This document shows, in pieces, positions 1-58,635 of a DNA stretch of 58,635 bases. Location of the stretch: positions 1-58,635 of the IMG/VR virus record IMGVR_UViG_3300030380_002200; one strand, given 5' to 3'. The position numbers and the translations under genes were made by a program. The notes beneath the pieces were generated by a model that saw only the letters and a program-made list of their open reading frames with translations, ran no database searches and was not told where the DNA came from. How positions within the stretch are numbered: position 1 is the first letter of the stretch; each line of letters starts with the position of its first letter. This stretch comes from a virus.

Positions 1-100
1 ATTGTGTCGTTTAATACGAGCACTCAGGTTACTACCTACCATGTCATTAGTATGGATGATGGTGGTGGTGTTAATACTACGCTGAACTTTAGCACCTCCA
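1..100. repeat. Left copy of 100-nt terminal overlap
   Basis: Bases 1-100 match 58536-58635 except at base 99 (c here, a at 58634). The shared piece lies inside one open reading frame and keeps the frame. This is what a circular assembly, or a circularly permuted or redundant linear genome, produces. The mismatch near the very end is probably a sequencing or assembly error. Confidence 0.9.
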
Positions 101-3100
101 ACCTTATCACAGGAGTGAGTCTAATTGATGACCTTCTGTTTTTTACTGATGACTTAAACCCTCCTCGTCGTATCAATGTTAATCGCGTTTATGGCGAACC
201 GACAAGCGGCGATATAGATACAATCACTGCTGACGAGCTTCTTGTTGTCAAGAAAGCACCCGTTACCTCTCCTGCTATTACTTCTACCTTTAATCCAAAT
301 ATCTCTTCTACGTTTATGGAAGAGAGGTTTATCTGTTTTGGATACAGATGGAGATATGACGACAACGAATACTCGGCTACGTCACAGTTTTCTACACCTG
401 CGTTTACGCCAAAAGATTTTGACTTTACACCTAAGAGCTACCTCAACGAGGGCTTTATCAATAAGCATAACAACGCTACCATTACTTACAACACGGGTAG
501 TAACCTTGTTAAAGGGATTGACATTCTGTTTAAGGAGGCCAACGACAGCACCATTAAGGTCATCGAAAAGCTCGACAAAGCAAAGCTCGGTCTTCCTGAC
601 AACAACGACCTGACATTCAATTTTAGTGACAGCAAAATCTTTACGATTCTGCCGAACTCTGAGATTCTTAGGTTGTACGACAATGTACCTCTGTTGGCTC
701 AAGCTCAAACGCTTATGGGCAACAGGCTTATGTACGGAAACTATCTTGAAGGATATGACCTTATAGATACCAACGGCAATCCTACACAGCTCAACTATAT
801 CTGCACGCTAAAGGAAGACACCCTTTCTGAGGAGGCTCTTCCTTCGGGTAATGTCTCAACAGTAGGACAGACGTATACACTCCCACAAAGCGTAACGGGA
901 GGTAGTTTGGAAACAGTTGCGGGGGCTAGACAAACAATTGACCTTACTCCTTTTTGTGTAGACGCTCAGGGCAACAGCAGGCTGACAGCAGGCAGCGTGA
1001 TGGAGTTTGAGTTTCAGATTTATCTTGAATCTTCCAACACGCAAGAGGTGGGTACGGGGCCGTTCCCGGCCCAAGTTCCTTCAGGGACATCAAGTAACCC
1101 TATAGTTGTTACAGCAACATTTACGATAAACGCCAATTACGATTCATTGGCTGATTGGATGAGCAGTGCCAACTTTCAGAACTCAGTTGGTACTCTAACA
1201 AACATTTTACCTGTATTTGATAGTGGGGGTGCTGCAACGTCTTGTCAGGGAGGTACTCTGACAGACTCTTTCAATTGCGGTAGAGAACAATCTCTTGGTT
1301 CGTTTACGTTTGTGACTTCAGGCTTTACTTCATTCACTAGCATCGCTCAACCCGAACCTGTTATTTTCAATCAATTTTCGGGCAACACCTGTCAGGTGAT
1401 ATTTCCCGGCTTGAGATATACGGACGACCCTGCATCTCCAACTAACGACTCTTTCTTTTTCTACCGCTTTTTAAGCTCTGCTTCCACTAAAGTCACATTC
1501 TTCCCTGCGGGAACTGCAGAGAGCCTTCACAGCAACAGAGGCTATGAGGTGGGTATTATCTACATGGATGAATACAACAGGTCTACTACGGCTCTTGTCA
1601 GCAATCAAAACGCTGTACATGTTCCATGCTCTGCAAGCCCGACTAAAAATCAGATTAGGGTAGAGATTCCAACTACTCAAGTTCCTCCTGCATTTGCAAG
1701 CAGATACAAGTTTGCTATTAAGCCTGATGAGGCGGGATACAACACCATCTACTCGAACACCTTTTTTGTTGACTCAACTCAGAACAGAGCGTTTATTTTG
1801 TTGCAGGGTGAGAACCCAAGAAAAGTAGAAGAGGGCGATAGACTTATTGTTAAGGCTGACACAAATGGCCCTACAGATGAGTGCATTTATGTTACTGTCC
1901 TTGAGAAAAAGGTTATGCAAGCCAATGAGCTTCCCGGTAACAACGGAGTAACGGGAACGTACATGGTGATTAGTACCGACGGTCTTGCCTTGAATCCTTC
2001 GGAAGGAACTTTCAAAGATACAGGCATGATTGAGGCCAAGGCGCAGGACTTGTTTAACATCGGTAATGATAGAACACCATATATCTTATTGCCGCTCAAC
2101 GACCCTATGGGCAACCCCGATGCGGGTCAATCGCCCGGTGGTAGCTCAGGGCCGGGTCAAGATTATGAAGTGCCTGCAGGTTCTATTGTAACAATCAAGT
2201 TAAAGGGCGACAGGAGGGGTAGCGGCAATGACTGTGAAGAGAGAAGAATCAACATTCCCAATGTTCAATACACTGTTACGCAAAACTATCCTAGTCTTTC
2301 TGATTGGTTTATTGGAGATGGGATTATTGATACCTTAATCAATGAGGACTTTTTCACAGGCGGTGCTCCCGCGTCGGATGGTCTTGTAAAAAACGCAGGG
2401 GCAGCATCCCCATCTTCTCCTAACGACCCGTCAACCATATCAGGTTCAGGGTCAGCCAATTTTGAAACGGGCAACGGGAAGGACGACATGCGCGTTGGCA
2501 ATACAAGCGACCTCGACACCATTGGCATTCCTTCGGGCTTGGCTCAAAGCGAGTTTGGTGCTTGCGTGCTAACATACCCAAGCGGAAGAAAGTATCTTGG
2601 TTTTCGTGGTACGCTGTGCTGCGGCACAAGCAACGCTAAGACTTCTAGGCTAAAAGGTCGTATTACCGTGCGTCGTGCGATTGACCGGTTAATCTTTGAG
2701 ACGCTGCCTGCTGATGCGCAGCCCGACATCTTTTTTGAGTCTTCGGTTTCGTATCCCATCACCAATGGATTCCATGAGGGAAATGTCCAAGACCAAACGG
2801 CAACTCAGTCTGCTATCATCGACACGGCATTCTATAACTGCTATACCTATGGCAATGGCGTAGAGAGCTACAAGGTGCGCGACTCTATTGTTGGTAAAGA
2901 ATTTAACCTTGGCAACAGAGTGACAGCTACTCAGAGCCAAGACTACAAGCAGATTAGAAGGTATGCCGACATCACCTATAGCGGTGTTTACAACCAAGAG
3001 AGCAACGTAAATAAAACTAATGAGTTCAACCTTGGCCTTCTAAACTTCAAGCCTCTTGAGCAGCGGTTTGGATTTATCAGAAAAATGGCGGGTCGTGAAA

Positions 3101-5274
3101 CCGACATCCTTGTTCTCCAAGAGGATAAAATTTCATACGTGCTTGCAGGTAAGAACTTGCTTTCTGATGCGGTTGGAGGTGGTGACATCGTGTCTATCCC
3201 TGAAGTTCTCGGAACGCAGATTGCTCGAACCGAAGAGTATGGTATCTCAAACAATCCTGAGAGCTATGCGGAGTACGGGTATGACAAGTTCTTTACCGAT
3301 GCCAAGCGTGGCGTTGTTATTCAGCTACGAGGTACAAATGCGCAGAGCGAGCAGCTTAATGTTATCTCTGACCAAGGAATGAGCACATGGTTTAGGGAGC
3401 TGTTTCAGGTAGCATTTGATAGACAAAAGCTCGGAGCGTATGACCCTTATGCGGGAGAGTATGTGCTTCACTCTAATACCCGACAACTGCCTGCCGAAAG
3501 AAAAGAATTTCCATGTGGTACTACGCAAACATTTACCGTCAACGGGACTACTGCAAAAGCAAACTATAACCTTGGAACAACGACGGGTGATGTCGTTGTC
3601 AACTATCAGTTTGTTGGTACAGGCACTATAAATGTCGTCAGGTTCCTTTACGATGGAGTTACTTATCAGGACACTTCGCCCACAACTTCAGGCTCACTAA
3701 CTATACCTAAGCCAAACCCTACCCCTACTACGGGTGAGTTTGCCATTAGCGGTACTGCCACTGTTATTGTTACCGTCGAGTGTCCTGACGCTGACACTCT
3801 CAGCGTCATTCAGGTTTGTTTGACAAGCTCTTCCGATGCAGGTGAACTCATTCACAATGAGTTCTCCTTTGCTCAAGGAACCTATACGTCTCCTGTGTCT
3901 TCTACACAGATTACATTAAGCAATTCAGGTATCGCTCCTGTGGTCAGTCAGTTTGATACGTTCACAGGGTTGATGGGAAGTGGGTTCATTCCAACTGAAG
4001 GCTCTACGGTGACCATGGCGGGTAACAGATTTGGTTCTGACACCTTTGTGACTCCTTTGGGAACACAGTTCTTGTTCCTTAGAACTGCGGTTAGCTATCC
4101 TAATACACCAACAGGTATCACAAACCTGCTTGCAGCCGCCTCTGCAGGTATTCCAAACATAAGCGGAGGTGTAACTGTGTCAGGTGCGGGAACGCCTTAT
4201 ACAGTAGGTAGTATTCAACAAGGCCCATCGGCAACGACAAGGCCAAACCTTTACCTTATTTATGACTACCGTCAAGGAGGCTCGGGTGTTAGCCTGTGCT
4301 ATAACGGAAGCAAGCCTGAGCTTGCGTGCTGCTGCAGAAGTACAAGAACTGTTTTTCTTGACGCACCAAATCTTGCATCAGCAACCACTATATACACCGA
4401 TGCCAACCTTACTACACCTGATATAACAGGGTTTTATTCTGATGGCAACATTGTTAGATTCCAAACAACGTCAGGGTCAACAGCTACTCTTGCGCCTGCT
4501 CAAACGTGTGTTCCTTGCGCACCAAGCTGTGGAAGTATAGTAAGAGGTACTGCAATTAAAAGCTCTTATGCAGTATGGAATTGTGATGTGGGTTCAGCTA
4601 CAGGAGCTATTGTAATTAGCTTCCCTAGTCCTCCTTCTATTCCTATTGGAATTAGGGCAACTTTCGACGGAGTTGAGTATACCACCCTTACCTCTGCTAT
4701 AACGGGTCAGCGTGGCCCCGCAGTAGCAGGAGAGCTTGTGGTGGTTGGAGAAACAGCATCTACCTGTCCTCAGATACCGGGCACGTTGAGCTTAAACAAC
4801 CTAGTCCCTAACGGTGGTAATTGGGTTACTTCTAGCGGAACCACTTCTATTACACATTCAGCAAGCAGCTTATTTATCAGCCCAAGCATCGGGAGTATTG
4901 CTATGGTTATTAACAAGCCAAATGCGACTCCCTCTACCCTCAAGCTAGAGCTTACCGCACCGTGTGGTACAGGCACAAACCTAGATGTACAAGTTGAATG
5001 TCCTCAAGCGATACCCGCAACTTCAATTGGGCCTAGACAATCTACCCAAACAGGAGCTTGTGCTAGCTCACTTACAGGTACTGCATACTTTGTTGCTCCC
5101 AACGGTACAGTCGGTGGTGCTCCGCAACTGCACAGCTTTGGTTTCAGCGACTCAGGAGCAGCGACATTCTTGAGTGGGGGTCTTTACCTGTACGATGATG
5201 GTACACCTAGTGGGGGTGTTTTCAACATGGGTGCGAATGGTATCATAACATCAATCGCCACATGCCCACCATAA
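1..5274 (+). CDS. Tail hub/stabilisation-type virion protein (C-terminal 1757 residues; gene wraps the contig junction)
   Basis: The reading frame is open from base 1 and continues in frame from the gene start at 58227, giving about 1860 residues on the closed circle. The N-terminal segment (encoded at 58227 onward) has the pattern DERLVPDGEYTDALNIRVGS followed by GVIETTLGN. I know this pattern from large structural proteins of marine and Bacteroidota podoviruses that resemble P22 gp10-type stabilisation/tail hub proteins. The rest is rich in Thr, Ser, Gly and beta-forming stretches, with Cys-rich patches near residues 1430-1520. It follows two connector-type genes and precedes another tail protein, which fits a neck or tail position. 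I see no enzymatic motif. It could instead be a fibre or receptor-binding protein; the virion role is fairly secure, the exact position is not. Confidence 0.7.
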   Translation: MVSFNTSTQVTTYHVISMDDGGGVNTTLNFSTSNLITGVSLIDDLLFFTDDLNPPRRINVNRVYGEPTSGDIDTITADELLVVKKAPVTSPAITSTFNPNISSTFMEERFICFGYRWRYDDNEYSATSQFSTPAFTPKDFDFTPKSYLNEGFINKHNNATITYNTGSNLVKGIDILFKEANDSTIKVIEKLDKAKLGLPDNNDLTFNFSDSKIFTILPNSEILRLYDNVPLLAQAQTLMGNRLMYGNYLEGYDLIDTNGNPTQLNYICTLKEDTLSEEALPSGNVSTVGQTYTLPQSVTGGSLETVAGARQTIDLTPFCVDAQGNSRLTAGSVMEFEFQIYLESSNTQEVGTGPFPAQVPSGTSSNPIVVTATFTINANYDSLADWMSSANFQNSVGTLTNILPVFDSGGAATSCQGGTLTDSFNCGREQSLGSFTFVTSGFTSFTSIAQPEPVIFNQFSGNTCQVIFPGLRYTDDPASPTNDSFFFYRFLSSASTKVTFFPAGTAESLHSNRGYEVGIIYMDEYNRSTTALVSNQNAVHVPCSASPTKNQIRVEIPTTQVPPAFASRYKFAIKPDEAGYNTIYSNTFFVDSTQNRAFILLQGENPRKVEEGDRLIVKADTNGPTDECIYVTVLEKKVMQANELPGNNGVTGTYMVISTDGLALNPSEGTFKDTGMIEAKAQDLFNIGNDRTPYILLPLNDPMGNPDAGQSPGGSSGPGQDYEVPAGSIVTIKLKGDRRGSGNDCEERRINIPNVQYTVTQNYPSLSDWFIGDGIIDTLINEDFFTGGAPASDGLVKNAGAASPSSPNDPSTISGSGSANFETGNGKDDMRVGNTSDLDTIGIPSGLAQSEFGACVLTYPSGRKYLGFRGTLCCGTSNAKTSRLKGRITVRRAIDRLIFETLPADAQPDIFFESSVSYPITNGFHEGNVQDQTATQSAIIDTAFYNCYTYGNGVESYKVRDSIVGKEFNLGNRVTATQSQDYKQIRRYADITYSGVYNQESNVNKTNEFNLGLLNFKPLEQRFGFIRKMAGRETDILVLQEDKISYVLAGKNLLSDAVGGGDIVSIPEVLGTQIARTEEYGISNNPESYAEYGYDKFFTDAKRGVVIQLRGTNAQSEQLNVISDQGMSTWFRELFQVAFDRQKLGAYDPYAGEYVLHSNTRQLPAERKEFPCGTTQTFTVNGTTAKANYNLGTTTGDVVVNYQFVGTGTINVVRFLYDGVTYQDTSPTTSGSLTIPKPNPTPTTGEFAISGTATVIVTVECPDADTLSVIQVCLTSSSDAGELIHNEFSFAQGTYTSPVSSTQITLSNSGIAPVVSQFDTFTGLMGSGFIPTEGSTVTMAGNRFGSDTFVTPLGTQFLFLRTAVSYPNTPTGITNLLAAASAGIPNISGGVTVSGAGTPYTVGSIQQGPSATTRPNLYLIYDYRQGGSGVSLCYNGSKPELACCCRSTRTVFLDAPNLASATTIYTDANLTTPDITGFYSDGNIVRFQTTSGSTATLAPAQTCVPCAPSCGSIVRGTAIKSSYAVWNCDVGSATGAIVISFPSPPSIPIGIRATFDGVEYTTLTSAITGQRGPAVAGELVVVGETASTCPQIPGTLSLNNLVPNGGNWVTSSGTTSITHSASSLFISPSIGSIAMVINKPNATPSTLKLELTAPCGTGTNLDVQVECPQAIPATSIGPRQSTQTGACASSLTGTAYFVAPNGTVGGAPQLHSFGFSDSGAATFLSGGLYLYDDGTPSGGVFNMGANGIITSIATCPP

Positions 5275-5276
5275 TC

Positions 5277-5292
5277 GTGTCCTTGAAGACAC
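5277..5292. repeat. Dispersed 16-nt palindrome, copy 1
   Basis: GTGTCCTTGAAGACAC lies between the stop of the tail hub gene (5274) and the next start (5308). It is one of 16 copies of the family described in the findings, with one arm mismatch. No T-run follows, so it is not an obvious terminator. Confidence 0.85.
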
Positions 5293-5307
5293 ACCAAAAG
5301 AACAGAT

Positions 5308-6120
5308 ATGCCTGTACCATTAGCTAATTACACCCTGACATACGACACGGACGCACGCATTCAAGGATGGCCTTCGTTCTACAGCTACGCGCCTGACTAT
5401 ATGGTCGGGATGAATAGTTTTTTCTATTCGTTTTCAGGAGGAAATTTGTATAGGCACAGCGTCAACCCCGTAAGAAACAACTTTTACGGTGTGCAGTACA
5501 ATAGCACCGTTACCACTCCATTCAACTCACAGCCCCTCGACAACAAGCTATACAAGACGTTGGCATTGCAGGGTGCGGAGGCTTGGGCCGCACAGATGGT
5601 AACGGATATTCAGACCTCGCTTGCTATGCCTGCCGACTTCTTTGAGGTTAAGGAACAGACGTTCTTTGCTTTTGTAAGAAACCAAGACGCTAACGTCAAC
5701 TTCAGTCTCCGTTCAGCACAGGGTATTGGTTTCAGCATCGGGATAAATCCAACCGTTCCCACTGCCGTAGTCGTGGAGTTTCAACAGGGCGTAAGTCTTA
5801 GCGGTATCAATGGAACGCCTGTAAGTGGAACCAACGTGGGCGATATGCTGTACTTTGGAACAGGAACGCCAACATTGGCGGGACAGATTACTGCAGTCAA
5901 TGTCAATCCGCAGGCGGGGATTAACGAGCTTGTCGTTGACACAACCGTTACAGGAGGTAATATGCCAACTCAACCGTCATACTTCTTGGTAGCTCGCAAC
6001 CAAATTGCTGAGTCGCACGGGGTGTTGGGACACTACGCTTTGACAACCCTTACGCACCCCGGTACAACACAGGGTGAGCTGTTCGCTGTGCAGTCTGATG
6101 TAATGAAAAGCTATCCCTGA
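5308..6120 (+). CDS. Tail/virion structural protein
   Basis: 270 residues. The N-terminus carries the pattern SFYSYAPDYMVGMNSFFYSF, then GNLYRH and NNFYGVQ. I recognise this arrangement from tail proteins of Bacteroidota phages, where it also occurs at the end of larger hub or muzzle-type proteins. The second half (residues about 150-240) looks like a beta-rich domain. The gene lies 33 nt after the tail hub gene, separated only by a copy of the palindrome, so it may be a split-off C-terminal part of that hub. There is no signal peptide and no enzymatic motif. Structural role likely; precise position in the tail unknown. Confidence 0.6.
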   Translation: MPVPLANYTLTYDTDARIQGWPSFYSYAPDYMVGMNSFFYSFSGGNLYRHSVNPVRNNFYGVQYNSTVTTPFNSQPLDNKLYKTLALQGAEAWAAQMVTDIQTSLAMPADFFEVKEQTFFAFVRNQDANVNFSLRSAQGIGFSIGINPTVPTAVVVEFQQGVSLSGINGTPVSGTNVGDMLYFGTGTPTLAGQITAVNVNPQAGINELVVDTTVTGGNMPTQPSYFLVARNQIAESHGVLGHYALTTLTHPGTTQGELFAVQSDVMKSYP

Positions 6121-6128
6121 TAATTCAG

Positions 6129-6136
6129 TATCTTTG
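6129..6136 (+). promoter_or_regulatory. TATCTTTG -7 box, 5 nt before start codon
   Basis: Matches the Bacteroidota -7 consensus TAnnTTTG. Only five bases separate it from the ATG at 6142, which would place transcription start at or next to the start codon. No clear -33 TTTG is visible at the usual distance. Confidence 0.5.
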
Positions 6137-6141
6137 TGGGT

Positions 6142-6660
6142 ATGAGTGAAGAAACTCTACCAATTCAATTGATTGCAGACATTCCTCTTCGCAGGGGTGT
6201 TATGTGGGAGAAAATTGCGGAGTTTGAGAATCAACTCAAAGACATCGAGGGAGCCATGTCGCATACGGCAGGAGACCCTCAGTCTGAAGAAATGAAAAAG
6301 GTTTTTCCGCTGAAACAGCATATTGAAGGCGGCCTTTACACGAGGGAGATTCACATGCCCGCAGGCTCTTTGGTTATCAGCATGATTCATAGGCAACAGC
6401 ATCCTTCTTTTTTGTTGAAGGGCAAGGTTTCTTACCTAACTGATGAGGGCAAAGTAGTTACTATCGAAGCACCTCACAAAATCTTTACTCAGATAGGAAC
6501 TCAAAGAGTTCTGTACATCCACGAAGACACCGATTGGTGCTGCGTATACAAGACAGATGCACAGACTTTTGAAGAGGCGGAGGCTGACGTTTACACTAAC
6601 AATTTCTACGACCTCCCTGAGAGCGTAGTAAAAGAAATAAAACTACTATGGCAGGAGTAA
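6142..6660 (+). CDS. Cupin-like small protein
   Basis: 172 residues from the ATG at 6142; an upstream in-frame GTG at 6136 overlaps the promoter box and is less likely. Residues about 60-140 read as a single-stranded beta-helix/cupin-like domain: LYTREIHMPAGSLVIS, then HPSFLLKGKVSYLTDEGK, then a GT-rich turn and a final strand with WCCVYKTD. The usual double-His metal site of cupins is only partly present (a His in HRQQHPS). Proteins of this type occur among tail genes of podoviruses and may bind sugar or act as a small virion or assembly factor. The gene overlaps the next by 13 nt. Confidence 0.5.
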   Translation: MSEETLPIQLIADIPLRRGVMWEKIAEFENQLKDIEGAMSHTAGDPQSEEMKKVFPLKQHIEGGLYTREIHMPAGSLVISMIHRQQHPSFLLKGKVSYLTDEGKVVTIEAPHKIFTQIGTQRVLYIHEDTDWCCVYKTDAQTFEEAEADVYTNNFYDLPESVVKEIKLLWQE

Positions 6661-7529
6661 TGTTTGGCTTGTCGGCTGCAACACTAGCAGCCATTGGAAG
6701 TACCGCTATTGCAGCGGGTACTGCAACTTCATCCTTCATTCAAGCAGGTAAGCAGAAGAAAGCACAGCGTAGAGCTGAACGTGAGGCTTCTAAAAAGATG
6801 GCAAGCGCACGAAGGTCTCTTGAGAAAAACTACATGGAGTCGCTGTCTATCCCGCTTGAAGCATACGAGCGCGAGATGGAGGCTATCAATGTTCAGACAG
6901 CGCAAGCCACTCAAGCCGCCACAGAAGGCTCTCAGCGTGGCGTAGCTGCCACGGCAGGTCAAGTTCAGCAGGTGGCTTCAGAGGCACAGGCCGAGCAGCG
7001 CACCAAGATGGCTGAAGACCTGTTTAACCTTGAGGCTGCCACGGCTGAGGAAGCAAGCCGCTTGAGAGATATTGGTGTCAACCTCGACCTCGCTGAGGCT
7101 GAGGGCGCACAGATGGCTGCGGCTGATGCAGCCCGTGCAAGAGCACAAGCTATTAACCAAGGCATTCAAGGTGTTGGACAAACAGCTTCATCAGCAATGT
7201 CACTCGTTCCCTTGTATCAGAAGCAAAATGTTGGTGCTAGAAGAGAAGCATTAGGACAAACTACACTTAGAGGTGATGCACAGTTAGACCCATTTGGAAT
7301 GCAAGTAGCACAGGATAGTGAGGCGGCAGCTCGTGTGCAAGCAGGTTTTACAGGAAGCGGGTTTGACACGTCTAATATGACTAACAGACAGTTCAGGCAA
7401 TTTGAAAGGTCTTTGAGTCCTGCGCAAAAAGCATCTTTGTTTAGTGCAGGATACTATGACCGCTTGATGCCCGGTGGTATGGATGCCTTCTACAACATCG
7501 GTAGCGGCACAACAATAGCAGGACAATAA
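6648..7529 (+). CDS. Internal virion/DNA-ejection-type protein with N-terminal membrane segment
   Basis: 293 residues. A hydrophobic Gly/Ala segment at residues about 5-28 is followed by a long Ala/Glu/Gln-rich coiled coil (about 35-175) starting with a very basic stretch (QKKAQRRAEREASKK). This layout is typical of ejected core proteins of podoviruses (compare T7 gp14 or P22 gp7). The C-terminal third is less repetitive and contains FDTSNMTNRQFRQFERSL. It overlaps the cupin-like gene and ends one base into the next start. The function is inferred from composition and position only. Confidence 0.55.
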   Translation: MAGVMFGLSAATLAAIGSTAIAAGTATSSFIQAGKQKKAQRRAEREASKKMASARRSLEKNYMESLSIPLEAYEREMEAINVQTAQATQAATEGSQRGVAATAGQVQQVASEAQAEQRTKMAEDLFNLEAATAEEASRLRDIGVNLDLAEAEGAQMAAADAARARAQAINQGIQGVGQTASSAMSLVPLYQKQNVGARREALGQTTLRGDAQLDPFGMQVAQDSEAAARVQAGFTGSGFDTSNMTNRQFRQFERSLSPAQKASLFSAGYYDRLMPGGMDAFYNIGSGTTIAGQ

Positions 7530-9379
7530 TGGCAAAGACGTACTTTAAGGCGCAGCCTACCGCTGCAGAAACCCAAATCAATTGGGCTGAGGTCGGCAAA
7601 AACTTCAGTGACATGCTCACTGAGGAGGCCCGCGTTCGTGAAGAAAAAAAGGCCGCCATTGATGAAGCCTCTCGGCAGTATCAGCAAACCCTCAACGACG
7701 TAGACCAAGGGCAGAGTGCCACCGCCAATCAGTGGTGGCTTACCGCTGCAGGTGAGATGCAGAATCAGATGCTCATGCAGGACAGGATGCTCAAGTCAGG
7801 AGCCTTGAATCCTCGTGACTACACCGTCATGCGTCAGAACCTTGTCGATGGAACGGACGGCCTGATTGGTGTGTTCGGCAAGTTCAATGAGGAGTTCAAA
7901 GACCGCATGGATAGGTTTGAGAACGGAGAGTCGCAGGACTTGGAGCAGTGGGCTATGGCTGAGTTGGAGAACTTCGGCAACTTCCAAAATACAGCAGTCG
8001 TTGTGAACCCTGAGACGGGCATGCTTAGTGTGGCTGATGTAGATGACAACGGAGCGATTGTCAACGACCCGAACAAGATTCGTAGCGTCACTTCTATGCA
8101 GAATCTGATTGCTCGTCGATACGACAAGTACGACCTTGAGGCAGCAACCACAGAATTTGCGGGCAGTGTAGGAACATGGGACACCATCTCAAGAACTTAC
8201 GGAAGCGAACTTGCCAAGGGTCTTATCACCAAAACATCTGACCCATTCTTTAAGGGATTCACCAAGAACGAGCTTGTGTCATTGGGCATGAGCGAGGCTG
8301 ATGCCATTAAGTATGAAGCTGAACTCAACGTATATACAGCGGGTGAAGACCGATTCGTACAAGACATTATGAGCGTGTGGTCTAACACCTCATCTATCCT
8401 TACCAACAGCATGAGCTTTGCTCCGAACGGTGAGGAGTATACGTTTACGTTTGATAAAGAGGGCCGTGCTGAGAATGAAATCCTTTTGGTAAAAGACCCA
8501 CAGGGGCAACTCCGTGCTGAGTATACAGAAGAACAAGAGAAGGCTGTATCTCAAGCCATTCGTGATAGCCTACGCAACAAGCTAGACAGAGAGATTGGTC
8601 AGGCTACACCTGTAGCAGACTTTACTCGTCCGACAGCGCAGCAAGAAAAGGCAGCGGCAGGCCAAAAGGACGCTCAGGACTTGGTGGGCGTGTGGTCAGA
8701 GCTGTACTACAAGGAAGGAGAACAAAAGCAGGCATCACTCGATGCTCTTCTTTCGTCACAGAAAGCTGTTGACAGCGGCTTGATTGACATCAAAGTAAAC
8801 GACAGGGCGGTGGAGTTTGTCTATACCAACCCTGCAAAGAACAGGACTATCGCTATCCCTGAAAATCCAACGCAAGATGATTGGATTAGGGTCGGTGTCG
8901 AGCTGCACGGTATTGCAGATATTGATGAAGCAACAAGAGCAGCAGGAAGATTCCCTGAAGATGCTGAGTTCGGTGGCTTCACGGATGAGCAAGGTCAGAC
9001 CATCACGTTTGAAGCTCAAAGAGAAGGGCCAACACCTGAAGTTGACCCGGTAGTGGAGGTCGCCCGACGCACAGCTACCGCAGTCAAGGACGAGTTCTTC
9101 TTTGAACAAACGAATAATGATGTACAGGCCGATATCGAAGCTATTGTTGCTCCATTAGGATTTACAGTGTCAACCGCCACAATTGGCAATGACATTACAA
9201 TTACAAACCCTGAAACAGGGGCGACTATTACCGTCAATACCAACGAGGGGGCTGCTGAGTCGGCCAAGCAAGCACAAGCGTTAAGAGCCTTCATCAACGG
9301 ACAACTTACCAAAGCTACTTCTGAAGCATACTTGAGAGGTGAAGGTGCAGGTACAGCTACAACAGGAGAACTAGACTAA
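7529..9379 (+). CDS. Probable internal virion protein
   Basis: 616 residues, starting at the ATG in the TAATG overlap with the previous stop. Mostly helical, charged and Gln/Glu-rich, with no signal peptide, membrane segment or catalytic motif that I recognise. Residues 480-600 look more beta-rich (repeated TITNPETGATITV-like strands). It lies between a membrane/coiled-coil ejection-type protein and the giant polyvalent protein, the position where podoviruses encode internal core proteins. No family recognised with confidence. Confidence 0.45.
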   Translation: MAKTYFKAQPTAAETQINWAEVGKNFSDMLTEEARVREEKKAAIDEASRQYQQTLNDVDQGQSATANQWWLTAAGEMQNQMLMQDRMLKSGALNPRDYTVMRQNLVDGTDGLIGVFGKFNEEFKDRMDRFENGESQDLEQWAMAELENFGNFQNTAVVVNPETGMLSVADVDDNGAIVNDPNKIRSVTSMQNLIARRYDKYDLEAATTEFAGSVGTWDTISRTYGSELAKGLITKTSDPFFKGFTKNELVSLGMSEADAIKYEAELNVYTAGEDRFVQDIMSVWSNTSSILTNSMSFAPNGEEYTFTFDKEGRAENEILLVKDPQGQLRAEYTEEQEKAVSQAIRDSLRNKLDREIGQATPVADFTRPTAQQEKAAAGQKDAQDLVGVWSELYYKEGEQKQASLDALLSSQKAVDSGLIDIKVNDRAVEFVYTNPAKNRTIAIPENPTQDDWIRVGVELHGIADIDEATRAAGRFPEDAEFGGFTDEQGQTITFEAQREGPTPEVDPVVEVARRTATAVKDEFFFEQTNNDVQADIEAIVAPLGFTVSTATIGNDITITNPETGATITVNTNEGAAESAKQAQALRAFINGQLTKATSEAYLRGEGAGTATTGELD

Positions 9380-9380
9380 T

Positions 9381-12300
9381 ATGGACGAACTTCAAAAGCT
9401 ATATGACGCTCTGTCACGAGACGGTTACTACACCAAATCGTTTGAAGAGTTTCAAGTTCAGTACGAAGACCCCGCGTACAGAGATAAGGTCTTCGGAGTG
9501 GTATCAAGAGATGGCCTCTACACCAAGTCTCGTGATGAGTTTGACGTTAAGTACAGCTTAGTAAAAAAAAAAGACGATACGGCTTTACCATCGGACGATG
9601 GTTTGTCGGACTTGCAAGAGATTAACAACCTTGCTTTTGAAGTCAAGACAGACGTTGAGACCAAGCCTGAAGAGCTTCAAATTACCAATAAGGCAATTGA
9701 AACTTCGCAGGCTTTGGCATCTGTTTATCCCGAAGGCGTAGACCCTCAGCTCGTCGCTACAGGGGCGGACAGTCAGTACCTTATCCCAACTCTTTTTCCC
9801 ACAGAGGACGGAGGGTTTGAAACGATTGAGGTTCAGGACATCAACGACCCTAACGACCCCGCTGTGCTCCGAGCGAAAGAGCTTGGGGTGATACAGTTTT
9901 TGGGTGGTGAAGGCAATGAGGTAGATACCATTACTCGTGACCAAGTTTTGCAGGGCGACTTCCGTCGCTTGGCTCAGTTGCAGGGTGACGAGTTCGAAGG
10001 AACTTTGTTTGACCAAGAACGCGAGGCTGCAGAGTTTGACCCGTTTGAGAATGCCTTGACAGAAGTCAATGCAGAATTGATTGACGGCACGGAGGAGTAC
10101 GCAGTGCCCAAGCTAAACTACCTGTTTGGTGACTATGGCTTTACGTTTGAAGAGACAGGGGTAGGCGACGCATTGATTGTCACATCTCGTGACGGGAAAA
10201 AAGAGGAGATAGACTTAGACACCTTCTTGGAGATGAGGGATGAGGGTCAAGCTAAAAAGCTAGAAGCCTTCTTGAGAGACAACAAGTCAGACAACACGGC
10301 ACTGAACTCTATTGCAGGCCAACGAATCGTAGCCAACAACGAAGAGGAGATACTAAAGACGGTAGAGGTCTTCAATGAGCAGACCGAAAACTTTGCGTCT
10401 GATGTATCTGAGTTCACCAAAGATTATGCGGAGTTTGCTGTTGAGCTACAAAGGCTTGAAGGGTACAGCCGCGAATACATGAACGACAACCCTGAAGTAA
10501 AGGCTCAATATGAGCAGGCACTGCGGCAGCAGAAAGCCTACATGAGTCAATACGAGCAGCTTCTCAGCAAGGAGAAAGTATTTAAGGAGCGTGGTGCGCA
10601 GCTCGACAAGGCGGCAGGAGAGTATTACATGATGGAGGGAAAGCAGGGTGAGTTCATGACTACTGTCTTCAACAAGTTCATGTTGGGCGCGGCATCCAAG
10701 ACTGCGAAAGCTACGGCTAGAGGTGTTAGTCGTTTGACCTATGATGTTGCTGTAGGTGAAGAAGAAGAGTATGACTTGGTGGCCGCTAACGCTGCTCAGT
10801 ATGATGTACAGATTCCATCAGACATTGACACGGACAGGGGTCGTGCCTTGTACGTCAAGCAAAATCACCCTGATGTCTACGATAAAATCCTCGCCAAGGA
10901 CAAAGACCAATTTCTAAAATCTACTTTGTACGGGGGTGATAGGTTTAGAAACCCATTCTCACAGGTAGCTGCCAACACCGATACTGAACTCGGTATGGTC
11001 GATGCTATCGACAAGGGTGTCCGTGAGTTGATGACATCTGACAACACCACGGAGCAGTACGAGAAAATGCAGTCCGAAGGGTTTTGGGGCGGAGCAATCT
11101 TAGGATTGGCTGAGTCACTTCCCGCGATGCTCGGTGGAGCAGGCCCGATAGGATGGGCGCAACGTACAGCGCAGATGTATGCTCTGTCGTCAGAAGGGGT
11201 GTATGAGGAGATGGAAGAAAGTGCTGAGTTTGACGACGTAAGCGAGGACGAGAAGCGCAAAGTAGTAGTCCCCATTGGAATCGCAGTCGCAACACTCGAA
11301 GTCGCAGGATTCAGAAGTTTAATTTCCCAAAGAGGTTTGTTGAATGGCTTGGTAGCAAGAGCTATCGGAAAGGCTACGTCAAGCACTACAGCAAAATCTT
11401 TCGGTGAATTTATCAAGCAAGACGTAGAGAGCTTGATTGCTCGTGGGTTGCTTAAAATTACTGCGGGTGGTCTTGCGGAGTTTGAGACAGGCTTCGCTCA
11501 GGAGATAGCAGAGTCAGGCATCAAAGACATTTACAACTCTGTCAAAGAGAAGGAGATGTTCGAGACCCCTGATACTTTCAAGGAGTATTTCGTAGACGCA
11601 TTGTATGCAGGTGCGCAAGAGATGGTGGGTGGTTTTGTGATGGGAACTATTCCCGCAGCTGCGACTATGGCGCAAGGCAACAAGCTCCAAGAGATGTCTG
11701 ATGAGCAGTGGAATCTGTTCAAGGAAATCTCTAAAGACTCCAACTATAAAAAGATGTATCTCACCGAGCTGAAGCAAAAGGTTGCTTCAGGGGAAATGAC
11801 ATTGGAGCAAGCAAAGAAGGCTGAGGCTGAGTTGAACCAACTGCTCGGCGTTCTGCCTCAGATTGAGCAGGGCAAGATGCCTGTTGACTTTACTGAGGCG
11901 CAGCAGAAAGAAGTCGTTCAGCTTCTTATCGAACAGCAGAGACTTGAGTCAAAGAACGAAGGTCTTAGACCCGTACTCAGAAAGAGAAACGATGCTCGTA
12001 TCGCAGCTATTGATGCGAGGATTGAAGATATGATTGAGCAGAATGCTGCAGCACAGCAGGCTCAACAAGCCGAGGAGCAAGGCATTGCAGAGTTTACTGA
12101 AGAAGGCGTGTCCTCAAGGACACAGGAGGAAGAGGTGTCCGAAGATGTTATAGAGGAAGAGGCGGGTGATATTGAAGAGTTCTTTGGAGAAGAAACAGAG
12201 ACCACCGAAAGGGTTGGTGAGAACCTAAGCCTTAATAAAAAGGGCGACGTGTCCTTTACTCCTGACCAAAGAAGAGTTAGAGACCGAGTTGTAAGGACAG

Positions 12301-15300
12301 CTAAGTTAGGAGCGCGAGCTATCTCAAAGGTGTTGCCTGACGTGCGTATAGTGCTTCACGAAAGCAATGAGGAGTTCTTGCGCTTCACAGGACGTGATGG
12401 AAGGGCTGAGTACATCCCTGAAAAACGGAACTCCGAAGGTGAAGTTGTAAGTCCAATTATCCACGTCAACTTGTCGTCAGCTACTGCGTCAAGCGTACCT
12501 CACGAAATCTTCCACGCAGTATTCATCGAGAAGGTGAAGACTGATGCAAATGCAGCTAAGGCTGCCGAGACTATGATTATGTCGGTGCGTAAAACGTTGA
12601 AGGACGATTCAGCATTGGCAAAGCGTATTGATGACTTCGCGGCCAACTACGATGCCAACTTCCAAAACGAAGAGAGGTTGGCTGAGTTGGTTGGTATCCT
12701 GTCGTCGGAGTACCGCACCCTTGCCAAGCCCGCCAAGAATGCAGTGGTGGAGTTCCTTAAGAACATTGCACGTCGCTTTGGTATCGAGCTTGGTTCTGAC
12801 TTCGGAAAGAATGACGAGAGTGTGGTTGACTTGCTCAACACCATTGCACGCAAGACAAGCAAGGGTGAGATTATTGAAGAGTCTGACATCGCTCTGCTTG
12901 AACAGATTCCATACTCAGAGGGTGAGGTTGTAACGCCAACTGAAACTACAAGCAAGCCTCAGCCCCGACAGGACAAGGATGTGTTCAAGGGTGTTGACTT
13001 TGTAGAGGAAATACCTGTGGTATCTATGCAAGAGTTTGTGGAATCAGTGGGAGGCAGAGTTTTTGCCGTCACCTCTGATGCTACCAAGGTTGGGTTCGAC
13101 AGCAACAACGAGCGTGTTGATGGTGGCTTTGGATACACGGCATTCAAAGAAAACCTTGCAGGCAACATTGGATTCGCTTCGCTCGATACTCAGGTAGCAA
13201 AGAAGACGATGGCTAAGATTGCCAAGAACTTTAACGCAGGTGATGTGATTGGTGTGATGGTAATGGTTCAAAACCCGTCAGCTACCATTGGCAACTACTA
13301 CGGTGGTAAGTACCTAGGACGCGCTCTGAAGCAGCTTCAGGAAGCTGATGGGGCTGCGTATCAACTGATGGTTGATGAGGTCTCTAAGCTCCTGCAAACC
13401 AATAAGACAATTCGAAATGCTCTCAAGAAAAAACAAACAGAGCAGAAGCTGATTGACTTGTTGCGTGACCCGTCAAAGTTTACGGAGAACGAGTTTGCTC
13501 AAGAGTGGATTGCAGACACCACATTTGATGTGCGTCGTGAGATGCTAAAGGCGATGATTATTTCATCTCCTGAAACACGAACAACTATCTCTACACCGAT
13601 GTACAAGACCATGCTGAAGGACGCAGGCTTCAACCTGCAGGACTTCCTGATGGAGTACGGTGATGTGAGATTGATTGGTGAGAATAACCTCAAGGAAGAC
13701 AACGGTGGCTTCTTGGTGGGTGGATTTAAGATGACCGTGCCTAAGTCCAAAGATGTAGCTGCGTTGATGGTTGAGGTGGAAACCAAGGGCTTTACCCATC
13801 CGCAGTTTAACGGAAAGCTACCTAGCACAGGTGAGCACTTCTTGTTCGATGGGCTGTACCCCATCCAAGAAAACCTTCAGGAGTTTGCAGTTCCGGAAAC
13901 ACGCATTGGAAAGGAGTTGCAAGAAGAGGCCGACAAAAGAGTCAGGAAGCTCGCTAAGAAGAAAGGTGTTGGTGTATTCGAAAGAAAGTTTACCGACAAG
14001 GATTCTGACAACTACGTTCCCGCAAGTAAAAGAGGATACAGAAACCTCTCTACTACGGCTAAGATTATCTTCAAGAAAGACAACCAAGACCTTCTTGTTG
14101 AGGCCACCCCACAGCTTGCTTCAGGTGTGGCGCGAGGCATGGGCTTGAAGACAAAGGGAGCTATCCCCGCAAGCACTGAATTTAGCCCTGCCCGTCGTCA
14201 GCAGAAGTCGATGAATGAAATCATCGGAGAGGCACGAGACGCAAACTTCCGTGACGCTACGATTCGTGACTACCTGATTCGCGTTCGCAAGATGAAGGCC
14301 GAGGTGGTTGATGCTGCGCTTGAGGTATCTCGCGATGCTTTTGAGAAGCTGCCTGATGCATTTAAGAATATGCAGGGTGGTGTCAAAGCAGGAGAAGCCT
14401 TGTACAAGAAGGTCGAGGACTTCCGCAAGAAGTTGGAGAGAAGGAACGCTCGCAGCACGTACAAGACCGACGCTGAAATCAAGGCTATGGTCGTTGAGTT
14501 TGCACAGGATTTGCGTTCCACCTATGATACCAATGCTCAGATTCAAGAGAAGGTAGATAAGTACAAGGCGAAACTTGAGCGCAACAACAAGCGCAGAAAG
14601 ACACCCATGTCTTCTACTGAGATGCGTAGCAAGGTGGCTGAGTTTAAGCGTGACCTCGTAGCAAAGCGTGACGCAAAGCGTGATGAGGTCAACGGAAAGA
14701 TTACTCAGTTCGAAGCAGTAGAAAGACGTAAGAACAGCAGACGTGTCAAGCCATTAACTGAGCAAGAGATTATGACAGCTATGATTGAGTTCATGGAGTC
14801 ACAGCCTGAGTTCAAACAGGAGGGCGATACGTTTGTGGAGAAGGGTGTTACCAAAGTCCGCAAAGGACTTTCCACTCAGCAAGCTCAACTGATTGCTGCG
14901 TTGCAAAAGAACGTGGGCATCAGGCCCACTCAAGACATGGCGGCTAAGGTTCGTCGTGCTCGCTTTACCGTAAGAGAAAGACTGAAGGGTCAGAGAGACA
15001 TTCAGTCCGTGAAACGTGCGATGAGAAACTTCATCCGCCAAGCGTTGCCTACTGAGCTTTACACGAAGAAGGAAGTGTTGTCTTTGCTGCGCAAGATTGA
15101 GGTAGCCAACAGAGACAATCTTGAAAACCTTCAGGGCGAGATTGAGGAGTTCGTTATCAGCAAGAACGTACAGAGTCTCAAGAGAAGCATCAGCAAGATT
15201 CTCAACGCTGACTATGAGACACTGCAGAGCGGAAGGCGCAAGGGTGTCAAGGTTGACCTCGCCACACGGGAGCAGATAGAAAAGATTAGAGATTCTATCC

Positions 15301-17990
15301 TCCCTGAAGATGCAACAGCAGAGCAAGTGTACGAAGCCAACGAATCATTGCAGAGGCAATGGAATGAGTTAGACAAGAAGCCCGATGCTACGGTTGCGGA
15401 GCAGATGGAGATGGTTACTCTTCAGATGATTATCGAGCTGAACAACTCCTTGGTCATGGAAGATACTGACGCGAACAAGGTGGCGGCATTAGATATTGTG
15501 AACGCAACTCTTGCCGACATGGTGGCTTTTGGTCGTAGCGCACTGCAGGCGGAACTGTTCGAGGCCAAGCAGGAGTACGACAGACAGTTCGAGATTGCCT
15601 ACAAAGAGATTACAGGCAACGATATTGACATGACCGACGAGAATGCCAAGGAGCAACTTGAGGAGGAAGAAAGACAGCGTGGTAATGAAGCATCTAAAAA
15701 AGAAGTAGAGAATAGAGTAAAGGCATTTGCTCGAAGAATTGGTGAAGGCATCCAAGGGTTTCTTACTTCAGCCGAAGCTCTTGATGGCTTGATGGATAAA
15801 ATCAGCATAATGCCCGGTGAGTTATTTGGTGGAGCACTTCAAGACTTGGTTACGGGTAAGGTTGACGAAGCGTCACGCAACTTTAAGGCGAGACGCATGT
15901 ACACTGAGTTTGCTGTGAAGAACAAGCTCGAAGAATTGTACGGCAAGAATTGGCAAAGAAGAGCACGAGAGAATCGTAGAAAAAAGACTGAGATTGCATT
16001 TAGACCGCAGGAAATACAAAGAGCACAAGACGCATACAACGCTAACCCTTCAAAAGAAACTAAAGAGGAATTGGAGAGGGTGTTAAAGGGGACTCGTATG
16101 TACAGTCAGAATGAGATGTACTACCTGTATAATCAGTTCAAAGACCCCGCTAACCACGGTGCGTTTGAGAATATGTTTGGCCCGAACTACGAAGAGATTA
16201 TGGAGGAGATTACCTCCAAGCTCGATAAAGAGGTCAAGGAGTTTGCGGATTGGCAGGTTACAGAGTTCTTCCCTGAACTTTACGAGCACTACAACGAAGT
16301 GTATAAGCGTGTGTACCGAACCAACATGCCGTGGAACGAGCACTATGCGGGGCGCATATACAGAGAGGAACTCACACCCGAACCCTTGGATTTGTTGTCA
16401 ACCAACAATGCTTTTAACAACTCGGTGAATGGCGCTTCTACTCGTGCGAGAGTAGAGAACGCTAAGAACATTAAGGAGATGGATGGAACAGATGCTCTGA
16501 TGTCATACATCAATGACATGGAGTATTTCGCAGCTTATGCAGAGACTATTCGCGACATCAACAAACTCTTCACTAACAAGTACGTTCAGGGTGCTATTAT
16601 CAAGAGGCACGGTGAGAAGACCATGAACCTGATTAAGGATATGATTGAGAAGGTTGCAAACAAGGGAACACGAAAGGAGTTGATGGCATCGTATATCAAC
16701 TCTTTTAATAATGTGTTCATCATATCCCGACTTGGTCTGAGTCCTGTCATCATGGTAAAGCAGCTCACCTCCACCTTTACCTACGCCAACGATATTGGTG
16801 CTAGAAATTGGCTCAAGTATTCGGCCAAGAGCATTCCTGAACTTAAGAAAGTTTGGACAGAGATTAGAGAAAACTCTGTTTACCTGCAGGACAGGAAGTA
16901 CGATGGCATCATGAAGGCTATCGAGAGCTACAGCGAGAATGCAATGCAGAAATTTGTGCCTAGACCTACGGTGGACTTCTTGATAAACGTATCTATGTAC
17001 ATGGTGAAGTTTGGTGACCGCTCGGCAATCTTCCTTGGGGGTACTCCTAACTACATGTTTTACAAAGACCAAGCGTTGAAGCAGGGCAAGACTGAGCAAG
17101 AGGCGATTGAGATTGCAGTCAGAAAGTTTGAGAGAGATACAAAAAGAACGCAGCAGTCTGCAGACCTTCAGGATAAGGATACATTTCAAACATCCAACCC
17201 TCTTGTCAGAGCAGCCAACATGTTCCTAACTACTCCCAAGCAGTATCTCCGTAAAGAGATTCAGGCGGTGCGTGCCCTCAGCAGGAAGCTGAAGGCGTTC
17301 GACAAGGACGCGGGCAAAGGGAGTATCAAAGAGAACATCAGAACTCTCATGATGTACCATGTGTTTATGCCTGTTTTTTTCCAATACGTGTCAATGGGAT
17401 TGCCCGGATTGTTGCGAGGGTGGAGAGACGACGACGAGGATGATTTGATTCGCGCTGCAGTTATTGGAAACCTGAACGGATTGTTCATCGTGGGTGAGAT
17501 AATCAATGGGTTGGGTGATTACTTCACAGGCAAGCCTTGGGCAGGTGAAAACGCTAAGTCCCTTGGTGCGATTAACATGGCATATAGTATCATTCAAAAA
17601 TTCAAGAGAGCGGACAAGATTAAAGACCCTCAAAAGCAAGCAGAGGCTTACAAGAAAGCGTACGTGGAGCTTGTCTCTATATCAGGTATCCCCGCACCGA
17701 CCTTAGCTAAGTTGCACGACAACTATGAGGCTATCATCAGCGGTGAGACTGACGACACAGGAGAGCTTATCCTGCGTCTCTTCAACTTCTCTGACTATCA
17801 AATCGAGGGGCCAAAGAAAGACGAAAAGAAGTACAGGACTCTTGATGAGCTGAACAAGGAGTACGACAGAGAAAAAAGAAAGGAAGAGAGAGAAGACCGT
17901 AGAAGACAAAAGCTCCTTGAGCAGGGTCTCGATGCAGTCCCTCTCGATGGAGGTCTCGAAGGCTCAGGTCTAGAATCTAAACAACTCTAA
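9381..17990 (+). CDS. Giant polyvalent virion protein with predicted zinc protease site
   Basis: 2869 residues, the largest gene here. The N-terminus holds two copies of an LSRDGxYTKSxxEFxVxY unit (about 8-30 and 38-58). After long helical regions comes VPHEIFHAVF, an HEXXH zinc-peptidase motif at about 1041-1045, within a domain beginning near 980. Next is a domain from about 1210 (VGFDSNNERVDGGFGYTAF and NYYGGKYLGRAL), then long charged coiled coils (about 1600-2150). A C-terminal domain has hydrophobic segments near 2656-2720 and a highly charged tail. This multi-domain layout matches what are called large polyvalent proteins in phages, thought to be injected with the DNA. Possible roles are wall or protein cleavage during entry and protection of incoming DNA. 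It contains one palindrome copy (12108), in frame in an acidic linker. Confidence 0.65.
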   Translation: MDELQKLYDALSRDGYYTKSFEEFQVQYEDPAYRDKVFGVVSRDGLYTKSRDEFDVKYSLVKKKDDTALPSDDGLSDLQEINNLAFEVKTDVETKPEELQITNKAIETSQALASVYPEGVDPQLVATGADSQYLIPTLFPTEDGGFETIEVQDINDPNDPAVLRAKELGVIQFLGGEGNEVDTITRDQVLQGDFRRLAQLQGDEFEGTLFDQEREAAEFDPFENALTEVNAELIDGTEEYAVPKLNYLFGDYGFTFEETGVGDALIVTSRDGKKEEIDLDTFLEMRDEGQAKKLEAFLRDNKSDNTALNSIAGQRIVANNEEEILKTVEVFNEQTENFASDVSEFTKDYAEFAVELQRLEGYSREYMNDNPEVKAQYEQALRQQKAYMSQYEQLLSKEKVFKERGAQLDKAAGEYYMMEGKQGEFMTTVFNKFMLGAASKTAKATARGVSRLTYDVAVGEEEEYDLVAANAAQYDVQIPSDIDTDRGRALYVKQNHPDVYDKILAKDKDQFLKSTLYGGDRFRNPFSQVAANTDTELGMVDAIDKGVRELMTSDNTTEQYEKMQSEGFWGGAILGLAESLPAMLGGAGPIGWAQRTAQMYALSSEGVYEEMEESAEFDDVSEDEKRKVVVPIGIAVATLEVAGFRSLISQRGLLNGLVARAIGKATSSTTAKSFGEFIKQDVESLIARGLLKITAGGLAEFETGFAQEIAESGIKDIYNSVKEKEMFETPDTFKEYFVDALYAGAQEMVGGFVMGTIPAAATMAQGNKLQEMSDEQWNLFKEISKDSNYKKMYLTELKQKVASGEMTLEQAKKAEAELNQLLGVLPQIEQGKMPVDFTEAQQKEVVQLLIEQQRLESKNEGLRPVLRKRNDARIAAIDARIEDMIEQNAAAQQAQQAEEQGIAEFTEEGVSSRTQEEEVSEDVIEEEAGDIEEFFGEETETTERVGENLSLNKKGDVSFTPDQRRVRDRVVRTAKLGARAISKVLPDVRIVLHESNEEFLRFTGRDGRAEYIPEKRNSEGEVVSPIIHVNLSSATASSVPHEIFHAVFIEKVKTDANAAKAAETMIMSVRKTLKDDSALAKRIDDFAANYDANFQNEERLAELVGILSSEYRTLAKPAKNAVVEFLKNIARRFGIELGSDFGKNDESVVDLLNTIARKTSKGEIIEESDIALLEQIPYSEGEVVTPTETTSKPQPRQDKDVFKGVDFVEEIPVVSMQEFVESVGGRVFAVTSDATKVGFDSNNERVDGGFGYTAFKENLAGNIGFASLDTQVAKKTMAKIAKNFNAGDVIGVMVMVQNPSATIGNYYGGKYLGRALKQLQEADGAAYQLMVDEVSKLLQTNKTIRNALKKKQTEQKLIDLLRDPSKFTENEFAQEWIADTTFDVRREMLKAMIISSPETRTTISTPMYKTMLKDAGFNLQDFLMEYGDVRLIGENNLKEDNGGFLVGGFKMTVPKSKDVAALMVEVETKGFTHPQFNGKLPSTGEHFLFDGLYPIQENLQEFAVPETRIGKELQEEADKRVRKLAKKKGVGVFERKFTDKDSDNYVPASKRGYRNLSTTAKIIFKKDNQDLLVEATPQLASGVARGMGLKTKGAIPASTEFSPARRQQKSMNEIIGEARDANFRDATIRDYLIRVRKMKAEVVDAALEVSRDAFEKLPDAFKNMQGGVKAGEALYKKVEDFRKKLERRNARSTYKTDAEIKAMVVEFAQDLRSTYDTNAQIQEKVDKYKAKLERNNKRRKTPMSSTEMRSKVAEFKRDLVAKRDAKRDEVNGKITQFEAVERRKNSRRVKPLTEQEIMTAMIEFMESQPEFKQEGDTFVEKGVTKVRKGLSTQQAQLIAALQKNVGIRPTQDMAAKVRRARFTVRERLKGQRDIQSVKRAMRNFIRQALPTELYTKKEVLSLLRKIEVANRDNLENLQGEIEEFVISKNVQSLKRSISKILNADYETLQSGRRKGVKVDLATREQIEKIRDSILPEDATAEQVYEANESLQRQWNELDKKPDATVAEQMEMVTLQMIIELNNSLVMEDTDANKVAALDIVNATLADMVAFGRSALQAELFEAKQEYDRQFEIAYKEITGNDIDMTDENAKEQLEEEERQRGNEASKKEVENRVKAFARRIGEGIQGFLTSAEALDGLMDKISIMPGELFGGALQDLVTGKVDEASRNFKARRMYTEFAVKNKLEELYGKNWQRRARENRRKKTEIAFRPQEIQRAQDAYNANPSKETKEELERVLKGTRMYSQNEMYYLYNQFKDPANHGAFENMFGPNYEEIMEEITSKLDKEVKEFADWQVTEFFPELYEHYNEVYKRVYRTNMPWNEHYAGRIYREELTPEPLDLLSTNNAFNNSVNGASTRARVENAKNIKEMDGTDALMSYINDMEYFAAYAETIRDINKLFTNKYVQGAIIKRHGEKTMNLIKDMIEKVANKGTRKELMASYINSFNNVFIISRLGLSPVIMVKQLTSTFTYANDIGARNWLKYSAKSIPELKKVWTEIRENSVYLQDRKYDGIMKAIESYSENAMQKFVPRPTVDFLINVSMYMVKFGDRSAIFLGGTPNYMFYKDQALKQGKTEQEAIEIAVRKFERDTKRTQQSADLQDKDTFQTSNPLVRAANMFLTTPKQYLRKEIQAVRALSRKLKAFDKDAGKGSIKENIRTLMMYHVFMPVFFQYVSMGLPGLLRGWRDDDEDDLIRAAVIGNLNGLFIVGEIINGLGDYFTGKPWAGENAKSLGAINMAYSIIQKFKRADKIKDPQKQAEAYKKAYVELVSISGIPAPTLAKLHDNYEAIISGETDDTGELILRLFNFSDYQIEGPKKDEKKYRTLDELNKEYDREKRKEEREDRRRQKLLEQGLDAVPLDGGLEGSGLESKQL
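12108..12123. repeat. Dispersed 16-nt palindrome, copy 2 (inside giant gene)
   Basis: GTGTCCTCAAGGACAC, a perfect 6-bp-arm palindrome, read as Val-Ser-Ser-Arg-Thr in codon phase 0 of the giant protein gene, within a Glu-rich linker. Confidence 0.85.
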
Positions 17991-17998
17991 CGAAAGCC

Positions 17999-18145
17999 AT
18001 GCCATTCAAGAAAGTAGGAGACAACAAAAACGTCAGCCCAAGCGGACGGGTGTTTAACGATGCTCAGGTCAGACTGTACTACGCCACCGATGGCTTCAAG
18101 CCATCAAAGCTCAATAAGAAAAAGAGAAGGAAAAGGAAGAAGTAA
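17999..18145 (+). CDS. Small basic protein, 48 aa
   Basis: Reads MPFKKVGDNKNVSPSG, then RVFNDAQVRLYYATDGFK, ending in a Lys/Arg-rich tail (KKKRRKRKK). It starts 8 nt after the giant gene stop and ends the plus-strand late block. I have the impression that short proteins with this VSPSGR and LYYAT pattern recur in marine podoviruses, but I cannot name a function. The basic tail suggests nucleic-acid contact. Confidence 0.6.
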   Translation: MPFKKVGDNKNVSPSGRVFNDAQVRLYYATDGFKPSKLNKKKRRKRKK

Positions 18146-18147
18146 CC

Positions 18148-18163
18148 GTGTCCTCAAGGACAC
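18148..18163. repeat. Dispersed 16-nt palindrome, copy 3
   Basis: GTGTCCTCAAGGACAC lies just after the stop of the last plus-strand gene of this block. It also holds the TGA stop codon of the small minus-strand gene at 18154-18252, so it sits where the two transcription units converge. Confidence 0.85.
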
Positions 18164-18252
18164 AGCAATCTAAACAGTCCATACATCAGGATGGTGTTCA
18201 GTACAATGACAGCAATCAGGTTGAAGATGTCGCGGGGGTCAATATCTCTCAT
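18154..18252 (-). CDS. 32-aa predicted single-span membrane protein
   Basis: The minus-strand ATG at 18252 overlaps the end of the upstream nuclease gene by 14 nt. The product is MRDIDPRDIF, then a hydrophobic stretch NLIAVIVLNTILMYGLFRLL, ending Cys-Pro. The stop codon lies inside palindrome copy 3. It is the last gene of the minus-strand block. A short hydrophilic N-terminus followed by one membrane span is all that can be said. It could be a chance ORF, but the overlap style matches the rest of the operon. Confidence 0.45.
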   Translation of the reverse strand: MRDIDPRDIFNLIAVIVLNTILMYGLFRLLCP

Positions 18253-18655
18253 GGTGTAGATGTTCTTGTGGATTAAAATAGGCCATTAACTCTTCGTCAT
18301 TGCTTGCACCCTCTCTTGGCTTTCGCCCGTCAAACCTGACAACGCCCTCCATCTTTCGAATCTTGCCATAGATGATGCCGTCATGACAGGCCCACACAAT
18401 CATAGGTGTTGGTCGAGGAGCAAGCTCCCCTTGCAACTTATTGAGCTTCCTAATGGCAACAGGTAGTGGGTATGCATCCTCAATGAGGCGGTGTCTACCC
18501 TTGACCTCAACAAATCCTTTTAGTTCTTCGCCCTTGAAAACCTGAAAGTCAATGTCGTTGGCTCCGAGCTTCTTGAAGGTTAAGTCAAAGAGAGAACAGA
18601 ATTTTTCTATGGCTCTCTTCTCTCTTTCTAAGTGGTTCTCATCTTCGAATCTCAT
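18239..18655 (-). CDS. Predicted PD-(D/E)XK-type nuclease
   Basis: 138 residues. NDIDFQVF (Asp36) followed by GFVEVKGRHR (Glu50-x-Lys52) is the D...ExK core of the restriction-endonuclease-like fold, with Glu10 in the first helix a candidate additional ligand. The middle (PMIVWACHDGIIYGKI) would be a later beta strand. It starts at 18655 with a 4-nt ATGA overlap with the phosphoesterase gene, so the two are probably co-translated. Likely a small DNA nuclease or resolvase in replication or host DNA breakdown. Fold fairly likely, substrate unknown. Confidence 0.55.
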   Translation of the reverse strand: MRFEDENHLEREKRAIEKFCSLFDLTFKKLGANDIDFQVFKGEELKGFVEVKGRHRLIEDAYPLPVAIRKLNKLQGELAPRPTPMIVWACHDGIIYGKIRKMEGVVRFDGRKPREGASNDEELMAYFNPQEHLHHERY

Positions 18656-19365
18656 AGCTCCATTAGGCAGTTAAACGCAGTGTGCCCACCAAGCACAACG
18701 CCACAGCCTATGGCTTGTCGTTTGAAGTGACGGGCGTAAGCAGCACCGTAGCTGTCAGCGTCAATGCCGCATCCTACCTGCATGCCGAAGACCCGAAAGT
18801 TACGGCCAACAAGCCATTCGCAGTATGCCTGTGTGTGGATGTGCCCCGAGACCGTGCTCATCATGTCGTTCTTGGCTTTGGTTCGTGCCGTTCCACCTTC
18901 GCCATGTACGTACTGCACGTTGTCATACACCACGCGCTCTGACCAATCCCAATCCGTGCCAAGAACTTCGTTGTAGGAGCGAATCCATTCCATCGGAACG
19001 GAAGAAGAGAACGCTTTGCGCATGATGATGCGGTCATGGTTTCCGATGATTACATCTGCAATCGGAAACGCATCAGCCCACTTCGTTACCTGTGCGATGG
19101 CATAGTCAAGTTCAGTCCCACCCGACATGCCGTTGGGGTCGGTCTCGTGGTAGCTTGCGTAGTGGTTGTCCAAGATGTCCCCAATGAAGACTACTTGGTT
19201 CAGGTTGTACTTGGCGTACACTTCCTTGCAGAACTCAAGGTATCCATCAAGACAAAAAGGAGCGTGGATGTCGCCAACGACGAGTATCCTCCGCTCCTTC
19301 TTCATTAGGTTTTCGTAAGCTATCTTCTTGTTTCCGGTAAGCCTTGGTCTGCTTTCAGATTTCAT
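18652..19365 (-). CDS. Calcineurin-like metallophosphoesterase
   Basis: 237 residues with the full set of metal-binding motifs in order: GDIH (31-34), GDILDNH (62-68), GNHD (108-111) and GHIH (174-177), plus a His in YVHGEGG (about 154). Enzymes of this fold hydrolyse phosphomono- or diesters with two metal ions. Phage members include phosphatases and DNA-repair-like nucleases (SbcD/Mre11 relatives), but this is a stand-alone short version without a nuclease capping domain. It overlaps both neighbours in the minus-strand operon. Family assignment is strong; substrate (nucleotide, protein phosphate or DNA end) is open. Confidence 0.85.
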   Translation of the reverse strand: MKSESRPRLTGNKKIAYENLMKKERRILVVGDIHAPFCLDGYLEFCKEVYAKYNLNQVVFIGDILDNHYASYHETDPNGMSGGTELDYAIAQVTKWADAFPIADVIIGNHDRIIMRKAFSSSVPMEWIRSYNEVLGTDWDWSERVVYDNVQYVHGEGGTARTKAKNDMMSTVSGHIHTQAYCEWLVGRNFRVFGMQVGCGIDADSYGAAYARHFKRQAIGCGVVLGGHTAFNCLMEL

Positions 19366-19546
19366 CGTCTACAGAGTTTCTTATTTCAGCAAGCCGCTCC
19401 ATCTGTTCATCAATCGCAGCTTTGACAGAATCAAACTCCCTGTCTACCAACCCTTCATACACCCTGTTGTTGCAGTCGTGTAGAGAAGACATCAACGTAT
19501 TGATGTGGTTTAATCTTTCTCGTTCAACTGCAGTGGGATGGGTCAT
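19355..19546 (-). CDS. Hypothetical protein, 63 aa
   Basis: Short, acidic and helical (DREFDSVKAAIDEQMERLAEIR). It overlaps the phosphoesterase start by 11 nt and the upstream gene by 4 nt, which is the main evidence that it is real. Probably a small coiled-coil protein; no family recognised. Confidence 0.5.
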   Translation of the reverse strand: MTHPTAVERERLNHINTLMSSLHDCNNRVYEGLVDREFDSVKAAIDEQMERLAEIRNSVDDEI

Positions 19547-19779
19547 ATTCTGTCTACATCCATGAGGAATAAGTCGCCTGTTGGTTTGTGAACTTTCCTA
19601 ATAGCTCTGTATATCTCTTGCGATTTCCTCTTTACTCCTCTTCTTTCTGCTGTAGTAGAGTCAGTTCCAAGAGCGCAATACATTGCAGCGTCGATACGTA
19701 ACAGCTCATCAATCTTCTTTTTATCAGTCCATGTCTTGAACTGAACAATCTTGTCGATGTCGTTGTTATTATAGTCCAT
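19543..19779 (-). CDS. Hypothetical protein, 78 aa
   Basis: Mostly helical, with a basic central segment (AERRGVKRKSQEIYRAIRKVH). It lies in the minus-strand operon with ATGA-type overlaps at both ends. No known domain recognised; the basic helix could contact nucleic acid. Confidence 0.5.
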   Translation of the reverse strand: MDYNNNDIDKIVQFKTWTDKKKIDELLRIDAAMYCALGTDSTTAERRGVKRKSQEIYRAIRKVHKPTGDLFLMDVDRI

Positions 19780-20290
19780 TAAACCAAGTGTTCAGCTTGC
19801 GCTCGACGTCTTCTTCAGCCCCCATAGGAGTTCGCTGACTAATCAACTTTACAATTCCCTGTAAACGAGTAGCTTCTGAAGTCTCCGCTTCGCGCTCAAG
19901 GCGAAACTTTTCAATTTGGGAATATAAATTACAAACCTTTTTTCTCAAAGAAAAAACTTCATTTTTTAGTTCTGACCTCTCCATTGTGTAGACAGGGTCG
20001 AAGGTGTCCATGTATACGGCCTTGGACTGTTCATACATTCTTTTTAGAAGGGCATCCTGCTTGGTGTATGCTCTGAAGTTCTTGCAATAATGACAGATTG
20101 TTGCGTGGTTTTTGCCCAAGTACCTACCTATTTCTGACTTGCCAAAACCTCTTTCCCATAGGATGTAGGAGAAAATTATGCGTGCGTTTACATACTCACG
20201 GTCTCTCCGTGGGTCGCAGATGTCGAGGTCACATACCCCCTGAACTGCATTGCGCAGGACATCAAACTCCGTTTTGGTTTCGCTGTGCAT
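19769..20290 (-). CDS. DnaA domain IV-like DNA-binding protein (first of two)
   Basis: 173 residues. Residues about 25-85 match the pattern of the DnaA C-terminal DNA-binding domain: NARIIFSYILWERGFGKSEI, then GRYLGKNHATICHYCKNF, where the GKxHxT segment stands for the DnaA-box recognition helix signature. The AAA+ ATPase domain is absent. The C-terminal half is a predicted coiled coil (SELKNEVFSLRKKVCNLYSQ). A stand-alone DnaA-like HTH with a dimerising coiled coil could recruit or antagonise host replication initiation, or act as a transcription regulator. A second such protein lies at 27567-27857. Confidence 0.6.
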   Translation of the reverse strand: MHSETKTEFDVLRNAVQGVCDLDICDPRRDREYVNARIIFSYILWERGFGKSEIGRYLGKNHATICHYCKNFRAYTKQDALLKRMYEQSKAVYMDTFDPVYTMERSELKNEVFSLRKKVCNLYSQIEKFRLEREAETSEATRLQGIVKLISQRTPMGAEEDVERKLNTWFNGL

Positions 20291-20609
20291 GATATTCGAT
20301 TGTATTGTTGTCTAAAATAAAGTCGAGATAATCGTCGCACGATATAGCCACGATGTCTAAAAGCAAGGGAAGTTCGTCCTGCTGATTGAGGTACTCAATC
20401 GAATAAAAGACAGGGTCTTCCCCACGAATGACTCCTCCTGTGATTTGACTCCAACCCTCAGCGATTGGTAGGTACTCAAGCGCAGGGAGTATGTCCTGCA
20501 ACAATTGCTTTCTACGCTTGATGGTAAACTCTGCAAGCTGTTCAACGAACCATTCTTCTATCTCGAAATGACCATTGTCAAAGACCCCTGTAAACTTCGG
20601 TAGTGCCAT
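20262..20609 (-). CDS. Hypothetical protein, 115 aa
   Basis: Acidic, largely helical (QLAEFTIKRRKQLLQDILPA, then DDYLDFILDNN near the C-terminus). It overlaps the genes on both sides by about 30 nt, which supports expression as part of the operon. No family recognised. Confidence 0.5.
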   Translation of the reverse strand: MALPKFTGVFDNGHFEIEEWFVEQLAEFTIKRRKQLLQDILPALEYLPIAEGWSQITGGVIRGEDPVFYSIEYLNQQDELPLLLDIVAISCDDYLDFILDNNTIEYHAQRNQNGV

Positions 20610-20817
20610 ATCGTTCTAATTCTTTTAGCCTGTACTCCTGAAGCCTTGACAGCTTCCCTTTAGGCGTTTTAACCTCTGAAAAGATTACATTAGAATCAGG
20701 CGGAATAGCGACAATGTCAGGTATACCGTTCTTATTCGTCTTGATTAACTTGATAACGTAGTACCCCTCTGCTTCGAGTTGCTTTATTCTTTTCGATTGT
20801 ATCTGCTGTTCCGTCAC
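20578..20817 (-). CDS. VRR-NUC domain nuclease
   Basis: 79 residues from a GTG start. GIPDIVAIPP (Asp34), VIFSEVKTPKGKLSRLQ (Glu48-x-Lys50, Gln60) is the classic single-domain VRR-NUC pattern. These small nucleases are common beside phage SF2 helicases and are thought to cut branched DNA. Here it follows the helicase gene by 28 nt. A TATCTTTG box lies 4 nt upstream of the GTG, suggesting its own leaderless transcript. Confidence 0.8.
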   Translation of the reverse strand: MTEQQIQSKRIKQLEAEGYYVIKLIKTNKNGIPDIVAIPPDSNVIFSEVKTPKGKLSRLQEYRLKELERYGTTEVYRGL

Positions 20818-20821
20818 CTAT

Positions 20822-20829
20822 CAAAGATA
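20822..20829 (-). promoter_or_regulatory. TATCTTTG -7 box, 4 nt before GTG start
   Basis: On the minus strand TATCTTTG is followed by atag and then the GTG start of the VRR-NUC gene. This is the same 4-nt spacing seen at 34441, 39719 and 55953. No TTTG is visible 20 nt upstream. Confidence 0.5.
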
Positions 20830-20845
20830 CGAAACGCATTAGCGT

Positions 20846-22327
20846 TCATTCCCTGTTCAATTTCTTGAAGTGGTTTACGGTGAAGTCCCGCTTCTTGGTG
20901 ACGGCCTTGTAGATGTCCTTCTCAATGCCACCACGAGAGAACACCCAATACACATCGGACTCAAGCCTCTCCTTCGTAGTCATCCTATCTCGTGACTGCC
21001 AATAGCTTGTCGCAGAGAAGTCTATGTTGTAGTACACCAAGGCATCAGCCTCTCGTAAGGATATACCCTCACGCCCACTTACAATCTGAAGGGCTATGTT
21101 CTTGTCCGTGCCTGTGAACTTATCGAGGTCGGTAACGAGCGTGTCCTTGAAGACACGCTTGAGTGCCTCAAGTTCTGCCTTGAACTTGTAGAAGATACCA
21201 ATCTTCTTGCCCTCGAACTTCTCCTTGATGAAGGTAGCCTTGCTCAAGTCAAGCACCGTAGCCTTACCCGACTCGAACTTGATAGTTCCTGAGTATAGCT
21301 GATGGAGCTTCATCATGAGCTTGACGGGTGTGTCGGCCAAGATGACCTCGTCCTTACCCTCCACCACCAAGTCCTTCTTGAGCCTAGTGGCAAGGCTGTA
21401 TGTCATGTCTGACATCTCCACTTGCAGTACGTGCTCTCGTGTATCGACCTTGAACCCCGCCTCCTTTTGTGAGAAGTTGATGGTGAACGGTCTCATAGCT
21501 TCGAGGATGGTATCTAATCCCTTGGAGTAGTCGTTAATCATCAGCCCGTTTATCTTCTTCTGAGTGACCCGCGCATACTTGTCGCAGAATCGGTAGAAGT
21601 TTTTGAACTCAGCAAACGGATTGTTGGGAATGCCGTACACCTGATGATACATCTGACAGTAGGACTCAGGTGTCGGTGTCCCCGACAGCAGGATAACCTT
21701 TGGGCTATAACGCTTCACTATATCCCTCACATCCTTGGCCCTCTTGCTTGGCTTGGGGAACGCTCCGATGCTGTGTGCCTCGTCAAGGATAACGATGTCC
21801 CACTTCACGTCAGGAAGTTTATGCATCGACTCGTAGTTGATAACGAACAGGGAGTATGATGGGCATAGCTTGTTGCTGTCTGCAGTGATAGAAGAGATGG
21901 CTTTCTTCTTCGTTATGAACAAGACGTTGTCCACTTTCATCTTGTCGCAGATACCGAGACTTGTCAGCGTCTTACCTGTACGTACCTCCATAGCTAAGTA
22001 TAGGAAGCCCGTGTCCTCAAGGACACGGACTCCCTTTTCAATTATAGCTTCCTGATAGTCTCGGAACTCTATCTCTGATGATTTCTTCATCTGCTCTGCA
22101 TAGTATTCAAGGCTATTAGATATGCGCTCTCGGACAAGTGGGTCAACGTTGCGGTACTTATTAACCTTCACCTTGGTCGCGGCTCGGCCACGTCCTACGG
22201 TACGCTGAACCTTTGCATTGATGACTCGGTCTAGACGTTCAACGCTACGCAACATATCCTTATCGCTGTAGTAAGGCTTGCGTGAGAACACCTCCTTGTC
22301 ACCCCACATGAAGGTGTCAGCCTTCAT
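20846..22327 (-). CDS. SF2 (SNF2/DEAH-type) DNA helicase
   Basis: 493 residues. Motif I MEVRTGKTLTSL (about 111-122), motif II ILDEAHSIGAF (about 177-187), motif III LSGTPTPES (about 213-221) and motif VI SRDRMTTKER (about 445-454) are all present in order, preceded by the Q-type segment FRDYQEAIIEKG. This is the compact helicase that phages pair with a VRR-NUC nuclease and primase for replication fork handling. It contains two palindrome copies (21141 and 22011), one directly before the Walker A loop. It overlaps the upstream HTH-DUF3310 gene by 11 nt. Confidence 0.9.
   Translation of the reverse strand: MKADTFMWGDKEVFSRKPYYSDKDMLRSVERLDRVINAKVQRTVGRGRAATKVKVNKYRNVDPLVRERISNSLEYYAEQMKKSSEIEFRDYQEAIIEKGVRVLEDTGFLYLAMEVRTGKTLTSLGICDKMKVDNVLFITKKKAISSITADSNKLCPSYSLFVINYESMHKLPDVKWDIVILDEAHSIGAFPKPSKRAKDVRDIVKRYSPKVILLSGTPTPESYCQMYHQVYGIPNNPFAEFKNFYRFCDKYARVTQKKINGLMINDYSKGLDTILEAMRPFTINFSQKEAGFKVDTREHVLQVEMSDMTYSLATRLKKDLVVEGKDEVILADTPVKLMMKLHQLYSGTIKFESGKATVLDLSKATFIKEKFEGKKIGIFYKFKAELEALKRVFKDTLVTDLDKFTGTDKNIALQIVSGREGISLREADALVYYNIDFSATSYWQSRDRMTTKERLESDVYWVFSRGGIEKDIYKAVTKKRDFTVNHFKKLNRE
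21141..21156. repeat. Dispersed 16-nt palindrome, copy 4 (inside helicase gene)
   Basis: GTGTCCTTGAAGACAC, extended by three more pairs on each side (AGC and GCT). On the coding strand it reads Arg-Val-Phe-Lys-Asp-Thr in the second RecA-like domain. Confidence 0.85.
22011..22026. repeat. Dispersed 16-nt palindrome, copy 5 (inside helicase gene)
   Basis: GTGTCCTCAAGGACAC, reading Arg-Val-Leu-Glu-Asp-Thr on the minus strand about ten residues before the Walker A motif. Confidence 0.85.
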
Positions 22328-22682
22328 TGTAGTGTGATTCTAAAATTATTTCCAAGTAGTGAATGGCCTTCTTGATGTCACTTGCTCCGCCTTTCTCCTT
22401 GTGACGAGTTACGTATTTGATTACGTTGCCTTCGAGATACCCCATATTGTTCTTCAGGATATATTCCACGGGTTCAACACCTCCTTTCTTGTAGTGCTTC
22501 TCTCCTTTGTTTTCAAGGGTCTTCATGTCCTTCTTTTTAGACTGTGGATAGTTGTTTACGATGTTCCATACTGTTCCGTATGTAAGGCCGAGGCGGGAAG
22601 CGATGTCGCGAATAGATACACCTCGCGCCTTAAGCCTGCGCACTGCGGTGTTGCGCTCCTCTTTCATTAGATTTTTTTTCAT
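22317..22682 (-). CDS. HTH-DUF3310 fusion protein
   Basis: 121 residues. Residues about 8-45 form a helix-turn-helix of the resolvase/Hin type (RRLKARGVSIRDIASRLGLT, then YGTVWNIVNN). Residues 63-121 match DUF3310 (HYKKGGVEPVEYILKNN, then GNVIKYVTRHKEKGG and DIKKAIHYLEIIL), a small phage domain often annotated nucleotide-kinase-like without biochemical proof. The fusion is uncommon in my experience; DUF3310 is usually stand-alone. It lies between the primase and helicase genes and may regulate them or sense a nucleotide. Confidence 0.75.
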   Translation of the reverse strand: MKKNLMKEERNTAVRRLKARGVSIRDIASRLGLTYGTVWNIVNNYPQSKKKDMKTLENKGEKHYKKGGVEPVEYILKNNMGYLEGNVIKYVTRHKEKGGASDIKKAIHYLEIILESHYNEG

Positions 22683-22687
22683 GATGA

Positions 22688-25102
22688 TTAAATTAAACGG
22701 GTTTGAACTTCTACTTCATGCTTGTTTCGTATTCTGAGCCAACGACCTGATGGGTCACGCCCCTCTTCAGGAGACACGCCCGTTGTGAATACGGCATAAG
22801 CTGTAAGCCACTTGTAAAATCGAGTACGGCTTATAGTCATTTTGGCTTTGGGAGCATAGTCAGGATACTCCTGTATGAACTCAAAGTATAGGTCTTGCTT
22901 CATCAACTTCACACCTATCTCAAGATGTGTGTTCTTGGGTGTGCCGTCAATTAGTCCGCACCATTCGATGAAGTCGTGGCTTGTTTCTGCTGAAAGCTGA
23001 CGCACCTGCAGGTTGACGAACGTGGACTTGACCAACCCTGTCTTGAGGTATCCCTGCAAGCAAGCGACCATGTAGTTGTCGAACAAGCACCAATCCTCGT
23101 CGTTCCAATCGGCAAAGAAGTGCTTGCCAAACTCATCGAGAGGAGTGCGGTTCTTGTTGTAGTGCTGATGCAGTTCCACCTCCCACTTGCGTCGGGCGAA
23201 CGAGTTACCCGTACCCTTGATGGCGTAGTTGGTGGTGATGGCAATCTTCGGTGACTTGCTGAACGGAATCTTGATGGCATCCTTGTTCTTCTTCTCCAAC
23301 GTCAGACCCTCGGTCACCACGCTGAAGAGCCTCTCGAAGTCAAAGTTCTTCTTCACATCATCGAAGCACAGCACCTGCGTGTCTGCACTTACGGTCTGAT
23401 ATGGGAAGGACTTCTCGAATGCAAACGCCTTGCCGTCGATAACTACGAGTTTCTTCATCTGACTGAGCGCGTTCATAAACAAGCCCTTGCCTGTTCCGCC
23501 TTCAGGGTTGTCGCTAATGACCTCGTCGTTGAGAATGACAGCGGGGCAGTACGACAGGTTCTTGTATCCATGCATTAGGAATCCAATCGTGGACTCCATC
23601 GTGGCGATACGCATATCGTTGTCGCCGCAGATGCGGGAGATGAACTGACCGTAGACGCACCCTTGGTATTCACATTCCATGAACTTGCGGTCAATGACGT
23701 GGTCTTTCCAAACGTATCCACCGAGGTCGAGATAGTCAATGGTCTCTACTGCATCCTTGGTGATTTTAACAGCACAGTTTCTGTAGTACAGGTATGATGT
23801 GTCCTTGGTATCCTCAATGAAGTAGATGTCAATGGTGGAAAGCAGAGACAGGAACTCCTCGCGGAAGAACCTGACATTGTCAGCGAAGTAGTTGTACACG
23901 CTGATGTCGTCGAGTTCAATGAGGTGGCTCAGGATGAAGTCCTTGATTTCTTTCTCCGACGTGTGGTCAATAAGATTATTGGTGACCTTAACGAAGATGT
24001 AGTTTCGCCCACCTTCGGGGCAATACTTGTAGAAGCCGTTGTCCTCCAAGAACTGCTTGAACAGGATGTGTACGATTTTGATTGTACCCTTCTCGTTCTT
24101 CTCCCAAAACGTCTGCATTGAGTTCTCCTCCTCGACCCTGTTGAGGACAGCCTCGATGGTCTCGCTATCAAGTGCAGACTCTTCGAGTTGATAGCGTATT
24201 TCTTTTTTTGACACACCGCGTTTCATCTTTGTGCGGATGGTGTTCACCCTGTCCTCGTCCTCGTAATACTTCGTGCCGAAGTTCTGCGTGTGTTCGTATG
24301 CCGAATCAATCGTTCGCTGAATCTCACTTTCAGGAAAGTCCTGCGTAGCGTAGTTGTTCAGTACGTAGGACGCAAGGCTCTTGTTGATGCCGTAGTCGTT
24401 AAGGGCCATAGCAAGAACGAACGTGTTCTGATTACGCTGTCCCTCGACCATCGGATACTTCTTCGTCCACCACTTGATAAGGATATCCACCACCTTGTTC
24501 TCGTCGGTGATAGGAATGGTTGGTGGGTCACGACGCGATACTAGTTCGCGATACTCAGGCTCGTCAATCTTATCCCACAGCGATGCATTCTTGTTGACGT
24601 ACAGCACAGGGTCGAATGACTCGTAGCATACACGGCTCAAGTTCTTGCACGTCTTATCGAAGTGCGGGCTGTCGAAGTGCTTCTGAAGTGCGTTGAAGTA
24701 GTTGACGTGGTTGTCAGGGTCAGCAGGTACGCGAACCAAAACCTTCAAGCCATTGCCTGACGGACTGACGAACGCGGCATATACGTATGGGTCTTTGGTG
24801 AGGTTCTCCTTATGGCTGATGAGTTCCTTCTTCTTATCATACCCATCGAAGTCCAAGCAGATAAGTCCGCTGTGTTCGACGAGTGACTTGTCGTTTCGCT
24901 TGTTGAATGTTCCGCTGAAGCAGATAGCGGGTAGACCCTTCTTAAGTTCATTGCGCTCTGTCTTATTGCGCTCTGCCCTGATTCGTTTGACAAGGTCTTT
25001 GGTTGCTCCCTCCTTGATTCTTTGTAGGACTACATCGACGGGGCGATGGAAGGGAGTGGCAGTCTCTACGATATTCCTAAAGAGTGTGACGGTTGATGCC
25101 AT
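22688..25102 (-). CDS. Primase-helicase with VirE/BT4734-like N-terminus
   Basis: 804 residues. Residues about 15-175 resemble the BT4734/VirE N-terminal prim-pol-like domain: GLICLDFDGYD, SPSGNGLKVLVRVP and KNLSRVCYESFDP. A linker with helical insert follows (about 200-310). Residues about 480-680 form a P-loop helicase core of the phage primase-associated (DUF5906/SF3-like) type, with Walker A NPEGGTGKGLF near 530, Walker B VLCFDDV near 577 and a sensor strand IAITTNY. The C-terminus looks like a winged helix. It would unwind and prime the phage origin. The upstream space carries a TGTCGATA repeat shared with the groEL control region, and a terminator separates it from the SSB-like gene. 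Confidence 0.85.
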   Translation of the reverse strand: MASTVTLFRNIVETATPFHRPVDVVLQRIKEGATKDLVKRIRAERNKTERNELKKGLPAICFSGTFNKRNDKSLVEHSGLICLDFDGYDKKKELISHKENLTKDPYVYAAFVSPSGNGLKVLVRVPADPDNHVNYFNALQKHFDSPHFDKTCKNLSRVCYESFDPVLYVNKNASLWDKIDEPEYRELVSRRDPPTIPITDENKVVDILIKWWTKKYPMVEGQRNQNTFVLAMALNDYGINKSLASYVLNNYATQDFPESEIQRTIDSAYEHTQNFGTKYYEDEDRVNTIRTKMKRGVSKKEIRYQLEESALDSETIEAVLNRVEEENSMQTFWEKNEKGTIKIVHILFKQFLEDNGFYKYCPEGGRNYIFVKVTNNLIDHTSEKEIKDFILSHLIELDDISVYNYFADNVRFFREEFLSLLSTIDIYFIEDTKDTSYLYYRNCAVKITKDAVETIDYLDLGGYVWKDHVIDRKFMECEYQGCVYGQFISRICGDNDMRIATMESTIGFLMHGYKNLSYCPAVILNDEVISDNPEGGTGKGLFMNALSQMKKLVVIDGKAFAFEKSFPYQTVSADTQVLCFDDVKKNFDFERLFSVVTEGLTLEKKNKDAIKIPFSKSPKIAITTNYAIKGTGNSFARRKWEVELHQHYNKNRTPLDEFGKHFFADWNDEDWCLFDNYMVACLQGYLKTGLVKSTFVNLQVRQLSAETSHDFIEWCGLIDGTPKNTHLEIGVKLMKQDLYFEFIQEYPDYAPKAKMTISRTRFYKWLTAYAVFTTGVSPEEGRDPSGRWLRIRNKHEVEVQTRLI

Positions 25103-25147
25103 AGCTGTGCTGAATTTGTGCTGATTAAAGTATTCACTATCAATGAG

Positions 25148-25239
25148 ATGTCGATAATGTCGATTTTTTTCTCCGAGTACAAGAGAAAATAAAAGTAGAT
25201 TGGAGAGTAGTAGTAGTTAATGACGAAACTATATCGGCA
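25148..25239. promoter_or_regulatory. TGTCGATA repeat site upstream of the primase gene
   Basis: ATGTCGATAATGTCGA at 25148-25163 holds two TGTCGAT units 10 nt apart. An inverted relative, TATCGGCA, lies at 25232-25239. The same 16-mer with one change (ATGTCGATAATGCCGA) occurs at 34948-34963 near tRNA-Arg and groEL, and nowhere else that I found. An AGTAGTAGTAGT run near 25206-25217 mirrors the TAC run at 35000. Candidate operator or initiator-binding site. The intergenic stretch is 195 nt and otherwise AT-rich. Confidence 0.45.
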
Positions 25240-25250
25240 TTTTTTGGGGC

Positions 25251-25279
25251 AAAAAAAGGGGAGACCGAAGCCTCCCCTT
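25251..25279 (-). terminator. Rho-independent terminator after SSB-like gene
   Basis: On the minus strand AAGGGGAG, an 8-nt loop, CTCCCCTT and then a run of T. It begins about 20 nt after the SSB-like stop codon and would end the recombination operon before the primase gene. Confidence 0.8.
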
Positions 25280-25297
25280 CCTACTCAACACAAATGG

Positions 25298-25597
25298 TTA
25301 GAAAGGCAAATCTTCTGCAGGGGACTCTACTTCCTGCGGTTTGCTTTTCGCCACAGTTTTCTTTGGGGTGTCGCCTTGTGGCTGAGGCTCCCATGTATCC
25401 AACTCGGTGTAGGGCTTGCCTGATTCCTTACCGATTTTCATTTCTACGTTGACCCAACCTTTCTTTTCGTACTTGGTCAGGAACTTGATGAACTCCTCCA
25501 CCTTAAAGGAGAGTTTTCCGATGACCCAATCAGGGTCGGTGTCTTTCTTCTTGAGGATGAGACCGTCAGGGTAGATAGCTTCTTTTTTATTAGACAT
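25298..25597 (-). CDS. Small SSB-like protein with acidic -EDLPF tail
   Basis: 99 residues. A compact N-terminal region (about 1-65) with beta-type segments (WVIGKLSFKVEEFIKFL, WVNVEMKIGKESGKPY) is followed by a low-complexity linker (about 70-92) and the C-terminal end AEDLPF. An acidic tail ending in Leu/Ile-Pro-Phe is the hallmark of bacterial SSB, used to recruit replication partners. The location beside an exonuclease and an annealing protein supports ssDNA binding. The N-terminal part does not clearly match the standard SSB OB-fold and is shorter, so this may be a divergent or convergent type. Confidence 0.55.
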   Translation of the reverse strand: MSNKKEAIYPDGLILKKKDTDPDWVIGKLSFKVEEFIKFLTKYEKKGWVNVEMKIGKESGKPYTELDTWEPQPQGDTPKKTVAKSKPQEVESPAEDLPF

Positions 25598-25616
25598 GAT
25601 TTGAGTATTGATTAAA

Positions 25617-25646
25617 CAAATATACGAAACTTTCTACAGTTTCAAA
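25617..25646 (-). promoter_or_regulatory. Bacteroidota-type promoter for SSB-like gene
   Basis: On the minus strand TATATTTG (25624-25617) with TTTG 18 nt upstream (25646-25643). It lies 19 nt before the ATG at 25597; the -33 end overlaps the stop of the exonuclease gene. Confidence 0.6.
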
Positions 25647-26373
25647 GGATTTCGTGAATAAAATATGCGTCGAGACTTTCACTTGGGTTGTCCCCGAAGA
25701 ACTTACGGTACTGCTCGACGGCTTTGCGAACCTTAGCCTCGCCTCCTTCGATGAAGGTTGATGAGGTCTCGAACACACCGATGGTTCCTGTTCCCTTCTC
25801 AACTACATAGAACACGAGAGGTCGGCCAAACATGTTCGAGTAGATGTACGCTTGGCTGTCGTAGTTATACTTCTTTGCGCTCCAACGAAAGTCAGCAATG
25901 TTTGATGTGGTCTTCAGGTCGATGACCATCTCAGGGTGGATGATGTCTGCCTTACCCTTCCACATCTCACCTGCTATCTCCATGACGGCAGGGACTTCGT
26001 ACTCGCATTCGTCGTGACGGATGTCGTCGAACAAGTCCATGTTGCCGAGCATATTTCTGACACAATCTTGAATCTCGTCGCGCTCTTTCTCAAGCAGGGC
26101 GAACGGGAGTTCGTTCTCCAAGCAGTAGTCCTTGTATGCCTTGGTGCTTCGCGACCCTACAGGTACGAAGTCCCACACCTTTGCCTTCTCAGGTTCGAGG
26201 ATAAGCTGATGGAAGTACCTACCCTTTGCGAACGCAGGGTTGTCGGGTTGCTTCTTCTTGAAGTCCCGTGGGTTCTTCAACAGTGCACCTATGTCGGAGT
26301 TGGACAGGTACTGCTGTCCAAACTCCCCATAGTAATGCTCGTCGTCGCGTAGCTTTTCAATAGCTTCGCTCAT
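25642..26373 (-). CDS. PD-(D/E)XK exonuclease (RecE/DUF3799-like)
   Basis: 243 residues. YLSNSDIGALLKNPRDFK (22-39) is the typical N-terminus of phage RecE/YqaJ-like exonucleases. GKADII (Asp143), VIDLKTT (Asp152, Lys154) and YDSQAYIYS (171-179) give the nuclease core. It would digest dsDNA ends to make single strands for the annealing protein encoded next to it, with which it shares an ATGA overlap. A phage-coded RecE/RecT-style pair is expected for replication by recombination and for concatemer formation. Confidence 0.8.
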   Translation of the reverse strand: MSEAIEKLRDDEHYYGEFGQQYLSNSDIGALLKNPRDFKKKQPDNPAFAKGRYFHQLILEPEKAKVWDFVPVGSRSTKAYKDYCLENELPFALLEKERDEIQDCVRNMLGNMDLFDDIRHDECEYEVPAVMEIAGEMWKGKADIIHPEMVIDLKTTSNIADFRWSAKKYNYDSQAYIYSNMFGRPLVFYVVEKGTGTIGVFETSSTFIEGGEAKVRKAVEQYRKFFGDNPSESLDAYFIHEIL

Positions 26374-26996
26374 GCCTTTTCCATTTCAGCGGTCAATCCC
26401 TTCTTGACTGACGCAGTCACCTTGTACTTGCGCTCTGCCATAGACAGGATGTCTTCGATGGTCTTGTCCTTGTTCTCCTTGATAAAAGCTACAATCTTCT
26501 TGTAGTTCTCATCGTTCACCTTGAGTGTCTTTAAGGACACGGGTTCAGGCTTGGACTCAGGAAGGTCTTCACCTGCATAGATGTAGTGGCCGAGTCCAAA
26601 CATTGCAAGGTTCTTGGTCAGGCAACGCATGATGGTCTTGTTGATGTCGAACATCGTTGCCTTGTTGACCTGCTTCTCTCCGTATCGAGTAGAGAATGTA
26701 TACGGTGCATCCATCATGGCGTTGTTCGCTCCGTCCATCACAGGCAACCACATCTCAAGCGTCTCACCGTCGATGGTTACGTTGGTCATGGTCATGTAGC
26801 CAAGTGCGGGGTCGAAGAACCAAGGCTTGTCAGTTTGCGGGTCGCGCAACACCTCATAGGATGCATCAGGATATTGCTTCTTGACTTCGGCCCAAGCCCA
26901 AGCCCATGAGAGGTATTTAAGGTTGCTTTTCTTTTCAACCTTGTCATTGACGTTGATTGCGCTCAACGTTTCGAATACAGATTTTTTCTGTGCCAT
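26370..26996 (-). CDS. Single-strand annealing protein (DUF1071/Sak3-like)
   Basis: 208 residues. KSNLKYLSWAWAWAEVKKQYPDA-type N-terminus (residues about 22-45), the central PYTFSTRYGEKQVNKA and MRCLTKNLAMFGLG match the DUF1071 family, linked to phage Sak3-type annealing proteins. The order nuclease, annealing protein and SSB-like protein in one operon strongly supports a recombination role. A palindrome copy falls in the linker to the C-terminal domain (read as Pro-Val-Ser-Leu-Lys-Thr). A promoter-like site inside the upstream gene (27158-27188) may drive it. Confidence 0.75.
   Translation of the reverse strand: MAQKKSVFETLSAINVNDKVEKKSNLKYLSWAWAWAEVKKQYPDASYEVLRDPQTDKPWFFDPALGYMTMTNVTIDGETLEMWLPVMDGANNAMMDAPYTFSTRYGEKQVNKATMFDINKTIMRCLTKNLAMFGLGHYIYAGEDLPESKPEPVSLKTLKVNDENYKKIVAFIKENKDKTIEDILSMAERKYKVTASVKKGLTAEMEKA
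26525..26540. repeat. Dispersed 16-nt palindrome, copy 6 (inside annealing-protein gene)
   Basis: GTGTCTTTAAGGACAC, the most divergent centre (TTAA), in the interdomain linker of the annealing protein. Confidence 0.8.
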
Positions 26997-26998
26997 TG

Positions 26999-27403
26999 TT
27001 ATTGAATTGATTTGAGTAAAAGATTCACTTTGTTGTATCGTGTAAGGACTCGGTCACGTTTGCCTTGAAGGGATTTGAGAGTCGCGTGGTTGTTGGTGCT
27101 GTTCACCTCCTTCCTGATTGACCTCTCGATTGACTCAAGTTTTATACGATTGTTAGACAAATATACGACATAGATGCCGTACTTCCAACCCTTGCTGTAA
27201 AAAATATGCTCCTCCGCAGGAGATAGTTTCACATAGTGGCTTCCGCCCTGCGTGGTGTTGAAGAACTCAACCTCACCCGTTGCGTTGTCACGAGTAATTT
27301 TTGTGCCGTAAGAGATACGTCCTTCGTATCCCTTGCCGTCAATGTTACTCGCATACTTATCGTCAAGTGCCTGTTCAAACACTTGGTCTGATGTGTAGGT
27401 CAT
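26999..27403 (-). CDS. Hypothetical protein, 134 aa
   Basis: Start chosen at the ATG at 27403 (MTYTSDQVFEQALDDKYA), because it forms an ATGA overlap with the newly recognised 56-aa gene upstream. A longer frame to 27487 would run into that gene. The N-terminal half is beta-type (GYEGRISYGTKI), the C-terminal half a basic coiled coil (ESIERSIRKEVNSTNN). Function unknown. Confidence 0.55.
   Translation of the reverse strand: MTYTSDQVFEQALDDKYASNIDGKGYEGRISYGTKITRDNATGEVEFFNTTQGGSHYVKLSPAEEHIFYSKGWKYGIYVVYLSNNRIKLESIERSIRKEVNSTNNHATLKSLQGKRDRVLTRYNKVNLLLKSIQ
27158..27188 (-). promoter_or_regulatory. Internal promoter inside the 134-aa gene
   Basis: Minus-strand TATATTTG (27165-27158) with TTG exactly 20 nt upstream (27188-27186), the same spacing as at 28587, 30670 and 31773. 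It lies within a coding region and points at the annealing-protein and exonuclease genes, so it may allow these two to be expressed separately. Confidence 0.45.
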
Positions 27404-27570
27404 AGCAGATGGTGTCCGTATCGTGAGTACAGCGCAAGAAGAAAGGTCAGGGCAATCCCCATGCCTACTGTGAGGGCTACGCCCCATCTAACTCCGTTGT
27501 TGTACTCTTGCTCAAGCATCTCTTTGACAAGATGGATTTGACCTTCAGTAAACTGTTCGCCGCGTATCAT
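27400..27570 (-). CDS. 56-aa single-span membrane protein
   Basis: Minus-strand ATG at 27570, stop at 27400. N-terminal soluble segment MIRGEQFTEGQIHLVKEMLE, then a hydrophobic helix GVALTVGMGIALTFLLALY and a short basic/aromatic tail. ATGA overlaps with both neighbours (27567-27570 and 27400-27403) make it very likely a real gene. Function unknown; a small early membrane protein could act in exclusion or host takeover. Confidence 0.65.
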   Translation of the reverse strand: MIRGEQFTEGQIHLVKEMLEQEYNNGVRWGVALTVGMGIALTFLLALYSRYGHHLL

Positions 27571-27857
27571 TTGTCGAGGCTTTTGATAACCTTTTTGTAG
27601 TCCCTGTCGGACTTGGCTCTCTCTGAAGCGACGCTAATTCCGTGCAAGATGGACGTGTGTCCGATGTCGTACCCGTTGCGCTTCATGAACTCTTGTATGT
27701 ACACCACACGCATGGGCCTTTTGGAACAGGCGTAGTACAACAACTGCCGAGCGTCTACAACGTCGCGCTTCTTGGACTTGACGAACAGGTCTTCAACCTT
27801 GAGGTTGAATAACTCTGCAATCTTTTCTGCATAGGTATCAAAGATTTGTTCCTTCAT
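27567..27857 (-). CDS. DnaA domain IV-like protein (second of two)
   Basis: 96 residues from the ATG at 27857 (MKEQIFDTYAEKIAELFN). Residues about 35-80 match DnaA domain IV: DARQLLYYACSKR, IQEFMKRNGYDIGHTSILHG, with the GHTSILH segment at the recognition-helix position. There is no ATPase domain. A longer frame reaches back into a palindrome copy but its extra N-terminus looks non-coding, and the region is occupied by another small gene. It differs from the 173-aa relative in lacking the C-terminal coiled coil. Likely a sequence-specific DNA-binding protein. Confidence 0.6.
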   Translation of the reverse strand: MKEQIFDTYAEKIAELFNLKVEDLFVKSKKRDVVDARQLLYYACSKRPMRVVYIQEFMKRNGYDIGHTSILHGISVASERAKSDRDYKKVIKSLDK

Positions 27858-27996
27858 CGGGTTTTGGTTGTGGTAGGTTAAACTTTCCGCTGTATACGTC
27901 TGCGATATCCTGAAAGATTTCGTGTAGTACAACGGTAGAACTGTGCTGTGTCCTTGAGGACACACGGTCTCGATTGGTGGGCTTCTTATCTGCCAT
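27838..27996 (-). CDS. 52-aa hypothetical protein
   Basis: Minus-strand ATG at 27996, stop at 27838. Reads MADKKPTNRDRVSSRTQ and ends FNLPQPKPDEGTNL, with STVVLHEIFQDIADVYSGK in the middle. It overlaps the upstream gene by 11 nt and the DnaA-like gene by 20 nt, filling what would otherwise be a gap. Palindrome copy 7 encodes its VSSRT segment. Moderately supported by packing; no family recognised. Confidence 0.45.
   Translation of the reverse strand: MADKKPTNRDRVSSRTQHSSTVVLHEIFQDIADVYSGKFNLPQPKPDEGTNL
27948..27963. repeat. Dispersed 16-nt palindrome, copy 7
   Basis: GTGTCCTTGAGGACAC, perfect 6-bp arms, lying within the small 52-aa gene if that gene is real, otherwise intergenic. Confidence 0.85.
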
Positions 27997-28330
27997 TTTC
28001 AAATATGAATTGTTCGACTACGTCGAGGGTTTTACTTCGCTTGCTGTATCCGTTGGCTTCTCCAACAAAGAAGCCTGAGTCAAGACCTTCAATGATTTGT
28101 CCTGTCATTGCATACCACACTACGTCGGTGCAGTTACTACGCAGGTCAAGGGTCGCGTCACCTGTAGGGTTGGCTGACTTCTCAAAGTCCTGCCGCGACA
28201 TCATAAGTCCTGTCTCTTGGAAGTCCTTGAAGGTGGGTGCGTCGTTACCCATAAGCTGTTGCAAGCGTTGTATAAGCGCACGATTGTGTGGCTGATGCAT
28301 CTTGAGGTAGAGGAGGCTTGTGTCAATCAT
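27986..28330 (-). CDS. Hypothetical protein, 114 aa
   Basis: Contains FQETGLMMSRQDFEKSANPT and a Cys/Trp region SNCTDVVWYAM. It has a 4-nt overlap with the DUF3846-like gene upstream. I do not recognise the family; no membrane segment. Confidence 0.5.
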   Translation of the reverse strand: MIDTSLLYLKMHQPHNRALIQRLQQLMGNDAPTFKDFQETGLMMSRQDFEKSANPTGDATLDLRSNCTDVVWYAMTGQIIEGLDSGFFVGEANGYSKRSKTLDVVEQFIFENGR

Positions 28331-28566
28331 TTCAACTCGGATTTATATGCAAACACCACATCACCAACGAGCGGTCGCCCGCTCATCTCTGATGCCTTGG
28401 CGTTGAAGTCCATGCTACGCAGGATTCCTTCCTCGTTTACGATGAACACCCTGTCTTCCTTGTAGACGTACTGAACGTATCCGTCTACCAACTGCTGTTG
28501 CTGTTGCAACGTCTCGACGGCCACGTCATTGACTATGCTTCCGTCTGTCTTGATTAGCTGTGCCAT
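28327..28566 (-). CDS. DUF3846-like protein
   Basis: 79 residues. LVDGYVQYVYKEDRVFIVNE, then EGILRSMDFNAKAS and GRPLVGDVVF follow the order typical of DUF3846, a small phage and plasmid family of unknown function. A clear promoter lies 20-50 nt upstream, so it heads a transcription unit within the minus block. Confidence 0.65.
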   Translation of the reverse strand: MAQLIKTDGSIVNDVAVETLQQQQQLVDGYVQYVYKEDRVFIVNEEGILRSMDFNAKASEMSGRPLVGDVVFAYKSELK

Positions 28567-28586
28567 AGAATTAGATTTTAATTAGT

Positions 28587-28618
28587 CAAATATAATACAA
28601 GAATTATACGCATCCAAA
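28587..28618 (-). promoter_or_regulatory. Bacteroidota-type promoter
   Basis: Minus-strand TTTG (28618-28615), 20 nt, TATATTTG (28594-28587), followed after 20 nt by the start of the DUF3846-like gene. One of three near-identical promoters (also 30670 and 31773), each with a related AAG/AAT-rich spacer. Confidence 0.8.
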
Positions 28619-28629
28619 TATATTCGACA

Positions 28630-28869
28630 CTATTTCAGTTCGTCAAAGGGAATCTCATTCACCCTGACGTAGACGTACCCATCCTTGACGATGGTGTTCT
28701 CTTGCGTAAGGAATCTCTCTGCTCTCTTCTGCCGCGACAACCACGCCTTGAGTTCAGTTACAACCTCCATCATGCCGAGACCTTCATGGCGAGTCCGTGT
28801 ATCGGTCTTCGCCATGAGGTCTTTTGCTTCGGCTCTCTTTTCATTCAACAGTAGGAGGAGTCCTTTCAT
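28630..28869 (-). CDS. Hypothetical protein, 79 aa
   Basis: Start taken at the ATG at 28869, which gives a TGATG overlap with the upstream stop; a GTG one codon earlier is possible. Helical N-terminus with KRAEAKDLM and RQKRAERFL, ending in a strand-like DGYVYVRVNEIPFDELK. No family recognised. Confidence 0.5.
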   Translation of the reverse strand: MKGLLLLLNEKRAEAKDLMAKTDTRTRHEGLGMMEVVTELKAWLSRQKRAERFLTQENTIVKDGYVYVRVNEIPFDELK

Positions 28870-29105
28870 CACTCTACTATTTGGTTATGAATCTCAATAG
28901 TAGAATGCTCTGCTTCGTCCCGCCATAGGCGGGCGGTCTGAATACATCGCGTGTGTCTGACCTCGTCAGGTCGTTCGCCACCATGCATGAGGGTAACCTT
29001 GAACTTCTCTGCCTGTGCCATCTCTTTGCGCAAGCGGAAGATGGTGTCGGACTGCTCGTCCAATCTTTCAACCATCCGTGCTATTGTGTTTGTAACGTCG
29101 CTCAT
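28869..29105 (-). CDS. Hypothetical coiled-coil protein, 78 aa
   Basis: Starts MSDVTNTIARMVERLDEQSD with a heptad-like N-terminal helix; contains HGGERPDEVRH in the middle. Preceded by the ACTCAATTCAAATG leader shared by several minus-strand genes and by palindrome copy 8. Function unknown. Confidence 0.5.
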   Translation of the reverse strand: MSDVTNTIARMVERLDEQSDTIFRLRKEMAQAEKFKVTLMHGGERPDEVRHTRCIQTARLWRDEAEHSTIEIHNQIVE

Positions 29106-29121
29106 TTGAATTGAGTTTTGT

Positions 29122-29137
29122 GTGTCCTCAAGGACAC
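29122..29137. repeat. Dispersed 16-nt palindrome, copy 8
   Basis: GTGTCCTCAAGGACAC, in the 5-prime leader of the 78-aa gene, between it and the tRNA-like element. Confidence 0.85.
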
Positions 29138-29144
29138 GGGTTAG

Positions 29145-29216
29145 CGGTGTGGGGGGAATCGAACCCCCGAGGATAACGGCTCCGTAGATAACCGACCCCT
29201 CCTTCCAAGCACACCT
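29145..29216 (-). ncRNA. tRNA-like element (degenerate or unusual)
   Basis: On the minus strand a perfect T arm (GGGGG, TTCGATT, CCCCC) is followed by CACACC, which pairs with GGTGTG at the 5-prime end. The 41 nt between them is the right length for D and anticodon arms. I cannot draw a normal anticodon stem: the best helices are CGG/CCG around a 12-nt loop, and there is a direct repeat of GTTATC. It could be a decayed tRNA, a tRNA mimic or a structured leader. It lies alone in a 140-nt gap. Confidence 0.35.
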
Positions 29217-29245
29217 GTGGTCTACATCCTTTACTTGTTTACCAC

Positions 29246-29506
29246 TTACTTGTCGTTCGCTTCCTCGTACAGGCGGTCAGCCCGTGACATGAAGTCCTCC
29301 TCCTCATTGGTGATGGTGAGGTCGGAGTCCTCCAACTCAGCGTACACGCCACCGAGATTCTCGATGGCTTTCTGCACGTCAGCTACTGCTTCCTGCTCAA
29401 GTGTGCTTTGGTCGGCACACCCATGGTCGGTGTACGTCACTCGCACACTGACCCATACCTCACCCGTGAAGGTGGGAATTACATAGTCGTCGTTTGGATT
29501 ACTCAT
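29246..29506 (-). CDS. Hypothetical acidic protein, 86 aa
   Basis: Start taken at MSNPNDDY (29506), which overlaps the amidotransferase stop by 8 nt; a longer frame to 29527 is less likely. EVWVSVRVTYTDHGCADQST reads as beta strands, then ADVQKAIENLGGVYAELED helix-strand and an acidic tail. Co-transcribed with the amidotransferase fusion, so it may work with it. No family recognised. Confidence 0.5.
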   Translation of the reverse strand: MSNPNDDYVIPTFTGEVWVSVRVTYTDHGCADQSTLEQEAVADVQKAIENLGGVYAELEDSDLTITNEEEDFMSRADRLYEEANDK

Positions 29507-30605
29507 GGTCGTTGAATTTGAATACATCCTCGATGGTGTCGCTGATGTCGATTAGGTCTTTCTCTGCGTACCATGTATCGCACTCGCCGCAATGGTAGTT
29601 GTTGAACCCGTCGTACTCCACGTCAGCGAAGCACGTTGGGCAGACATGGCCGTCGTCGGGGAAATCGCAGTCAGCCAACTCGAAGCAGTCGGTGACTTCG
29701 TACTCGCGCTCGAACTCGATGGTCTGTTGGAACGGCTCCGCACGTTGCGGCAACACACGTTCGTATGACTTGTGATGCTCCTTGCCCTCGATGTTGACGT
29801 CGTTGAAGTACACCCATGCCGTGACAATCCTACGGCCCTTGTCCAACACGACAGGCACTTGCTCTCGGACGTACCAACGTGGGTGGCCCTCAAGCCCGTC
29901 GAGGTCAGCGAAGGTCTCGTCGTCAACGCGGAACACATCCACCTCAACGTGATGCCCGATACCCTGTTTGGGGGATAGGAACGGGAGGCCGTCGATGATG
30001 AGCGGGTATTTCTCTGCTGTGACTGCGCTACCCATGTAGATGGACTGACCCTGCAAGTGTCTCGCGTAGTTCCCATGCCCGCGCTTCAACGTGCCGTACA
30101 CAGCGACCACGTTGTCGCGAAAGATATTGGTCTTGCTGTACCACACACCATCCTTGTACGTGAACAGGTCGCGATTGTAAATCTGAAACGACTTGTGCTT
30201 GGTGTTGATGGACACGAAGCGAACGGCCTTGAACTTGGACAGGAACTTCTTCCATGACTTGCGTGGCATATCACCGAGTTTGTTGGCGATGTCCTGCGTA
30301 TCGGTCATGTCCTTGTTGCCGTATCCGTTGACCGTGCCGTTCATCATGAACAGTTCGTCGGCGTTCTTGCCACATACGAACGGGTGGGTGTTCTCCTTGC
30401 AGACCTTGCCGATGGTGGCGTACCTGAAGTGAGCAATGAACGGACGCTCGGTGTCGAGGATAGCGTACTCGCTTGACTTGAAGTAGTCCGTCTTGAAGGT
30501 GTCGAGCCACGTCACACCGAGGCCGTGAGGGTTGACGATGGAGGCGTTCTCCAACGTCTGCATAGCAATCTTGTTCTGCTTCTGCTTGATGATGATTACA
30601 CACAT
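29499..30605 (-). CDS. Class II glutamine amidotransferase - gamma-glutamylcyclotransferase - zinc ribbon fusion
   Basis: 368 residues, three parts. (1) About 1-110, class II glutaminase: Cys2 nucleophile directly after Met, HGLGVTW, AHFRYAT (58-64), NTHPF (72-76) and NG (89-90; the usual preceding His is Met). (2) About 165-290, AIG2/GGCT-like cyclotransferase: VYGTLKRG (169-176) and DGLEGHPRWYVRE with the expected catalytic Glu239. (3) A C-terminal zinc ribbon, CPTC (322-325) and CGEC (339-342). The glutaminase would release ammonia from glutamine; the cyclotransferase acts on gamma-glutamyl amides. Together with the amidoligase at 32278 it suggests amide or peptide-bond chemistry on a metabolite, wall peptide or protein. 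A strong promoter with a palindrome-bearing leader lies upstream. Confidence 0.8.
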   Translation of the reverse strand: MCVIIIKQKQNKIAMQTLENASIVNPHGLGVTWLDTFKTDYFKSSEYAILDTERPFIAHFRYATIGKVCKENTHPFVCGKNADELFMMNGTVNGYGNKDMTDTQDIANKLGDMPRKSWKKFLSKFKAVRFVSINTKHKSFQIYNRDLFTYKDGVWYSKTNIFRDNVVAVYGTLKRGHGNYARHLQGQSIYMGSAVTAEKYPLIIDGLPFLSPKQGIGHHVEVDVFRVDDETFADLDGLEGHPRWYVREQVPVVLDKGRRIVTAWVYFNDVNIEGKEHHKSYERVLPQRAEPFQQTIEFEREYEVTDCFELADCDFPDDGHVCPTCFADVEYDGFNNYHCGECDTWYAEKDLIDISDTIEDVFKFNDHE

Positions 30606-30627
30606 TTGAGTTGAGATTAGAAGGGGC

Positions 30628-30643
30628 GTGTCCTTGAAGACAC
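30628..30643. repeat. Dispersed 16-nt palindrome, copy 9
   Basis: GTGTCCTTGAAGACAC in the leader of the amidotransferase fusion gene, flanked by GGGG and CCCC so that the RNA hairpin extends beyond the core with one C-A mismatch. Confidence 0.85.
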
Positions 30644-30669
30644 ACCCCCTCGGTTAGACAAGTATTGGA

Positions 30670-30701
30670 CAAAGATAAAACAAAAGTTCTACTCTTCCAA
30701 A
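30670..30701 (-). promoter_or_regulatory. Bacteroidota-type promoter for amidotransferase fusion gene
   Basis: Minus-strand TTTG (30701-30698), 20 nt, TATCTTTG (30677-30670). It gives a leader of about 60 nt containing palindrome copy 9. The promoter overlaps the end of the upstream small gene. Confidence 0.8.
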
Positions 30702-30898
30702 TCTTTTTTTGCTTGCTCGATTACATCTTCGAGGTAGAGCTTGTCGTCTACGATGCGTTCGCAGTATCGTATCAGGTTGGCGAGACCCTGAACTTCGTAT
30801 TGACTCAGGTCGGTGGTCTCTCCGTTGGCGATTGCTTCGACACAATCGTCAAGGTCGCGGGCCGTGTTTTCGAAACGGCAGTATGACATATTAGGCAT
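30689..30898 (-). CDS. Small conserved phage protein (SYCRFENT type), 69 aa
   Basis: MPNMSYCRFENTARDLDDCV at the N-terminus is a pattern I know from short uncharacterised phage proteins. The rest is acidic and helical. An alternative start is the second Met (30889). Function unknown. Confidence 0.6.
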   Translation of the reverse strand: MPNMSYCRFENTARDLDDCVEAIANGETTDLSQYEVQGLANLIRYCERIVDDKLYLEDVIEQAKKDLEE

Positions 30899-30901
30899 GA
30901 C

Positions 30902-31096
30902 TTATGAATTAGAGTTGAGTTCCATTTCCTTCCATTGGTCGAGACTGCGCCACCCTGTGCGGGAGAACAGGATGCATTCCAATGAGTAGAGGTTTGTTCC
31001 GTTGATGCTACACACGAGGGCAATCTCCTCCTCGTTGCATACTCCGTACTCGACCATCAGGTCGTAGAGTTCGATGTACTTCTTGTCGTTGCTCAT
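30902..31096 (-). CDS. Hypothetical protein, 64 aa
   Basis: Acidic helical protein (YIELYDLMVEYGVCNEEEIA, then NGTNLYSLECILFSRTGWRS). Packed 3 nt from the next gene. Its last codons include the ACTCAACTC leader motif of the downstream gene. No family recognised. Confidence 0.5.
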   Translation of the reverse strand: MSNDKKYIELYDLMVEYGVCNEEEIALVCSINGTNLYSLECILFSRTGWRSLDQWKEMELNSNS

Positions 31097-31104
31097 GATT
31101 GGTT

Positions 31105-31236
31105 CTACTTTATTAGTTTTTCTAATTGTTCTAAAACGATGTCCAACATCTCTCCGTCAGAGATATAGTTCTCTCCTTCTTCTGAGTGCTTTGGTTTTTT
31201 GGCGTACTCAATCAACCCTTTGATTTGTTCTTTCAT
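31105..31236 (-). CDS. Hypothetical protein, 43 aa
   Basis: MKEQIKGLIEYAKKPKHSEE followed by GENYISDGEMLDIVLEQLEK. Start chosen at 31236 for the ATGA overlap with the membrane protein gene upstream; longer frames lie over that gene. Small helical protein, function unknown. Confidence 0.5.
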   Translation of the reverse strand: MKEQIKGLIEYAKKPKHSEEGENYISDGEMLDIVLEQLEKLIK

Positions 31237-31445
31237 GACTTCTCTTCTTTGATGTAGCCCAACAACAGGCCAAGTGAAACGATGGTGATGCTTCCTCCCA
31301 TCAGGGAGACGATGATGGCCGCGATGATGCTGTGACCTTGGTATGCATTGCAGTTGGCAATGACTGACCACACGAGCGCGATGCCCATGCAGAGGGTGCA
31401 ACACGCCATGAACATGGACGTTGCGATGTACTTAAACTTTTTCAT
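31233..31445 (-). CDS. Two-span membrane protein, 70 aa
   Basis: Two hydrophobic segments (about 9-31 with a Cys-rich middle, MACCTLCMGIALVWSVIA, and about 40-63) separated by NCNAYQGH, with a charged C-terminus KEEKS. It has the ACTCAACTCAAATG leader and palindrome copy 10 upstream. An early-expressed small inner-membrane protein; exclusion, antirestriction or lysis timing are possible but nothing in the sequence decides. Confidence 0.55.
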   Translation of the reverse strand: MKKFKYIATSMFMACCTLCMGIALVWSVIANCNAYQGHSIIAAIIVSLMGGSITIVSLGLLLGYIKEEKS

Positions 31446-31460
31446 TTGAGTTGAGTTTGT

Positions 31461-31476
31461 GTGTCCTTGAGGACAC
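31461..31476. repeat. Dispersed 16-nt palindrome, copy 10
   Basis: GTGTCCTTGAGGACAC between the membrane protein start (31445) and the end of the next gene upstream (31485). Confidence 0.85.
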
Positions 31477-31484
31477 AGGGTTAA

Positions 31485-31757
31485 TTACTTGAGCATTGCG
31501 ATGACCTTGACCTCGACACATTCAGACATGAGGCGAGTGAACTCGCACACGCAGATGTAGCGTTCGCTTGACGTACATTCATACTCGATGCTGACGAGGT
31601 TGTCTCCGTACTCCTCCTGTGCCGCGACGTAGTAGTCGTGGTGTTCCTGTTCAATGATGCTCTCCTCGGAGGCAGAGAGGTGAGACGTGTCCCCGTTGAA
31701 GATGGTGGGGAGGAACTGCTGACCGATGGTCAGGTCTAAAAAATGATGTGCTTTCAT
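31485..31757 (-). CDS. Hypothetical protein, 90 aa
   Basis: Start taken at the ATG at 31757 (MKAHHFLDLTIGQQFLPTIF); the longer frame would use TTG and include the promoter leader. The C-terminal half has a beta-rich look with several Cys (IEYECTSSERYICVCEFTR). Headed by a strong promoter. No family recognised. Confidence 0.55.
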   Translation of the reverse strand: MKAHHFLDLTIGQQFLPTIFNGDTSHLSASEESIIEQEHHDYYVAAQEEYGDNLVSIEYECTSSERYICVCEFTRLMSECVEVKVIAMLK

Positions 31758-31772
31758 TGTGTTTGATTTAGA

Positions 31773-31804
31773 CAAAGATAAGACAAGAATTGTACACTTC
31801 CAAA
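31773..31804 (-). promoter_or_regulatory. Bacteroidota-type promoter
   Basis: Minus-strand TTTG (31804-31801), 20 nt, TATCTTTG (31780-31773), 15 nt before the ATG at 31757. Spacer resembles those at 28587 and 30670. Confidence 0.8.
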
Positions 31805-31805
31805 T

Positions 31806-31973
31806 TTATTTTGGGGTGATGAAAATTTCATCGAACGTCCAACCTTGGTTGCGCTCCATGTATGCAACGTAGTTGTCGATGTGGCTCTGCCCGCTCCACA
31901 ATTTCGTGACATGGCGCACACTACCAAGTCCCGTTTGGAACTTGATGGTGGCGTGGATGCGTGACTGACTCAT
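31806..31973 (-). CDS. Hypothetical protein, 55 aa
   Basis: MSQSRIHATIKFQTGLGSVR, then LWSGQSHIDNYVAYMERNQG. Start chosen for the ATGA overlap with the coiled-coil gene upstream. Reads like a small beta-alpha protein; function unknown. Confidence 0.5.
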   Translation of the reverse strand: MSQSRIHATIKFQTGLGSVRHVTKLWSGQSHIDNYVAYMERNQGWTFDEIFITPK

Positions 31974-32149
31974 GGCGTTTGGTTGAGGATGTTTTCGAGT
32001 TGGCATTCTTCCTGCTCAAGCAGACGAATCTCTGCACGGATGTCAAGGATGCGTTGCTTTGTATCCTCCAACAGCTTGGCCTTCGTGGAGTGCATTGCTT
32101 CCCATGCAACCTGTAACGGGGACTTCAGCGTGTTCTGTGGATTTGACAT
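31970..32149 (-). CDS. Small coiled-coil protein, 59 aa
   Basis: Start at 32149 (MSNPQNTLKSPLQVAWEAMH); longer frames pass through the hairpin-rich intergenic region. Residues 20-55 form a strong heptad-like helix (KQRILDIRAEIRLLEQEECQ). Function unknown. Confidence 0.5.
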   Translation of the reverse strand: MSNPQNTLKSPLQVAWEAMHSTKAKLLEDTKQRILDIRAEIRLLEQEECQLENILNQTP

Positions 32150-32277
32150 GATGTTGTTGGCGGTAGGTGCGCCACCCATTTGTGTGAGTTTCCGTTTCGA
32201 CCTTTCGGTCTCATCAGCATCGGTACACACCGATGGACGGAGGGAGCGTGTCCTTGAGGACACGACTCCCGTTCGCC
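32150..32277. other. Intergenic region with three consecutive hairpins
   Basis: GACCTTTCGGTC (near 32198-32209), ATCGGTACACACCGAT (32218-32233) and the palindrome hairpin flanked by GGGAG and CTCCC (32242-32270, one bulge) follow one another. None has a T-run on the minus strand. It lies between the amidoligase stop and the next gene, so it may slow or end transcription, or be a protein-binding site. No gene seen here. Confidence 0.4.
32248..32263. repeat. Dispersed 16-nt palindrome, copy 11
   Basis: GTGTCCTTGAGGACAC just downstream of the amidoligase gene, with extended GC-rich arms. Confidence 0.85.
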
Positions 32278-33192
32278 TCACCACCCGTGGCGGGTCAGGT
32301 CTCTGTCCCACCTGTCGGTCATGTTGCGGTGTGGGTCAATCCACGCGATGGTCTCGCGGTTGATTTGCCCTGTGCGGAGCATCTTGTTGAAGGCTTCCGA
32401 CAGCGTCAGAATCTCGGTGACCTTCACCTCGTCGTGGCCGTACATGGAACTCACGATGGGCGTGACGGCCTTGAGGAACGTCTTGAACGATGCGTTCGGG
32501 CGGTTGACAGCGAAGTCGAGCATCATGTAACACAACTCGTAGCGACGCATCATCTGCTTCACACCTGTGATGCGCGATGGCAAGCGGAACTCAACTCGGT
32601 CGCCCTTGCGGAGGCAGACTTGGTAGCGTCCTGCGTTGGTCTCCACGTCCATGAATGGGTTGCTTCGGCAGTAGCCGTTGCCCAACCGACGACGGAACAG
32701 GGAGAGCATGACCCCGCTGAACTTCTTCAAGCGGTTCATCAACTCCTCACCTTCCATGCCGTCCACAGCCAAGGTGATGTGCCCACCACAGCGGTGGTCG
32801 CTTGGGCTGTGGCTGTCCTCGATGATGCGCTTTGCCTCGTACATCATGTTGAAGACCTTGTTGCGCCATTCGCCCTTGGGGAGCAGGGGCAAGATGTGGG
32901 TGATGGCTTCGTAGCCACATGAGCCGTCACGCTCGAACCCTGCGAACAGAGCGTACTCGGTGACTGCGCCACGGCTGAAGCGAGACTTCTCAACCTCGAA
33001 GCCAATGGTGAACCTGCTGTTCACGTTGCCGTTCTCGAACTCGATGACGTTGCGCTTCTGCGCAGACTTCAGCGTTGCGATGTCTCCCTTCTTGGCTCCC
33101 ATGCCAAGGTGCTTGGGAGATGGAGAGCCGTGGTAGCGGACAACGCGGTTGCGGTTGTAGTCGCCTGTGGTGGTGTATTGGATAGTGTCCAT
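32278..33192 (-). CDS. Glutamine-synthetase-like amidoligase (COOH-NH2 ligase family)
   Basis: 304 residues from the ATG at 33192; a longer frame would translate palindrome copy 12 and is rejected. FTIGFEVEKSR (Glu66, Glu68), HRCGGHITL (His133, His138) and DRVEFRLPS (Glu201, Arg203) are the three metal/ATP-binding signatures of the GS-fold amidoligase family found in phages, fungi and bacteria. These enzymes are predicted to join a carboxylate to an amine with ATP. Known genomic partners in the literature include class II amidotransferases and cyclotransferase-like proteins, and both domains are encoded 1.7 kb downstream. The substrate could be host wall peptide, a phage protein or a small metabolite. 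Confidence 0.75.
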   Translation of the reverse strand: MDTIQYTTTGDYNRNRVVRYHGSPSPKHLGMGAKKGDIATLKSAQKRNVIEFENGNVNSRFTIGFEVEKSRFSRGAVTEYALFAGFERDGSCGYEAITHILPLLPKGEWRNKVFNMMYEAKRIIEDSHSPSDHRCGGHITLAVDGMEGEELMNRLKKFSGVMLSLFRRRLGNGYCRSNPFMDVETNAGRYQVCLRKGDRVEFRLPSRITGVKQMMRRYELCYMMLDFAVNRPNASFKTFLKAVTPIVSSMYGHDEVKVTEILTLSEAFNKMLRTGQINRETIAWIDPHRNMTDRWDRDLTRHGW

Positions 33193-33209
33193 GGTGTTGA
33201 GTTTTAGGT

Positions 33210-33225
33210 GTGTCCTTGAAGACAC
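33210..33225. repeat. Dispersed 16-nt palindrome, copy 12
   Basis: GTGTCCTTGAAGACAC in the 36-nt space between the first minus-strand gene and the amidoligase start. Confidence 0.85.
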
Positions 33226-33228
33226 GGG

Positions 33229-33897
33229 TTAGAGTTGGTGGTTAGAGTCAGCCGCACCAATCAGGTTCTGCATGGTTGCAATGGCCGAGAGAATCTCCGC
33301 TCGGCTGTTGGTGGTGTGCTGTCCGCCATTGGCATCGAGCCTCCATGAGACGTTGGATGCTCCGTCAACCTTCATGGTGAAGGTTGAGATGGTATCAACC
33401 TGCTCGGTGCGCGTCTCCACGTCTGTCTCCTCGACAGCCTGTTCGATGGCTTCAGTCACCTGCTCCTCGGTTGCGTCTTCAGGCAACTCGGACAGGTCAA
33501 TGTCACGACCGAACTTGTCGAGGTTGGCGATGGTACGCATCGCTTGGTCTCCTGCTTCGTCGCACTTGCGGTTGAACGCGGCAATGACTCGTGGGTCAAG
33601 TGAGCCACAGCGACGAACCTTGTGGAAGTACGACTTGCCCCAACCGAAGACCTTCTTGGAGAAATCCTCTGTTGTCCATGACAAGCCTTGCTCATCGAAG
33701 GCCAACTTGCCTTCGTCGCTGTTGAACCATGCGTATGCGTTCACAACGTGAACCGAGAGAGCCATGCTGTGCTCGAACTTGCGCTTCTGTGCGTTGTCTA
33801 CGTTGCGCTGTCCGCGACGGATGTCGGTGAGGTTCAACGCTGTCTTCACTTGTGGGATGTTGAGGAAATCCCGTTCCATTTGATTGAGAATGCTCAT
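33229..33897 (-). CDS. First early gene: predicted HTH-type protein, 222 aa
   Basis: First gene of the minus-strand block, next to the divergent control region. Residues about 60-95 (EQGLSWTTEDFSKKVFGWGK, then SYFHKVRRC) look like a helix-turn-helix. The middle is acidic (about 140-165), and the C-terminus (MKVDGASNVSWRLDANGGQ) is beta-type. Position and the HTH-like segment suggest a regulator, possibly one that recognises the dispersed palindrome or TGTCGATA sites. This is inference; I do not recognise a named family. Confidence 0.45.
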   Translation of the reverse strand: MSILNQMERDFLNIPQVKTALNLTDIRRGQRNVDNAQKRKFEHSMALSVHVVNAYAWFNSDEGKLAFDEQGLSWTTEDFSKKVFGWGKSYFHKVRRCGSLDPRVIAAFNRKCDEAGDQAMRTIANLDKFGRDIDLSELPEDATEEQVTEAIEQAVEETDVETRTEQVDTISTFTMKVDGASNVSWRLDANGGQHTTNSRAEILSAIATMQNLIGAADSNHQL

Positions 33898-34133
33898 TTT
33901 ACTGAGTTTTTGAGGTTTAATTTGCTGATTTTCAGCGAGTTAGAGTCATTTTGGCGGGCATTTGGCTACCGCCGATGGTGCAATATACGACTATTTCTTG
34001 TCTAATTCGACACAGCAGGCACACTTTCTTCGTTTTCCCTGCCATTCGTTTGGGGTTGGGGAGGACGGGACAGGGGCTGTGCCTTCCCTCTCTCCATGTG
34101 AATGGGGGAAGGTCTGAACGGGGGAAGGTCAGC

Positions 34134-34149
34134 GTGTCTTCAAGGACAC
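34134..34149. repeat. Dispersed 16-nt palindrome, copy 13
   Basis: GTGTCTTCAAGGACAC, the reverse complement of the TTGAAGACAC variant, at the left edge of the GC-rich island. Confidence 0.85.
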
Positions 34150-34428
34150 AGGCACAGGTTCGGTTTGGTCACAGGAGCGGAGCGGAGCAGGACGGGAGGA
34201 TGGGCGCGGACGGACGGCAGACCGACAGCGCACGACAGCGGGACGGGAGCGGGAGCAGGGACGGCAGGCCCACCACAGCAGGACGGCCACAGCAAAACGG
34301 CAAAAAATCAGGACAGCACCGAGCGGGACAGACCCCCCCTATGCGCGGCAGGTCGGTTTCGGACAGCGGGCGGCGGCGCGTACGGCCTACATAACCCAAA
34401 CACTGAAAACACCTACTGTAAAAAATTG

Positions 34429-34436
34429 TACCTTTG
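34429..34436 (+). promoter_or_regulatory. TACCTTTG -7 box, 4 nt before start codon
   Basis: Matches TAnnTTTG; followed by cctt and ATG at 34441, implying a leaderless transcript. Confidence 0.5.
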
Positions 34437-34440
34437 CCTT

Positions 34441-34575
34441 ATGAGCATCATCATAGAGAACAGGCTCACTATTGGCTTTGCTCTTGGGTTCGCTTACTAC
34501 GGGCCTGACAGCGAATATGATTATCACGAGCTAACTCTCTATCTCGGTCTCATCAGTGTAATTTTCAAAACCTAA
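34441..34575 (+). CDS. Hydrophobic small protein, 44 aa
   Basis: MSIIIENRLTIGFALGFAYY, then GPDSEYDYHELTLYLGLISV, ending IFKT. Two short hydrophobic stretches flank an acidic/Tyr centre. Start fixed by the promoter box 4 nt upstream. I think similar 40-50-aa proteins occur in other marine phages; function unknown. Confidence 0.6.
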   Translation: MSIIIENRLTIGFALGFAYYGPDSEYDYHELTLYLGLISVIFKT

Positions 34576-34578
34576 CAC

Positions 34579-34752
34579 ATGGATAAGTTTGGATGGCAAA
34601 GACCGGAAATCGAACCCTCAATGACGGGGCTTCAGAAAGCATGCTCAATGAACAAGATGCGCAAGCGTGCAGAAAAGGTGGATGCAATTGCAGCGGGCAA
34701 TGTACTTGCCAAGCAGCAGGAAGAGATGATGAGTAAACTTCGCATCAAGTAA
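34579..34752 (+). CDS. Hypothetical protein, 57 aa
   Basis: MDKFGWQRPEIEPSMTGLQK, then a basic Met-rich segment (ACSMNKMRKRAEKVDAIA) and a helical end. It starts 3 nt after the previous stop and is followed directly by a strong terminator. Function unknown. Confidence 0.55.
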   Translation: MDKFGWQRPEIEPSMTGLQKACSMNKMRKRAEKVDAIAAGNVLAKQQEEMMSKLRIK

Positions 34753-34775
34753 CTCATCTGTTTTGGTTAAGCAGA

Positions 34776-34801
34776 AGGGGGACGCGAGTCCCCCTTTTTT
34801 T
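34776..34801 (+). terminator. Strong rho-independent terminator
   Basis: GGGGGAC, GCGA tetraloop, GTCCCCC and a run of seven T. It ends the two-gene plus-strand unit just before the oppositely oriented tRNA. Confidence 0.95.
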
Positions 34802-34802
34802 G

Positions 34803-34876
34803 TACTCCCTATAGGATTCGAACCTATGACCCACAGCTTAGAAGGCTGTTGCTCTATCCAACTGAGCTAAGGGAGC
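34803..34876 (-). tRNA. tRNA-Arg (anticodon UCU)
   Basis: Complete cloverleaf on the minus strand: acceptor GCTCCCT/AGGGAGT (first pair G-U), D arm with AGTTGG, anticodon stem ACAGC/GCTGT around CTTCTAA, T arm with TTCGAAT, discriminator A. No encoded CCA. It would read AGA (and AGG), codons that recur in the plus-strand structural genes. The only convincing tRNA in the window. Confidence 0.95.
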
Positions 34877-34908
34877 ATGCTGATTGATGTCGTTTCTCTG
34901 TCGTTCTC

Positions 34909-34963
34909 TGTCGATATTCTCTTACTAACTTATTGATTTATAGTAGGATGTCGATAATGCCGA
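34909..34963. promoter_or_regulatory. TGTCGATA repeat cluster near tRNA and groEL
   Basis: TGTCGATA at 34909-34916 and 34949-34956, with relatives TGTCGTTT (near 34888), TGTCGTTC (34899) and TGCCGAAA (34958). ATGTCGATAATGCCGA (34948-34963) is 15/16 identical to 25148-25163 upstream of the primase gene. Candidate iterons or an operator common to both sites. Confidence 0.45.
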
Positions 34964-34999
34964 AAAATGAAGCGATTTTTCTTAGGGCAGAATAATAGA

Positions 35000-35020
35000 T
35001 ACTACTACTACTACTACTAC
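35000..35020. repeat. (TAC)7 microsatellite
   Basis: Seven tandem TAC units in the groEL upstream region; the only long triplet run in the window. A shorter AGTAGTAGTAGT run lies at the matching place upstream of the primase gene (about 25206). Confidence 0.9.
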
Positions 35021-35053
35021 TAATAGGGGGAAAGATTTTCGGCAGACCTTTTC

Positions 35054-35085
35054 TTGGAGCAAGGATACAGTTTTCTTTATCTTTG
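35054..35085 (+). promoter_or_regulatory. groEL promoter
   Basis: TTG (35054-35056), 21 nt, TATCTTTG (35078-35085), 23 nt before the ATG. Good Bacteroidota-type spacing. Confidence 0.75.
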
Positions 35086-35108
35086 ACCAACAAAAAATCC
35101 ACTCTTAA

Positions 35109-36707
35109 ATGCAAAATTCAGGATTCACTCCCAAAAAATTGGAGTTCAATGACGAAGCACGAGAAAAGCTCGTCGAAGGAATCAATCAAATCGCGAACGC
35201 TGTAAGCAGCACCCTCGGCCCTGCGGGTCAAACAGTCATCATCGAATCGCCTGAACACACGCACGGCATCACCGTAACGAAGGACGGTGTTACTGTAGCT
35301 AAGGCCATCGACCTTCTCGACCCCACTGAGAACCTTGCGGTACGTATCATGAAGGAAGCGGCTGACCGTACTGCTACATCAGCGGGTGACGGGACGACCA
35401 CATCTATCGTGTTGGCTCGCGCCCTTGTCGAGGCGGGGTACAAGCACATACCTGACGGTGAGCGCACTGACGTGTTACGCGACTTGCGGGTAGAAACTGA
35501 GAAGGTGATTGCTTCCTTGAAGAGGCAGGCTCGCGCTGTGACGAAGGGGAGGCTCAAGGACGTAGCTACCATCTCCTCAAACAACGACAGCAAGATTGGC
35601 GACATCATCGCCAAGGTGTATAAGGACGTAGGAAAGAACGGCATCGTAACTGTTGACCGCTCTATGACGAGCGAGACATACTACGAGACAACCGACGGCA
35701 TCAAGGTTGACCGTGGGTTTAGCTCACCGCTGTTCATCAACGACCACAAGAAAGATGAGTGTGTCCTTGAGGACACACATATCCTTGTATCCGATGCTGA
35801 GATTAGCAACGTCTTGCAGATTGAGAATGTACTCAAGCCTATCATCGCTGAGAACAAGAAGCTACTGATTATCGCACCGTGCTCTGCGAACGTGGTGAAT
35901 ACCATCGCGGCCAACGTCATGAAGCGCGATATGAAGATTTGTATTATCCAACCACCGAACTTTGGATACAAGCAGCACGAGCTGATGCAGGACATCGCTT
36001 TGAGTGTGGGTGCTACATACTTCTCTGAGAAGACAGGCGACGACCTGAGCCTCATGCAGTATACTGACCTCGGTCGCGCAGAGCGCGTCATCGTGGGTCG
36101 TGACTCGTCGATTATCCTGAAGGATAAGGACAGCGGCAACCAAGAGTTGATTGACGAGCGCGTTATGCAGCTCAACGCTTCGCTTGCCATCACTCAGCGC
36201 AAGGCTGACAAAGACTTCATCCTTGAGCGCATCGCATCGCTGACAGGTGGCATCGGTGTTATATACGCAGGCGGAAATACTGACCTTGAGCAGAAGGAGC
36301 TATACGACCGTATCGACGATGCGGTGTGTGCGGTACGGTCTGCGCTTGAGGAGGGCATCCTACCCGGCGGTGGTGTAGCATTGTACAACGAGGTGATGAA
36401 GCGATACCACAACCCTCAGACTGTGGCTGAACAAATTTTCGCGGACGCACTTCGTGCGCCATTTGAGCAAATTGTCGAGAACGCAGGTCACTACAACGTA
36501 GACATTTGGGCAGGCAATGCTGACGAGTCACATAGCTATGGCTTCAACGTCAAGACTGAAAAGTATGGTGACATGTATGAGATGGGTGTGATTGACCCAC
36601 TCAAGGTTACGCGGTCTGCTCTTGAGAACGCAGTAAGTGTTGCCACAACTATTCTGTCTACCAATGCCATCATTACTATGGCACGGACATACGAGCAGAA
36701 GTCGTGA
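35109..36707 (+). CDS. groEL: Phage-encoded GroEL (60-kDa chaperonin)
   Basis: 532 residues, co-linear with bacterial GroEL over its whole length. STLGPAGQ (34-41) and GDGTTT (93-98) form the ATP site; DRIDDAVCAVRSALEEG includes the Asp equivalent to catalytic D398, followed by ILPGGGVAL; VIDPLKVTRSALENA closes the equatorial domain. The Gly-Met tail of bacterial GroEL is missing. The apical domain (about 190-375) is divergent, as expected if substrates or the GroES partner differ. All key ATPase residues are kept, so it is probably active. GroES is encoded 58 nt downstream. Chaperonins are rare in phages; the likely clients are virion proteins. It contains a palindrome copy (35761) without an indel relative to bacterial GroEL. 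Confidence 0.95.
   Translation: MQNSGFTPKKLEFNDEAREKLVEGINQIANAVSSTLGPAGQTVIIESPEHTHGITVTKDGVTVAKAIDLLDPTENLAVRIMKEAADRTATSAGDGTTTSIVLARALVEAGYKHIPDGERTDVLRDLRVETEKVIASLKRQARAVTKGRLKDVATISSNNDSKIGDIIAKVYKDVGKNGIVTVDRSMTSETYYETTDGIKVDRGFSSPLFINDHKKDECVLEDTHILVSDAEISNVLQIENVLKPIIAENKKLLIIAPCSANVVNTIAANVMKRDMKICIIQPPNFGYKQHELMQDIALSVGATYFSEKTGDDLSLMQYTDLGRAERVIVGRDSSIILKDKDSGNQELIDERVMQLNASLAITQRKADKDFILERIASLTGGIGVIYAGGNTDLEQKELYDRIDDAVCAVRSALEEGILPGGGVALYNEVMKRYHNPQTVAEQIFADALRAPFEQIVENAGHYNVDIWAGNADESHSYGFNVKTEKYGDMYEMGVIDPLKVTRSALENAVSVATTILSTNAIITMARTYEQKS
35761..35776. repeat. Dispersed 16-nt palindrome, copy 14 (inside groEL)
   Basis: GTGTCCTTGAGGACAC read as Cys-Val-Leu-Glu-Asp-Thr in the apical domain. 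Bacterial GroEL has the same number of residues here (AVELESPFIL region), so the copy replaces rather than inserts sequence. Confidence 0.85.
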
Positions 36708-36765
36708 TGGGATATTGGACAACCACCACTTCGTATGGTGACATTGAAATCAAATATATTCTAGT

Positions 36766-37023
36766 ATGAAGCCAATAGGAAAGTATATCCTCATCGAGCC
36801 TGCGATGGAGGAGGTAGAGACAGAGTCAGGGCTATTGCTTACCGTAGAAGACCACGAAGAGTTTCGCTATCGCAAGGCTTTGGTATGCGCAGTAGGCACT
36901 GACGTAACTACCATGAAGGATGGCGATACCATCTACTATGACAACCGCTCAGGGTATAAGGTCATGTTGCATAATAAAAAGTACAGCGTCATCAAGGAGC
37001 ACGATGTCGTTGTTGTCGAATAA
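36766..37023 (+). CDS. groES: Phage-encoded GroES-like co-chaperonin
   Basis: 85 residues. KYILIEP, then a mobile-loop-like EEVETESGLLLT (about 15-26), VCAVGTDVTTMKDGDTIYYD and a final KYSVIKEHDVVVVE strand follow the GroES order, but it is about 12 residues shorter than E. coli GroES. The hydrophobic triplet LLL in the loop stands where IVL contacts GroEL. It lies directly downstream of groEL, so the pair forms an operon. Its 3-prime end overlaps a convergent minus-strand gene by 32 nt. Confidence 0.85.
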   Translation: MKPIGKYILIEPAMEEVETESGLLLTVEDHEEFRYRKALVCAVGTDVTTMKDGDTIYYDNRSGYKVMLHNKKYSVIKEHDVVVVE

Positions 37024-37444
37024 ACTTGTTCATCTCGATGATGTAGTTGCGATAGACCTTGTCCATATACGACGCGCTGTTCTTAAACAACGGATTGACG
37101 GAGGGGTGCTCAGGGAGTTCCTCTCCGTTTAATTTTTTATAGACTAACCCTACCACGCGACGGGCCTTGTACGATAGCTCGTATACGGTGCGCCTGTTGC
37201 CCTCCTTCTTGCGAAAGACGTTGAGCCACCCGTCGCGGAGAAGGTTGTCGAACCTGTCTTCGTCCCATGAGATGAGTTCGTCGAACTCATCGAACTTGTC
37301 CTTAGAGAAGTATTTCTCTGAGTACAAGAACAGCAGTATATCCAAGTCGGCCTGTGTCAGCCCGTACTTAGCTTTGATGAAGTATCGCACCACGCGCCAA
37401 TACTTCAAATAGTCTTGGGGTGGCGGCTTGCGCCAATTCAGCAT
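36992..37444 (-). CDS. Predicted winged-helix regulator, 150 aa
   Basis: Residues about 25-100 (KAKYGLTQADLDILLFLYSE, WDEDRFDNLLRDGWLNVFRK, then RRTVYELSYKARRVVGLVYK) have the helix-helix-wing layout of MarR-type DNA-binding domains. It is the only minus-strand gene in this region, divergent from the small-protein cluster with a 40-nt shared promoter region (a GTAAATTTGTAC palindrome at 37458). It may control early-late switching or the chaperonin operon. Family level only. Confidence 0.55.
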   Translation of the reverse strand: MLNWRKPPPQDYLKYWRVVRYFIKAKYGLTQADLDILLFLYSEKYFSKDKFDEFDELISWDEDRFDNLLRDGWLNVFRKKEGNRRTVYELSYKARRVVGLVYKKLNGEELPEHPSVNPLFKNSASYMDKVYRNYIIEMNKFIRQQRHRAP

Positions 37445-37458
37445 AAATTTTTATTGAG

Positions 37459-37466
37459 TAAATTTG
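37459..37466 (+). promoter_or_regulatory. TAAATTTG -7 box
   Basis: Matches TAnnTTTG, 18 nt before the ATG at 37485, embedded in the palindrome GTAAATTTGTAC, which could be an operator for the divergent regulator. Confidence 0.5.
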
Positions 37467-37484
37467 TACTCAAGGTACGAACTT

Positions 37485-37661
37485 ATGCCCGACGATAAAG
37501 ACCAACGTGTTGTAGACCTGAACGATATGAACTTTCGTAACAGGGATGTTATGAAATGGTCAGACCGTCCGGGCGGTGAAACCATCAACTACGGCAAATC
37601 GAACTTCGGACTCAGAACGACAGCCAACAGCGTTGCTGTTCCAAGAATTAAAAGGAGGTAA
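37485..37661 (+). CDS. Hypothetical protein, 58 aa
   Basis: MPDDKDQRVVDLNDMNFRNR, then DVMKWSDRPGGETINYGKSN and an Arg/Lys-ending tail. First gene of the small-protein cluster. An alternative start 21 nt upstream overlaps the promoter box. Function unknown. Confidence 0.5.
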   Translation: MPDDKDQRVVDLNDMNFRNRDVMKWSDRPGGETINYGKSNFGLRTTANSVAVPRIKRR

Positions 37662-37822
37662 TGGCAAAGCAAAAGACAGGTAGAAAGAAAGGCAACAAAA
37701 TTTGTCCGGCAGGCATCGCTTGGGCGAAGCGCACCTTCGACCGCTACCCCTCGGCCTACGCTAACATGGCCGCAAGCAAGTATTGTAAAGACCCGAACTA
37801 CGCAAAGGGTTCTAAAAAATAA
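37661..37822 (+). CDS. Small basic protein, 53 aa
   Basis: MAKQKTGRKKGNKICPAGIA, then WAKRTFDRYPSAYANMAASK and YCKDPNYAKGSKK. Starts in a TAATG overlap, with AGGAGG just upstream (a rare Shine-Dalgarno-like site here). Two Cys and many Lys; pattern familiar from marine phages, function unknown. Confidence 0.6.
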   Translation: MAKQKTGRKKGNKICPAGIAWAKRTFDRYPSAYANMAASKYCKDPNYAKGSKK

Positions 37823-37842
37823 TCCGGCAAAACAAAATCATC

Positions 37843-38313
37843 ATGCCACAGGAAAAAAGAACGACAGAATACAAGACTGTTGGAAAGAGAGGTAAGAGAA
37901 CTATCGAGAAAACTAAAAAGGCAGGAGGTCGTCGAGTTAACCTTGGTGCTTCAACTACCACCAAGACCACTACCAACAAAAGAGGGGTGACTCGTACCAA
38001 ATCCGTTAAGTCCGGGCAAAAACTCGCATCAAGAGAAGGTAGACCTAACCAACACCTAAAATCTGTTGCAGACCAAGGTGATAGCTACGTGACTAAGACA
38101 AAGACCAAAAACGGAAAGTTGGTAAAGTCTAAAACCAAAGCCGTAAGTAGGGCCGCTGCATCAGCTAAGGATAGAGGGATGGAGGCGACTGCAAAGAGGG
38201 ACGTAAAGAAGGGACTTAAAAAAGAGGCTCGTCAAACCAAAAGAGCAGCAATGAAAAAAGCACGCAACCTTGCGGTTGGCCGCGACGTGCCACTGCCTAA
38301 AAGCAAGTTTTAA
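37843..38313 (+). CDS. Lys/Arg/Thr-rich protein, 156 aa
   Basis: Extremely basic and low in hydrophobic residues, with runs such as KRGKRTIEKTKKAGGRR and KKGLKKEARQTKRAAMKKAR. Likely disordered, nucleic-acid-binding; a protamine-like or DNA-packaging helper role is conceivable. It overlaps the next start by one base. Confidence 0.6.
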   Translation: MPQEKRTTEYKTVGKRGKRTIEKTKKAGGRRVNLGASTTTKTTTNKRGVTRTKSVKSGQKLASREGRPNQHLKSVADQGDSYVTKTKTKNGKLVKSKTKAVSRAAASAKDRGMEATAKRDVKKGLKKEARQTKRAAMKKARNLAVGRDVPLPKSKF

Positions 38314-38438
38314 TGGAGAAAGCTCAACTACGTAAGATTTCTGCAGAGCTAAAGAAAGCATCTGCTATGCATAAAGGCCAAGCTGCTAAGATTGACCGAA
38401 TGCTCAAGTCTATGACTAAGTCTACTAAAAAGAAGTAA
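38313..38438 (+). CDS. Small basic helical protein, 41 aa
   Basis: MEKAQLRKISAELKKASAMH, then KGQAAKIDRMLKSMTKSTKK. TAATG overlap with the preceding stop. Amphipathic basic helix; function unknown. Confidence 0.55.
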   Translation: MEKAQLRKISAELKKASAMHKGQAAKIDRMLKSMTKSTKKK

Positions 38439-38440
38439 TC

Positions 38441-38593
38441 ATGGCGATGAGCAAAAAAGAAATGGAAAAGATTCCCATGCGGGACAGCTCCATTAAAAAA
38501 CTTACCGCCGCACAAAAGCGCATCGCAAGTGCAGCCCCTCCTTTTGACCAAATCACAGGAGCCGACTTCAAGGCTCTAAAAGAGAAAAAGTAA
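38441..38593 (+). CDS. Small basic protein, 50 aa
   Basis: MAMSKKEMEKIPMRDSSIKK, then LTAAQKRIASAAPPFDQITG. Two nt after the previous stop. Function unknown. Confidence 0.55.
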   Translation: MAMSKKEMEKIPMRDSSIKKLTAAQKRIASAAPPFDQITGADFKALKEKK

Positions 38594-38594
38594 T

Positions 38595-38753
38595 ATGCCT
38601 AAAGTATCAGGAAAAAACGGAAAGAGAGTATTCCCCTACAACGCAGTGGGAAAGGCTCAAGCTGACTCTTACGCTCGCATGACGGGTGGAAAGATTAAAA
38701 ACAACCCCGGCTACGGAATGGAGAAGAAGACTAAGTCTTCAATGTCATACTAA
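38595..38753 (+). CDS. Small basic protein, 52 aa
   Basis: MPKVSGKNGKRVFPYNAVGK, then AQADSYARMTGGKIKNNPGY. One nt after the previous stop. The KRxFPYNxxGxAxA pattern looks like a short conserved phage family, function unknown. Confidence 0.6.
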   Translation: MPKVSGKNGKRVFPYNAVGKAQADSYARMTGGKIKNNPGYGMEKKTKSSMSY

Positions 38754-38756
38754 GAC

Positions 38757-38993
38757 ATGGGTGAACTCAAAAAATGGCGAGAGCAAAATTGGGTAAGGAT
38801 AGGAACAGACGGTTCTATCCTTGGTGCTTGCGGGACAAGTAAAAACAAAAAAAATCCCGACAGGTGCTTACCTATGGCTAAAGCCAAGAGTATGAGTAAG
38901 GCTGAACGTGCCGCAACAGCCAAAAAGAAAAAGAAGTACGGCAGAAAAAAACAGTTTGTATCTAACACGCCCGCAGGACGGGTAACATCTTAA
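38757..38993 (+). CDS. Small basic DUF5872-like protein, 78 aa
   Basis: KKWREQNWVRIGTDGSILGA, then CGTSKNKKNPDRCLPMAKAK and SKAERAATAKKKKKYGRKK. A W-x-RI-x-x-DG-x-I-x-x-CG, KNPDRCLPMAKA arrangement recurs in phages and some large viruses (DUF5872-type, recalled from memory). The paired Cys could bind metal. Possibly a DNA-associated virion protein. Confidence 0.6.
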   Translation: MGELKKWREQNWVRIGTDGSILGACGTSKNKKNPDRCLPMAKAKSMSKAERAATAKKKKKYGRKKQFVSNTPAGRVTS

Positions 38994-39004
38994 AATAAAT
39001 AATT

Positions 39005-39232
39005 ATGCCTACAGTTTACGGAGGAAAAAAGCAGGGTTACAATGACAGACTCGATGAGTCTATCGGTATGAAGCACAGAGGTGCTAAGACCCAATCAATG
39101 AAGTCTCGTAGAGACGAGTCAAAAGGAATGGCTAAAGCCATGACAGGTCACGCTTACAGCGGCGACGCTCACATGGATAAGCACTACCCTAAGAGTGTTA
39201 AGGGCCATCTTTCTAAGTTGATTAGAAAGTAA
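39005..39232 (+). CDS. Small basic protein, 75 aa
   Basis: MPTVYGGKKQGYNDRLDESI, GMKHRGAKTQSMKSRRDESK and HMDKHYPKSVKGHLSKLIRK. DESxGM is repeated twice with a basic SxKSRRDES motif. Conserved-looking small phage protein of unknown function. Confidence 0.6.
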   Translation: MPTVYGGKKQGYNDRLDESIGMKHRGAKTQSMKSRRDESKGMAKAMTGHAYSGDAHMDKHYPKSVKGHLSKLIRK

Positions 39233-39247
39233 GCATCATATAGCCTA

Positions 39248-39538
39248 ATGGCTGATAAGAGCAGAATGAAATGCAACCGTGTCGTCCCATCGGACAGACC
39301 CGGTAAAAAGAAGATGGTCAAAGCCTGCAGTGGTGGAAGAGAAAAACTCCTTCACTTCGGGGCTAAAGGCTACGGCCACAACTATTCATCTGCTGCACGC
39401 AAGTCTTTTCGCGCACGCCACAAGTGTGCTCAGGCCAAAGACAAACTCACTCCCCGATATTGGGCCTGTAAAAACCTTTGGGCAGGCAAGGGGGGGAGCA
39501 CTGCTTCCTCCCCTAAATCACGCAGAGGTAAATACTAA
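39248..39538 (+). CDS. Small Cys/Lys-rich protein (KSFRARHKC type), 96 aa
   Basis: MKCNRVVPSDRPGKKKMVKA, HFGAKGYGHNYSSAARKSFR, then ARHKCAQAKDKLTPRYWACK. I recognise the KSFRARHxC and DKLTxRYWACKxLW patterns from short proteins spread through phages and giant viruses. Four Cys in a basic context suggest a small metal-binding, nucleic-acid-associated protein. Confidence 0.65.
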   Translation: MADKSRMKCNRVVPSDRPGKKKMVKACSGGREKLLHFGAKGYGHNYSSAARKSFRARHKCAQAKDKLTPRYWACKNLWAGKGGSTASSPKSRRGKY

Positions 39539-39543
39539 ACATC

Positions 39544-39702
39544 ATGGTAGATTTTATTATTGAGAATTGGGCAGAACTGCTCATCGGCTTGGCAGCGTTT
39601 GCAAAAATTATTGTCAACCTCACCCCTACGGAAACGGACAATATGGTGTTCGGATGGATTGATACGCTCATCAATTCTATCATTCCGGACAGAAAAAAAT
39701 AA
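39544..39702 (+). CDS. Small amphipathic/membrane protein, 52 aa
   Basis: MVDFIIENWAELLIGLAAFA, then KIIVNLTPTETDNMVFGWID and a basic end. One hydrophobic N-terminal helix. Could be a small holin-type or membrane-associated protein; the lysis genes proper lie 3 kb further on. Confidence 0.5.
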   Translation: MVDFIIENWAELLIGLAAFAKIIVNLTPTETDNMVFGWIDTLINSIIPDRKK

Positions 39703-39706
39703 TCCG

Positions 39707-39714
39707 TAACTTTG
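39707..39714 (+). promoter_or_regulatory. TAACTTTG -7 box, 4 nt before start codon
   Basis: TAnnTTTG match followed by ctac and ATG at 39719; the leaderless-type spacing again. Confidence 0.5.
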
Positions 39715-39718
39715 CTAC

Positions 39719-39883
39719 ATGAATAATAAGTCTAAAGGTCTTGGTGATTCAATCGAAAAGTTTACCAAGGCTACAGGCATTAAAAAAGCAGTAGACACGG
39801 TTGCGAAAGCAACCAACACCGACTGTGGATGTGGCAAACGAAGGGATACCCTGAACAGGATTTTCCCATACGATAGAGACTAA
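39719..39883 (+). CDS. Small CGC-KR-LN-FPY protein, 54 aa
   Basis: MNNKSKGLGDSIEKFTKATG, then KAVDTVAKATNTDCGCGKRR and DTLNRIFPY. The CGCxKRxxxLNxxFP ending is a conserved signature I associate with small phage proteins near structural genes. Function unknown. Confidence 0.65.
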   Translation: MNNKSKGLGDSIEKFTKATGIKKAVDTVAKATNTDCGCGKRRDTLNRIFPYDRD

Positions 39884-39885
39884 CG

Positions 39886-40410
39886 ATGGGATATCAAAAA
39901 CTACAGGTTGGCCGTATAACGGCAATGGACGATAAGAAGTCAGACTTCTCTGATACGGTCAATCTTAACGACCCTATTTTAGATGCTTCGGGTAATCCAA
40001 AAACTTACGCTATTACAGCCTTTGCGTTTGACGGCACTTCTAGCACTATTACTGCTAGTGGAGCAACGTTTATTACTGACGGGGTTCAGGTCGGTGATGT
40101 GGCATATAATGTCACCACCATTTTAGGAGCGGGTCGGATTTCGCAGGTAAGTAGCGAAACAGAGATTGTTGTAGAGGGTATTGTGGGTAATATAGGTCAG
40201 TCAGTTAGCATCCTCACGGGTTCAACCGAAACTGCTGTACTTTACATAGGGACGCATCCCGCTGCGGGGGCTAAACAAATTAAGGTTAGAACATCGGGTG
40301 GTGATGACATCATTTTTGAAAACATTCCCGAAGGGAGTTTTTTGCCTGTGCAAGTAAAACGAATATTTTTAGCCTCAACAACCGTAACTGACGTTCTCGC
40401 ACTCTTCTAA
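39886..40410 (+). CDS. Putative decoration/structural protein, paralog A of triplet
   Basis: 174 residues. Starts MGYQKLQVGRITAMDDKKSD and ends with a strand-rich domain ...VLYIGTHP, KVRTSGGDDIIFENIPEGSF, PVQVKRIF and ALF. It shares this N-terminus, the GGDD turn and the -ALF end with the next two genes. Beta-rich, no catalytic motif; likely a head decoration or fibre-base protein. Confidence 0.6.
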   Translation: MGYQKLQVGRITAMDDKKSDFSDTVNLNDPILDASGNPKTYAITAFAFDGTSSTITASGATFITDGVQVGDVAYNVTTILGAGRISQVSSETEIVVEGIVGNIGQSVSILTGSTETAVLYIGTHPAAGAKQIKVRTSGGDDIIFENIPEGSFLPVQVKRIFLASTTVTDVLALF

Positions 40411-40421
40411 AACAAAACCTA

Positions 40422-40910
40422 ATGGCATATCAAAAACTACAGGTTGGAAGAGCAACCGACATGGACGACAAGCAGAGTGATACTGAGGACACAGTAAACC
40501 TGAATAACGTAATTAACACTTACACTCGTAACTCTCCGGAGACAGGTCCGGTAGTTAACGACTCAGGTGCTAGGTTTATTACTGATGGCGTAAAGCCCGG
40601 TGACTTGGCTTTTAAGCCGGGTACTGTATCTGAGGCTTCTAGAGTTATTGCGGTTAATAGTGAAACGCAGATTACACTTGCAACTTCAGTAATTTCTGCA
40701 GGTTCCGCTTTTACAATCCTATCGCAAAGCGAAGAACCTGCAGTCCTGTACGTTGGTACAGCGGCAGCGGGAGCAACACTGAAGGTTCGTAGCTCAGGTG
40801 GCGATGACGCTACCTTCGTCAACATTCAGCAGGGGTCATTTATCCCTGTGCAGGTAAAGAGAGTTTACGACACAGGTACAACCGCATCTAACATTGTAGC
40901 TCTGTTCTGA
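40422..40910 (+). CDS. Putative decoration/structural protein, paralog B
   Basis: 162 residues. MAYQKLQVGRATDMDDKQSD, DTVNLNNVI, FITDGVKPGDLAF, KVRSSGGDDATFVNIQQGSF and NIVALF align with paralogs A and C throughout. Tandem duplication, 11 nt after A. Confidence 0.6.
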   Translation: MAYQKLQVGRATDMDDKQSDTEDTVNLNNVINTYTRNSPETGPVVNDSGARFITDGVKPGDLAFKPGTVSEASRVIAVNSETQITLATSVISAGSAFTILSQSEEPAVLYVGTAAAGATLKVRSSGGDDATFVNIQQGSFIPVQVKRVYDTGTTASNIVALF

Positions 40911-40911
40911 C

Positions 40912-41400
40912 ATGTACCAAAAGCTACAAACAGGACGGGCCACTGCCATGACGGAGCTGTTGTCAGATAATGAGGACACAGTAAACCTGAATGACCTTAT
41001 TGATGCCGGGTCTACAGGGGTAGGCACAACGGGAACTAAGCTCGTTGTTCCGGGTCGTGACTTTGTTGCACTTGGTGTAAAGCGAGGGGATTTAGTAATA
41101 AATACAAGTTCTACCCCTAACTGCAGTAGGGTTATTGATGTGGAAGGGGATTCCGTTACGGTACTCAACAATATCAATGCAACTTCAGGATTCGCCTATA
41201 AAATCCTTAAAGGAAGCAGCACGCCCGCTACCCTGTACGTGGGTACTGTAGGCGCGGTTGCAACCTTAAAGGTTAGAACAGCGGGTGGTGATGATATTGT
41301 CCTTGACAACCTTGTGGGAGGCACTACCATCCCACTTCAAGTTGTTAGAGTATATAACACGGGCACGAATGGCGTGCTCAATATCGTAGCATTGTTCTGA
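40912..41400 (+). CDS. Putative decoration/structural protein, paralog C
   Basis: 162 residues. MYQKLQTGRATAMTELLSDN, DTVNLNDLI, KRGDLVINTSST, KVRTAGGDDIVLDNLVGGTT and NIVALF. It keeps the framework of A and B but differs most in the middle, as expected for a diverging surface copy. One nt after B. Confidence 0.6.
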   Translation: MYQKLQTGRATAMTELLSDNEDTVNLNDLIDAGSTGVGTTGTKLVVPGRDFVALGVKRGDLVINTSSTPNCSRVIDVEGDSVTVLNNINATSGFAYKILKGSSTPATLYVGTVGAVATLKVRTAGGDDIVLDNLVGGTTIPLQVVRVYNTGTNGVLNIVALF

Positions 41401-41401
41401 T

Positions 41402-42214
41402 ATGGCAACGGCAATTAAAATAGGGAATGCTATCACAGGAGGAGCAGGCAACTCTATTGGAGGGGCGCAGCGTGGTGGCTCACCGTCACCACCTCCTTCG
41501 CCTTTTACATTTAAGGTAGACACACGTAATCCGGGAGCGTCAAGCAACACGCAATACAGGCTGCCCTCCGTCACCTCGGGCACGTACAATTTCGTGGTTG
41601 ATTGGGGTGATGGTAGCACGGATACGATTACATCCTTCAATCAGCCTGAGGTAACACATACGTACTCTACGGGTGGAGTGTATACCATCACGATTACAGG
41701 GGATTTTACAAATATCAACCCCAATAGTACGGGAGACCCTCAGAAGATAACTGAGATTGTAAAGTGGGGAGGCACAAACCTTACCATCAATAACATCTTT
41801 GCTTTTAGGGGATGTTCGAATATGATTTGTACCGCAACCGATTCTCCTACACTTACTAGTGATATTTCGGGCTGTTTCTTTCAGGCGAATCTCATAACAA
41901 GCGGCCTTGCAAATTGGGACTTCTCTAATGTAACTTCAGCTCAGTTCATTTTAGTTAACGTCCCTAATTGGAACGAAGACATCAGCGGTTGGGACGTGTC
42001 AAACTGTACGTCTTTTAACGCTGCGTTCACAGGAACGTCTATGAGTCAAGCCAACTACGATGCTCTTTTGGTTGCATGGGCTGCTCAAAGCGTTCAGAAT
42101 AATGTCGTATTTAGCACGCCCGCTCAATACACAGCAGGTGGTGCGGCAGAGACCGCACGCAACACTTTGATTAACACATACTCTTGGACAATTATTGATG
42201 GCGGGTCGAACTGA
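41402..42214 (+). CDS. PKD/DUF285-like surface protein
   Basis: 270 residues. A Gly/Pro linker (about 12-35) precedes a PKD-like domain with FVVDWGDGSTDTITSF and HTYSTGGVYTITITGDF (about 60-105). DUF285/BspA-type leucine-rich repeats follow (about 120-250): ANWDFSNVT, NEDISGWDVSNCTSF and ANYDALLVAWAAQ. Bacteroidota surface proteins carry the same repeats, so this is a candidate head- or tail-surface adhesin that could touch host or polysaccharide. No signal peptide. Confidence 0.7.
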   Translation: MATAIKIGNAITGGAGNSIGGAQRGGSPSPPPSPFTFKVDTRNPGASSNTQYRLPSVTSGTYNFVVDWGDGSTDTITSFNQPEVTHTYSTGGVYTITITGDFTNINPNSTGDPQKITEIVKWGGTNLTINNIFAFRGCSNMICTATDSPTLTSDISGCFFQANLITSGLANWDFSNVTSAQFILVNVPNWNEDISGWDVSNCTSFNAAFTGTSMSQANYDALLVAWAAQSVQNNVVFSTPAQYTAGGAAETARNTLINTYSWTIIDGGSN

Positions 42215-42434
42215 AAATATTGATGGGGAGTTCTGCTACCCTCAAGCAGACACTTGGATTGTCTGTTTTGAAGACGATAGGAAGTTGCAGCCTATGTCTT
42301 GGGCTGAGGTGTCTAAATCGCAATGCCTCGGCACGCCTTGGACAGTCATTGAATACTATACAAATCCGGAAGAGTGGGTAGACAGACTTGCGGAGTTTGA
42401 GATTTATCCTCTACCGCAAGAATTAGAGCCATGA
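42198..42434 (+). CDS. Hypothetical protein, 78 aa
   Basis: Start at the ATG at 42198 (MAGRTENIDGEFCYPQADTW), overlapping the previous gene by 17 nt. Acidic and Trp-rich (CLGTPWTVIEYYTNPEEWVD). Function unknown; it leads into the lysis genes. Confidence 0.5.
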   Translation: MAGRTENIDGEFCYPQADTWIVCFEDDRKLQPMSWAEVSKSQCLGTPWTVIEYYTNPEEWVDRLAEFEIYPLPQELEP

Positions 42435-42646
42435 GTAGTGAGATGATTAGCTTGTATGAAGGGATTCTGCTGCTTGGAGGAATTGTCGGAGTGTACATCA
42501 GGATGAACAATGAAGTTTCAAAGCTGAAGAATAGAGTTTACACCCTTGAGCAAAGCAAGAATGAAGTTACTGATATGCTCAAAGAACTGAGCGAAGACAT
42601 TCAGGAAATAAAACTCCTACTTGCTCGCAAGCAAATAGACTCGTGA
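42431..42646 (+). CDS. Membrane-anchored coiled-coil protein (lysis cassette)
   Basis: 71 residues. One membrane helix (ISLYEGILLLGGIVGVYI, about 6-24) then a coiled coil (SKLKNRVYTLEQSKNEVTDM, about 30-65). N-terminal anchor plus periplasmic coiled coil is the layout of an inner-membrane spanin-like or lysis accessory protein. Overlaps the amidase gene by 4 nt (GTGA). Role inferred from position. Confidence 0.5.
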   Translation: MSSEMISLYEGILLLGGIVGVYIRMNNEVSKLKNRVYTLEQSKNEVTDMLKELSEDIQEIKLLLARKQIDS

Positions 42647-43083
42647 GAGATATAGATAAGATAATTGTTCATTGTTCAGCAACAAGGGAGGGTCAGCACA
42701 TAAACATAGAAACCATCCGTGGGTGGCACGTACTTGGAAACAATTGGTCAGACATCGGCTACCATTACGTAATTTATCTCGATGGAACTATTGTTCCCGG
42801 AAGACCGGAAGAACGGCAAGGTGCTCACTGCAAGGGAAACAACAAAACAAGTATCGGGGTATGCTATGTGGGTGGGGTAGAAAAGGATGGCAAAACGCCA
42901 AAGGATACCCGAACGGGTGAACAAAAGGCTGCCTTGGCAGCACTTCTTCTAGAGCTGAAGTCCGTCTACTGCGATGCTGTCATACACGGTCATCGAGACT
43001 TCTCAAATAAGGCTTGTCCAAGTTTTGATGCTACCGAAGAGTACGCATGGATAAGCTCTCATTATGATGAAGAAGAAGTTTAG
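42643..43083 (+). CDS. N-acetylmuramoyl-L-alanine amidase endolysin
   Basis: 146 residues from a GTG start overlapping the previous stop. Amidase_2/PGRP domain: IIVHCSAT (first Zn His, about 10), RGWHVLGNNWSDIGYHYVIY, GAHCKGNN (second His), IGVCYVGG and HGHRDFSNKACPSFD (Zn Cys near 125). It cuts the amide bond between muramic acid and the stem peptide. Short and single-domain, like T7 lysozyme, with no separate wall-binding domain. Neighbours are the membrane coiled-coil protein and a holin-like protein. Confidence 0.9.
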   Translation: MRDIDKIIVHCSATREGQHINIETIRGWHVLGNNWSDIGYHYVIYLDGTIVPGRPEERQGAHCKGNNKTSIGVCYVGGVEKDGKTPKDTRTGEQKAALAALLLELKSVYCDAVIHGHRDFSNKACPSFDATEEYAWISSHYDEEEV

Positions 43084-43510
43084 AGAAACCAAGGTCGGAA
43101 AATTTTTAGCCGACAAAGCGCCTAACATTCTTAACGTAGCCGGAGAGCTACTCCCTGACGCAGGACTTCTCGGTGCTGTGAGCAAGATGATTGACGAGTC
43201 GAAGCTCACACCTGAAGACAAGGCGCAGGCTCACGCTCAGTTAGTTGAGCTATACAACCTTGAGGTCGAGGATAGAAAAAGTGCGCGTCTGCTATACTCA
43301 TCTGATAGTACCATACAAAAAGTATTGGCTACAGTATTTACCATCGCATACTTTGCCTTGAGCTTTGTCATGTTCAAATACTTTGTGGAGGAAGACATTG
43401 ACCTCGGTGAGTTCGAGATTAGTTTTATCTCCACCATTTTCGGTGCTATGAGTGCCAAGGTGAACACCGTCGTTGACTTTTTCTTTGGCGGTTCTGCGAA
43501 AAAGGACTAA
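43064..43510 (+). CDS. Holin-like protein
   Basis: 148 residues. An amphipathic N-terminal half (KVGKFLADKAPNILNVAGEL, DAGLLGAVSKMIDE) and a charged linker precede two hydrophobic segments, about 87-106 (VLATVFTIAYFALSFVMFKY) and about 117-140 (ISFISTIFGAMSAKVNTVVD), ending GGSAKKD. This is the common layout of holin-like proteins next to amidases in Bacteroidota phages. Overlaps the endolysin by 20 nt. Confidence 0.7.
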   Translation: MMKKKFRETKVGKFLADKAPNILNVAGELLPDAGLLGAVSKMIDESKLTPEDKAQAHAQLVELYNLEVEDRKSARLLYSSDSTIQKVLATVFTIAYFALSFVMFKYFVEEDIDLGEFEISFISTIFGAMSAKVNTVVDFFFGGSAKKD

Positions 43511-43521
43511 GACAAAAAGAG

Positions 43522-43529
43522 TATCTTTG
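43522..43529 (+). promoter_or_regulatory. TATCTTTG -7 box
   Basis: 22 nt before the ATG at 43552, directly after the holin gene. The leader includes ATCTAATTCT, shared with leaders at 28566 (minus) and 49821. Confidence 0.6.
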
Positions 43530-43551
43530 TACAAAATCTAATTCTATTACA

Positions 43552-43797
43552 ATGGAAAACCTTACTGCTGAAGAACTGAATACAGTTCAGACCTTTGTTG
43601 CCGAGTTCAACACCCTCAAGATGAAGATTGGTGATGCTGAACTCGCAAAGACCGTTTTGCTTGGAAAGGTGGACAAGCTCAAGTCGGACTACAACGACTA
43701 CGAGAATGTCCTTATGGAAAAGTATGGCAAGGATGCTGTTGTCAATGTTCAGACAGGAGAGATAACGAGAAACTCAGAAGAAAAAGAAGATGTCTAA
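43552..43797 (+). CDS. Small coiled-coil protein, 81 aa
   Basis: MENLTAEELNTVQTFVAEFN followed by heptad-like AKTVLLGKVDKLKSDYNDYE and a C-terminal VQTGEITRN. I think similar short proteins precede head genes in other Bacteroidota phages. Possibly an assembly factor. Own promoter; overlaps the next gene by 8 nt. Confidence 0.55.
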   Translation: MENLTAEELNTVQTFVAEFNTLKMKIGDAELAKTVLLGKVDKLKSDYNDYENVLMEKYGKDAVVNVQTGEITRNSEEKEDV

Positions 43798-44062
43798 GAT
43801 TAGTACATACACCACGATTACTCCTACTACCTCAGACAAAGTCATTGGCACTGACGTTGCCGGTACACCCGCTGATGCCACAAAGAACTTTACAGCAGGC
43901 TCTATTGCTGCCTTGGCCGCACGACAAGGAGTATTAAACCTTCCCTATTTTGCTGACAACACTGCCGCTGCAGGCTCGTTACCCGCAGGTCATTTGTACC
44001 AAACTAGCGGCACGGGTGCAGCTCCTCTCGATGCACGGGGAATCGTAATGGTGGTGCAGTGA
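43790..44062 (+). CDS. Small structural protein, 90 aa
   Basis: MSKISTYTTITPTTSDKVIG, TDVAGTPADATKNFTAGSIA, then LPYFADNTAAAGSLPAGHLY with QTSGTGA. The first half resembles the short domain found at the start of phage fibre proteins; LPAGHLYxT is a recurring fibre-end pattern. Likely a virion surface or fibre piece. Confidence 0.55.
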   Translation: MSKISTYTTITPTTSDKVIGTDVAGTPADATKNFTAGSIAALAARQGVLNLPYFADNTAAAGSLPAGHLYQTSGTGAAPLDARGIVMVVQ

Positions 44063-44063
44063 T

Positions 44064-44282
44064 ATGGACATCCGAAAGATTTCCATCGGCCCCGACTACA
44101 AGTCGGGTGCTATGCATTACCTCGTAGGGCAGAAGGTTCTAAACGGAGAATACTGTATTCACCTTATCCAATGCGTAGACAACGAGTATCGCATTTGGAT
44201 TGAGCGTGATGACGAAGTAATGCTGTGGAAGTCTTTCACACCAACTGTACCTGTTAGTGTGGAGTACAACATCAACTTTTAA
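44064..44282 (+). CDS. Hypothetical protein, 72 aa
   Basis: MDIRKISIGPDYKSGAMHYL, VGQKVLNGEYCIHLIQCVDN, then EYRIWIERDDEVMLWKSFTP. Beta-rich small protein that I associate with the terminase-proximal region in this phage type. Function unknown. Stop and next start overlap by 1 nt. Confidence 0.55.
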   Translation: MDIRKISIGPDYKSGAMHYLVGQKVLNGEYCIHLIQCVDNEYRIWIERDDEVMLWKSFTPTVPVSVEYNINF

Positions 44283-44848
44283 TGCAATCCCCATTCAACT
44301 TTATCGTCAAACCACATAAAGGCACGAGGTATAATAACACGGTAGATTGGGAAGGGGTAGAGTTTACTACCAACACATCAGAGGAGGAGGCGAAGTTTTC
44401 GAACCGTAAGGCTATTGTAGTCTCAGTGCCATTGGGTTATGACGGGCCAATCAAGGTGGGATACACCCTGCTTGTCCACCACAACGTATTTAAGTTCTAC
44501 AACGACATGAAAGGTCGTCGTAAGAGCGGGCGTAGCTTTTTCAAGGAAGACTTGTTCTTTGTTGATAGAGAACAGTTCTTTATGTACCATGATGGCAATA
44601 AGTGGAATGCACATGACAGATACTGCTTTGTATCTCCTATCCCATCAGAGGAGTGCTATATTCAAAAGCCTACGCACGAACCCCTCATGGGGCGCATGGA
44701 ATATCCAAATAAGTATCTTGTAAGCAAGGGAGTCCACACAGGAACGATTGTGTCATTCACTCCGGACTGTGAGTATGAGTTTGACGTAGATGGGGAGATG
44801 ATGTATAGAATCTATGACCACCAAATCACCATGAAGCATGGACACTAA
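44282..44848 (+). CDS. Terminase-proximal protein, possibly GroES-fold-like
   Basis: 188 residues. FNFIVKPHKGTRYNNT, KVGYTLLVHHNVFKFYND, FVSPI and, near the end, SFTPDCEYEFDVDGEMMYRI followed by YDHQITM. Two blocks each read like strand-loop-strand units of a GroES-type barrel (a KxGYxLLVHHxVF element and a final GExxYRIxDHxITM element). I think proteins of this sort precede terminases in other marine phages. A co-chaperonin-like function is a guess from this pattern; otherwise uncharacterised. Confidence 0.4.
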   Translation: MQSPFNFIVKPHKGTRYNNTVDWEGVEFTTNTSEEEAKFSNRKAIVVSVPLGYDGPIKVGYTLLVHHNVFKFYNDMKGRRKSGRSFFKEDLFFVDREQFFMYHDGNKWNAHDRYCFVSPIPSEECYIQKPTHEPLMGRMEYPNKYLVSKGVHTGTIVSFTPDCEYEFDVDGEMMYRIYDHQITMKHGH

Positions 44849-45122
44849 GGAGGTCAAACTAAAGATTATCGAAGCGGGTCACCGTGCTGTAGAGCAACTC
44901 ATCAAGGTTGCCAAAGAGCAAATCATCAAGCACGACCCTGAAGACGACTTGTCGGCTGACAGGCTGAAGAACGCGGCGGCAACAAAAAAGCTGTGCATCA
45001 TGGATGCCTTTGAAATCCTAAACAGAATCGAGGCCGAAAGAGAGGCTATCGAAACATTACAAACAGGCTCTACCAACAAGGTGGATACAAAGCAAGGATT
45101 TGCAGAACGAAGGTCTAAATAA
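44838..45122 (+). CDS. Possible small terminase subunit, 94 aa
   Basis: Helical throughout (EVKLKIIEAGHRAVEQLIKV, then LKNAAATKKLCIMDAFEILN). Directly upstream of and overlapping the large terminase gene, the usual place for the small subunit. No clear HTH, so the name rests on position only. Confidence 0.4.
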   Translation: MDTKEVKLKIIEAGHRAVEQLIKVAKEQIIKHDPEDDLSADRLKNAAATKKLCIMDAFEILNRIEAEREAIETLQTGSTNKVDTKQGFAERRSK

Positions 45123-47349
45123 CAACTTGCATCGTGTCATACATGACTACATCCCCAAGCATGTGCTTTCTACTAAGAACAAAGCAAAGACTTGGAAGTA
45201 CGGCTATGACCCAAAGTATGACCTTGTAATCATATCGAAAGACGGAACTCTCGGTGAGGTATACGAGATTCAGAATCTAAAGATTGGACTTCCGAAACCT
45301 CCCAAGGCGTGTCCTCAAAGACACGCTAAGAGAAGTGAGCAGTATTGGGAGAGAGAAGAAATCCCTGCTCACCTGAATAAAATCCAATCCATCTTCCAAT
45401 GGAACGAGATGACCTCGGACTTCAAGTCGAGGTACGTTGACTATATCGAGCGTGAGTTCGACAGGAGGGACGATGGCTATTGGTTTATGAACGATGGCAA
45501 GCCAACCTATCTTACAGGGGCGCACTACATGTACTTGCAATGGACAAGCATTGATGTAGGATACCCTGATTTTCGCGAGGCCAATCGTTTGCTGTACATC
45601 TTTTGGGAAGCGTGCAAGGCTGACCGAAGGAGCTTTGGCATGGTGTACCTGAAGATTCGTCGTTCAGGCTTTTCATTTATGTCGTCGTCAGAGTGTGTAA
45701 ACACCGCGACACTCGCCAAGGATTCTCGTGTAGGCATCCTTTCCAAGACGGGTACAGATGCCAAGAAGATGTTTACCGACAAGGTTGTTCCAATCAACAG
45801 CCGACTTCCATTCTTCTTCAAGCCTATCATGGACGGTATGGACAAGCCTAAGACAGAGCTTGCATACCGAGTGCCTGCGGCTAAGATTACTAAGAAGAAC
45901 ATGTTTGATATTGAGGAGGAACAGATTGAAGGTCTCGACACCACAATTGATTGGAAGAATACTGACGACAATTCTTACGACGGTGAGAAGCTACAGCTTC
46001 TTGTTCATGATGAGAGCGGCAAGTGGCTCAAGCCAAATAGCATTCTCAACAATTGGCGTGTCACCAAGACGTGCTTACGGTTAGGTAGCAAGATTATTGG
46101 CAAGTGCATGATGGGGTCAACCTCCAATGCATTGTCTAAAGGTGGAGGAAACTTCAAGGACTTGTACCGAGACTCTGACGTGCTCAAGAGAAACAAGAAC
46201 GGACAGACCAAGAGCGGGATGTACTCCCTTTTCATTCCGATGGAGTGGAACATGGAAGGGTTTATCGACCGCTACGGCATGCCCGTGTTTAGAACGCCGC
46301 ACAGTGCTGTCAAAGGTATCGACGGAGAAGACATCCATCAGGGGGCTGTAGATTATTGGCAGGCTGAAGTGGACTCGCTCAAGTCAGATGCTGATGCTCT
46401 TAACGAATACTACAGGCAGTTTCCGCGAACAGAATCACACGCCTTCAGAGATGAAAGCAAGCAGTCCATCTTCAACCTCACACGTATCTATCAGCAGATA
46501 GACTACAACGATAGCTTGATTATCAATCAGCACATTACACAGGGTAGCTTTAGATGGAAGGACGGTATCAAAGACACATCGGTTATTTTTTCTCCTGATA
46601 AATCAGGACGATTCAAGGTGTCATGGGTTCCCCAAAGTGGGATGCAGAACAGAATTTCTCAGAGAAACGGAATCAAGTATCCGGACAATGAGCACCTTGG
46701 CGCATTTGGCTGTGACTCGTATGACATTTCAGGCGTAGTGGGTGGGGGAGGCTCTAACGGTGCGCTTCATGGATTGACTAAGTTTAATATGGACGATGCA
46801 CCGAGCAATGAGTTCTTTTTAGAATATGTCGCAAGACCACAGACAGCAGAGTTGTTTTTTGAGGATGTTCTTATGGCCTGTGTGTTTTATGGGATGCCTA
46901 TCCTTGTAGAGAATAACAAGCCTAGACTGTTGTATCATTTCAAGAACCGAGGCTATCGAGGATTCTGTATGAACAGACCTGATAAAACATATAATAAACT
47001 ATCCAAAACGGAGAGAGAACTTGGGGGAATCCCAAACTCTTCTGAAGACGTGAAGCAGGCGCACGCTTCAGCTATTGAGTCCTACATTGAAAAGTATGTA
47101 GGCATAGATATGGATGGCTCGTTTAGAGATACAGACGAGATGGGTTCTATGCTATTTACACGAACCCTTGAAGATTGGGCGAAGTTTGACATTAGCAACA
47201 GAACCAAATTTGACGCAAGTATTAGTTCGGGATTGGCTATCATGGCTTGCCAAAAGCACCTGTATCAGCCCGAAAAGAAGACAAATAAATTAAGCCTTAC
47301 CTTTGCAAGGTATAATAACAAGGGGGCTTACAGTGAACTGATTCGATGA
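45100..47349 (+). CDS. Terminase large subunit
   Basis: 749 residues if the TTG at 45100 is used; the true start may be the TTG at 45127, as no ATG precedes the conserved region. IRRSGFSFMSSSE (about 185-198) is a deviant Walker A, LLVHDESGKW (about 302-311) Walker B with catalytic Glu, GSTSNA (about 339) the coupling motif. The RNase H-like nuclease starts at GCDSYDISG (about 545) with further acidic residues after LFFEDVLMACVFYGMPILVE. It cuts and pumps DNA into the head. Palindrome copy 15 is near the N-terminus. Overlaps the portal gene by 4 nt. Confidence 0.9.
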   Translation: MQNEGLNNNLHRVIHDYIPKHVLSTKNKAKTWKYGYDPKYDLVIISKDGTLGEVYEIQNLKIGLPKPPKACPQRHAKRSEQYWEREEIPAHLNKIQSIFQWNEMTSDFKSRYVDYIEREFDRRDDGYWFMNDGKPTYLTGAHYMYLQWTSIDVGYPDFREANRLLYIFWEACKADRRSFGMVYLKIRRSGFSFMSSSECVNTATLAKDSRVGILSKTGTDAKKMFTDKVVPINSRLPFFFKPIMDGMDKPKTELAYRVPAAKITKKNMFDIEEEQIEGLDTTIDWKNTDDNSYDGEKLQLLVHDESGKWLKPNSILNNWRVTKTCLRLGSKIIGKCMMGSTSNALSKGGGNFKDLYRDSDVLKRNKNGQTKSGMYSLFIPMEWNMEGFIDRYGMPVFRTPHSAVKGIDGEDIHQGAVDYWQAEVDSLKSDADALNEYYRQFPRTESHAFRDESKQSIFNLTRIYQQIDYNDSLIINQHITQGSFRWKDGIKDTSVIFSPDKSGRFKVSWVPQSGMQNRISQRNGIKYPDNEHLGAFGCDSYDISGVVGGGGSNGALHGLTKFNMDDAPSNEFFLEYVARPQTAELFFEDVLMACVFYGMPILVENNKPRLLYHFKNRGYRGFCMNRPDKTYNKLSKTERELGGIPNSSEDVKQAHASAIESYIEKYVGIDMDGSFRDTDEMGSMLFTRTLEDWAKFDISNRTKFDASISSGLAIMACQKHLYQPEKKTNKLSLTFARYNNKGAYSELIR
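45309..45324. repeat. Dispersed 16-nt palindrome, copy 15 (inside terminase gene)
   Basis: GTGTCCTCAAAGACAC, read as Cys-Pro-Gln-Arg-His in a third codon phase different from the groEL and giant-gene copies. Confidence 0.8.
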
Positions 47350-49781
47350 AGGATGTTAAGATAAACATATCATCTACAGGGTTTCCGAGTCAATTCGTGT
47401 CCGACGCTGAAAAAGACTCCGAAGAGTTCGGTCTTCAGATTGGTCAGGCCATTCAGTATGAATGGTTTAAGAAGGACGGAAGTCAATGTAGATTTTACGA
47501 GCAATTTCGTGCATTGCATCGTTTGCGCCTTTATGCAAGAGGAGAGCAATCTATTGCGAAGTACAAGCAAGAGTTAGCTATTGATGGAGATTTATCTTAC
47601 ATCAATCTTGATTGGACACCTGTACCTATTCTTCCCAAGTTTGTAGACATCGTTGTAAACGGAATGTCGGACAGACTTTTTTCCGTCAAGGCATACGCAC
47701 AAGACGCTTTGTCACAATCAAAGCGCAGCAAGTATCAAGACCTTATTGAGGGGCAGATGGTTGCCAAACCTGTGTTGGAAAAAATTCAGAAGGCTACAGG
47801 AGCAAACCCTTTTGTTACTGACCCCGATGAGCTTCCGGAAACTGATGAAGAACTGTCACTCTATATGCAGCTTAACTACAAGCCTGCTATCGAGATTGCA
47901 GAGGAAGAAGCCATCAATACCATTTTTGAGGAAAACCACTACAATGACCTGCGCAAAAGGTTTGACTATGACCTTACCGTTTGCGGAATGGCCGTTGCAA
48001 AGCATGAGTTCCTCAAGGGCAGCGGAGTCAAGGTATCATACGTTGACCCGGCGAATGTGGTGTACAGTTACACCGACGACCCTCACTTCAAAGATTGTTT
48101 TTATTGGGGGGAGATAAAGACAGTTCACACAAATGAACTGCTGAAGATTGACCCTACTCTTACGAATGAAGACTTGCAAGAGCTTTCACAGTACGGTCAG
48201 AGCTTTTACGACTACTTCAACTTAGCACAGTATTACGACAATAGTATCTTTTACAGAGATTCTATTACGCTTCTGTACTTCAATTACAAGACGACTAACG
48301 ACATCGTCTACAAAAAGAAAGTTACAGATAGTGGAAACGTAAAGATGATTGAGAAGGATGACACCTTCAATCCACCTTCCGATATGATGGAAGAGGGCAA
48401 CTTTGAGAAGGTGTCAAAGAAGATTGATGTTTGGTACGACGGTATTATGGTGATGGGCACAAATTATCTTCTGAAGTGGGAGATGTCCAAAAACATGGTA
48501 AGACCAAAGTCTGCTAGTCAACACGCTATACCAAACTATGTAGCTGTAGCACCTCGCATGTACAAGGGCGTTATTGAGTCTTTGGTGAGAAGGATGATTC
48601 CTTTTGCCGACCTCATTCAGATGACGCACCTGAAGCTGCAGCAAGTTATTGCCCGCACAGTTCCGGATGGTGTATACATCGACGCAGATGGACTGAACGA
48701 GGTTGACCTTGGAACGGGCAATGCATACAACCCTGAAGACGCTTTGCGTCTGTACTTCCAAACGGGTTCTGTTATTGGTAGGAGCTATACGCAGGACGGA
48801 GAGTTCAACAACGCTCGCGTTCCTATTCAGCAGCTCACCTCCAACTCAGGCGCGTCCAAGACGCAGATGTTGATTGCCAACTACAATCACTATCTCGATA
48901 TGATTCGTGCGGTTACGGGACTCAACGAGGCTCGTGATGGCAGCACCCCCGACCCCAACTCATTGGTGGGCGTACAGAAGTTGGCTGCGCTCAACTCCAA
49001 TACAGCTACAAGGCACATTCTAGATGGAAGCCTTTACCTCTTTAAGACTCTTGCAGAGGGTCTGTCTTATCGTATTTCAGACATCCTAGAGTATTCTGAC
49101 TTTACTGATGAGTTCATCAACCAAATCGGAAAGTATAACGTCAGCATTCTCAATCAGATTTCTGACCTATACATCTATGACTTTGGTGTGTTTATTGAAG
49201 TCGCTCCTGACGAAGAGCAAAAAGCTAAGTTGGAGCAGAACATTCAGATGGCGTTGTCTAAGCAAGACATATTCCTTGAAGACGCTATTGACATCCGCGA
49301 GATGAAGAACATCAAGCTCGCCAACCAACTGCTCAAGCTAAAGCGTAAGCAAAAACAAGACCGCGAGGAGCAGCAGATGTTGCAGGGCAAGGCTATGGAA
49401 ACGGAGAGGCAGATGAAGTCTCAGCAGTTTGCAGCGCAAGCTGCTATGCAGAAGCTGCAAGCCGAGACGCAATCGAAGATGCAGATTAAGCAGGCTGAGA
49501 TTTCGTTCGAGATTGAGAAGATGAAGAACGAGGCGGAACTTAAGAAGATGCTTATGGAGCAGGAGTTCCAATACAACATGTCACTCAGAAACATTTCTGA
49601 GGATGCACTTCAGAGCAGAGAAACACAGCGCGAGAAAGCTAAATCTGAAAGGATTAGTCAGCAAAACTCTGAGCAGAGCAAGCTGATTAACCAACGCAAG
49701 AACAACCTTCCACCTCAGAACTTCGAGTCTAACGAAGACAGTCTTGATGGTTTTGACATGGCTGAGTTCTCGCCAAGATAA
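47346..49781 (+). CDS. Portal protein
   Basis: 811 residues. Size, place between terminase and scaffold, and features such as INLDWTPVPILPKFVDIVVN, VSYVDPANVVYSYTDDPHF and IPFADLIQMTHLKLQQVIAR fit portal proteins of Bacteroidota podoviruses. The C-terminal 170 residues are a Gln/Lys-rich coiled coil (LKRKQKQDREEQQMLQGKAM, then QKLQAETQSKMQIKQAEISF), as expected for a barrel extension. It forms the DNA channel at the head vertex. Confidence 0.85.
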   Translation: MKDVKINISSTGFPSQFVSDAEKDSEEFGLQIGQAIQYEWFKKDGSQCRFYEQFRALHRLRLYARGEQSIAKYKQELAIDGDLSYINLDWTPVPILPKFVDIVVNGMSDRLFSVKAYAQDALSQSKRSKYQDLIEGQMVAKPVLEKIQKATGANPFVTDPDELPETDEELSLYMQLNYKPAIEIAEEEAINTIFEENHYNDLRKRFDYDLTVCGMAVAKHEFLKGSGVKVSYVDPANVVYSYTDDPHFKDCFYWGEIKTVHTNELLKIDPTLTNEDLQELSQYGQSFYDYFNLAQYYDNSIFYRDSITLLYFNYKTTNDIVYKKKVTDSGNVKMIEKDDTFNPPSDMMEEGNFEKVSKKIDVWYDGIMVMGTNYLLKWEMSKNMVRPKSASQHAIPNYVAVAPRMYKGVIESLVRRMIPFADLIQMTHLKLQQVIARTVPDGVYIDADGLNEVDLGTGNAYNPEDALRLYFQTGSVIGRSYTQDGEFNNARVPIQQLTSNSGASKTQMLIANYNHYLDMIRAVTGLNEARDGSTPDPNSLVGVQKLAALNSNTATRHILDGSLYLFKTLAEGLSYRISDILEYSDFTDEFINQIGKYNVSILNQISDLYIYDFGVFIEVAPDEEQKAKLEQNIQMALSKQDIFLEDAIDIREMKNIKLANQLLKLKRKQKQDREEQQMLQGKAMETERQMKSQQFAAQAAMQKLQAETQSKMQIKQAEISFEIEKMKNEAELKKMLMEQEFQYNMSLRNISEDALQSRETQREKAKSERISQQNSEQSKLINQRKNNLPPQNFESNEDSLDGFDMAEFSPR

Positions 49782-49798
49782 GTCTAATTTATTGTCAT

Positions 49799-49806
49799 TA
49801 CTTTTG
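49799..49806 (+). promoter_or_regulatory. TACTTTTG -7 box
   Basis: TAnnTTTG match, 14 nt before the scaffold ATG at 49821; would drive scaffold and capsid genes. Confidence 0.5.
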
Positions 49807-49820
49807 TAAAAATCTAATCT

Positions 49821-50924
49821 ATGGAACTTAAGGTACGCGAAGTGACGGGCGAAGAAAAGTCACAACAAGAAATCGAGCAGTCACTTCTTGACAAGCATGC
49901 GCAGGAAGTAAATAATGAAACACCTCAAGCTGAGGAGCCTCAGCAAGAGACCCCACCCGTTCAGGAGGAAGCTCCTGTTCAGGAATCTAAGTCAGAGCTT
50001 TCTGACGACGACGTTCTTTCATATATCAAAAACAGGTACGACAAGCAGATTGACTCTGTAGACCAACTCTTTGCCGAGCGCGAAGAGGCTGAGGAACTTC
50101 CGGAAGATGTCGCTGCGTACTTAAAGTACAAGAAGGATACAGGAAGAGGGTTTAACGACTACGTAAGACTCAACAAGGATTACGATGAAGTTGCCCCCGA
50201 CCAACTCCTTCGTGAGTATTTGGTTGCCACCGAAAAGGGATTAGATGCAGAAGACATCGACACCTTGATGGAGGCTTATTCTTTTGACGAGGAGTTGGAT
50301 GACGAATCGACAATTAAGAAGACCAAGCTAAACAAGAAAAAAGCTATTGCGAAGGCCAAAGACTACTTTGAGTCAGAGAAAGAAAAATACGGAGCACCCC
50401 TTGAGTCGAGCGGGAGTTCCCTTTCTAAGGATGACCAAGATAAGTTAGAGGCGTATAAGCAATATATCCAAGAGTCAAACTCTTTTGAGGAGTCAATGAA
50501 GAAGCGACAGGAAGTCTTTCTTCAGCAGACCAACGAAGTTTTCGGAAGTGAGTTCAAGGGCTTTGAGTTCACGCTTGACGAAGACAAGACGGTCACCTTC
50601 TCTCCGGGTGATGCTACTGAGTTAAAGAAGGCACAGTCTGATGCCACTAACTTCCTTAAGAAGTATGTGGACGAAAACGGTGTCATCAAAGACGCAGCAG
50701 GTTACCATCGAGCTTTGGCTATCGCTATGAATCCCGAAAAGTTTGCTCGGTTCTTTTATGAACAGGGCAAATCGTTTCAGGCTGACAGTACGATGCGCAA
50801 GATGAAGAATACTGACATGTCTATGCGCAACACACCGGAAGTCGTGAAGAAGGGAGGCATGCAAATAAAGTCCTTGAACAGTGACTCAGGTCGAGGACTT
50901 AAGATTAGGAGTCGAAAAAACTAA
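49821..50924 (+). CDS. Scaffold-like protein
   Basis: 367 residues, very acidic and helical, with a Gln/Glu/Pro-rich N-terminal region (about 20-55) and long charged helices. The place between portal and capsid, high charge and the short basic C-terminal end (SDSGRGLKIRSRKN) are typical of scaffolds whose basic tail binds the capsid protein. It could be a scaffold-protease substrate; no protease motif seen. Confidence 0.7.
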   Translation: MELKVREVTGEEKSQQEIEQSLLDKHAQEVNNETPQAEEPQQETPPVQEEAPVQESKSELSDDDVLSYIKNRYDKQIDSVDQLFAEREEAEELPEDVAAYLKYKKDTGRGFNDYVRLNKDYDEVAPDQLLREYLVATEKGLDAEDIDTLMEAYSFDEELDDESTIKKTKLNKKKAIAKAKDYFESEKEKYGAPLESSGSSLSKDDQDKLEAYKQYIQESNSFEESMKKRQEVFLQQTNEVFGSEFKGFEFTLDEDKTVTFSPGDATELKKAQSDATNFLKKYVDENGVIKDAAGYHRALAIAMNPEKFARFFYEQGKSFQADSTMRKMKNTDMSMRNTPEVVKKGGMQIKSLNSDSGRGLKIRSRKN

Positions 50925-50937
50925 AAACTAAGAAAAT

Positions 50938-52383
50938 ATGGCTTTAACAGCTTTTGATTTGGGACTGCAGCCATCAGCGCAGCAGGTTCCGCTTAGTACG
51001 AACTATATCACGAACTTCAACTTCTTGAATCAGTATCTCCCTGATACTTACGAGAAGGAGTTCGAGAGATATGGCAACCGTACTATCTCTTCTTTCCTCC
51101 GCATGGTTGGTGCGGAAATGCCTTCTAACTCTGACCTGATTAAGTGGGCAGAGCAGGGAAGACTTCACATTAAGTACACTAAGTGTGGTACTGCTGCTAA
51201 TAATGGAGACAGTGAGGCTATTTTCCAAGTGAACGACACAGGTATTCCTGCATTTACTGCTACCAACGCTATTGCCGTAAGAGTTGGACAAACTCTTTTC
51301 ATTCAAAAGAATGATGGCTCTGCCTCTAACAAGGCTATTGTTACAGCGGTAGACGAGACTCAAAACCAATTTACTTGTGCTTTCTACGAAGCAGGCGGCT
51401 TCGGTGGTGTTTCAGGTGGTGGTTTGGCTAACACGAACTTCACTGTGTTTATCTATGGTTCGGAGTTCAAGAAGGGTGAAGCAGGTATGCAAGGCTCTCT
51501 TGAGGCTGATGATACCATCCTTTCTAACAACCCAATCATCCTGAAGGACACCTACTCGGTGAACGGTTCTGACATGGCTCAGATTGGATGGGTAGAGGTG
51601 ACTACAGAAAACGGTGCTTCAGGATACCTGTGGTACTTGAAGTCTGAGCACGAAACTCGCCTTCGTTTCGATGACTACCTCGAAACTGCTATGGTAGAGG
51701 CTGTGCCTGCCGTTGCTCCTGCCGTTGCTGTTGCAGGACAGAAAAACGCACAAGAGGAAGGCTTCATGGGTTCTGAAGGTGTGTTCCACGCAGTGAATAC
51801 AAGAGGTAACGTCTATGCAGGCGGTAACCCAACTGTACTCGCTGACTTCGACACCATCATTCAGCGTCTTGACAAGCAGGGTTCTATCGAGGAGAACGTT
51901 CTCTTCATCAACCGTCAGTTCTCGTTTGACATTGACGATATGTTGGCTGCTCAAAACTCTTACGGAGCGGGTGGTACTTCATTCGGCCTGTTCGACAACG
52001 ACGAGGAGATGGCCTTGAACCTTGGCTTCTCAGGCTTCCGTAGAGGTTACGACTTCTACAAGACTGATTGGAAATACTTGAACGACCCAACTTTCCGTGG
52101 CGGTTTGTCTACTGTGGCAGGCAGCGGAACGATTAACGGTCTTCTTGTTCCTGCAGGTTCTACTACCGTGTACGACCAAATCCTTGGTAAGAACGCGAAG
52201 CGTCCATTCTTGCACGTTCGTTACAGAGCGTCTGAGACTGAAGACCGTCGCTACAAGACTTGGATTACAGGTTCTGCCGGAGGTGCAATGAACACTGACG
52301 TTGACAAGATGCAGGTTAACTACCTGTCTGAAAGAGCTGTTTGCGTGATGGGCGCGAACAACTTCGTCATCTTCAATGCGTAA
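50938..52383 (+). CDS. Major capsid protein
   Basis: 481 residues. Starts MALTAFDLGLQPSAQQVPLS, followed by YLPDTYEKEFERYGNRTISS and FLRMVGAEMPSNSDLIKWAE. The FxNRTxxxFLxMVGAExxxxSDxxxWxEQGRLH-type N-arm is the capsid pattern I know from Bacteroidota podoviruses with HK97 fold. Gly-rich loops at about 150-170, RFDDYLETAMVEA in the middle and a beta-rich C-terminus fit. Followed directly by a long terminator hairpin, as expected for a highly expressed gene. Confidence 0.85.
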   Translation: MALTAFDLGLQPSAQQVPLSTNYITNFNFLNQYLPDTYEKEFERYGNRTISSFLRMVGAEMPSNSDLIKWAEQGRLHIKYTKCGTAANNGDSEAIFQVNDTGIPAFTATNAIAVRVGQTLFIQKNDGSASNKAIVTAVDETQNQFTCAFYEAGGFGGVSGGGLANTNFTVFIYGSEFKKGEAGMQGSLEADDTILSNNPIILKDTYSVNGSDMAQIGWVEVTTENGASGYLWYLKSEHETRLRFDDYLETAMVEAVPAVAPAVAVAGQKNAQEEGFMGSEGVFHAVNTRGNVYAGGNPTVLADFDTIIQRLDKQGSIEENVLFINRQFSFDIDDMLAAQNSYGAGGTSFGLFDNDEEMALNLGFSGFRRGYDFYKTDWKYLNDPTFRGGLSTVAGSGTINGLLVPAGSTTVYDQILGKNAKRPFLHVRYRASETEDRRYKTWITGSAGGAMNTDVDKMQVNYLSERAVCVMGANNFVIFNA

Positions 52384-52402
52384 GATTGCGTAACACGTAA
52401 AG

Positions 52403-52445
52403 GGGAGGCGTGTCCTCAAGGACACGCTTCCCGCTTTACTTTTTT
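52403..52445 (+). terminator. Terminator after capsid gene, built around the palindrome
   Basis: GGGAGGC and GCTTCCC flank the 16-nt palindrome core, giving a 13-bp stem (one G-U) with a 4-nt TCAA loop, followed by a T-rich tail (TTTACTTTTTT). The only copy of the family with a convincing terminator tail. Confidence 0.75.
52410..52425. repeat. Dispersed 16-nt palindrome, copy 16
   Basis: GTGTCCTCAAGGACAC at the centre of the capsid-gene terminator. Confidence 0.9.
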
Positions 52446-52463
52446 AATTCTAAATCGTATCTA

Positions 52464-53213
52464 ATGAAAAAGAAAAATGAAGTGTATGTCGATAAGACAT
52501 ACAGACTGACTAATGCAGTCGCGCCCTTGGCGTATATGATTCCCACAAGAAATAGCCGTTCTTTTCCGCTCCTGTATTGGGACGAAGAAAAAGGTCTTAA
52601 TCGAGCATTGCGCTACTCAAGGAATCAGAACAGTCCTTTTGAGGACGAACAAGACGGAAACGTCATCGTAGAGCCTGTTATTTTTGAGGATGGCCTACTT
52701 ACTGTGCCGCGTCAAAATCAAGTTCTGCAAAAGTTTCTGCACTACCATCCGTTGAATGGCAAGTCATTTGAAGAGGTAAACCTTGAGAAGGACGCATCAC
52801 AAGAGATGGAAAGTCTTGAAACGGAAGTAGATGCTCTCATCGAAGCACGCTCTCTCTCTTTGGAGGAGCTTGAGAACGTATGCCGAGTGGCTTTCGGAAG
52901 AAGCACTGACAGGCTGAGTTCGGCTGAGATGAAGAGAGATGTTTTGATGTTTGCTAAGTACAACCCCGGAGACTTCTTGCGCATCTTGCAAGACCCTGAG
53001 CTTAGGTTCAATTCGACCGTTCAGAGGTTTTTTGACTCAGGAATGCTTACCACTCGTAGAAACAACACAGAGGTGTGGTTTAGCACTCCTACCAACAAGA
53101 AGAAGATGCTTAGTGTCCCGTTTGGCGTAAGTCCTAATACAGCGGCAGGCTCGTTCCTAAAGAGCGATGACGGTATTGAAGCCCTCAAGATGCTTGAGGG
53201 TTTAGTAGACTAA
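52464..53213 (+). CDS. Head-associated protein, 249 aa
   Basis: Start at the ATG at 52464 (MKKKNEVYVDKTYRLTNAVA); the upstream frame would translate the terminator hairpin. Contains PLAYMIPTRNSRSFPLLYWD, a long helical middle (about 90-180) and STPTNKKKMLSVPFGVSPNT. Proteins with this N-terminal YRLTNxxxPLxYMIxxRxxxxxPLLxFD pattern follow the capsid gene in related phages. Probably a head or connector component. A strong terminator follows. Confidence 0.6.
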   Translation: MKKKNEVYVDKTYRLTNAVAPLAYMIPTRNSRSFPLLYWDEEKGLNRALRYSRNQNSPFEDEQDGNVIVEPVIFEDGLLTVPRQNQVLQKFLHYHPLNGKSFEEVNLEKDASQEMESLETEVDALIEARSLSLEELENVCRVAFGRSTDRLSSAEMKRDVLMFAKYNPGDFLRILQDPELRFNSTVQRFFDSGMLTTRRNNTEVWFSTPTNKKKMLSVPFGVSPNTAAGSFLKSDDGIEALKMLEGLVD

Positions 53214-53231
53214 CACCTTACTACTGATAAG

Positions 53232-53261
53232 AAGAGGAGCAGAAATGCTCCTCTTTTTTTT
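53232..53261 (+). terminator. Rho-independent terminator
   Basis: AAGAGGAGC, loop AGAAAT, GCTCCTCTT and eight T. A promoter box starts 5 nt later. Confidence 0.95.
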
Positions 53262-53265
53262 ATCC

Positions 53266-53273
53266 TATCTTTG
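53266..53273 (+). promoter_or_regulatory. TATCTTTG -7 box for the paralog array
   Basis: Directly after the terminator and 35 nt before the first array gene at 53309; restarts transcription for the small-paralog array. Confidence 0.65.
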
Positions 53274-53308
53274 TAGGGATATTTTTTTACTCACGCAGAA
53301 TTTTTTAC

Positions 53309-53656
53309 ATGCAGAAGTATATCAAGGTTACAGGACTTACGAATACCGTTCAGGTAGTAAACTGTAACAACATCCTTGGGATTGTTAGGCCCAACACCAC
53401 ATCCGCAAGTTTTGGAATTACCACGGCGGATACCGAGACAAAGATTGTCTACATTGATGCGAATAGTGCTACATCGGAGGTTACTACCTTCGACCATGCT
53501 GCGGCAGGTTCCGGTACAAATCGTGTAGCGCAAGCTAACTTCATCAAGGACTTGATTGTTCAGGCGTGGGAGCAGCCCTATACAGAGCCATTTGTTACTG
53601 TTGATGGAACTGACTTCCCCTTGACAGTTACACTCGTTAACCCCGCAGGCTCATAA
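53309..53656 (+). CDS. Array paralog 1 (type A), 115 aa
   Basis: MQKYIKVTGLTNTVQVVNCN at the start and NFIKDLIVQAWEQPYTEPFV, then DFPLTVTLVN at the end. Shares the Q-K-Y-I/L-x-I/V-T start, the NFIxDLIV helix and the DFPxxVTxV final strand with genes at 53943 and 54266. Small beta-alpha-beta protein, probably a virion surface or decoration subunit. Confidence 0.6.
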   Translation: MQKYIKVTGLTNTVQVVNCNNILGIVRPNTTSASFGITTADTETKIVYIDANSATSEVTTFDHAAAGSGTNRVAQANFIKDLIVQAWEQPYTEPFVTVDGTDFPLTVTLVNPAGS

Positions 53657-53658
53657 TC

Positions 53659-53943
53659 ATGCAGAAGTATCTACAATTTTCAGACAGTGCAGGTCAGGAG
53701 CACCTCGTTAATCTGAATCACATTTCGTTGGTTAACTCGGCATCGGCCACACAAACTGATGTCAGGTATTTCAATACCGAGCTAAACGCAGACGTAAACA
53801 TTTCTCATGGAACCGACACGACTACTGACGAGTTTCAGGAGTATTTCTTGGAGCAGATGAGAAAGTGCTTGGCTTCCGATTGGAAGAAGCCCGTGCTTGT
53901 GTGTGAACCACCTGTTGCTATTGCAGTAACCACAATCGCATAA
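53659..53943 (+). CDS. Array paralog 2 (type B), 94 aa
   Basis: MQKYLQFSDSAGQEHLVNLN start; EYFLEQMRKCLASDWKKPVL and VAVTT-like final strand. Belongs with genes at 54595 and 54884 by the xWFxxQMExxLxxxW helix and PPxxVTxI end. Confidence 0.6.
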   Translation: MQKYLQFSDSAGQEHLVNLNHISLVNSASATQTDVRYFNTELNADVNISHGTDTTTDEFQEYFLEQMRKCLASDWKKPVLVCEPPVAIAVTTIA

Positions 53944-54263
53944 TGGATATGACTAAGTACCTAAAAATTACAGGAGTTGGTGGGACAACAAACACTGTTA
54001 TCCCTTGTAATGACCTGTTCAGAATCACTGTTGACACATCAGGCGCTCTTACAGCAGTTGATTTGAGATACTTCGATACTGATGCTGATGCTTTTGCTGT
54101 GGTTCTACAGACTTTGGCTACTACAGCAGAAAAAATTACAGAACAAGCTAACTTCATTGCTGACAAAATTGTAGAAGCATTGCAGCTTCCATACGAACAG
54201 CCCATGCTTGAGATTTCTGCTGATGGCTTCCCTTCACCGCTTACCTCAATCTCAGTTTCGTAA
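53943..54263 (+). CDS. Array paralog 3 (type A), 106 aa
   Basis: MDMTKYLKITGVGGTTNTVI start, DLRYFDTDADAF, ANFIADKIVEALQLPYEQPM and DGFPSPLTSISV end. The start may be the second Met. One-nt overlap with paralog 2. Confidence 0.6.
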   Translation: MDMTKYLKITGVGGTTNTVIPCNDLFRITVDTSGALTAVDLRYFDTDADAFAVVLQTLATTAEKITEQANFIADKIVEALQLPYEQPMLEISADGFPSPLTSISVS

Positions 54264-54265
54264 TC

Positions 54266-54589
54266 ATGCAGAAGTACCTTAAAATTACCGGACTTACATC
54301 GGGGAGCAATACAGAGTCTGTTGTGCCTGTTTTCCAAGTAGCACAAGTCATTAAGGACGGTGCAGGGCCGGACTTTAACATTGTTCTGTTAAGAAATTTT
54401 TCTAGCCACTCAAGTGGAGATATTGTCAACATTCTTCATGCTAATGGCACAGCAGCAGAAAATATCGAGATGGTGAACTTTATCTCTGACCTCATTGTAA
54501 AGGTTCAACAGCAGTCGTACACCAAGCCTTACCTTGAGATTGCTGCAACAGACTTTCCCTCAACAGTAACTAACGTAACTGTAAACTAA
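54266..54589 (+). CDS. Array paralog 4 (type A), 107 aa
   Basis: MQKYLKITGLTSGSNTESVV start, NFISDLIVKVQQQSYTKPYL and DFPSTVTNVTV end. Closest in plan to paralogs 1 and 3. Confidence 0.6.
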   Translation: MQKYLKITGLTSGSNTESVVPVFQVAQVIKDGAGPDFNIVLLRNFSSHSSGDIVNILHANGTAAENIEMVNFISDLIVKVQQQSYTKPYLEIAATDFPSTVTNVTVN

Positions 54590-54594
54590 GAGTC

Positions 54595-54879
54595 ATGGAA
54601 AAGTTTATTACTATCACAGACACCACGACGGGTCAGAAGCGCCTTATTGATTTGACTAGAATTGCAGGATTTTCCTCGACGTCTACTCAGCTTACTATCG
54701 AATATCTTCATCCTTCTGCGGACAACGCTGCGACTTATGTAATCACACATGATACCGCACCCAATAGTGGGGCGTTTAGAACATGGTTTGTTGACCAAAT
54801 GGAGGTTATTCTCGCAACGGATTGGAAGCACGTCACTGCCGAGCCTACACCACCATATAAAGTAACCAATATTACTTAA
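54595..54879 (+). CDS. Array paralog 5 (type B), 94 aa
   Basis: MEKFITITDTTTGQKRLIDL start, FRTWFVDQMEVILATDWKHV and PTPPYKVTNIT end. Nearly the same plan as paralog 6. Confidence 0.6.
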   Translation: MEKFITITDTTTGQKRLIDLTRIAGFSSTSTQLTIEYLHPSADNAATYVITHDTAPNSGAFRTWFVDQMEVILATDWKHVTAEPTPPYKVTNIT

Positions 54880-54883
54880 AGTC

Positions 54884-55180
54884 ATGACAAAGTATCTTCG
54901 CATTCTAAACGCAGATGGGCAGCAGTACCTTATTGACGTGACTAAGGTTTTAGGGTTTGACAGCACCACGGCTTCTACCACTGAAATGACCATTATTTAT
55001 AGACCTATTACAGGCAATAATGATTTGAGGATTAAAATCACACACGCTACTGCTCCTAACGCTTACGTTTTTCAAAATTGGTTTGTTAGCCAAATGGAAA
55101 GCATTTTGTCACGCAATTGGAGAGAAGTCGTAGAAAGCCCTACGCCTCCCTATGCGGTGACAGCAATCACTAATGTCTAA
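54884..55180 (+). CDS. Array paralog 6 (type B), 98 aa
   Basis: MTKYLRILNADGQQYLIDVT start, FQNWFVSQMESILSRNWREV and PTPPYAVTAITNV end. Four nt after paralog 5. Confidence 0.6.
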   Translation: MTKYLRILNADGQQYLIDVTKVLGFDSTTASTTEMTIIYRPITGNNDLRIKITHATAPNAYVFQNWFVSQMESILSRNWREVVESPTPPYAVTAITNV

Positions 55181-55186
55181 GAAAAT

Positions 55187-55576
55187 ATGAGCGACTACAA
55201 ATACATCAAAGTAACCAACCTTTCTCCCTCTTTTGGACAGACGGAGAGGTTGGCTCCTGCATATAACTTGTGGAAACCTATTTATGATTCTACCTCTCCA
55301 TTTGCAGATTTTTCTATCCGCATGATTGTTAACGACGCTAGTACAAAGGATATTGCCTTTATAGTGAAAGGGCCGGATGGAACAACCAACTTTACTGATA
55401 CAGGAGCAGTGGGATACACCGAGCAGGATTATTACAATTTTACTAAGGAGATTCTAAACAAGTTCTTTGAGACAGCAGCAAACAGCACTGACCAAGTAAC
55501 TGTAGTTAGAGCAGGGGTAAATGGAGACATTGGGCCTAAGTTGGGAACCATTACAGCAGTATCAATAGCATCATGA
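55187..55576 (+). CDS. Array paralog 7 (divergent), 129 aa
   Basis: MSDYKYIKVTNLSPSFGQTE start, YYNFTKEILNKFFETAANST helix and GTITAVSIAS end. Keeps the YKYIKVT start and helix-then-strand plan but is longer. Confidence 0.5.
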   Translation: MSDYKYIKVTNLSPSFGQTERLAPAYNLWKPIYDSTSPFADFSIRMIVNDASTKDIAFIVKGPDGTTNFTDTGAVGYTEQDYYNFTKEILNKFFETAANSTDQVTVVRAGVNGDIGPKLGTITAVSIAS

Positions 55577-55887
55577 TGAACGAAAAATACCTTTACTTCG
55601 ATGGCCTTGGAGAAGGCGGAGACGCAGCTATCTCAGCTCGTTGGTATATCCGCGCATCCGATGTTGTCAGCGTGATTGCGAATGGTAATACTTCTTTTAT
55701 TATCACCTACTCGGTATCTGAATCCTCTACAGATACCTTAGAAGTCTTTCACACAGCCAATGTAGCAGGCAACCCTGTTGCTGCAGAGCAAGTAGCACAG
55801 CAGATTTTGGATGTGCAAAACACCTCTTACACAGATGGGTTGCGAGAAATTAAGCTCGCGGGAGGACAAACCCTGAGTTATATCTAA
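55573..55887 (+). CDS. Array paralog 8 (divergent), 104 aa
   Basis: MMNEKYLYFDGLGEGGDAAI start, AAEQVAQQILDVQNTSYTDG helix and GGQTLSYI end. ATGA overlap with paralog 7; followed by a strong terminator. Confidence 0.5.
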   Translation: MMNEKYLYFDGLGEGGDAAISARWYIRASDVVSVIANGNTSFIITYSVSESSTDTLEVFHTANVAGNPVAAEQVAQQILDVQNTSYTDGLREIKLAGGQTLSYI

Positions 55888-55910
55888 GAGATATATCCTA
55901 CTACAGAAAG

Positions 55911-55937
55911 AGAGGGGCAATAGCCCCTCTTTTTTTT
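55911..55937 (+). terminator. Rho-independent terminator
   Basis: AGAGGGGC, AATA loop, GCCCCTCT, followed by T-run. A promoter box begins 4 nt later. Confidence 0.95.
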
Positions 55938-55940
55938 GGC

Positions 55941-55948
55941 TATCTTTG
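55941..55948 (+). promoter_or_regulatory. TATCTTTG -7 box, 4 nt before start codon
   Basis: Followed by tagc and ATG at 55953; with the terminator just upstream, any transcript from here must be nearly leaderless. Confidence 0.6.
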
Positions 55949-55952
55949 TAGC

Positions 55953-56276
55953 ATGAACGGGCTAATTAGAATACGCAGCACAGTCGACTCTGATTTGTAC
56001 ATACCTGTAAACTCAATTAAGGAAGTAGCTCGAACAAGTGTATCAGAAATCAGTATCATTACAGAGCCTGTTTTTATGAATAGGTCGGGCACGTTTAATG
56101 CACCCGGATATGTGCTTGGGGAGGCCACTCCGGGGGCAGGTCTTTTAGACACAAACAATGTACAGGCTATTATTGACGCATGGACTTCAGTGCTACGCGG
56201 TCAACAGTCTATTGCTACGGTTAATTTTTCATTTCCTATCAGAAGCGTGACTCGCGCCATGATTGCATGGCCTTAA
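55953..56276 (+). CDS. Array-related small protein, 107 aa
   Basis: MNGLIRIRSTVDSDLYIPVN start, NVQAIIDAWTSVLRGQQSIA helix and a final SVTRAMIAWP strand. Same start-strand, helix, end-strand plan as the array, so possibly a ninth member with its own promoter. Function unknown. Confidence 0.5.
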   Translation: MNGLIRIRSTVDSDLYIPVNSIKEVARTSVSEISIITEPVFMNRSGTFNAPGYVLGEATPGAGLLDTNNVQAIIDAWTSVLRGQQSIATVNFSFPIRSVTRAMIAWP

Positions 56277-56279
56277 TCC

Positions 56280-56297
56280 AAAAGCCCTCTGCTTTTT
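56280..56297 (+). terminator. Weak rho-independent terminator
   Basis: AAAAGC, 5-nt loop CCTCT, GCTTTTT. Short stem, right after the stop codon and before a promoter box, repeating the terminator-promoter arrangement seen at 53232 and 55911. Confidence 0.55.
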
Positions 56298-56304
56298 AAT
56301 TCCG

Positions 56305-56312
56305 TATCTTTG
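56305..56312 (+). promoter_or_regulatory. TATCTTTG -7 box
   Basis: 14 nt before the ATG at 56327; would drive the connector and tail genes. Confidence 0.6.
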
Positions 56313-56326
56313 CCTAAAACAAGGCA

Positions 56327-57298
56327 ATGATTAACTCAGTCAGACAATCTGTTCTGTCTGTGCTAAACAAGAATAACTACGGTTATCTCTCACCTGCTGA
56401 CTTCAATCTATTTGCAAAGCAGGCGCAGTTAGATATTTTCGAAAGTTATTTTTCTCAGTACAACTCTCAGATAAACAAGGAAAACGCTCGTCAGTCAGGC
56501 ACGGGCCTTGCTAACTTGTCTAAGAGCATCGAGGAGTCAATGGACTTGTTCTCGATGACCCGTGGCCTCAACCTTGATGCTACCACAGCGGGACAGTATT
56601 TGATGCCTTCAGCGACCACTACGGGCAGCGATTACTACTATGTCAACAAGGTTCTTGTGTACAAGACCACCTTGACTGCAGGGACAACCACAGGATTTAC
56701 AACGGGTACATTTGATGTGCTGACTGATAGTGGAGCTACATTTTCGTTAAACAGCATCAGTGCAGGAGATATTGTGGCTGTTCAAACTGCAACACAAGGT
56801 GTGCAGTATTTGACCGTTGAGGCAGTAACAAACAATAACAACATCACTGTATCGGGAGATGTGCTTAATGCCGCAGGCTTTCAATACACGATTATCAGTC
56901 AGATTGCACAGCAGAACGAAGCGGAAAAGGTGACGCATAGCAAGATTACTATGCTGAACAACTCTATCTATACTGCTCCCACTATTGAGTACCCTGCCTA
57001 CACGTCAGAAGAGGCGTCTATGCAGGTATTTCCAAGCGCAAACATGACAGCGGGCAGAGTGATTGCTCAATACTTTAGATATCCTCGCGACCCGAATTGG
57101 ACGTATATAACTCTTGCGGGAGGTGAGCCTGTGTTCAACCAAACAGACGCCGACTTCCAAGACTTTGAGATTCCTCTTGATGATGAGAACAACCTCACCA
57201 TGAAGATTCTACAGTATGCAGGTGTTACTATTAGAGAGCCTGAAGTGTTTGGCTTTGCTGCAGGTGAGGAGGGTAAAGAACAGCAAAAAGAAGCATAA
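56327..57298 (+). CDS. Head-tail connector/ring protein, 323 aa
   Basis: MINSVRQSVLSVLNKNNYGY, LSPADFNLFAKQAQLDIFES and YFSQYNSQINKENARQSGTG form an N-terminus I know from connector or ring proteins of Bacteroidota podoviruses, including crAss-like phages. A central beta domain (about 110-200) and the PxxMTAGRVIAQYFRYPRDP element follow. It overlaps the next gene by 1 nt. Confidence 0.65.
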   Translation: MINSVRQSVLSVLNKNNYGYLSPADFNLFAKQAQLDIFESYFSQYNSQINKENARQSGTGLANLSKSIEESMDLFSMTRGLNLDATTAGQYLMPSATTTGSDYYYVNKVLVYKTTLTAGTTTGFTTGTFDVLTDSGATFSLNSISAGDIVAVQTATQGVQYLTVEAVTNNNNITVSGDVLNAAGFQYTIISQIAQQNEAEKVTHSKITMLNNSIYTAPTIEYPAYTSEEASMQVFPSANMTAGRVIAQYFRYPRDPNWTYITLAGGEPVFNQTDADFQDFEIPLDDENNLTMKILQYAGVTIREPEVFGFAAGEEGKEQQKEA

Positions 57299-58227
57299 TG
57301 GCATACATCAATCAGTTTCAGTATTACGAGAACGGGGGAGGTAATCCTGAAGGAGCCAATTGGGGTTCTTATCAGTACGTTTCTCTGTACGACATTGTCA
57401 ACAATTTTATGTTGATGTATGCAGGCAACCACAACCTTGTGAACAACGAAGAAAGGTTCAAGGTGTTGTTTCACGCCAAGCGTGCCATTCAGGAACTGAA
57501 CTATGATGCATTCAAGGAGGTCAAGGTTCTTCAGCTTACGATTACTGACCAATACAGGTTTATCCTGCCGTCTGACTTCGTGAATTGGATTAGAATCTCC
57601 GTTTACAAAAACGGATGTCTATACCCTATGACTGAAAACATTCAGGTCAATTATGCTGAGGCTTACTTGCAAGACAATAACGAACGCATCTTGTTTGATG
57701 TGGATGGCAATGCTCTGTCACCTGAGTTTTCAGACCTTGACTTTGATAGGATTACAGGAGCAAAGAAAGACATCTACTTGAACACAGGTCACCCATTTGA
57801 TGGCTACGAAGCCTACTTCTATATGGGTAACTATTATTTCACCACTCCTTTTGGCGGAGCGTGGTATTCGCTAAATACAGAAACAGCCAACGCCAACCCA
57901 ACTTTTGCCATAGACCGCACTTCAGGGGTAATCAACTTCGGAACTGAGATTGGGGCAGGAGCATCAGTGGTTCTTGAGTACGTTTCTGATGGCATGGAAA
58001 ATGGTGATGACAGCAAGGTGCATGTCAACAAGCTGTTCGAAGACTTTGTGTACGCATACATTGAATATGCTATCCTAAACAGTAAGCTAGGCGTACAGGA
58101 GTACATCGTATCTCGTGCAAGAAAAAGAAAAGGTGCGCTCTTGCGTAACGCTAAAATCAGAATCAGTAATATCCATCCCGGCAGATTGTTGATGAGCATG
58201 CGCGGAAAGGATAAGTGGATTAAGTAA
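57298..58227 (+). CDS. Head-tail adaptor/ring protein, 309 aa
   Basis: YVSLYDIVNNFMLMYAGNHN, FKVLFHAKRAIQELNYDAFK, LPSDFVNWIRISVYKNGCLY and PMTENIQVNYAEAYLQDNNE are features shared with adaptor or ring proteins that dock tail tubes on the portal in this virus group. The C-terminus is basic (YIVSRARKRKGALLRNAKIR). Overlaps the tail hub gene by 1 nt. Confidence 0.65.
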   Translation: MAYINQFQYYENGGGNPEGANWGSYQYVSLYDIVNNFMLMYAGNHNLVNNEERFKVLFHAKRAIQELNYDAFKEVKVLQLTITDQYRFILPSDFVNWIRISVYKNGCLYPMTENIQVNYAEAYLQDNNERILFDVDGNALSPEFSDLDFDRITGAKKDIYLNTGHPFDGYEAYFYMGNYYFTTPFGGAWYSLNTETANANPTFAIDRTSGVINFGTEIGAGASVVLEYVSDGMENGDDSKVHVNKLFEDFVYAYIEYAILNSKLGVQEYIVSRARKRKGALLRNAKIRISNIHPGRLLMSMRGKDKWIK

Positions 58228-58635
58228 TGGCAAAGGACTTAAGGACATTTACCAAGGGTAAAATGAATAAGGAACTTGATGAACGTCTTGTTCCTGATGG
58301 CGAGTACACTGATGCGTTGAATATCCGAGTCGGGTCTACCGAGGAGGATGAGATGGGTGTGATTGAAACAACTCTTGGCAATACGCAGCTTACCACCCTT
58401 CAAGTTCAAGAAACCACATTAAGCGTATCGGCAGCATGTATCGGTGTGCTTGAGGATAGCTCAACAGAGACTATCTATTGGTTTGTGCATGACCCTGCAT
58501 TTACAGCGTCAAGCAATACGGGAAAGCTCGACCTTATTGTGTCGTTTAATACGAGCACTCAGGTTACTACCTACCATGTCATTAGTATGGATGATGGTGG
58601 TGGTGTTAATACTACGCTGAACTTTAGCACCTCAA
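58227..58635 (+). CDS. Tail hub/stabilisation protein, N-terminal part (continues at base 1)
   Basis: ATG at 58227 inside the previous stop (TAATG). The frame stays open to the window end and, through the 100-nt overlap, continues in frame at base 1 (58536 equals base 1, exactly 103 codons from the start). Contains MNKELDERLVPDGEYTDALN and GVIETTLGN, the conserved N-terminal signature of the large tail protein described at 1-5274. Confidence 0.75.
   Translation, partial: MAKDLRTFTKGKMNKELDERLVPDGEYTDALNIRVGSTEEDEMGVIETTLGNTQLTTLQVQETTLSVSAACIGVLEDSSTETIYWFVHDPAFTASSNTGKLDLIVSFNTSTQVTTYHVISMDDGGGVNTTLNFSTS
58536..58635. repeat. Right copy of 100-nt terminal overlap
   Basis: Equals bases 1-100 apart from one base at 58634. 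Evidence that the contig is circular. Confidence 0.9.

Follow-up and report, generated by a model that had tools for sequence, protein, structure and literature searches.

Two neighbouring genes of a virus, one for a putative amidoligase and one for a protein that joins a glutaminase, a cyclotransferase and a predicted zinc ribbon, raise the question whether they form one enzyme system and, if so, on which molecule it acts. The genes lie in a stretch of 58,635 nucleotides (IMG/VR virus record IMGVR_UViG_3300030380_002200), here called the window, and a sequence-only reading had already proposed that they are functionally linked. The window phage and about 150 relatives carry the two genes linked. 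Residue conservation was determined in a set of about 90 non-redundant relatives (87 for the amidoligase and 89 for the fusion protein).

A divergent amidoligase

32278-33192, minus strand: GS-fold amidoligase, divergent relative of PF12224, 304 aa (AlphaFold2 model, Foldseek, hhalign, residue conservation)

The amidoligase likely starts at the ATG at 33192, which gives the 304 aa. Neither the window protein nor six lineage relatives matched PF12224 (Amidoligase_2) in Pfam, and a sequence-only PDB search returned nothing at E≤10. The AlphaFold model (pLDDT 95.7, pTM 0.93) was matched by Foldseek to gamma-glutamylmethylamide synthetase (GmaS), a glutamine synthetase fold (E=9e-5, probability 1.00), and further to GS, PafA and YbdK; the best matches reach probabilities of 0.95-1.00, yet their global TM is low (0.3-0.4). 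In addition, the amidoligase profile aligns with PF12224-type phage amidoligases (hhalign 96.9%, E=1.3e-10), and an HMM built from 9 phage members of PF12224 recovered 31 loci of the lineage, down to 2.5e-6.

The acidic metal/ATP residues expected of a GS-like fold are in place. E66, E68, E87, D89, E95, H138, R169, E201 and R203 are identical in 87/87 relatives, and these include the ExE (E66, E68) and ExR (E201, R203) signatures on which the amidoligase had originally been called. Of PF12224, the GxExE, D-x-S, Y and ExR elements are present and invariant or nearly so throughout the lineage. An HxxxxH motif, named earlier as a third signature, has to be dropped, as its first His is variable and only H138, within CGGH, is invariant. 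At position +2 from H138, where PF12224 has the second His of its HxH, a Thr is found in 77 of 87 relatives and a His in 3, and specificity may therefore differ.

A glutaminase, a cyclotransferase and a predicted zinc ribbon in one chain

29499-30605, minus strand: class II glutaminase, GGACT and zinc ribbon in one chain, 368 aa (Pfam, AlphaFold2 model, Foldseek, conservation)
30126-30605, minus strand: N-terminal class II (Ntn) glutaminase domain, aa 1-160, nucleophile Cys2 (conserved residues, GFAT/GlmS fold)
29781-30113, minus strand: gamma-glutamylamine cyclotransferase (GGACT) domain, aa 165-275, catalytic Glu239 (PF06094, profile and structural matches, E239 in 89/89)
29556-29654, minus strand: predicted C-terminal zinc ribbon, CxxC-x13-CxxC (four conserved Cys)

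The three-domain composition predicted from the letters alone was borne out. Pfam assigns aa 167-274 to GGACT (PF06094, E=5.5e-20) and aa 55-99 to the class II GATase_4 family (E=1.8e-4, slightly under the Pfam cut-off). The AlphaFold model (mean pLDDT 88) has human GGACT as its top Foldseek match (3juc, E=1.1e-10, 32% identity, TMt 0.71), and also matches the class II glutaminases GFAT/GlmS at E of about 1e-5. A profile search with the cyclotransferase domain found the GGACT structures 1vkb/3jub, so that the nearest solved structures are GGACT and not GGCT or ChaC.

All 89 relatives keep the class II (Ntn) glutaminase residues Cys2, Arg61, Asn89-Gly90 and Asp102, as well as YGTL170-173 and Glu239 of the PF06094 motif and fold. 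Cys322, Cys325, Cys339 and Cys342 of the predicted ribbon, the strands of which are modelled, are likewise found in 89/89; in one relative (L006) the first knuckle is shifted. Both enzymes of the pair thus model well with intact catalytic residues, as the earlier proposal demanded.

The two proteins would work together as follows. The glutaminase domain would hydrolyse glutamine and supply ammonia, and the amidoligase would activate a carboxylate with ATP and join it to this ammonia or to another amine. The GGACT domain may then take gamma-glutamyl groups off amines as 5-oxoproline, either for product release or for editing of wrong products, and the ribbon probably docks the chain to a partner or a substrate. 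With moderate confidence we favour such a two-protein system, in which glutaminase-derived ammonia is used for amide formation and GGACT does the trimming, acting on a peptide or metabolite of the host.

Linkage of the two genes within the lineage

In the podovirus lineage of the window, 137/137 loci with the amidoligase gene also have the fusion gene, and 120/120 loci with the fusion gene also have the amidoligase gene, counting only loci with at least 5 kb of flank on the relevant side. The predicted co-occurrence in relatives is therefore found. The amidoligase gene always comes first, on the same strand as the fusion gene, and both lie in the replication/early block.

Such linkage may be mere shared ancestry. 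The whole early block is syntenic in the lineage, and a mirror-tree test of coupling between the two proteins gave no excess co-divergence (Spearman 0.46 for amidoligase and fusion protein, not above the 0.60 of amidoligase and exonuclease). Both observations would suit two unrelated auxiliary enzymes that are kept as neighbours by chance. This explanation is nevertheless very improbable, since the glutaminase and GGACT are fused and at least six unrelated phage groups, described below, show this pairing with its gene order.

33229-33897, minus strand: conserved gene immediately before the amidoligase gene; taken as a neighbour of the system (homologue in 87/90 loci)
33210-33225, no strand: 16-bp palindrome, a dispersed element, shortly before the ATG of the amidoligase gene
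30628-30643, no strand: 16-bp palindrome, a dispersed element, 22 bp before the ATG of the fusion gene

The upstream gene has homologues at 87 of 90 non-redundant loci, with a median ORF gap of 36 bp. The small genes between the enzymes had been suggested as substrates or partners, and as substrates they were rejected: most of the window ORFs in this interval have no homologue in the relatives except in the near-identical L002, and the best conserved one occurs at about 20/179 loci. As they are not conserved, they are poor substrate candidates. The window also lacks the gene most often found between the enzymes elsewhere in the lineage (53 aa, 55 loci). Moreover, the first of the proposed small genes (29246-29527) overlaps the fusion gene, at the latter's 3' end, and lies outside the interval.

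The pairing in unrelated phages

Outside the lineage the glutaminase gene follows directly downstream of the amidoligase gene in MEP402 (the genes overlap), PV036454 and MT835576. In MW202733 the same order is found with a spacing of 5 bp, and in Marvin (gp105-gp106) and PX050566 with an amidoligase match that is under the cut-off and weak, respectively. An amidoligase is paired with GGACT alone in PV036447 (13 bp apart) and in PV036446, and with a glutaminase-GGACT fusion without ribbon in C75C1. The amidoligase is the common partner across these pairings, and the fusion protein of the window unites both accessory enzymes. Around bacterial glutaminases (Methylococcaceae and Nevskiaceae, L171-L178) a search with the amidoligase profile found no amidoligase.

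Because the pairing is kept in unrelated phages, and because two domains that are each separately paired with an amidoligase elsewhere are fused here, the functional link proposed from the sequence is supported. The GGACT-only pairings show that some phages can do without the glutaminase, so that ammonia may not be the sole amine donor.

Possible targets of the system

The favoured two-protein system most likely acts on a small host peptide or metabolite. Among published candidates the stem peptide of peptidoglycan comes first, and it is a possible one. This is a more specific form of the same explanation, in which the pair alters stem-peptide carboxylates (D-Glu or meso-DAP), for example by amidation, so as to exclude superinfecting phages or to control lysis. 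That MurT-GatD and AsnB/LtsA amidate wall peptides in a glutamine-dependent manner is established chemistry and speaks for it, and the hosts of cassette phages, which differ widely in their envelopes, nearly all have peptidoglycan. However, GGACT chemistry requires a gamma-glutamyl residue with a free alpha-amine, and the stem-peptide Glu, which sits on L-Ala, is without one. PV036447, with its amidoligase and GGACT, is labelled as a phage of the wall-less Anaeroplasmataceae (Mollicutes), the host label being a prediction, and no recognised peptidoglycan hydrolase was seen among the 12 large proteins scanned. A wall target is conjectured for homologous cassettes in PMC10580990, PMC5498523 and PMC11945000; a wall experiment on such cassettes was not found in the literature searched. 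We hold this specific form for tentative.

As another explanation, the amidoligase could make gamma-glutamylamines, short-lived forms for protection or transport that GGACT cleaves, while the glutaminase gives glutamate; the pair would then act on a metabolite such as a polyamine or lysine. This gamma-glutamyl cycle would fit the top structural matches, GmaS and GGACT, which catalyse chemically opposite reactions, and also the GGACT-only pairings. However, Foldseek matches at about 11% identity cannot carry specificity over, and making and breaking the same bond is futile unless there is a further step, for which no gene is conserved between the two enzymes. We regard the cycle as rather doubtful.

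Zinc ribbons often bind nucleic acid or protein. The ribbon might thus target the chain to a macromolecule, for building or reversal of amide or isopeptide bonds as by PafA, or for modification of phage DNA bases. The match of the amidoligase model to the Pup ligase PafA and the location in the replication/early block point in this direction, whereas the C75C1 fusion does without a ribbon, no substrate protein is conserved between the two genes, and no hydroxymethylase, kinase or glycosyltransferase for base hypermodification was recognised in the early block. We consider modification of a macromolecule unlikely.

Comparison with known systems

The "peptidoglycan modification cassette" of phiEco32, RIO-1 and LUZ24 has a wall target by conjecture (Iyer 2009, as given in PMC10580990; PMC5498523). 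Examples named in PMC5498523 and PMC10580990 (after Iyer 2009 and Hardies 2013) are phiEco32 phi32_77-86, LUZ24 gp16-22, CW02 and RIO-1/PSA-HP1. What this podoviral cassette shares with the window is an early region with genes for an amidoligase, GGCT/GGACT and a class II glutaminase. In contrast to the window lineage, it also has an ATP-grasp and a PF14395 COOH-NH2 ligase; neither was found in the window or in the lineage regions searched; the positive controls did match. Furthermore, the window lineage has glutaminase, GGACT and predicted zinc ribbon in one fusion protein, and its amidoligase forms a divergent clade of its own.

The Methylophilales phages MEP401/402 (PMC10580990) and mycobacteriophage Marvin (gp105-106) share the order of amidoligase directly followed by glutaminase, but lack the GGACT domain and the ribbon, and their amidoligase domain lies within a longer chain. 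C75C1 (OQ984151) has a fusion that is 46% identical over aa 1-267; it differs by a canonical PF12224 amidoligase (3.5e-30), the missing ribbon and a 39-kb genome of another lineage. Human GGACT (3juc) shares the fold, the catalytic Glu and 32% identity, but is a stand-alone enzyme; that the phage domain acts on gamma-glutamylamines is a prediction. Judged by its sequence, the window system is the known podoviral cassette in a condensed form, without ATP-grasp and second ligase. The enzyme type was known earlier from sequence alone, whereas the three-in-one fusion is unusually condensed.

Implications

That three domains are fused suggests a common amidoligase partner for glutaminase and GGACT. 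Expression and assay would be far easier for the condensed two-gene form than for the five-enzyme set, the "peptidoglycan modification" name of which rests on comparative grounds only, and a phage of a possibly wall-less host offers a direct route to questioning the accepted wall target. Tentatively, the cassette could be a general machine for writing and erasing amides on a non-wall substrate, with the amidoligase as hub and exchangeable modules for ammonia supply and gamma-glutamyl removal. If so, its substrate would be something like a host protein, a nucleotide or a metabolite, and the machine would be useful in wall-less bacteria too.

Glutaminase-cyclotransferase fusion and amidoligase

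The sequence-only reading had proposed an amide or peptide modification system consisting of an amidoligase and a single chain that joins a class II glutaminase, a cyclotransferase and a zinc ribbon. Pfam, structure models, structure matches and profile comparison confirm both proteins, which are encoded as follows in the window, a virus record of 58,635 bp from IMG/VR:

29499-30605 (-): fusion gene, 368 aa, with the N-terminal Met-Cys that class II glutaminases require
32278-33192 (-): amidoligase gene, 304 aa from the ATG

In the fusion protein Pfam detected gamma-glutamylamine cyclotransferase (GGACT) strongly and the glutaminase weakly. Its model (pLDDT 88) matches human GGACT with bound 5-oxoproline (3juc, E=1.1e-10) and also GFAT/GlmS, enzymes with a class II glutaminase domain at the N-terminus. 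As the closest matches of the cyclotransferase domain are GGACT rather than GGCT or ChaC, gamma-glutamylamines are most likely its substrates.

The amidoligase was not recognized in the Pfam search. The top solved-structure matches of its AlphaFold model (69 relatives as input; mean pLDDT 95.7, pTM 0.93) all have the glutamine synthetase fold, i.e., gamma-glutamylmethylamide synthetase, glutamine synthetases, the Pup ligase PafA and YbdK. The modelled protein thus belongs to this fold, and because TM-scores are low (0.2-0.4) the claim stops there. Comparing the lineage profile with ten phage amidoligases of the Amidoligase_2 type (PF12224) gave E=1.3e-10 at 96.9% probability; the motifs that align are GxExE, D-x-S, H, Y and ExR. 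The HxH of the PF12224 phage proteins is mostly HxT in the window lineage. The HxxxxH previously taken as a signature is a chance feature of the window sequence; the conserved motif is CGGH. The active sites appear intact, since the expected catalytic residues of both proteins are invariant in 87-89 non-redundant relatives. In MW202828 the amidoligase frame carries a long 5' extension of unassigned role (10218-11942, annotated as one 1725-bp CDS), and in locus L054 (407-1279) the gene is split into two ORFs, by either a frameshift or an assembly error.

Linkage in the window lineage

In viral contigs, profile scans found at least 178 relatives of the amidoligase and at least 226 of the fusion protein, of which the best 80 each were taken. 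The expected co-occurrence was borne out: where the flank sufficed, the fusion gene lies downstream of the amidoligase in 137/137 amidoligase loci and the amidoligase upstream in 120/120 fusion loci, always on the same strand, at 59-4876 bp (median 1.9 kb). Because the relatives form one syntenic lineage, in which GroEL/GroES, DnaA-like, Sak and exonuclease genes likewise keep their places, this pairing taken alone supports a functional role weakly; when distance matrices were compared, the two proteins showed no excess of co-divergence. The small intervening genes, suggested earlier as substrates, are not conserved in relatives and therefore not obvious candidates. Phage-encoded GroEL (35109-36707, +) and GroES (36766-37023, +) lie beside the early block on the opposite strand and are kept in most relatives. 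One bacterial-genome match has the full architecture; it is a 56-kb contig from the bin of a Cytophagales MAG, and together with the BT4734-like primase it suggests Bacteroidota hosts.

A dispersed palindrome and a conserved upstream gene

Two further features were noted:

33229-33897 (-): 222-aa gene, function unassigned, directly upstream of the amidoligase in 87/90 relatives
5277, 12108, 18148, 21141, 22011, 26525, 27948, 29122, 30628, 31461, 32248, 33210, 34134, 35761, 45309, 52410: perfect or near-perfect copies of the 16-bp palindrome GTGTCYTYRARGACAC

Scanning the window for GTGTCYTYRARGACAC with up to 3 mismatches gave 34 strand matches, where 0.55 are expected by chance. The palindrome is conserved across the lineage (140/191 loci; the 90 non-redundant loci contain 471 sites, with the consensus GTGTCTTCAAAGACAC), and in 41/89 loci a copy precedes the ATG of the fusion gene by 19-23 bp. 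A longer amidoligase ORF, reaching 33225, would start within a copy, and the alignment of relatives begins at the ATG. Variants that would pair as U.G in RNA are about as frequent as those giving C.A (34 vs 36), so the sequences speak more for a DNA-binding site than for an RNA hairpin. The centre CA/TG has a 3:1 bias relative to gene direction. The 33229-33897 gene, which tracks amidoligase divergence best (Spearman 0.84), encodes a candidate palindrome binder.

Pairings in other phages and proposed function

The functional link between the two genes is well supported, as pairings recur in unrelated phages. Amidoligase is followed by glutaminase in MEP402 (10-bp overlap), MW202733 (5 bp), Marvin (gp105-106), PV036454, MT835576 and PX050566, and by a stand-alone GGACT in the Heliusvirales phages PV036447 and PV036446. 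C75C1 has a glutaminase-GGACT fusion after the amidoligase, but without the ribbon. In Clostridium clostridioforme prophages amidoligase and cyclotransferase are listed a few ORFs apart (PMC11318856). The constant partner is the amidoligase, and the window protein joins both accessory activities.

In Methylococcaceae and Nevskiaceae, eight loci (L171-L178) encode stand-alone class II glutaminases that are related to the phage domain; none has an amidoligase in its vicinity. The gene of L178, and apparently that of L176, adjoins what we take to be genes resembling periplasmic sulfate-binding proteins.

Fold and residues support three separate capacities: glutamine hydrolysis, ATP-dependent amide formation and gamma-glutamyl removal. 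Since the genes are paired, ammonia from the glutaminase may pass to the amidoligase, and the GGACT-only pairings suggest that GGACT would act on a product or by-product of the amidoligase. Any role of the zinc ribbon is a guess. The published proposal, which rests wholly on comparative genomics, is that the target would be a host cell-wall peptide, leading to superinfection exclusion (PMC10580990, PMC5498523, PMC11945000). Against the wall as universal target stands PV036447, labelled with the predicted host Anaeroplasmataceae, placed in the Mollicutes. This phage encodes a trypsin-like protein after the holin as well as a subtilase and proteins of the RHS-repeat and GmrSD types, and a scan of 12 large proteins recognised no peptidoglycan hydrolase among them.

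In phiEco32, LUZ24, CW02 and others, amidoligase, glutaminase and cyclotransferase occur together with an ATP-grasp protein and a COOH-NH2 ligase (PF14395), whereas profiles whose positive controls all matched found neither in the window lineage (whole window record; about 10 kb either side in relatives). This kind of system is already known, and the window form is a condensed, fused and divergent variant of it.

Follow-up and report, generated by a model that had tools for sequence, protein, structure and literature searches.

The window analysed here comprises one entire IMG/VR virus record (58,635 bases) from a podovirus-type phage, whose host group is probably Bacteroidota, judging from its relatives and promoter type. 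Terminase, portal and structural genes occupy the right part of the genome, and the primase, helicase and Sak-type annealing genes lie on the opposite strand. The features relevant to chaperonin function are the following:

35054-35085, + strand: promoter-like site of the Bacteroidota type (TTG-N21-TATCTTTG), 24-55 nt upstream of groEL, found by pattern scan
35109-36707, + strand: groEL, group I chaperonin of 532 aa, ATG start (Pfam PF00118, PHROG groEL)
35823-35825, + strand: codon for Glu239, which aligns with E. coli L234, a GroES contact in helix H (residue comparison)
36766-37023, + strand: groES (GroES1), single-domain co-chaperonin of 85 aa, ATG start (Pfam PF00166, PHROG groES, structure model)
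44282-44848, + strand: GroES2, tandem GroES-like (Cpn20-like) protein of 188 aa (PHROG, predicted model, PDB match)
45100-47349, + strand: terminase large subunit, the next large gene after GroES2 and a possible client (PHROG E=3.3e-183)
47346-49781, + strand: portal protein, a possible client (PHROG E=4e-146)

The groEL product matched the Pfam family Cpn60_TCP1 (PF00118) with E=4e-54 over residues 28-524, covering positions 1-488 of the 490 in the profile, and the PHROG groEL family with E=9.6e-142. All five ATPase residues (K51, D52, D87, D398 and D495 in E. coli numbering) were present, as an earlier note on this DNA had stated, and were kept in 27/27 rows of the GroEL clade containing the window protein, with a conservation of the ATP site as tight as in cellular GroEL. 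From the full-length Cpn60 domain and the ATP-site residues, the protein can be assigned to the group I chaperonins; a co-chaperonin gene adjoins it. General decay of GroEL was ruled out, the ATP site being constrained as in cells and the mean entropy of all columns little higher in the clade (1.19 bit) than in cellular rows (1.03 bit). Degraded groEL genes in relatives, which the earlier note had regarded as a counter-indication, were rare. Nearly all genes were open, the exceptions being a clade groEL on a MAG contig of the Flavobacteriaceae bin UBA5079 (L170) that is divided between two frames, through either decay or a fault in the assembly, and one relative with shortened ORFs in both groEL and groES (L034).

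Both genes lie on the + strand with a spacing of 58 nt. GroES1 matched Pfam Cpn10 (PF00166; E=4.5e-15, residues 2-83) and PHROG groES (E=1.3e-14), and its predicted model (pLDDT 85) had GroES/Cpn10 structures as PDB matches. The mobile loop of the window protein carries the motif SGLLL, and the hydrophobic tripeptide is found throughout the clade rows (SG[LI][LIV]L, compared with GGIVL or similar in cells). The roof hairpin was absent: the roof measured 11 residues in 27/27 clade rows and 15-20 residues in 22/22 aligned cellular rows. The hairpin was not treated as defining, because gp31 and similar lids lack a roof and nevertheless count as co-chaperonins, and GroES1 was assigned as a GroES/Cpn10 co-chaperonin by its Cpn10 domain and mobile loop. 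The pair had been called complete and side by side; the adjoining ORFs are indeed intact, but GroEL has no GGM tail (0/27 clade rows) and GroES no roof hairpin.

Upstream of groEL, the pattern TAnnTTTG was found within 120 nt in 27/29 distinct clade sequences, compared with 8.6% of random 120-nt windows. The proposal that the pair has its own promoter thus gains a conserved site of the Bacteroidota type, as a match to the consensus only. Further TTG-N(17-23)-TAnnTTTG sites of similar sequence (TTGGA...TATCTTTG or TATATTTG) occur on the - strand in the leftward block, e.g. at 31803, 30700, 28617 and 27188, which suggests that such promoters may be used throughout the phage. Just upstream of groEL, between the divergent gene blocks, there is a tRNA-Arg gene (anticodon tct; 34802-34876, - strand). 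The leftward block also encodes a gamma-glutamyl cyclotransferase domain protein with a weak class-II glutamine amidotransferase match (29499-30605, - strand) and, a few genes off, a 315-aa protein (32278-33225, - strand), a combination that may resemble phage peptide-ligase clusters.

A groEL match was detected in 263 of 50,697 phage records, and in 229 of them it covered 80% or more of the query. The statement that few phages carry GroEL is therefore fair as a fraction. A few of the positive records are plainly bacterial contigs filed as phage, such as CAKLQH020000021 with its surrounding host metabolic genes. All 38 close relatives from the IMG/VR scan (two of which, L037 and L038, end at the contig edge) and also the record MW202828 had groES downstream of groEL on the same strand. 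Annotated pairs are present in flavobacterial podoviruses whose deposited genomes measure about 60-73 kb, and the records with such a pair include those of Elemovirus, Callevirus and immuto; in Elemovirus a second gene, next to the terminase, is labelled co-chaperonin. In Bacteroides phage DAC20 an unannotated Cpn10 gene lies just before groEL. Among 42 chosen whole records, groEL was found in 40 and Cpn10 in 34, and the 12 groEL phages outside the group of the window had a Cpn10 gene in six cases (two adjacent, four far) and no match in the other six. Non-adjacent pairs may be overlooked, since the Vibrio phages W09-W12 have Cpn10 far from groEL in the genome.

Parts of the chaperonin set have been noted before. 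The available text of PMC7185714 states that some phages have both GroEL and GroES homologues, both are reported for Maribacter phage Panino in the excerpt of PMC11590407, that of PMC8776804 has 'chaperonin cpn10' among the core proteins of Pervagoviridae, and that of PMC5332604 notes GroEL for 36 environmental genomes belonging to the phi38:1 group. The pair alone is therefore a known kind. The relatives and the deposited podoviruses rule out its rarity, and the view that a full pair is notable in a genome of about 58 kb had to be dropped in the light of the 38/38 relatives, the cultured podoviruses of similar size and the pairs in PMC7185714 and PMC11590407.

In a GroEL tree of 73 rows, built by a quick method, the window protein fell into a 27-row clade that stood apart from every cellular GroEL in the sample (SH-aLRT 100) and includes phage-like contigs from metagenome bins, e.g. 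L162-L169. The GroEL proteins of Elemovirus, Panino and Calle had very long branches that allow no safe placement. The GroES rows of the clade, likewise 27, stood together on one side of a branch, with a support of only 17, so that the grouping of groES with unrelated proteins, raised earlier as a possible objection, mostly did not appear. A recent joint transfer from the host was unsupported by the GroEL tree, the GroES tree being too short to decide (support 17). Within the clade groEL precedes groES; those cellular loci that yielded a groES have it upstream of groEL. No groES was found in L203, L231 and L235, and L241, from an Alphaproteobacteria bin, had the clade order. Nine phage-like or partial chaperonin matches came from a single bin labelled Aliivibrio (G027; L164, L193, L248, L254, L259, L262, L264, L265), which is probably full of phage contigs.

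These data bear on the explanation that the phage carries a spare GroEL/GroES pair of host type, derived from its host, which would add folding capacity and be interchangeable with the host partners. Both genes retain the folds of their families and the ATP site, and recent capture does occur elsewhere, the DAC20 GroEL lying inside Bacteroidia in the tree. However, the clade is separate from the sampled cellular GroEL, the gene order is the reverse of that in cellular loci, and both the GroES contacts and the inter-ring contacts (see below) are unlike the host type, and we regard a host-derived pair as improbable. The best reading is that the chaperonin kit is old and vertically inherited in the phage lineage.

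According to the available text of PMC5575113, the inter-ring salt bridges of GroEL are K105-D435 and E461-R452. Both bridges were possible in 0/27 clade rows but in 30/33 cellular rows, and single bridges were still possible in 1/27 rows for one and 5/27 rows for the other. The variability of the clade at six core inter-ring sites was higher than in all 10,000 column sets matched for cellular conservation. Chance was rejected as the source of this result, with 0/10,000 matched sets reaching it. The columns of G337, G110 and G119 had undergone just as strong a change, which shows that the ring interface is not the only part affected, and a general relaxation of GroEL surfaces beyond it is possible. 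The wider lists of inter-ring and apical sites draw in part on general background on GroEL. With the contacts lost that join the two rings of cellular GroEL, the phage GroEL is probably a single-ring or ring-splitting machine.

The face of GroEL that binds the lid has also changed. GroES contacts in GroEL include L234, L237 and V264, as given in the available portion of PMC3514286. At the L234 position all 27 clade rows had Glu, while all 33 cellular rows were hydrophobic; the L237 position remained hydrophobic (27/27) and the V264 position was A, S or G in 25/27 clade rows. The natural Glu at position 234 presumably resembles a laboratory mutation that abolishes binding, although no text with such a mutation was found. 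The variability of the GroES/substrate face in the clade was no higher than that of random columns (0.53 of the random sets were as high), which indicates that its residues are different yet fixed. According to an excerpt of PMC5575113, the lid of a single-ring GroEL stays trapped if the grip is not loosened, so the combination of a changed lid face with lost ring contacts would make mechanistic sense. The altered apical face suggests that the phage GroEL may use its own lids rather than those of the host.

A different division of labour would have both phage lids act on the host GroEL in the manner of T4 gp31, with the phage GroEL serving, for example, as a holdase or a virion-associated protein. 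The Glu at the L234 contact in 27/27 rows would fit such an arrangement, as would the missing roof that GroES1 has in common with gp31 (the latter from the accessible part of PMC6318259). In the available text of PMC13288928, the GroEL of the related phage phi38:1 was detected during infection, in line with a working phage chaperonin. It also turned up in the virion fraction, a location that would likewise agree with lids acting on the host GroEL and could reflect another role or carry-over. However, N265, whose Ala mutant in E. coli GroEL blocks GroES binding (PMC3514286, from the same portion), is kept in 27/27 clade rows, the ATP site of the phage GroEL is constrained, and groEL and groES occur together in 38/38 relatives. 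We consider it improbable, to about the same degree as a host-derived pair, that the lids work on the host GroEL.

The distances between GroEL proteins and those between GroES proteins were correlated (Mantel r 0.68, 25 pairs, 0/2000 permutations as high). This correlation is no proof of co-adaptation, as common ancestry would by itself produce it. The earlier suggestion that the apical domain and the GroES mobile loop had co-diverged is thus borne out to the extent that the contact residues changed in one consistent way clade-wide and the distances correlate; co-divergence proper does not follow. Together, the correlated distances and the consistent apical changes make a private pairing of the phage GroEL with the phage GroES plausible. 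The same distinction applies to the idea of a self-contained folding machine, for which an intact, co-inherited and plausibly private pair speaks.

The earlier note missed both the loss of the inter-ring contacts and a predicted second, tandem co-chaperonin encoded at 44282-44848. GroES2 matched the PHROG co-chaperonin GroES family (E=2.2e-22) and had no Pfam match at E<=0.1; two Callevirus homologues passed the Cpn10 cut-off through their C-terminal part. The model of GroES2, predicted with 30 aligned relatives, had a mean pLDDT of 78 and a pTM of 0.74, and its best match among solved structures was the tandem co-chaperonin Cpn20 (chain 7ekq_R, Foldseek E=2.9e-4). VIA-align superposed this chain with Z 9.8 and rmsd 4.0 on 156 residues over positions 1-187, with both halves matched. 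The separate halves gave Z 6.8 (N-terminal) and Z 6.9 (C-terminal) against single GroES chains, and the whole-chain match carries the weight here, because Z values below 8 may reflect merely a common arrangement. T4 gp31 reached Z 5.6, and non-chaperonin GroES-like rows began at Z 4.8, below all chaperonin rows.

Profile comparison recognised the C-terminal half of GroES2 as GroES-like (91%, E=9e-7; best of 20 column shuffles 5.5%, E=0.007) and the N-terminal half weakly so (8%, E=0.0043; best shuffle E=0.059), while a relation between the two halves was unsupported (1.7%). The N-terminal half has a loop, G-x-[ED]-[FLI], that was aligned by eye to GGIVL of GroES, and its glycine and the neighbouring hydrophobic residues are conserved; no mobile-loop-like motif was seen by eye in the C-terminal half. 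A conserved basic loop around GRRKSG was modelled with low confidence. The predicted fold indicates that GroES2 comprises two GroES-like domains in one chain.

Among phage records, 77 held a homologue of GroES2 (68 of Flavobacterium, 7 of Cellulophaga, 1 of Maribacter, and MW202828), and IMG/VR yielded at least 598 stretches with one. A full-length copy was present in 28 of the 42 surveyed records, most of which had been chosen through groEL: 23/25 from IMG/VR and 5/5 of MW202828, Elemovirus, Calle, phi38:1 and Panino, as against 0/12 groEL phages that do not belong to the flavobacterial podovirus-type group. GroES2 occurred without groEL in two fragments of about 40 kb (G019, G022), and groEL without GroES2 in two of about 48 kb (G008, G016). 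Records longer than 50 kb that were found through GroES2 itself had groEL and Cpn10 in 4/4 cases. Among the loci with at least 1.5 kb of downstream sequence, some of which re-cover the same record, a terminase frame followed GroES2 on the same strand within 1.5 kb in 80/80. Among the titles and abstract beginnings that literature searches gave, none describes a tandem or terminase-linked phage co-chaperonin.

The constant position directly before the terminase in these 80 loci could also mean that GroES2 is a packaging or head protein, for instance a partner of terminase or portal, that reuses a doubled GroES fold, the chaperonin then consisting of GroEL and GroES1 only. The mobile-loop-like motif is confined to the N-terminal half, which is weak by profile, in agreement with such a role. 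Against it, the best fold match is a co-chaperonin and all chaperonin rows rank above the non-chaperonin GroES-like domains, the loop glycine and adjacent hydrophobic residues are conserved, and the gene accompanies groEL within its own group and was not found in the 12 other groEL phages. A packaging role for GroES2 is therefore possible, although we think it rather unlikely.

The reading to which we give reasonable, if not high, confidence is that the phage encodes a group I chaperonin kit of GroEL, GroES1 and GroES2 for its virion proteins, probably with a single or splitting ring. The GroEL ring would bind ATP and a newly made phage protein, GroES1 or GroES2 would cap the loaded ring, and the ring would work alone or split during the cycle. 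Virion proteins (capsid, portal, terminase or fibres) might then fold even where the chaperonin of the host is in short supply or ill suited to them. A more elaborate version, offered tentatively and itself rather doubtful, is a three-part chaperonin insulated from the host, in which a single-ring GroEL with a rebuilt lid face would be served by a roofless GroES and by a second lid, Cpn20-like and of two storeys, that is produced along with the packaging genes; the chamber in which capsid, portal or terminase fold would thereby become larger or otherwise different.

The uncultured podovirus MW202828 from Manatee Spring has the same genome plan, with identities of 62% for groEL, 45% for groES and 65% for GroES2, which is annotated there as hypothetical. 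The flavobacterial podoviruses Elemovirus, Callevirus (Calle, phi38:1) and Maribacter phage Panino likewise have GroEL, a nearby single-domain GroES and GroES2 before the terminase, but their GroEL is only about 35-37% identical to that of the window, and in Callevirus groES comes first. No description of Elemovirus, Callevirus or Panino as a two-lid system was found in the parts of the literature available.

The accessible excerpts describe phage chaperonins of two sorts: GroEL homologues from large phages, which are said to need no lid, and gp31-type lids that use the host GroEL. Single-ring states are given for the GroEL homologues of phages EL and OBP in excerpts of PMC5934643 and PMC7185714, and for that of phage AR9 in a title and the start of its abstract. 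The EL chaperonin is said in the available text to need no co-chaperonin, unlike the kit proposed here, and the EL-like record surveyed had a GroEL identity to the window of at most about 29% and no Cpn10 match. T4 gp31 is a phage-encoded lid without roof loops, like GroES1 (PMC6318259, accessible part), but in this arrangement T4 has no GroEL of its own and gp31 works on that of the host, whereas the window phage also encodes GroEL. Mitochondrial Hsp60-Hsp10 shows the same loss of the K105-D435 and E461-R452 bridges (excerpt of PMC5575113); the present case differs in being a phage lineage, known here from sequences, with a changed L234/V264 face. Chloroplast Cpn20 has two GroES-like barrels in one chain, as in the GroES2 model, but the identity is about 10% and the mobile-loop-like motif of GroES2 is in the first domain only. 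What goes beyond the known pair is the tandem GroES2, the lost inter-ring bridges, and the rebuilt GroES face with a roofless GroES.

The GroEL-GroES pair, together with a second, two-domain lid encoded beside the DNA-packaging genes, hints at a virus-owned folding machine built unlike that of the host. If this is true, a compact phage GroEL with two lids of different kinds would open three questions to direct test: the release of the lid by a single-ring chaperonin, the natural rewiring of chaperonin-lid specificity, and the influence that a lid can have on the chamber in which virion proteins fold. The phage chaperonin kit is testable in its cultured relatives (Elemovirus, phi38:1 and Panino).
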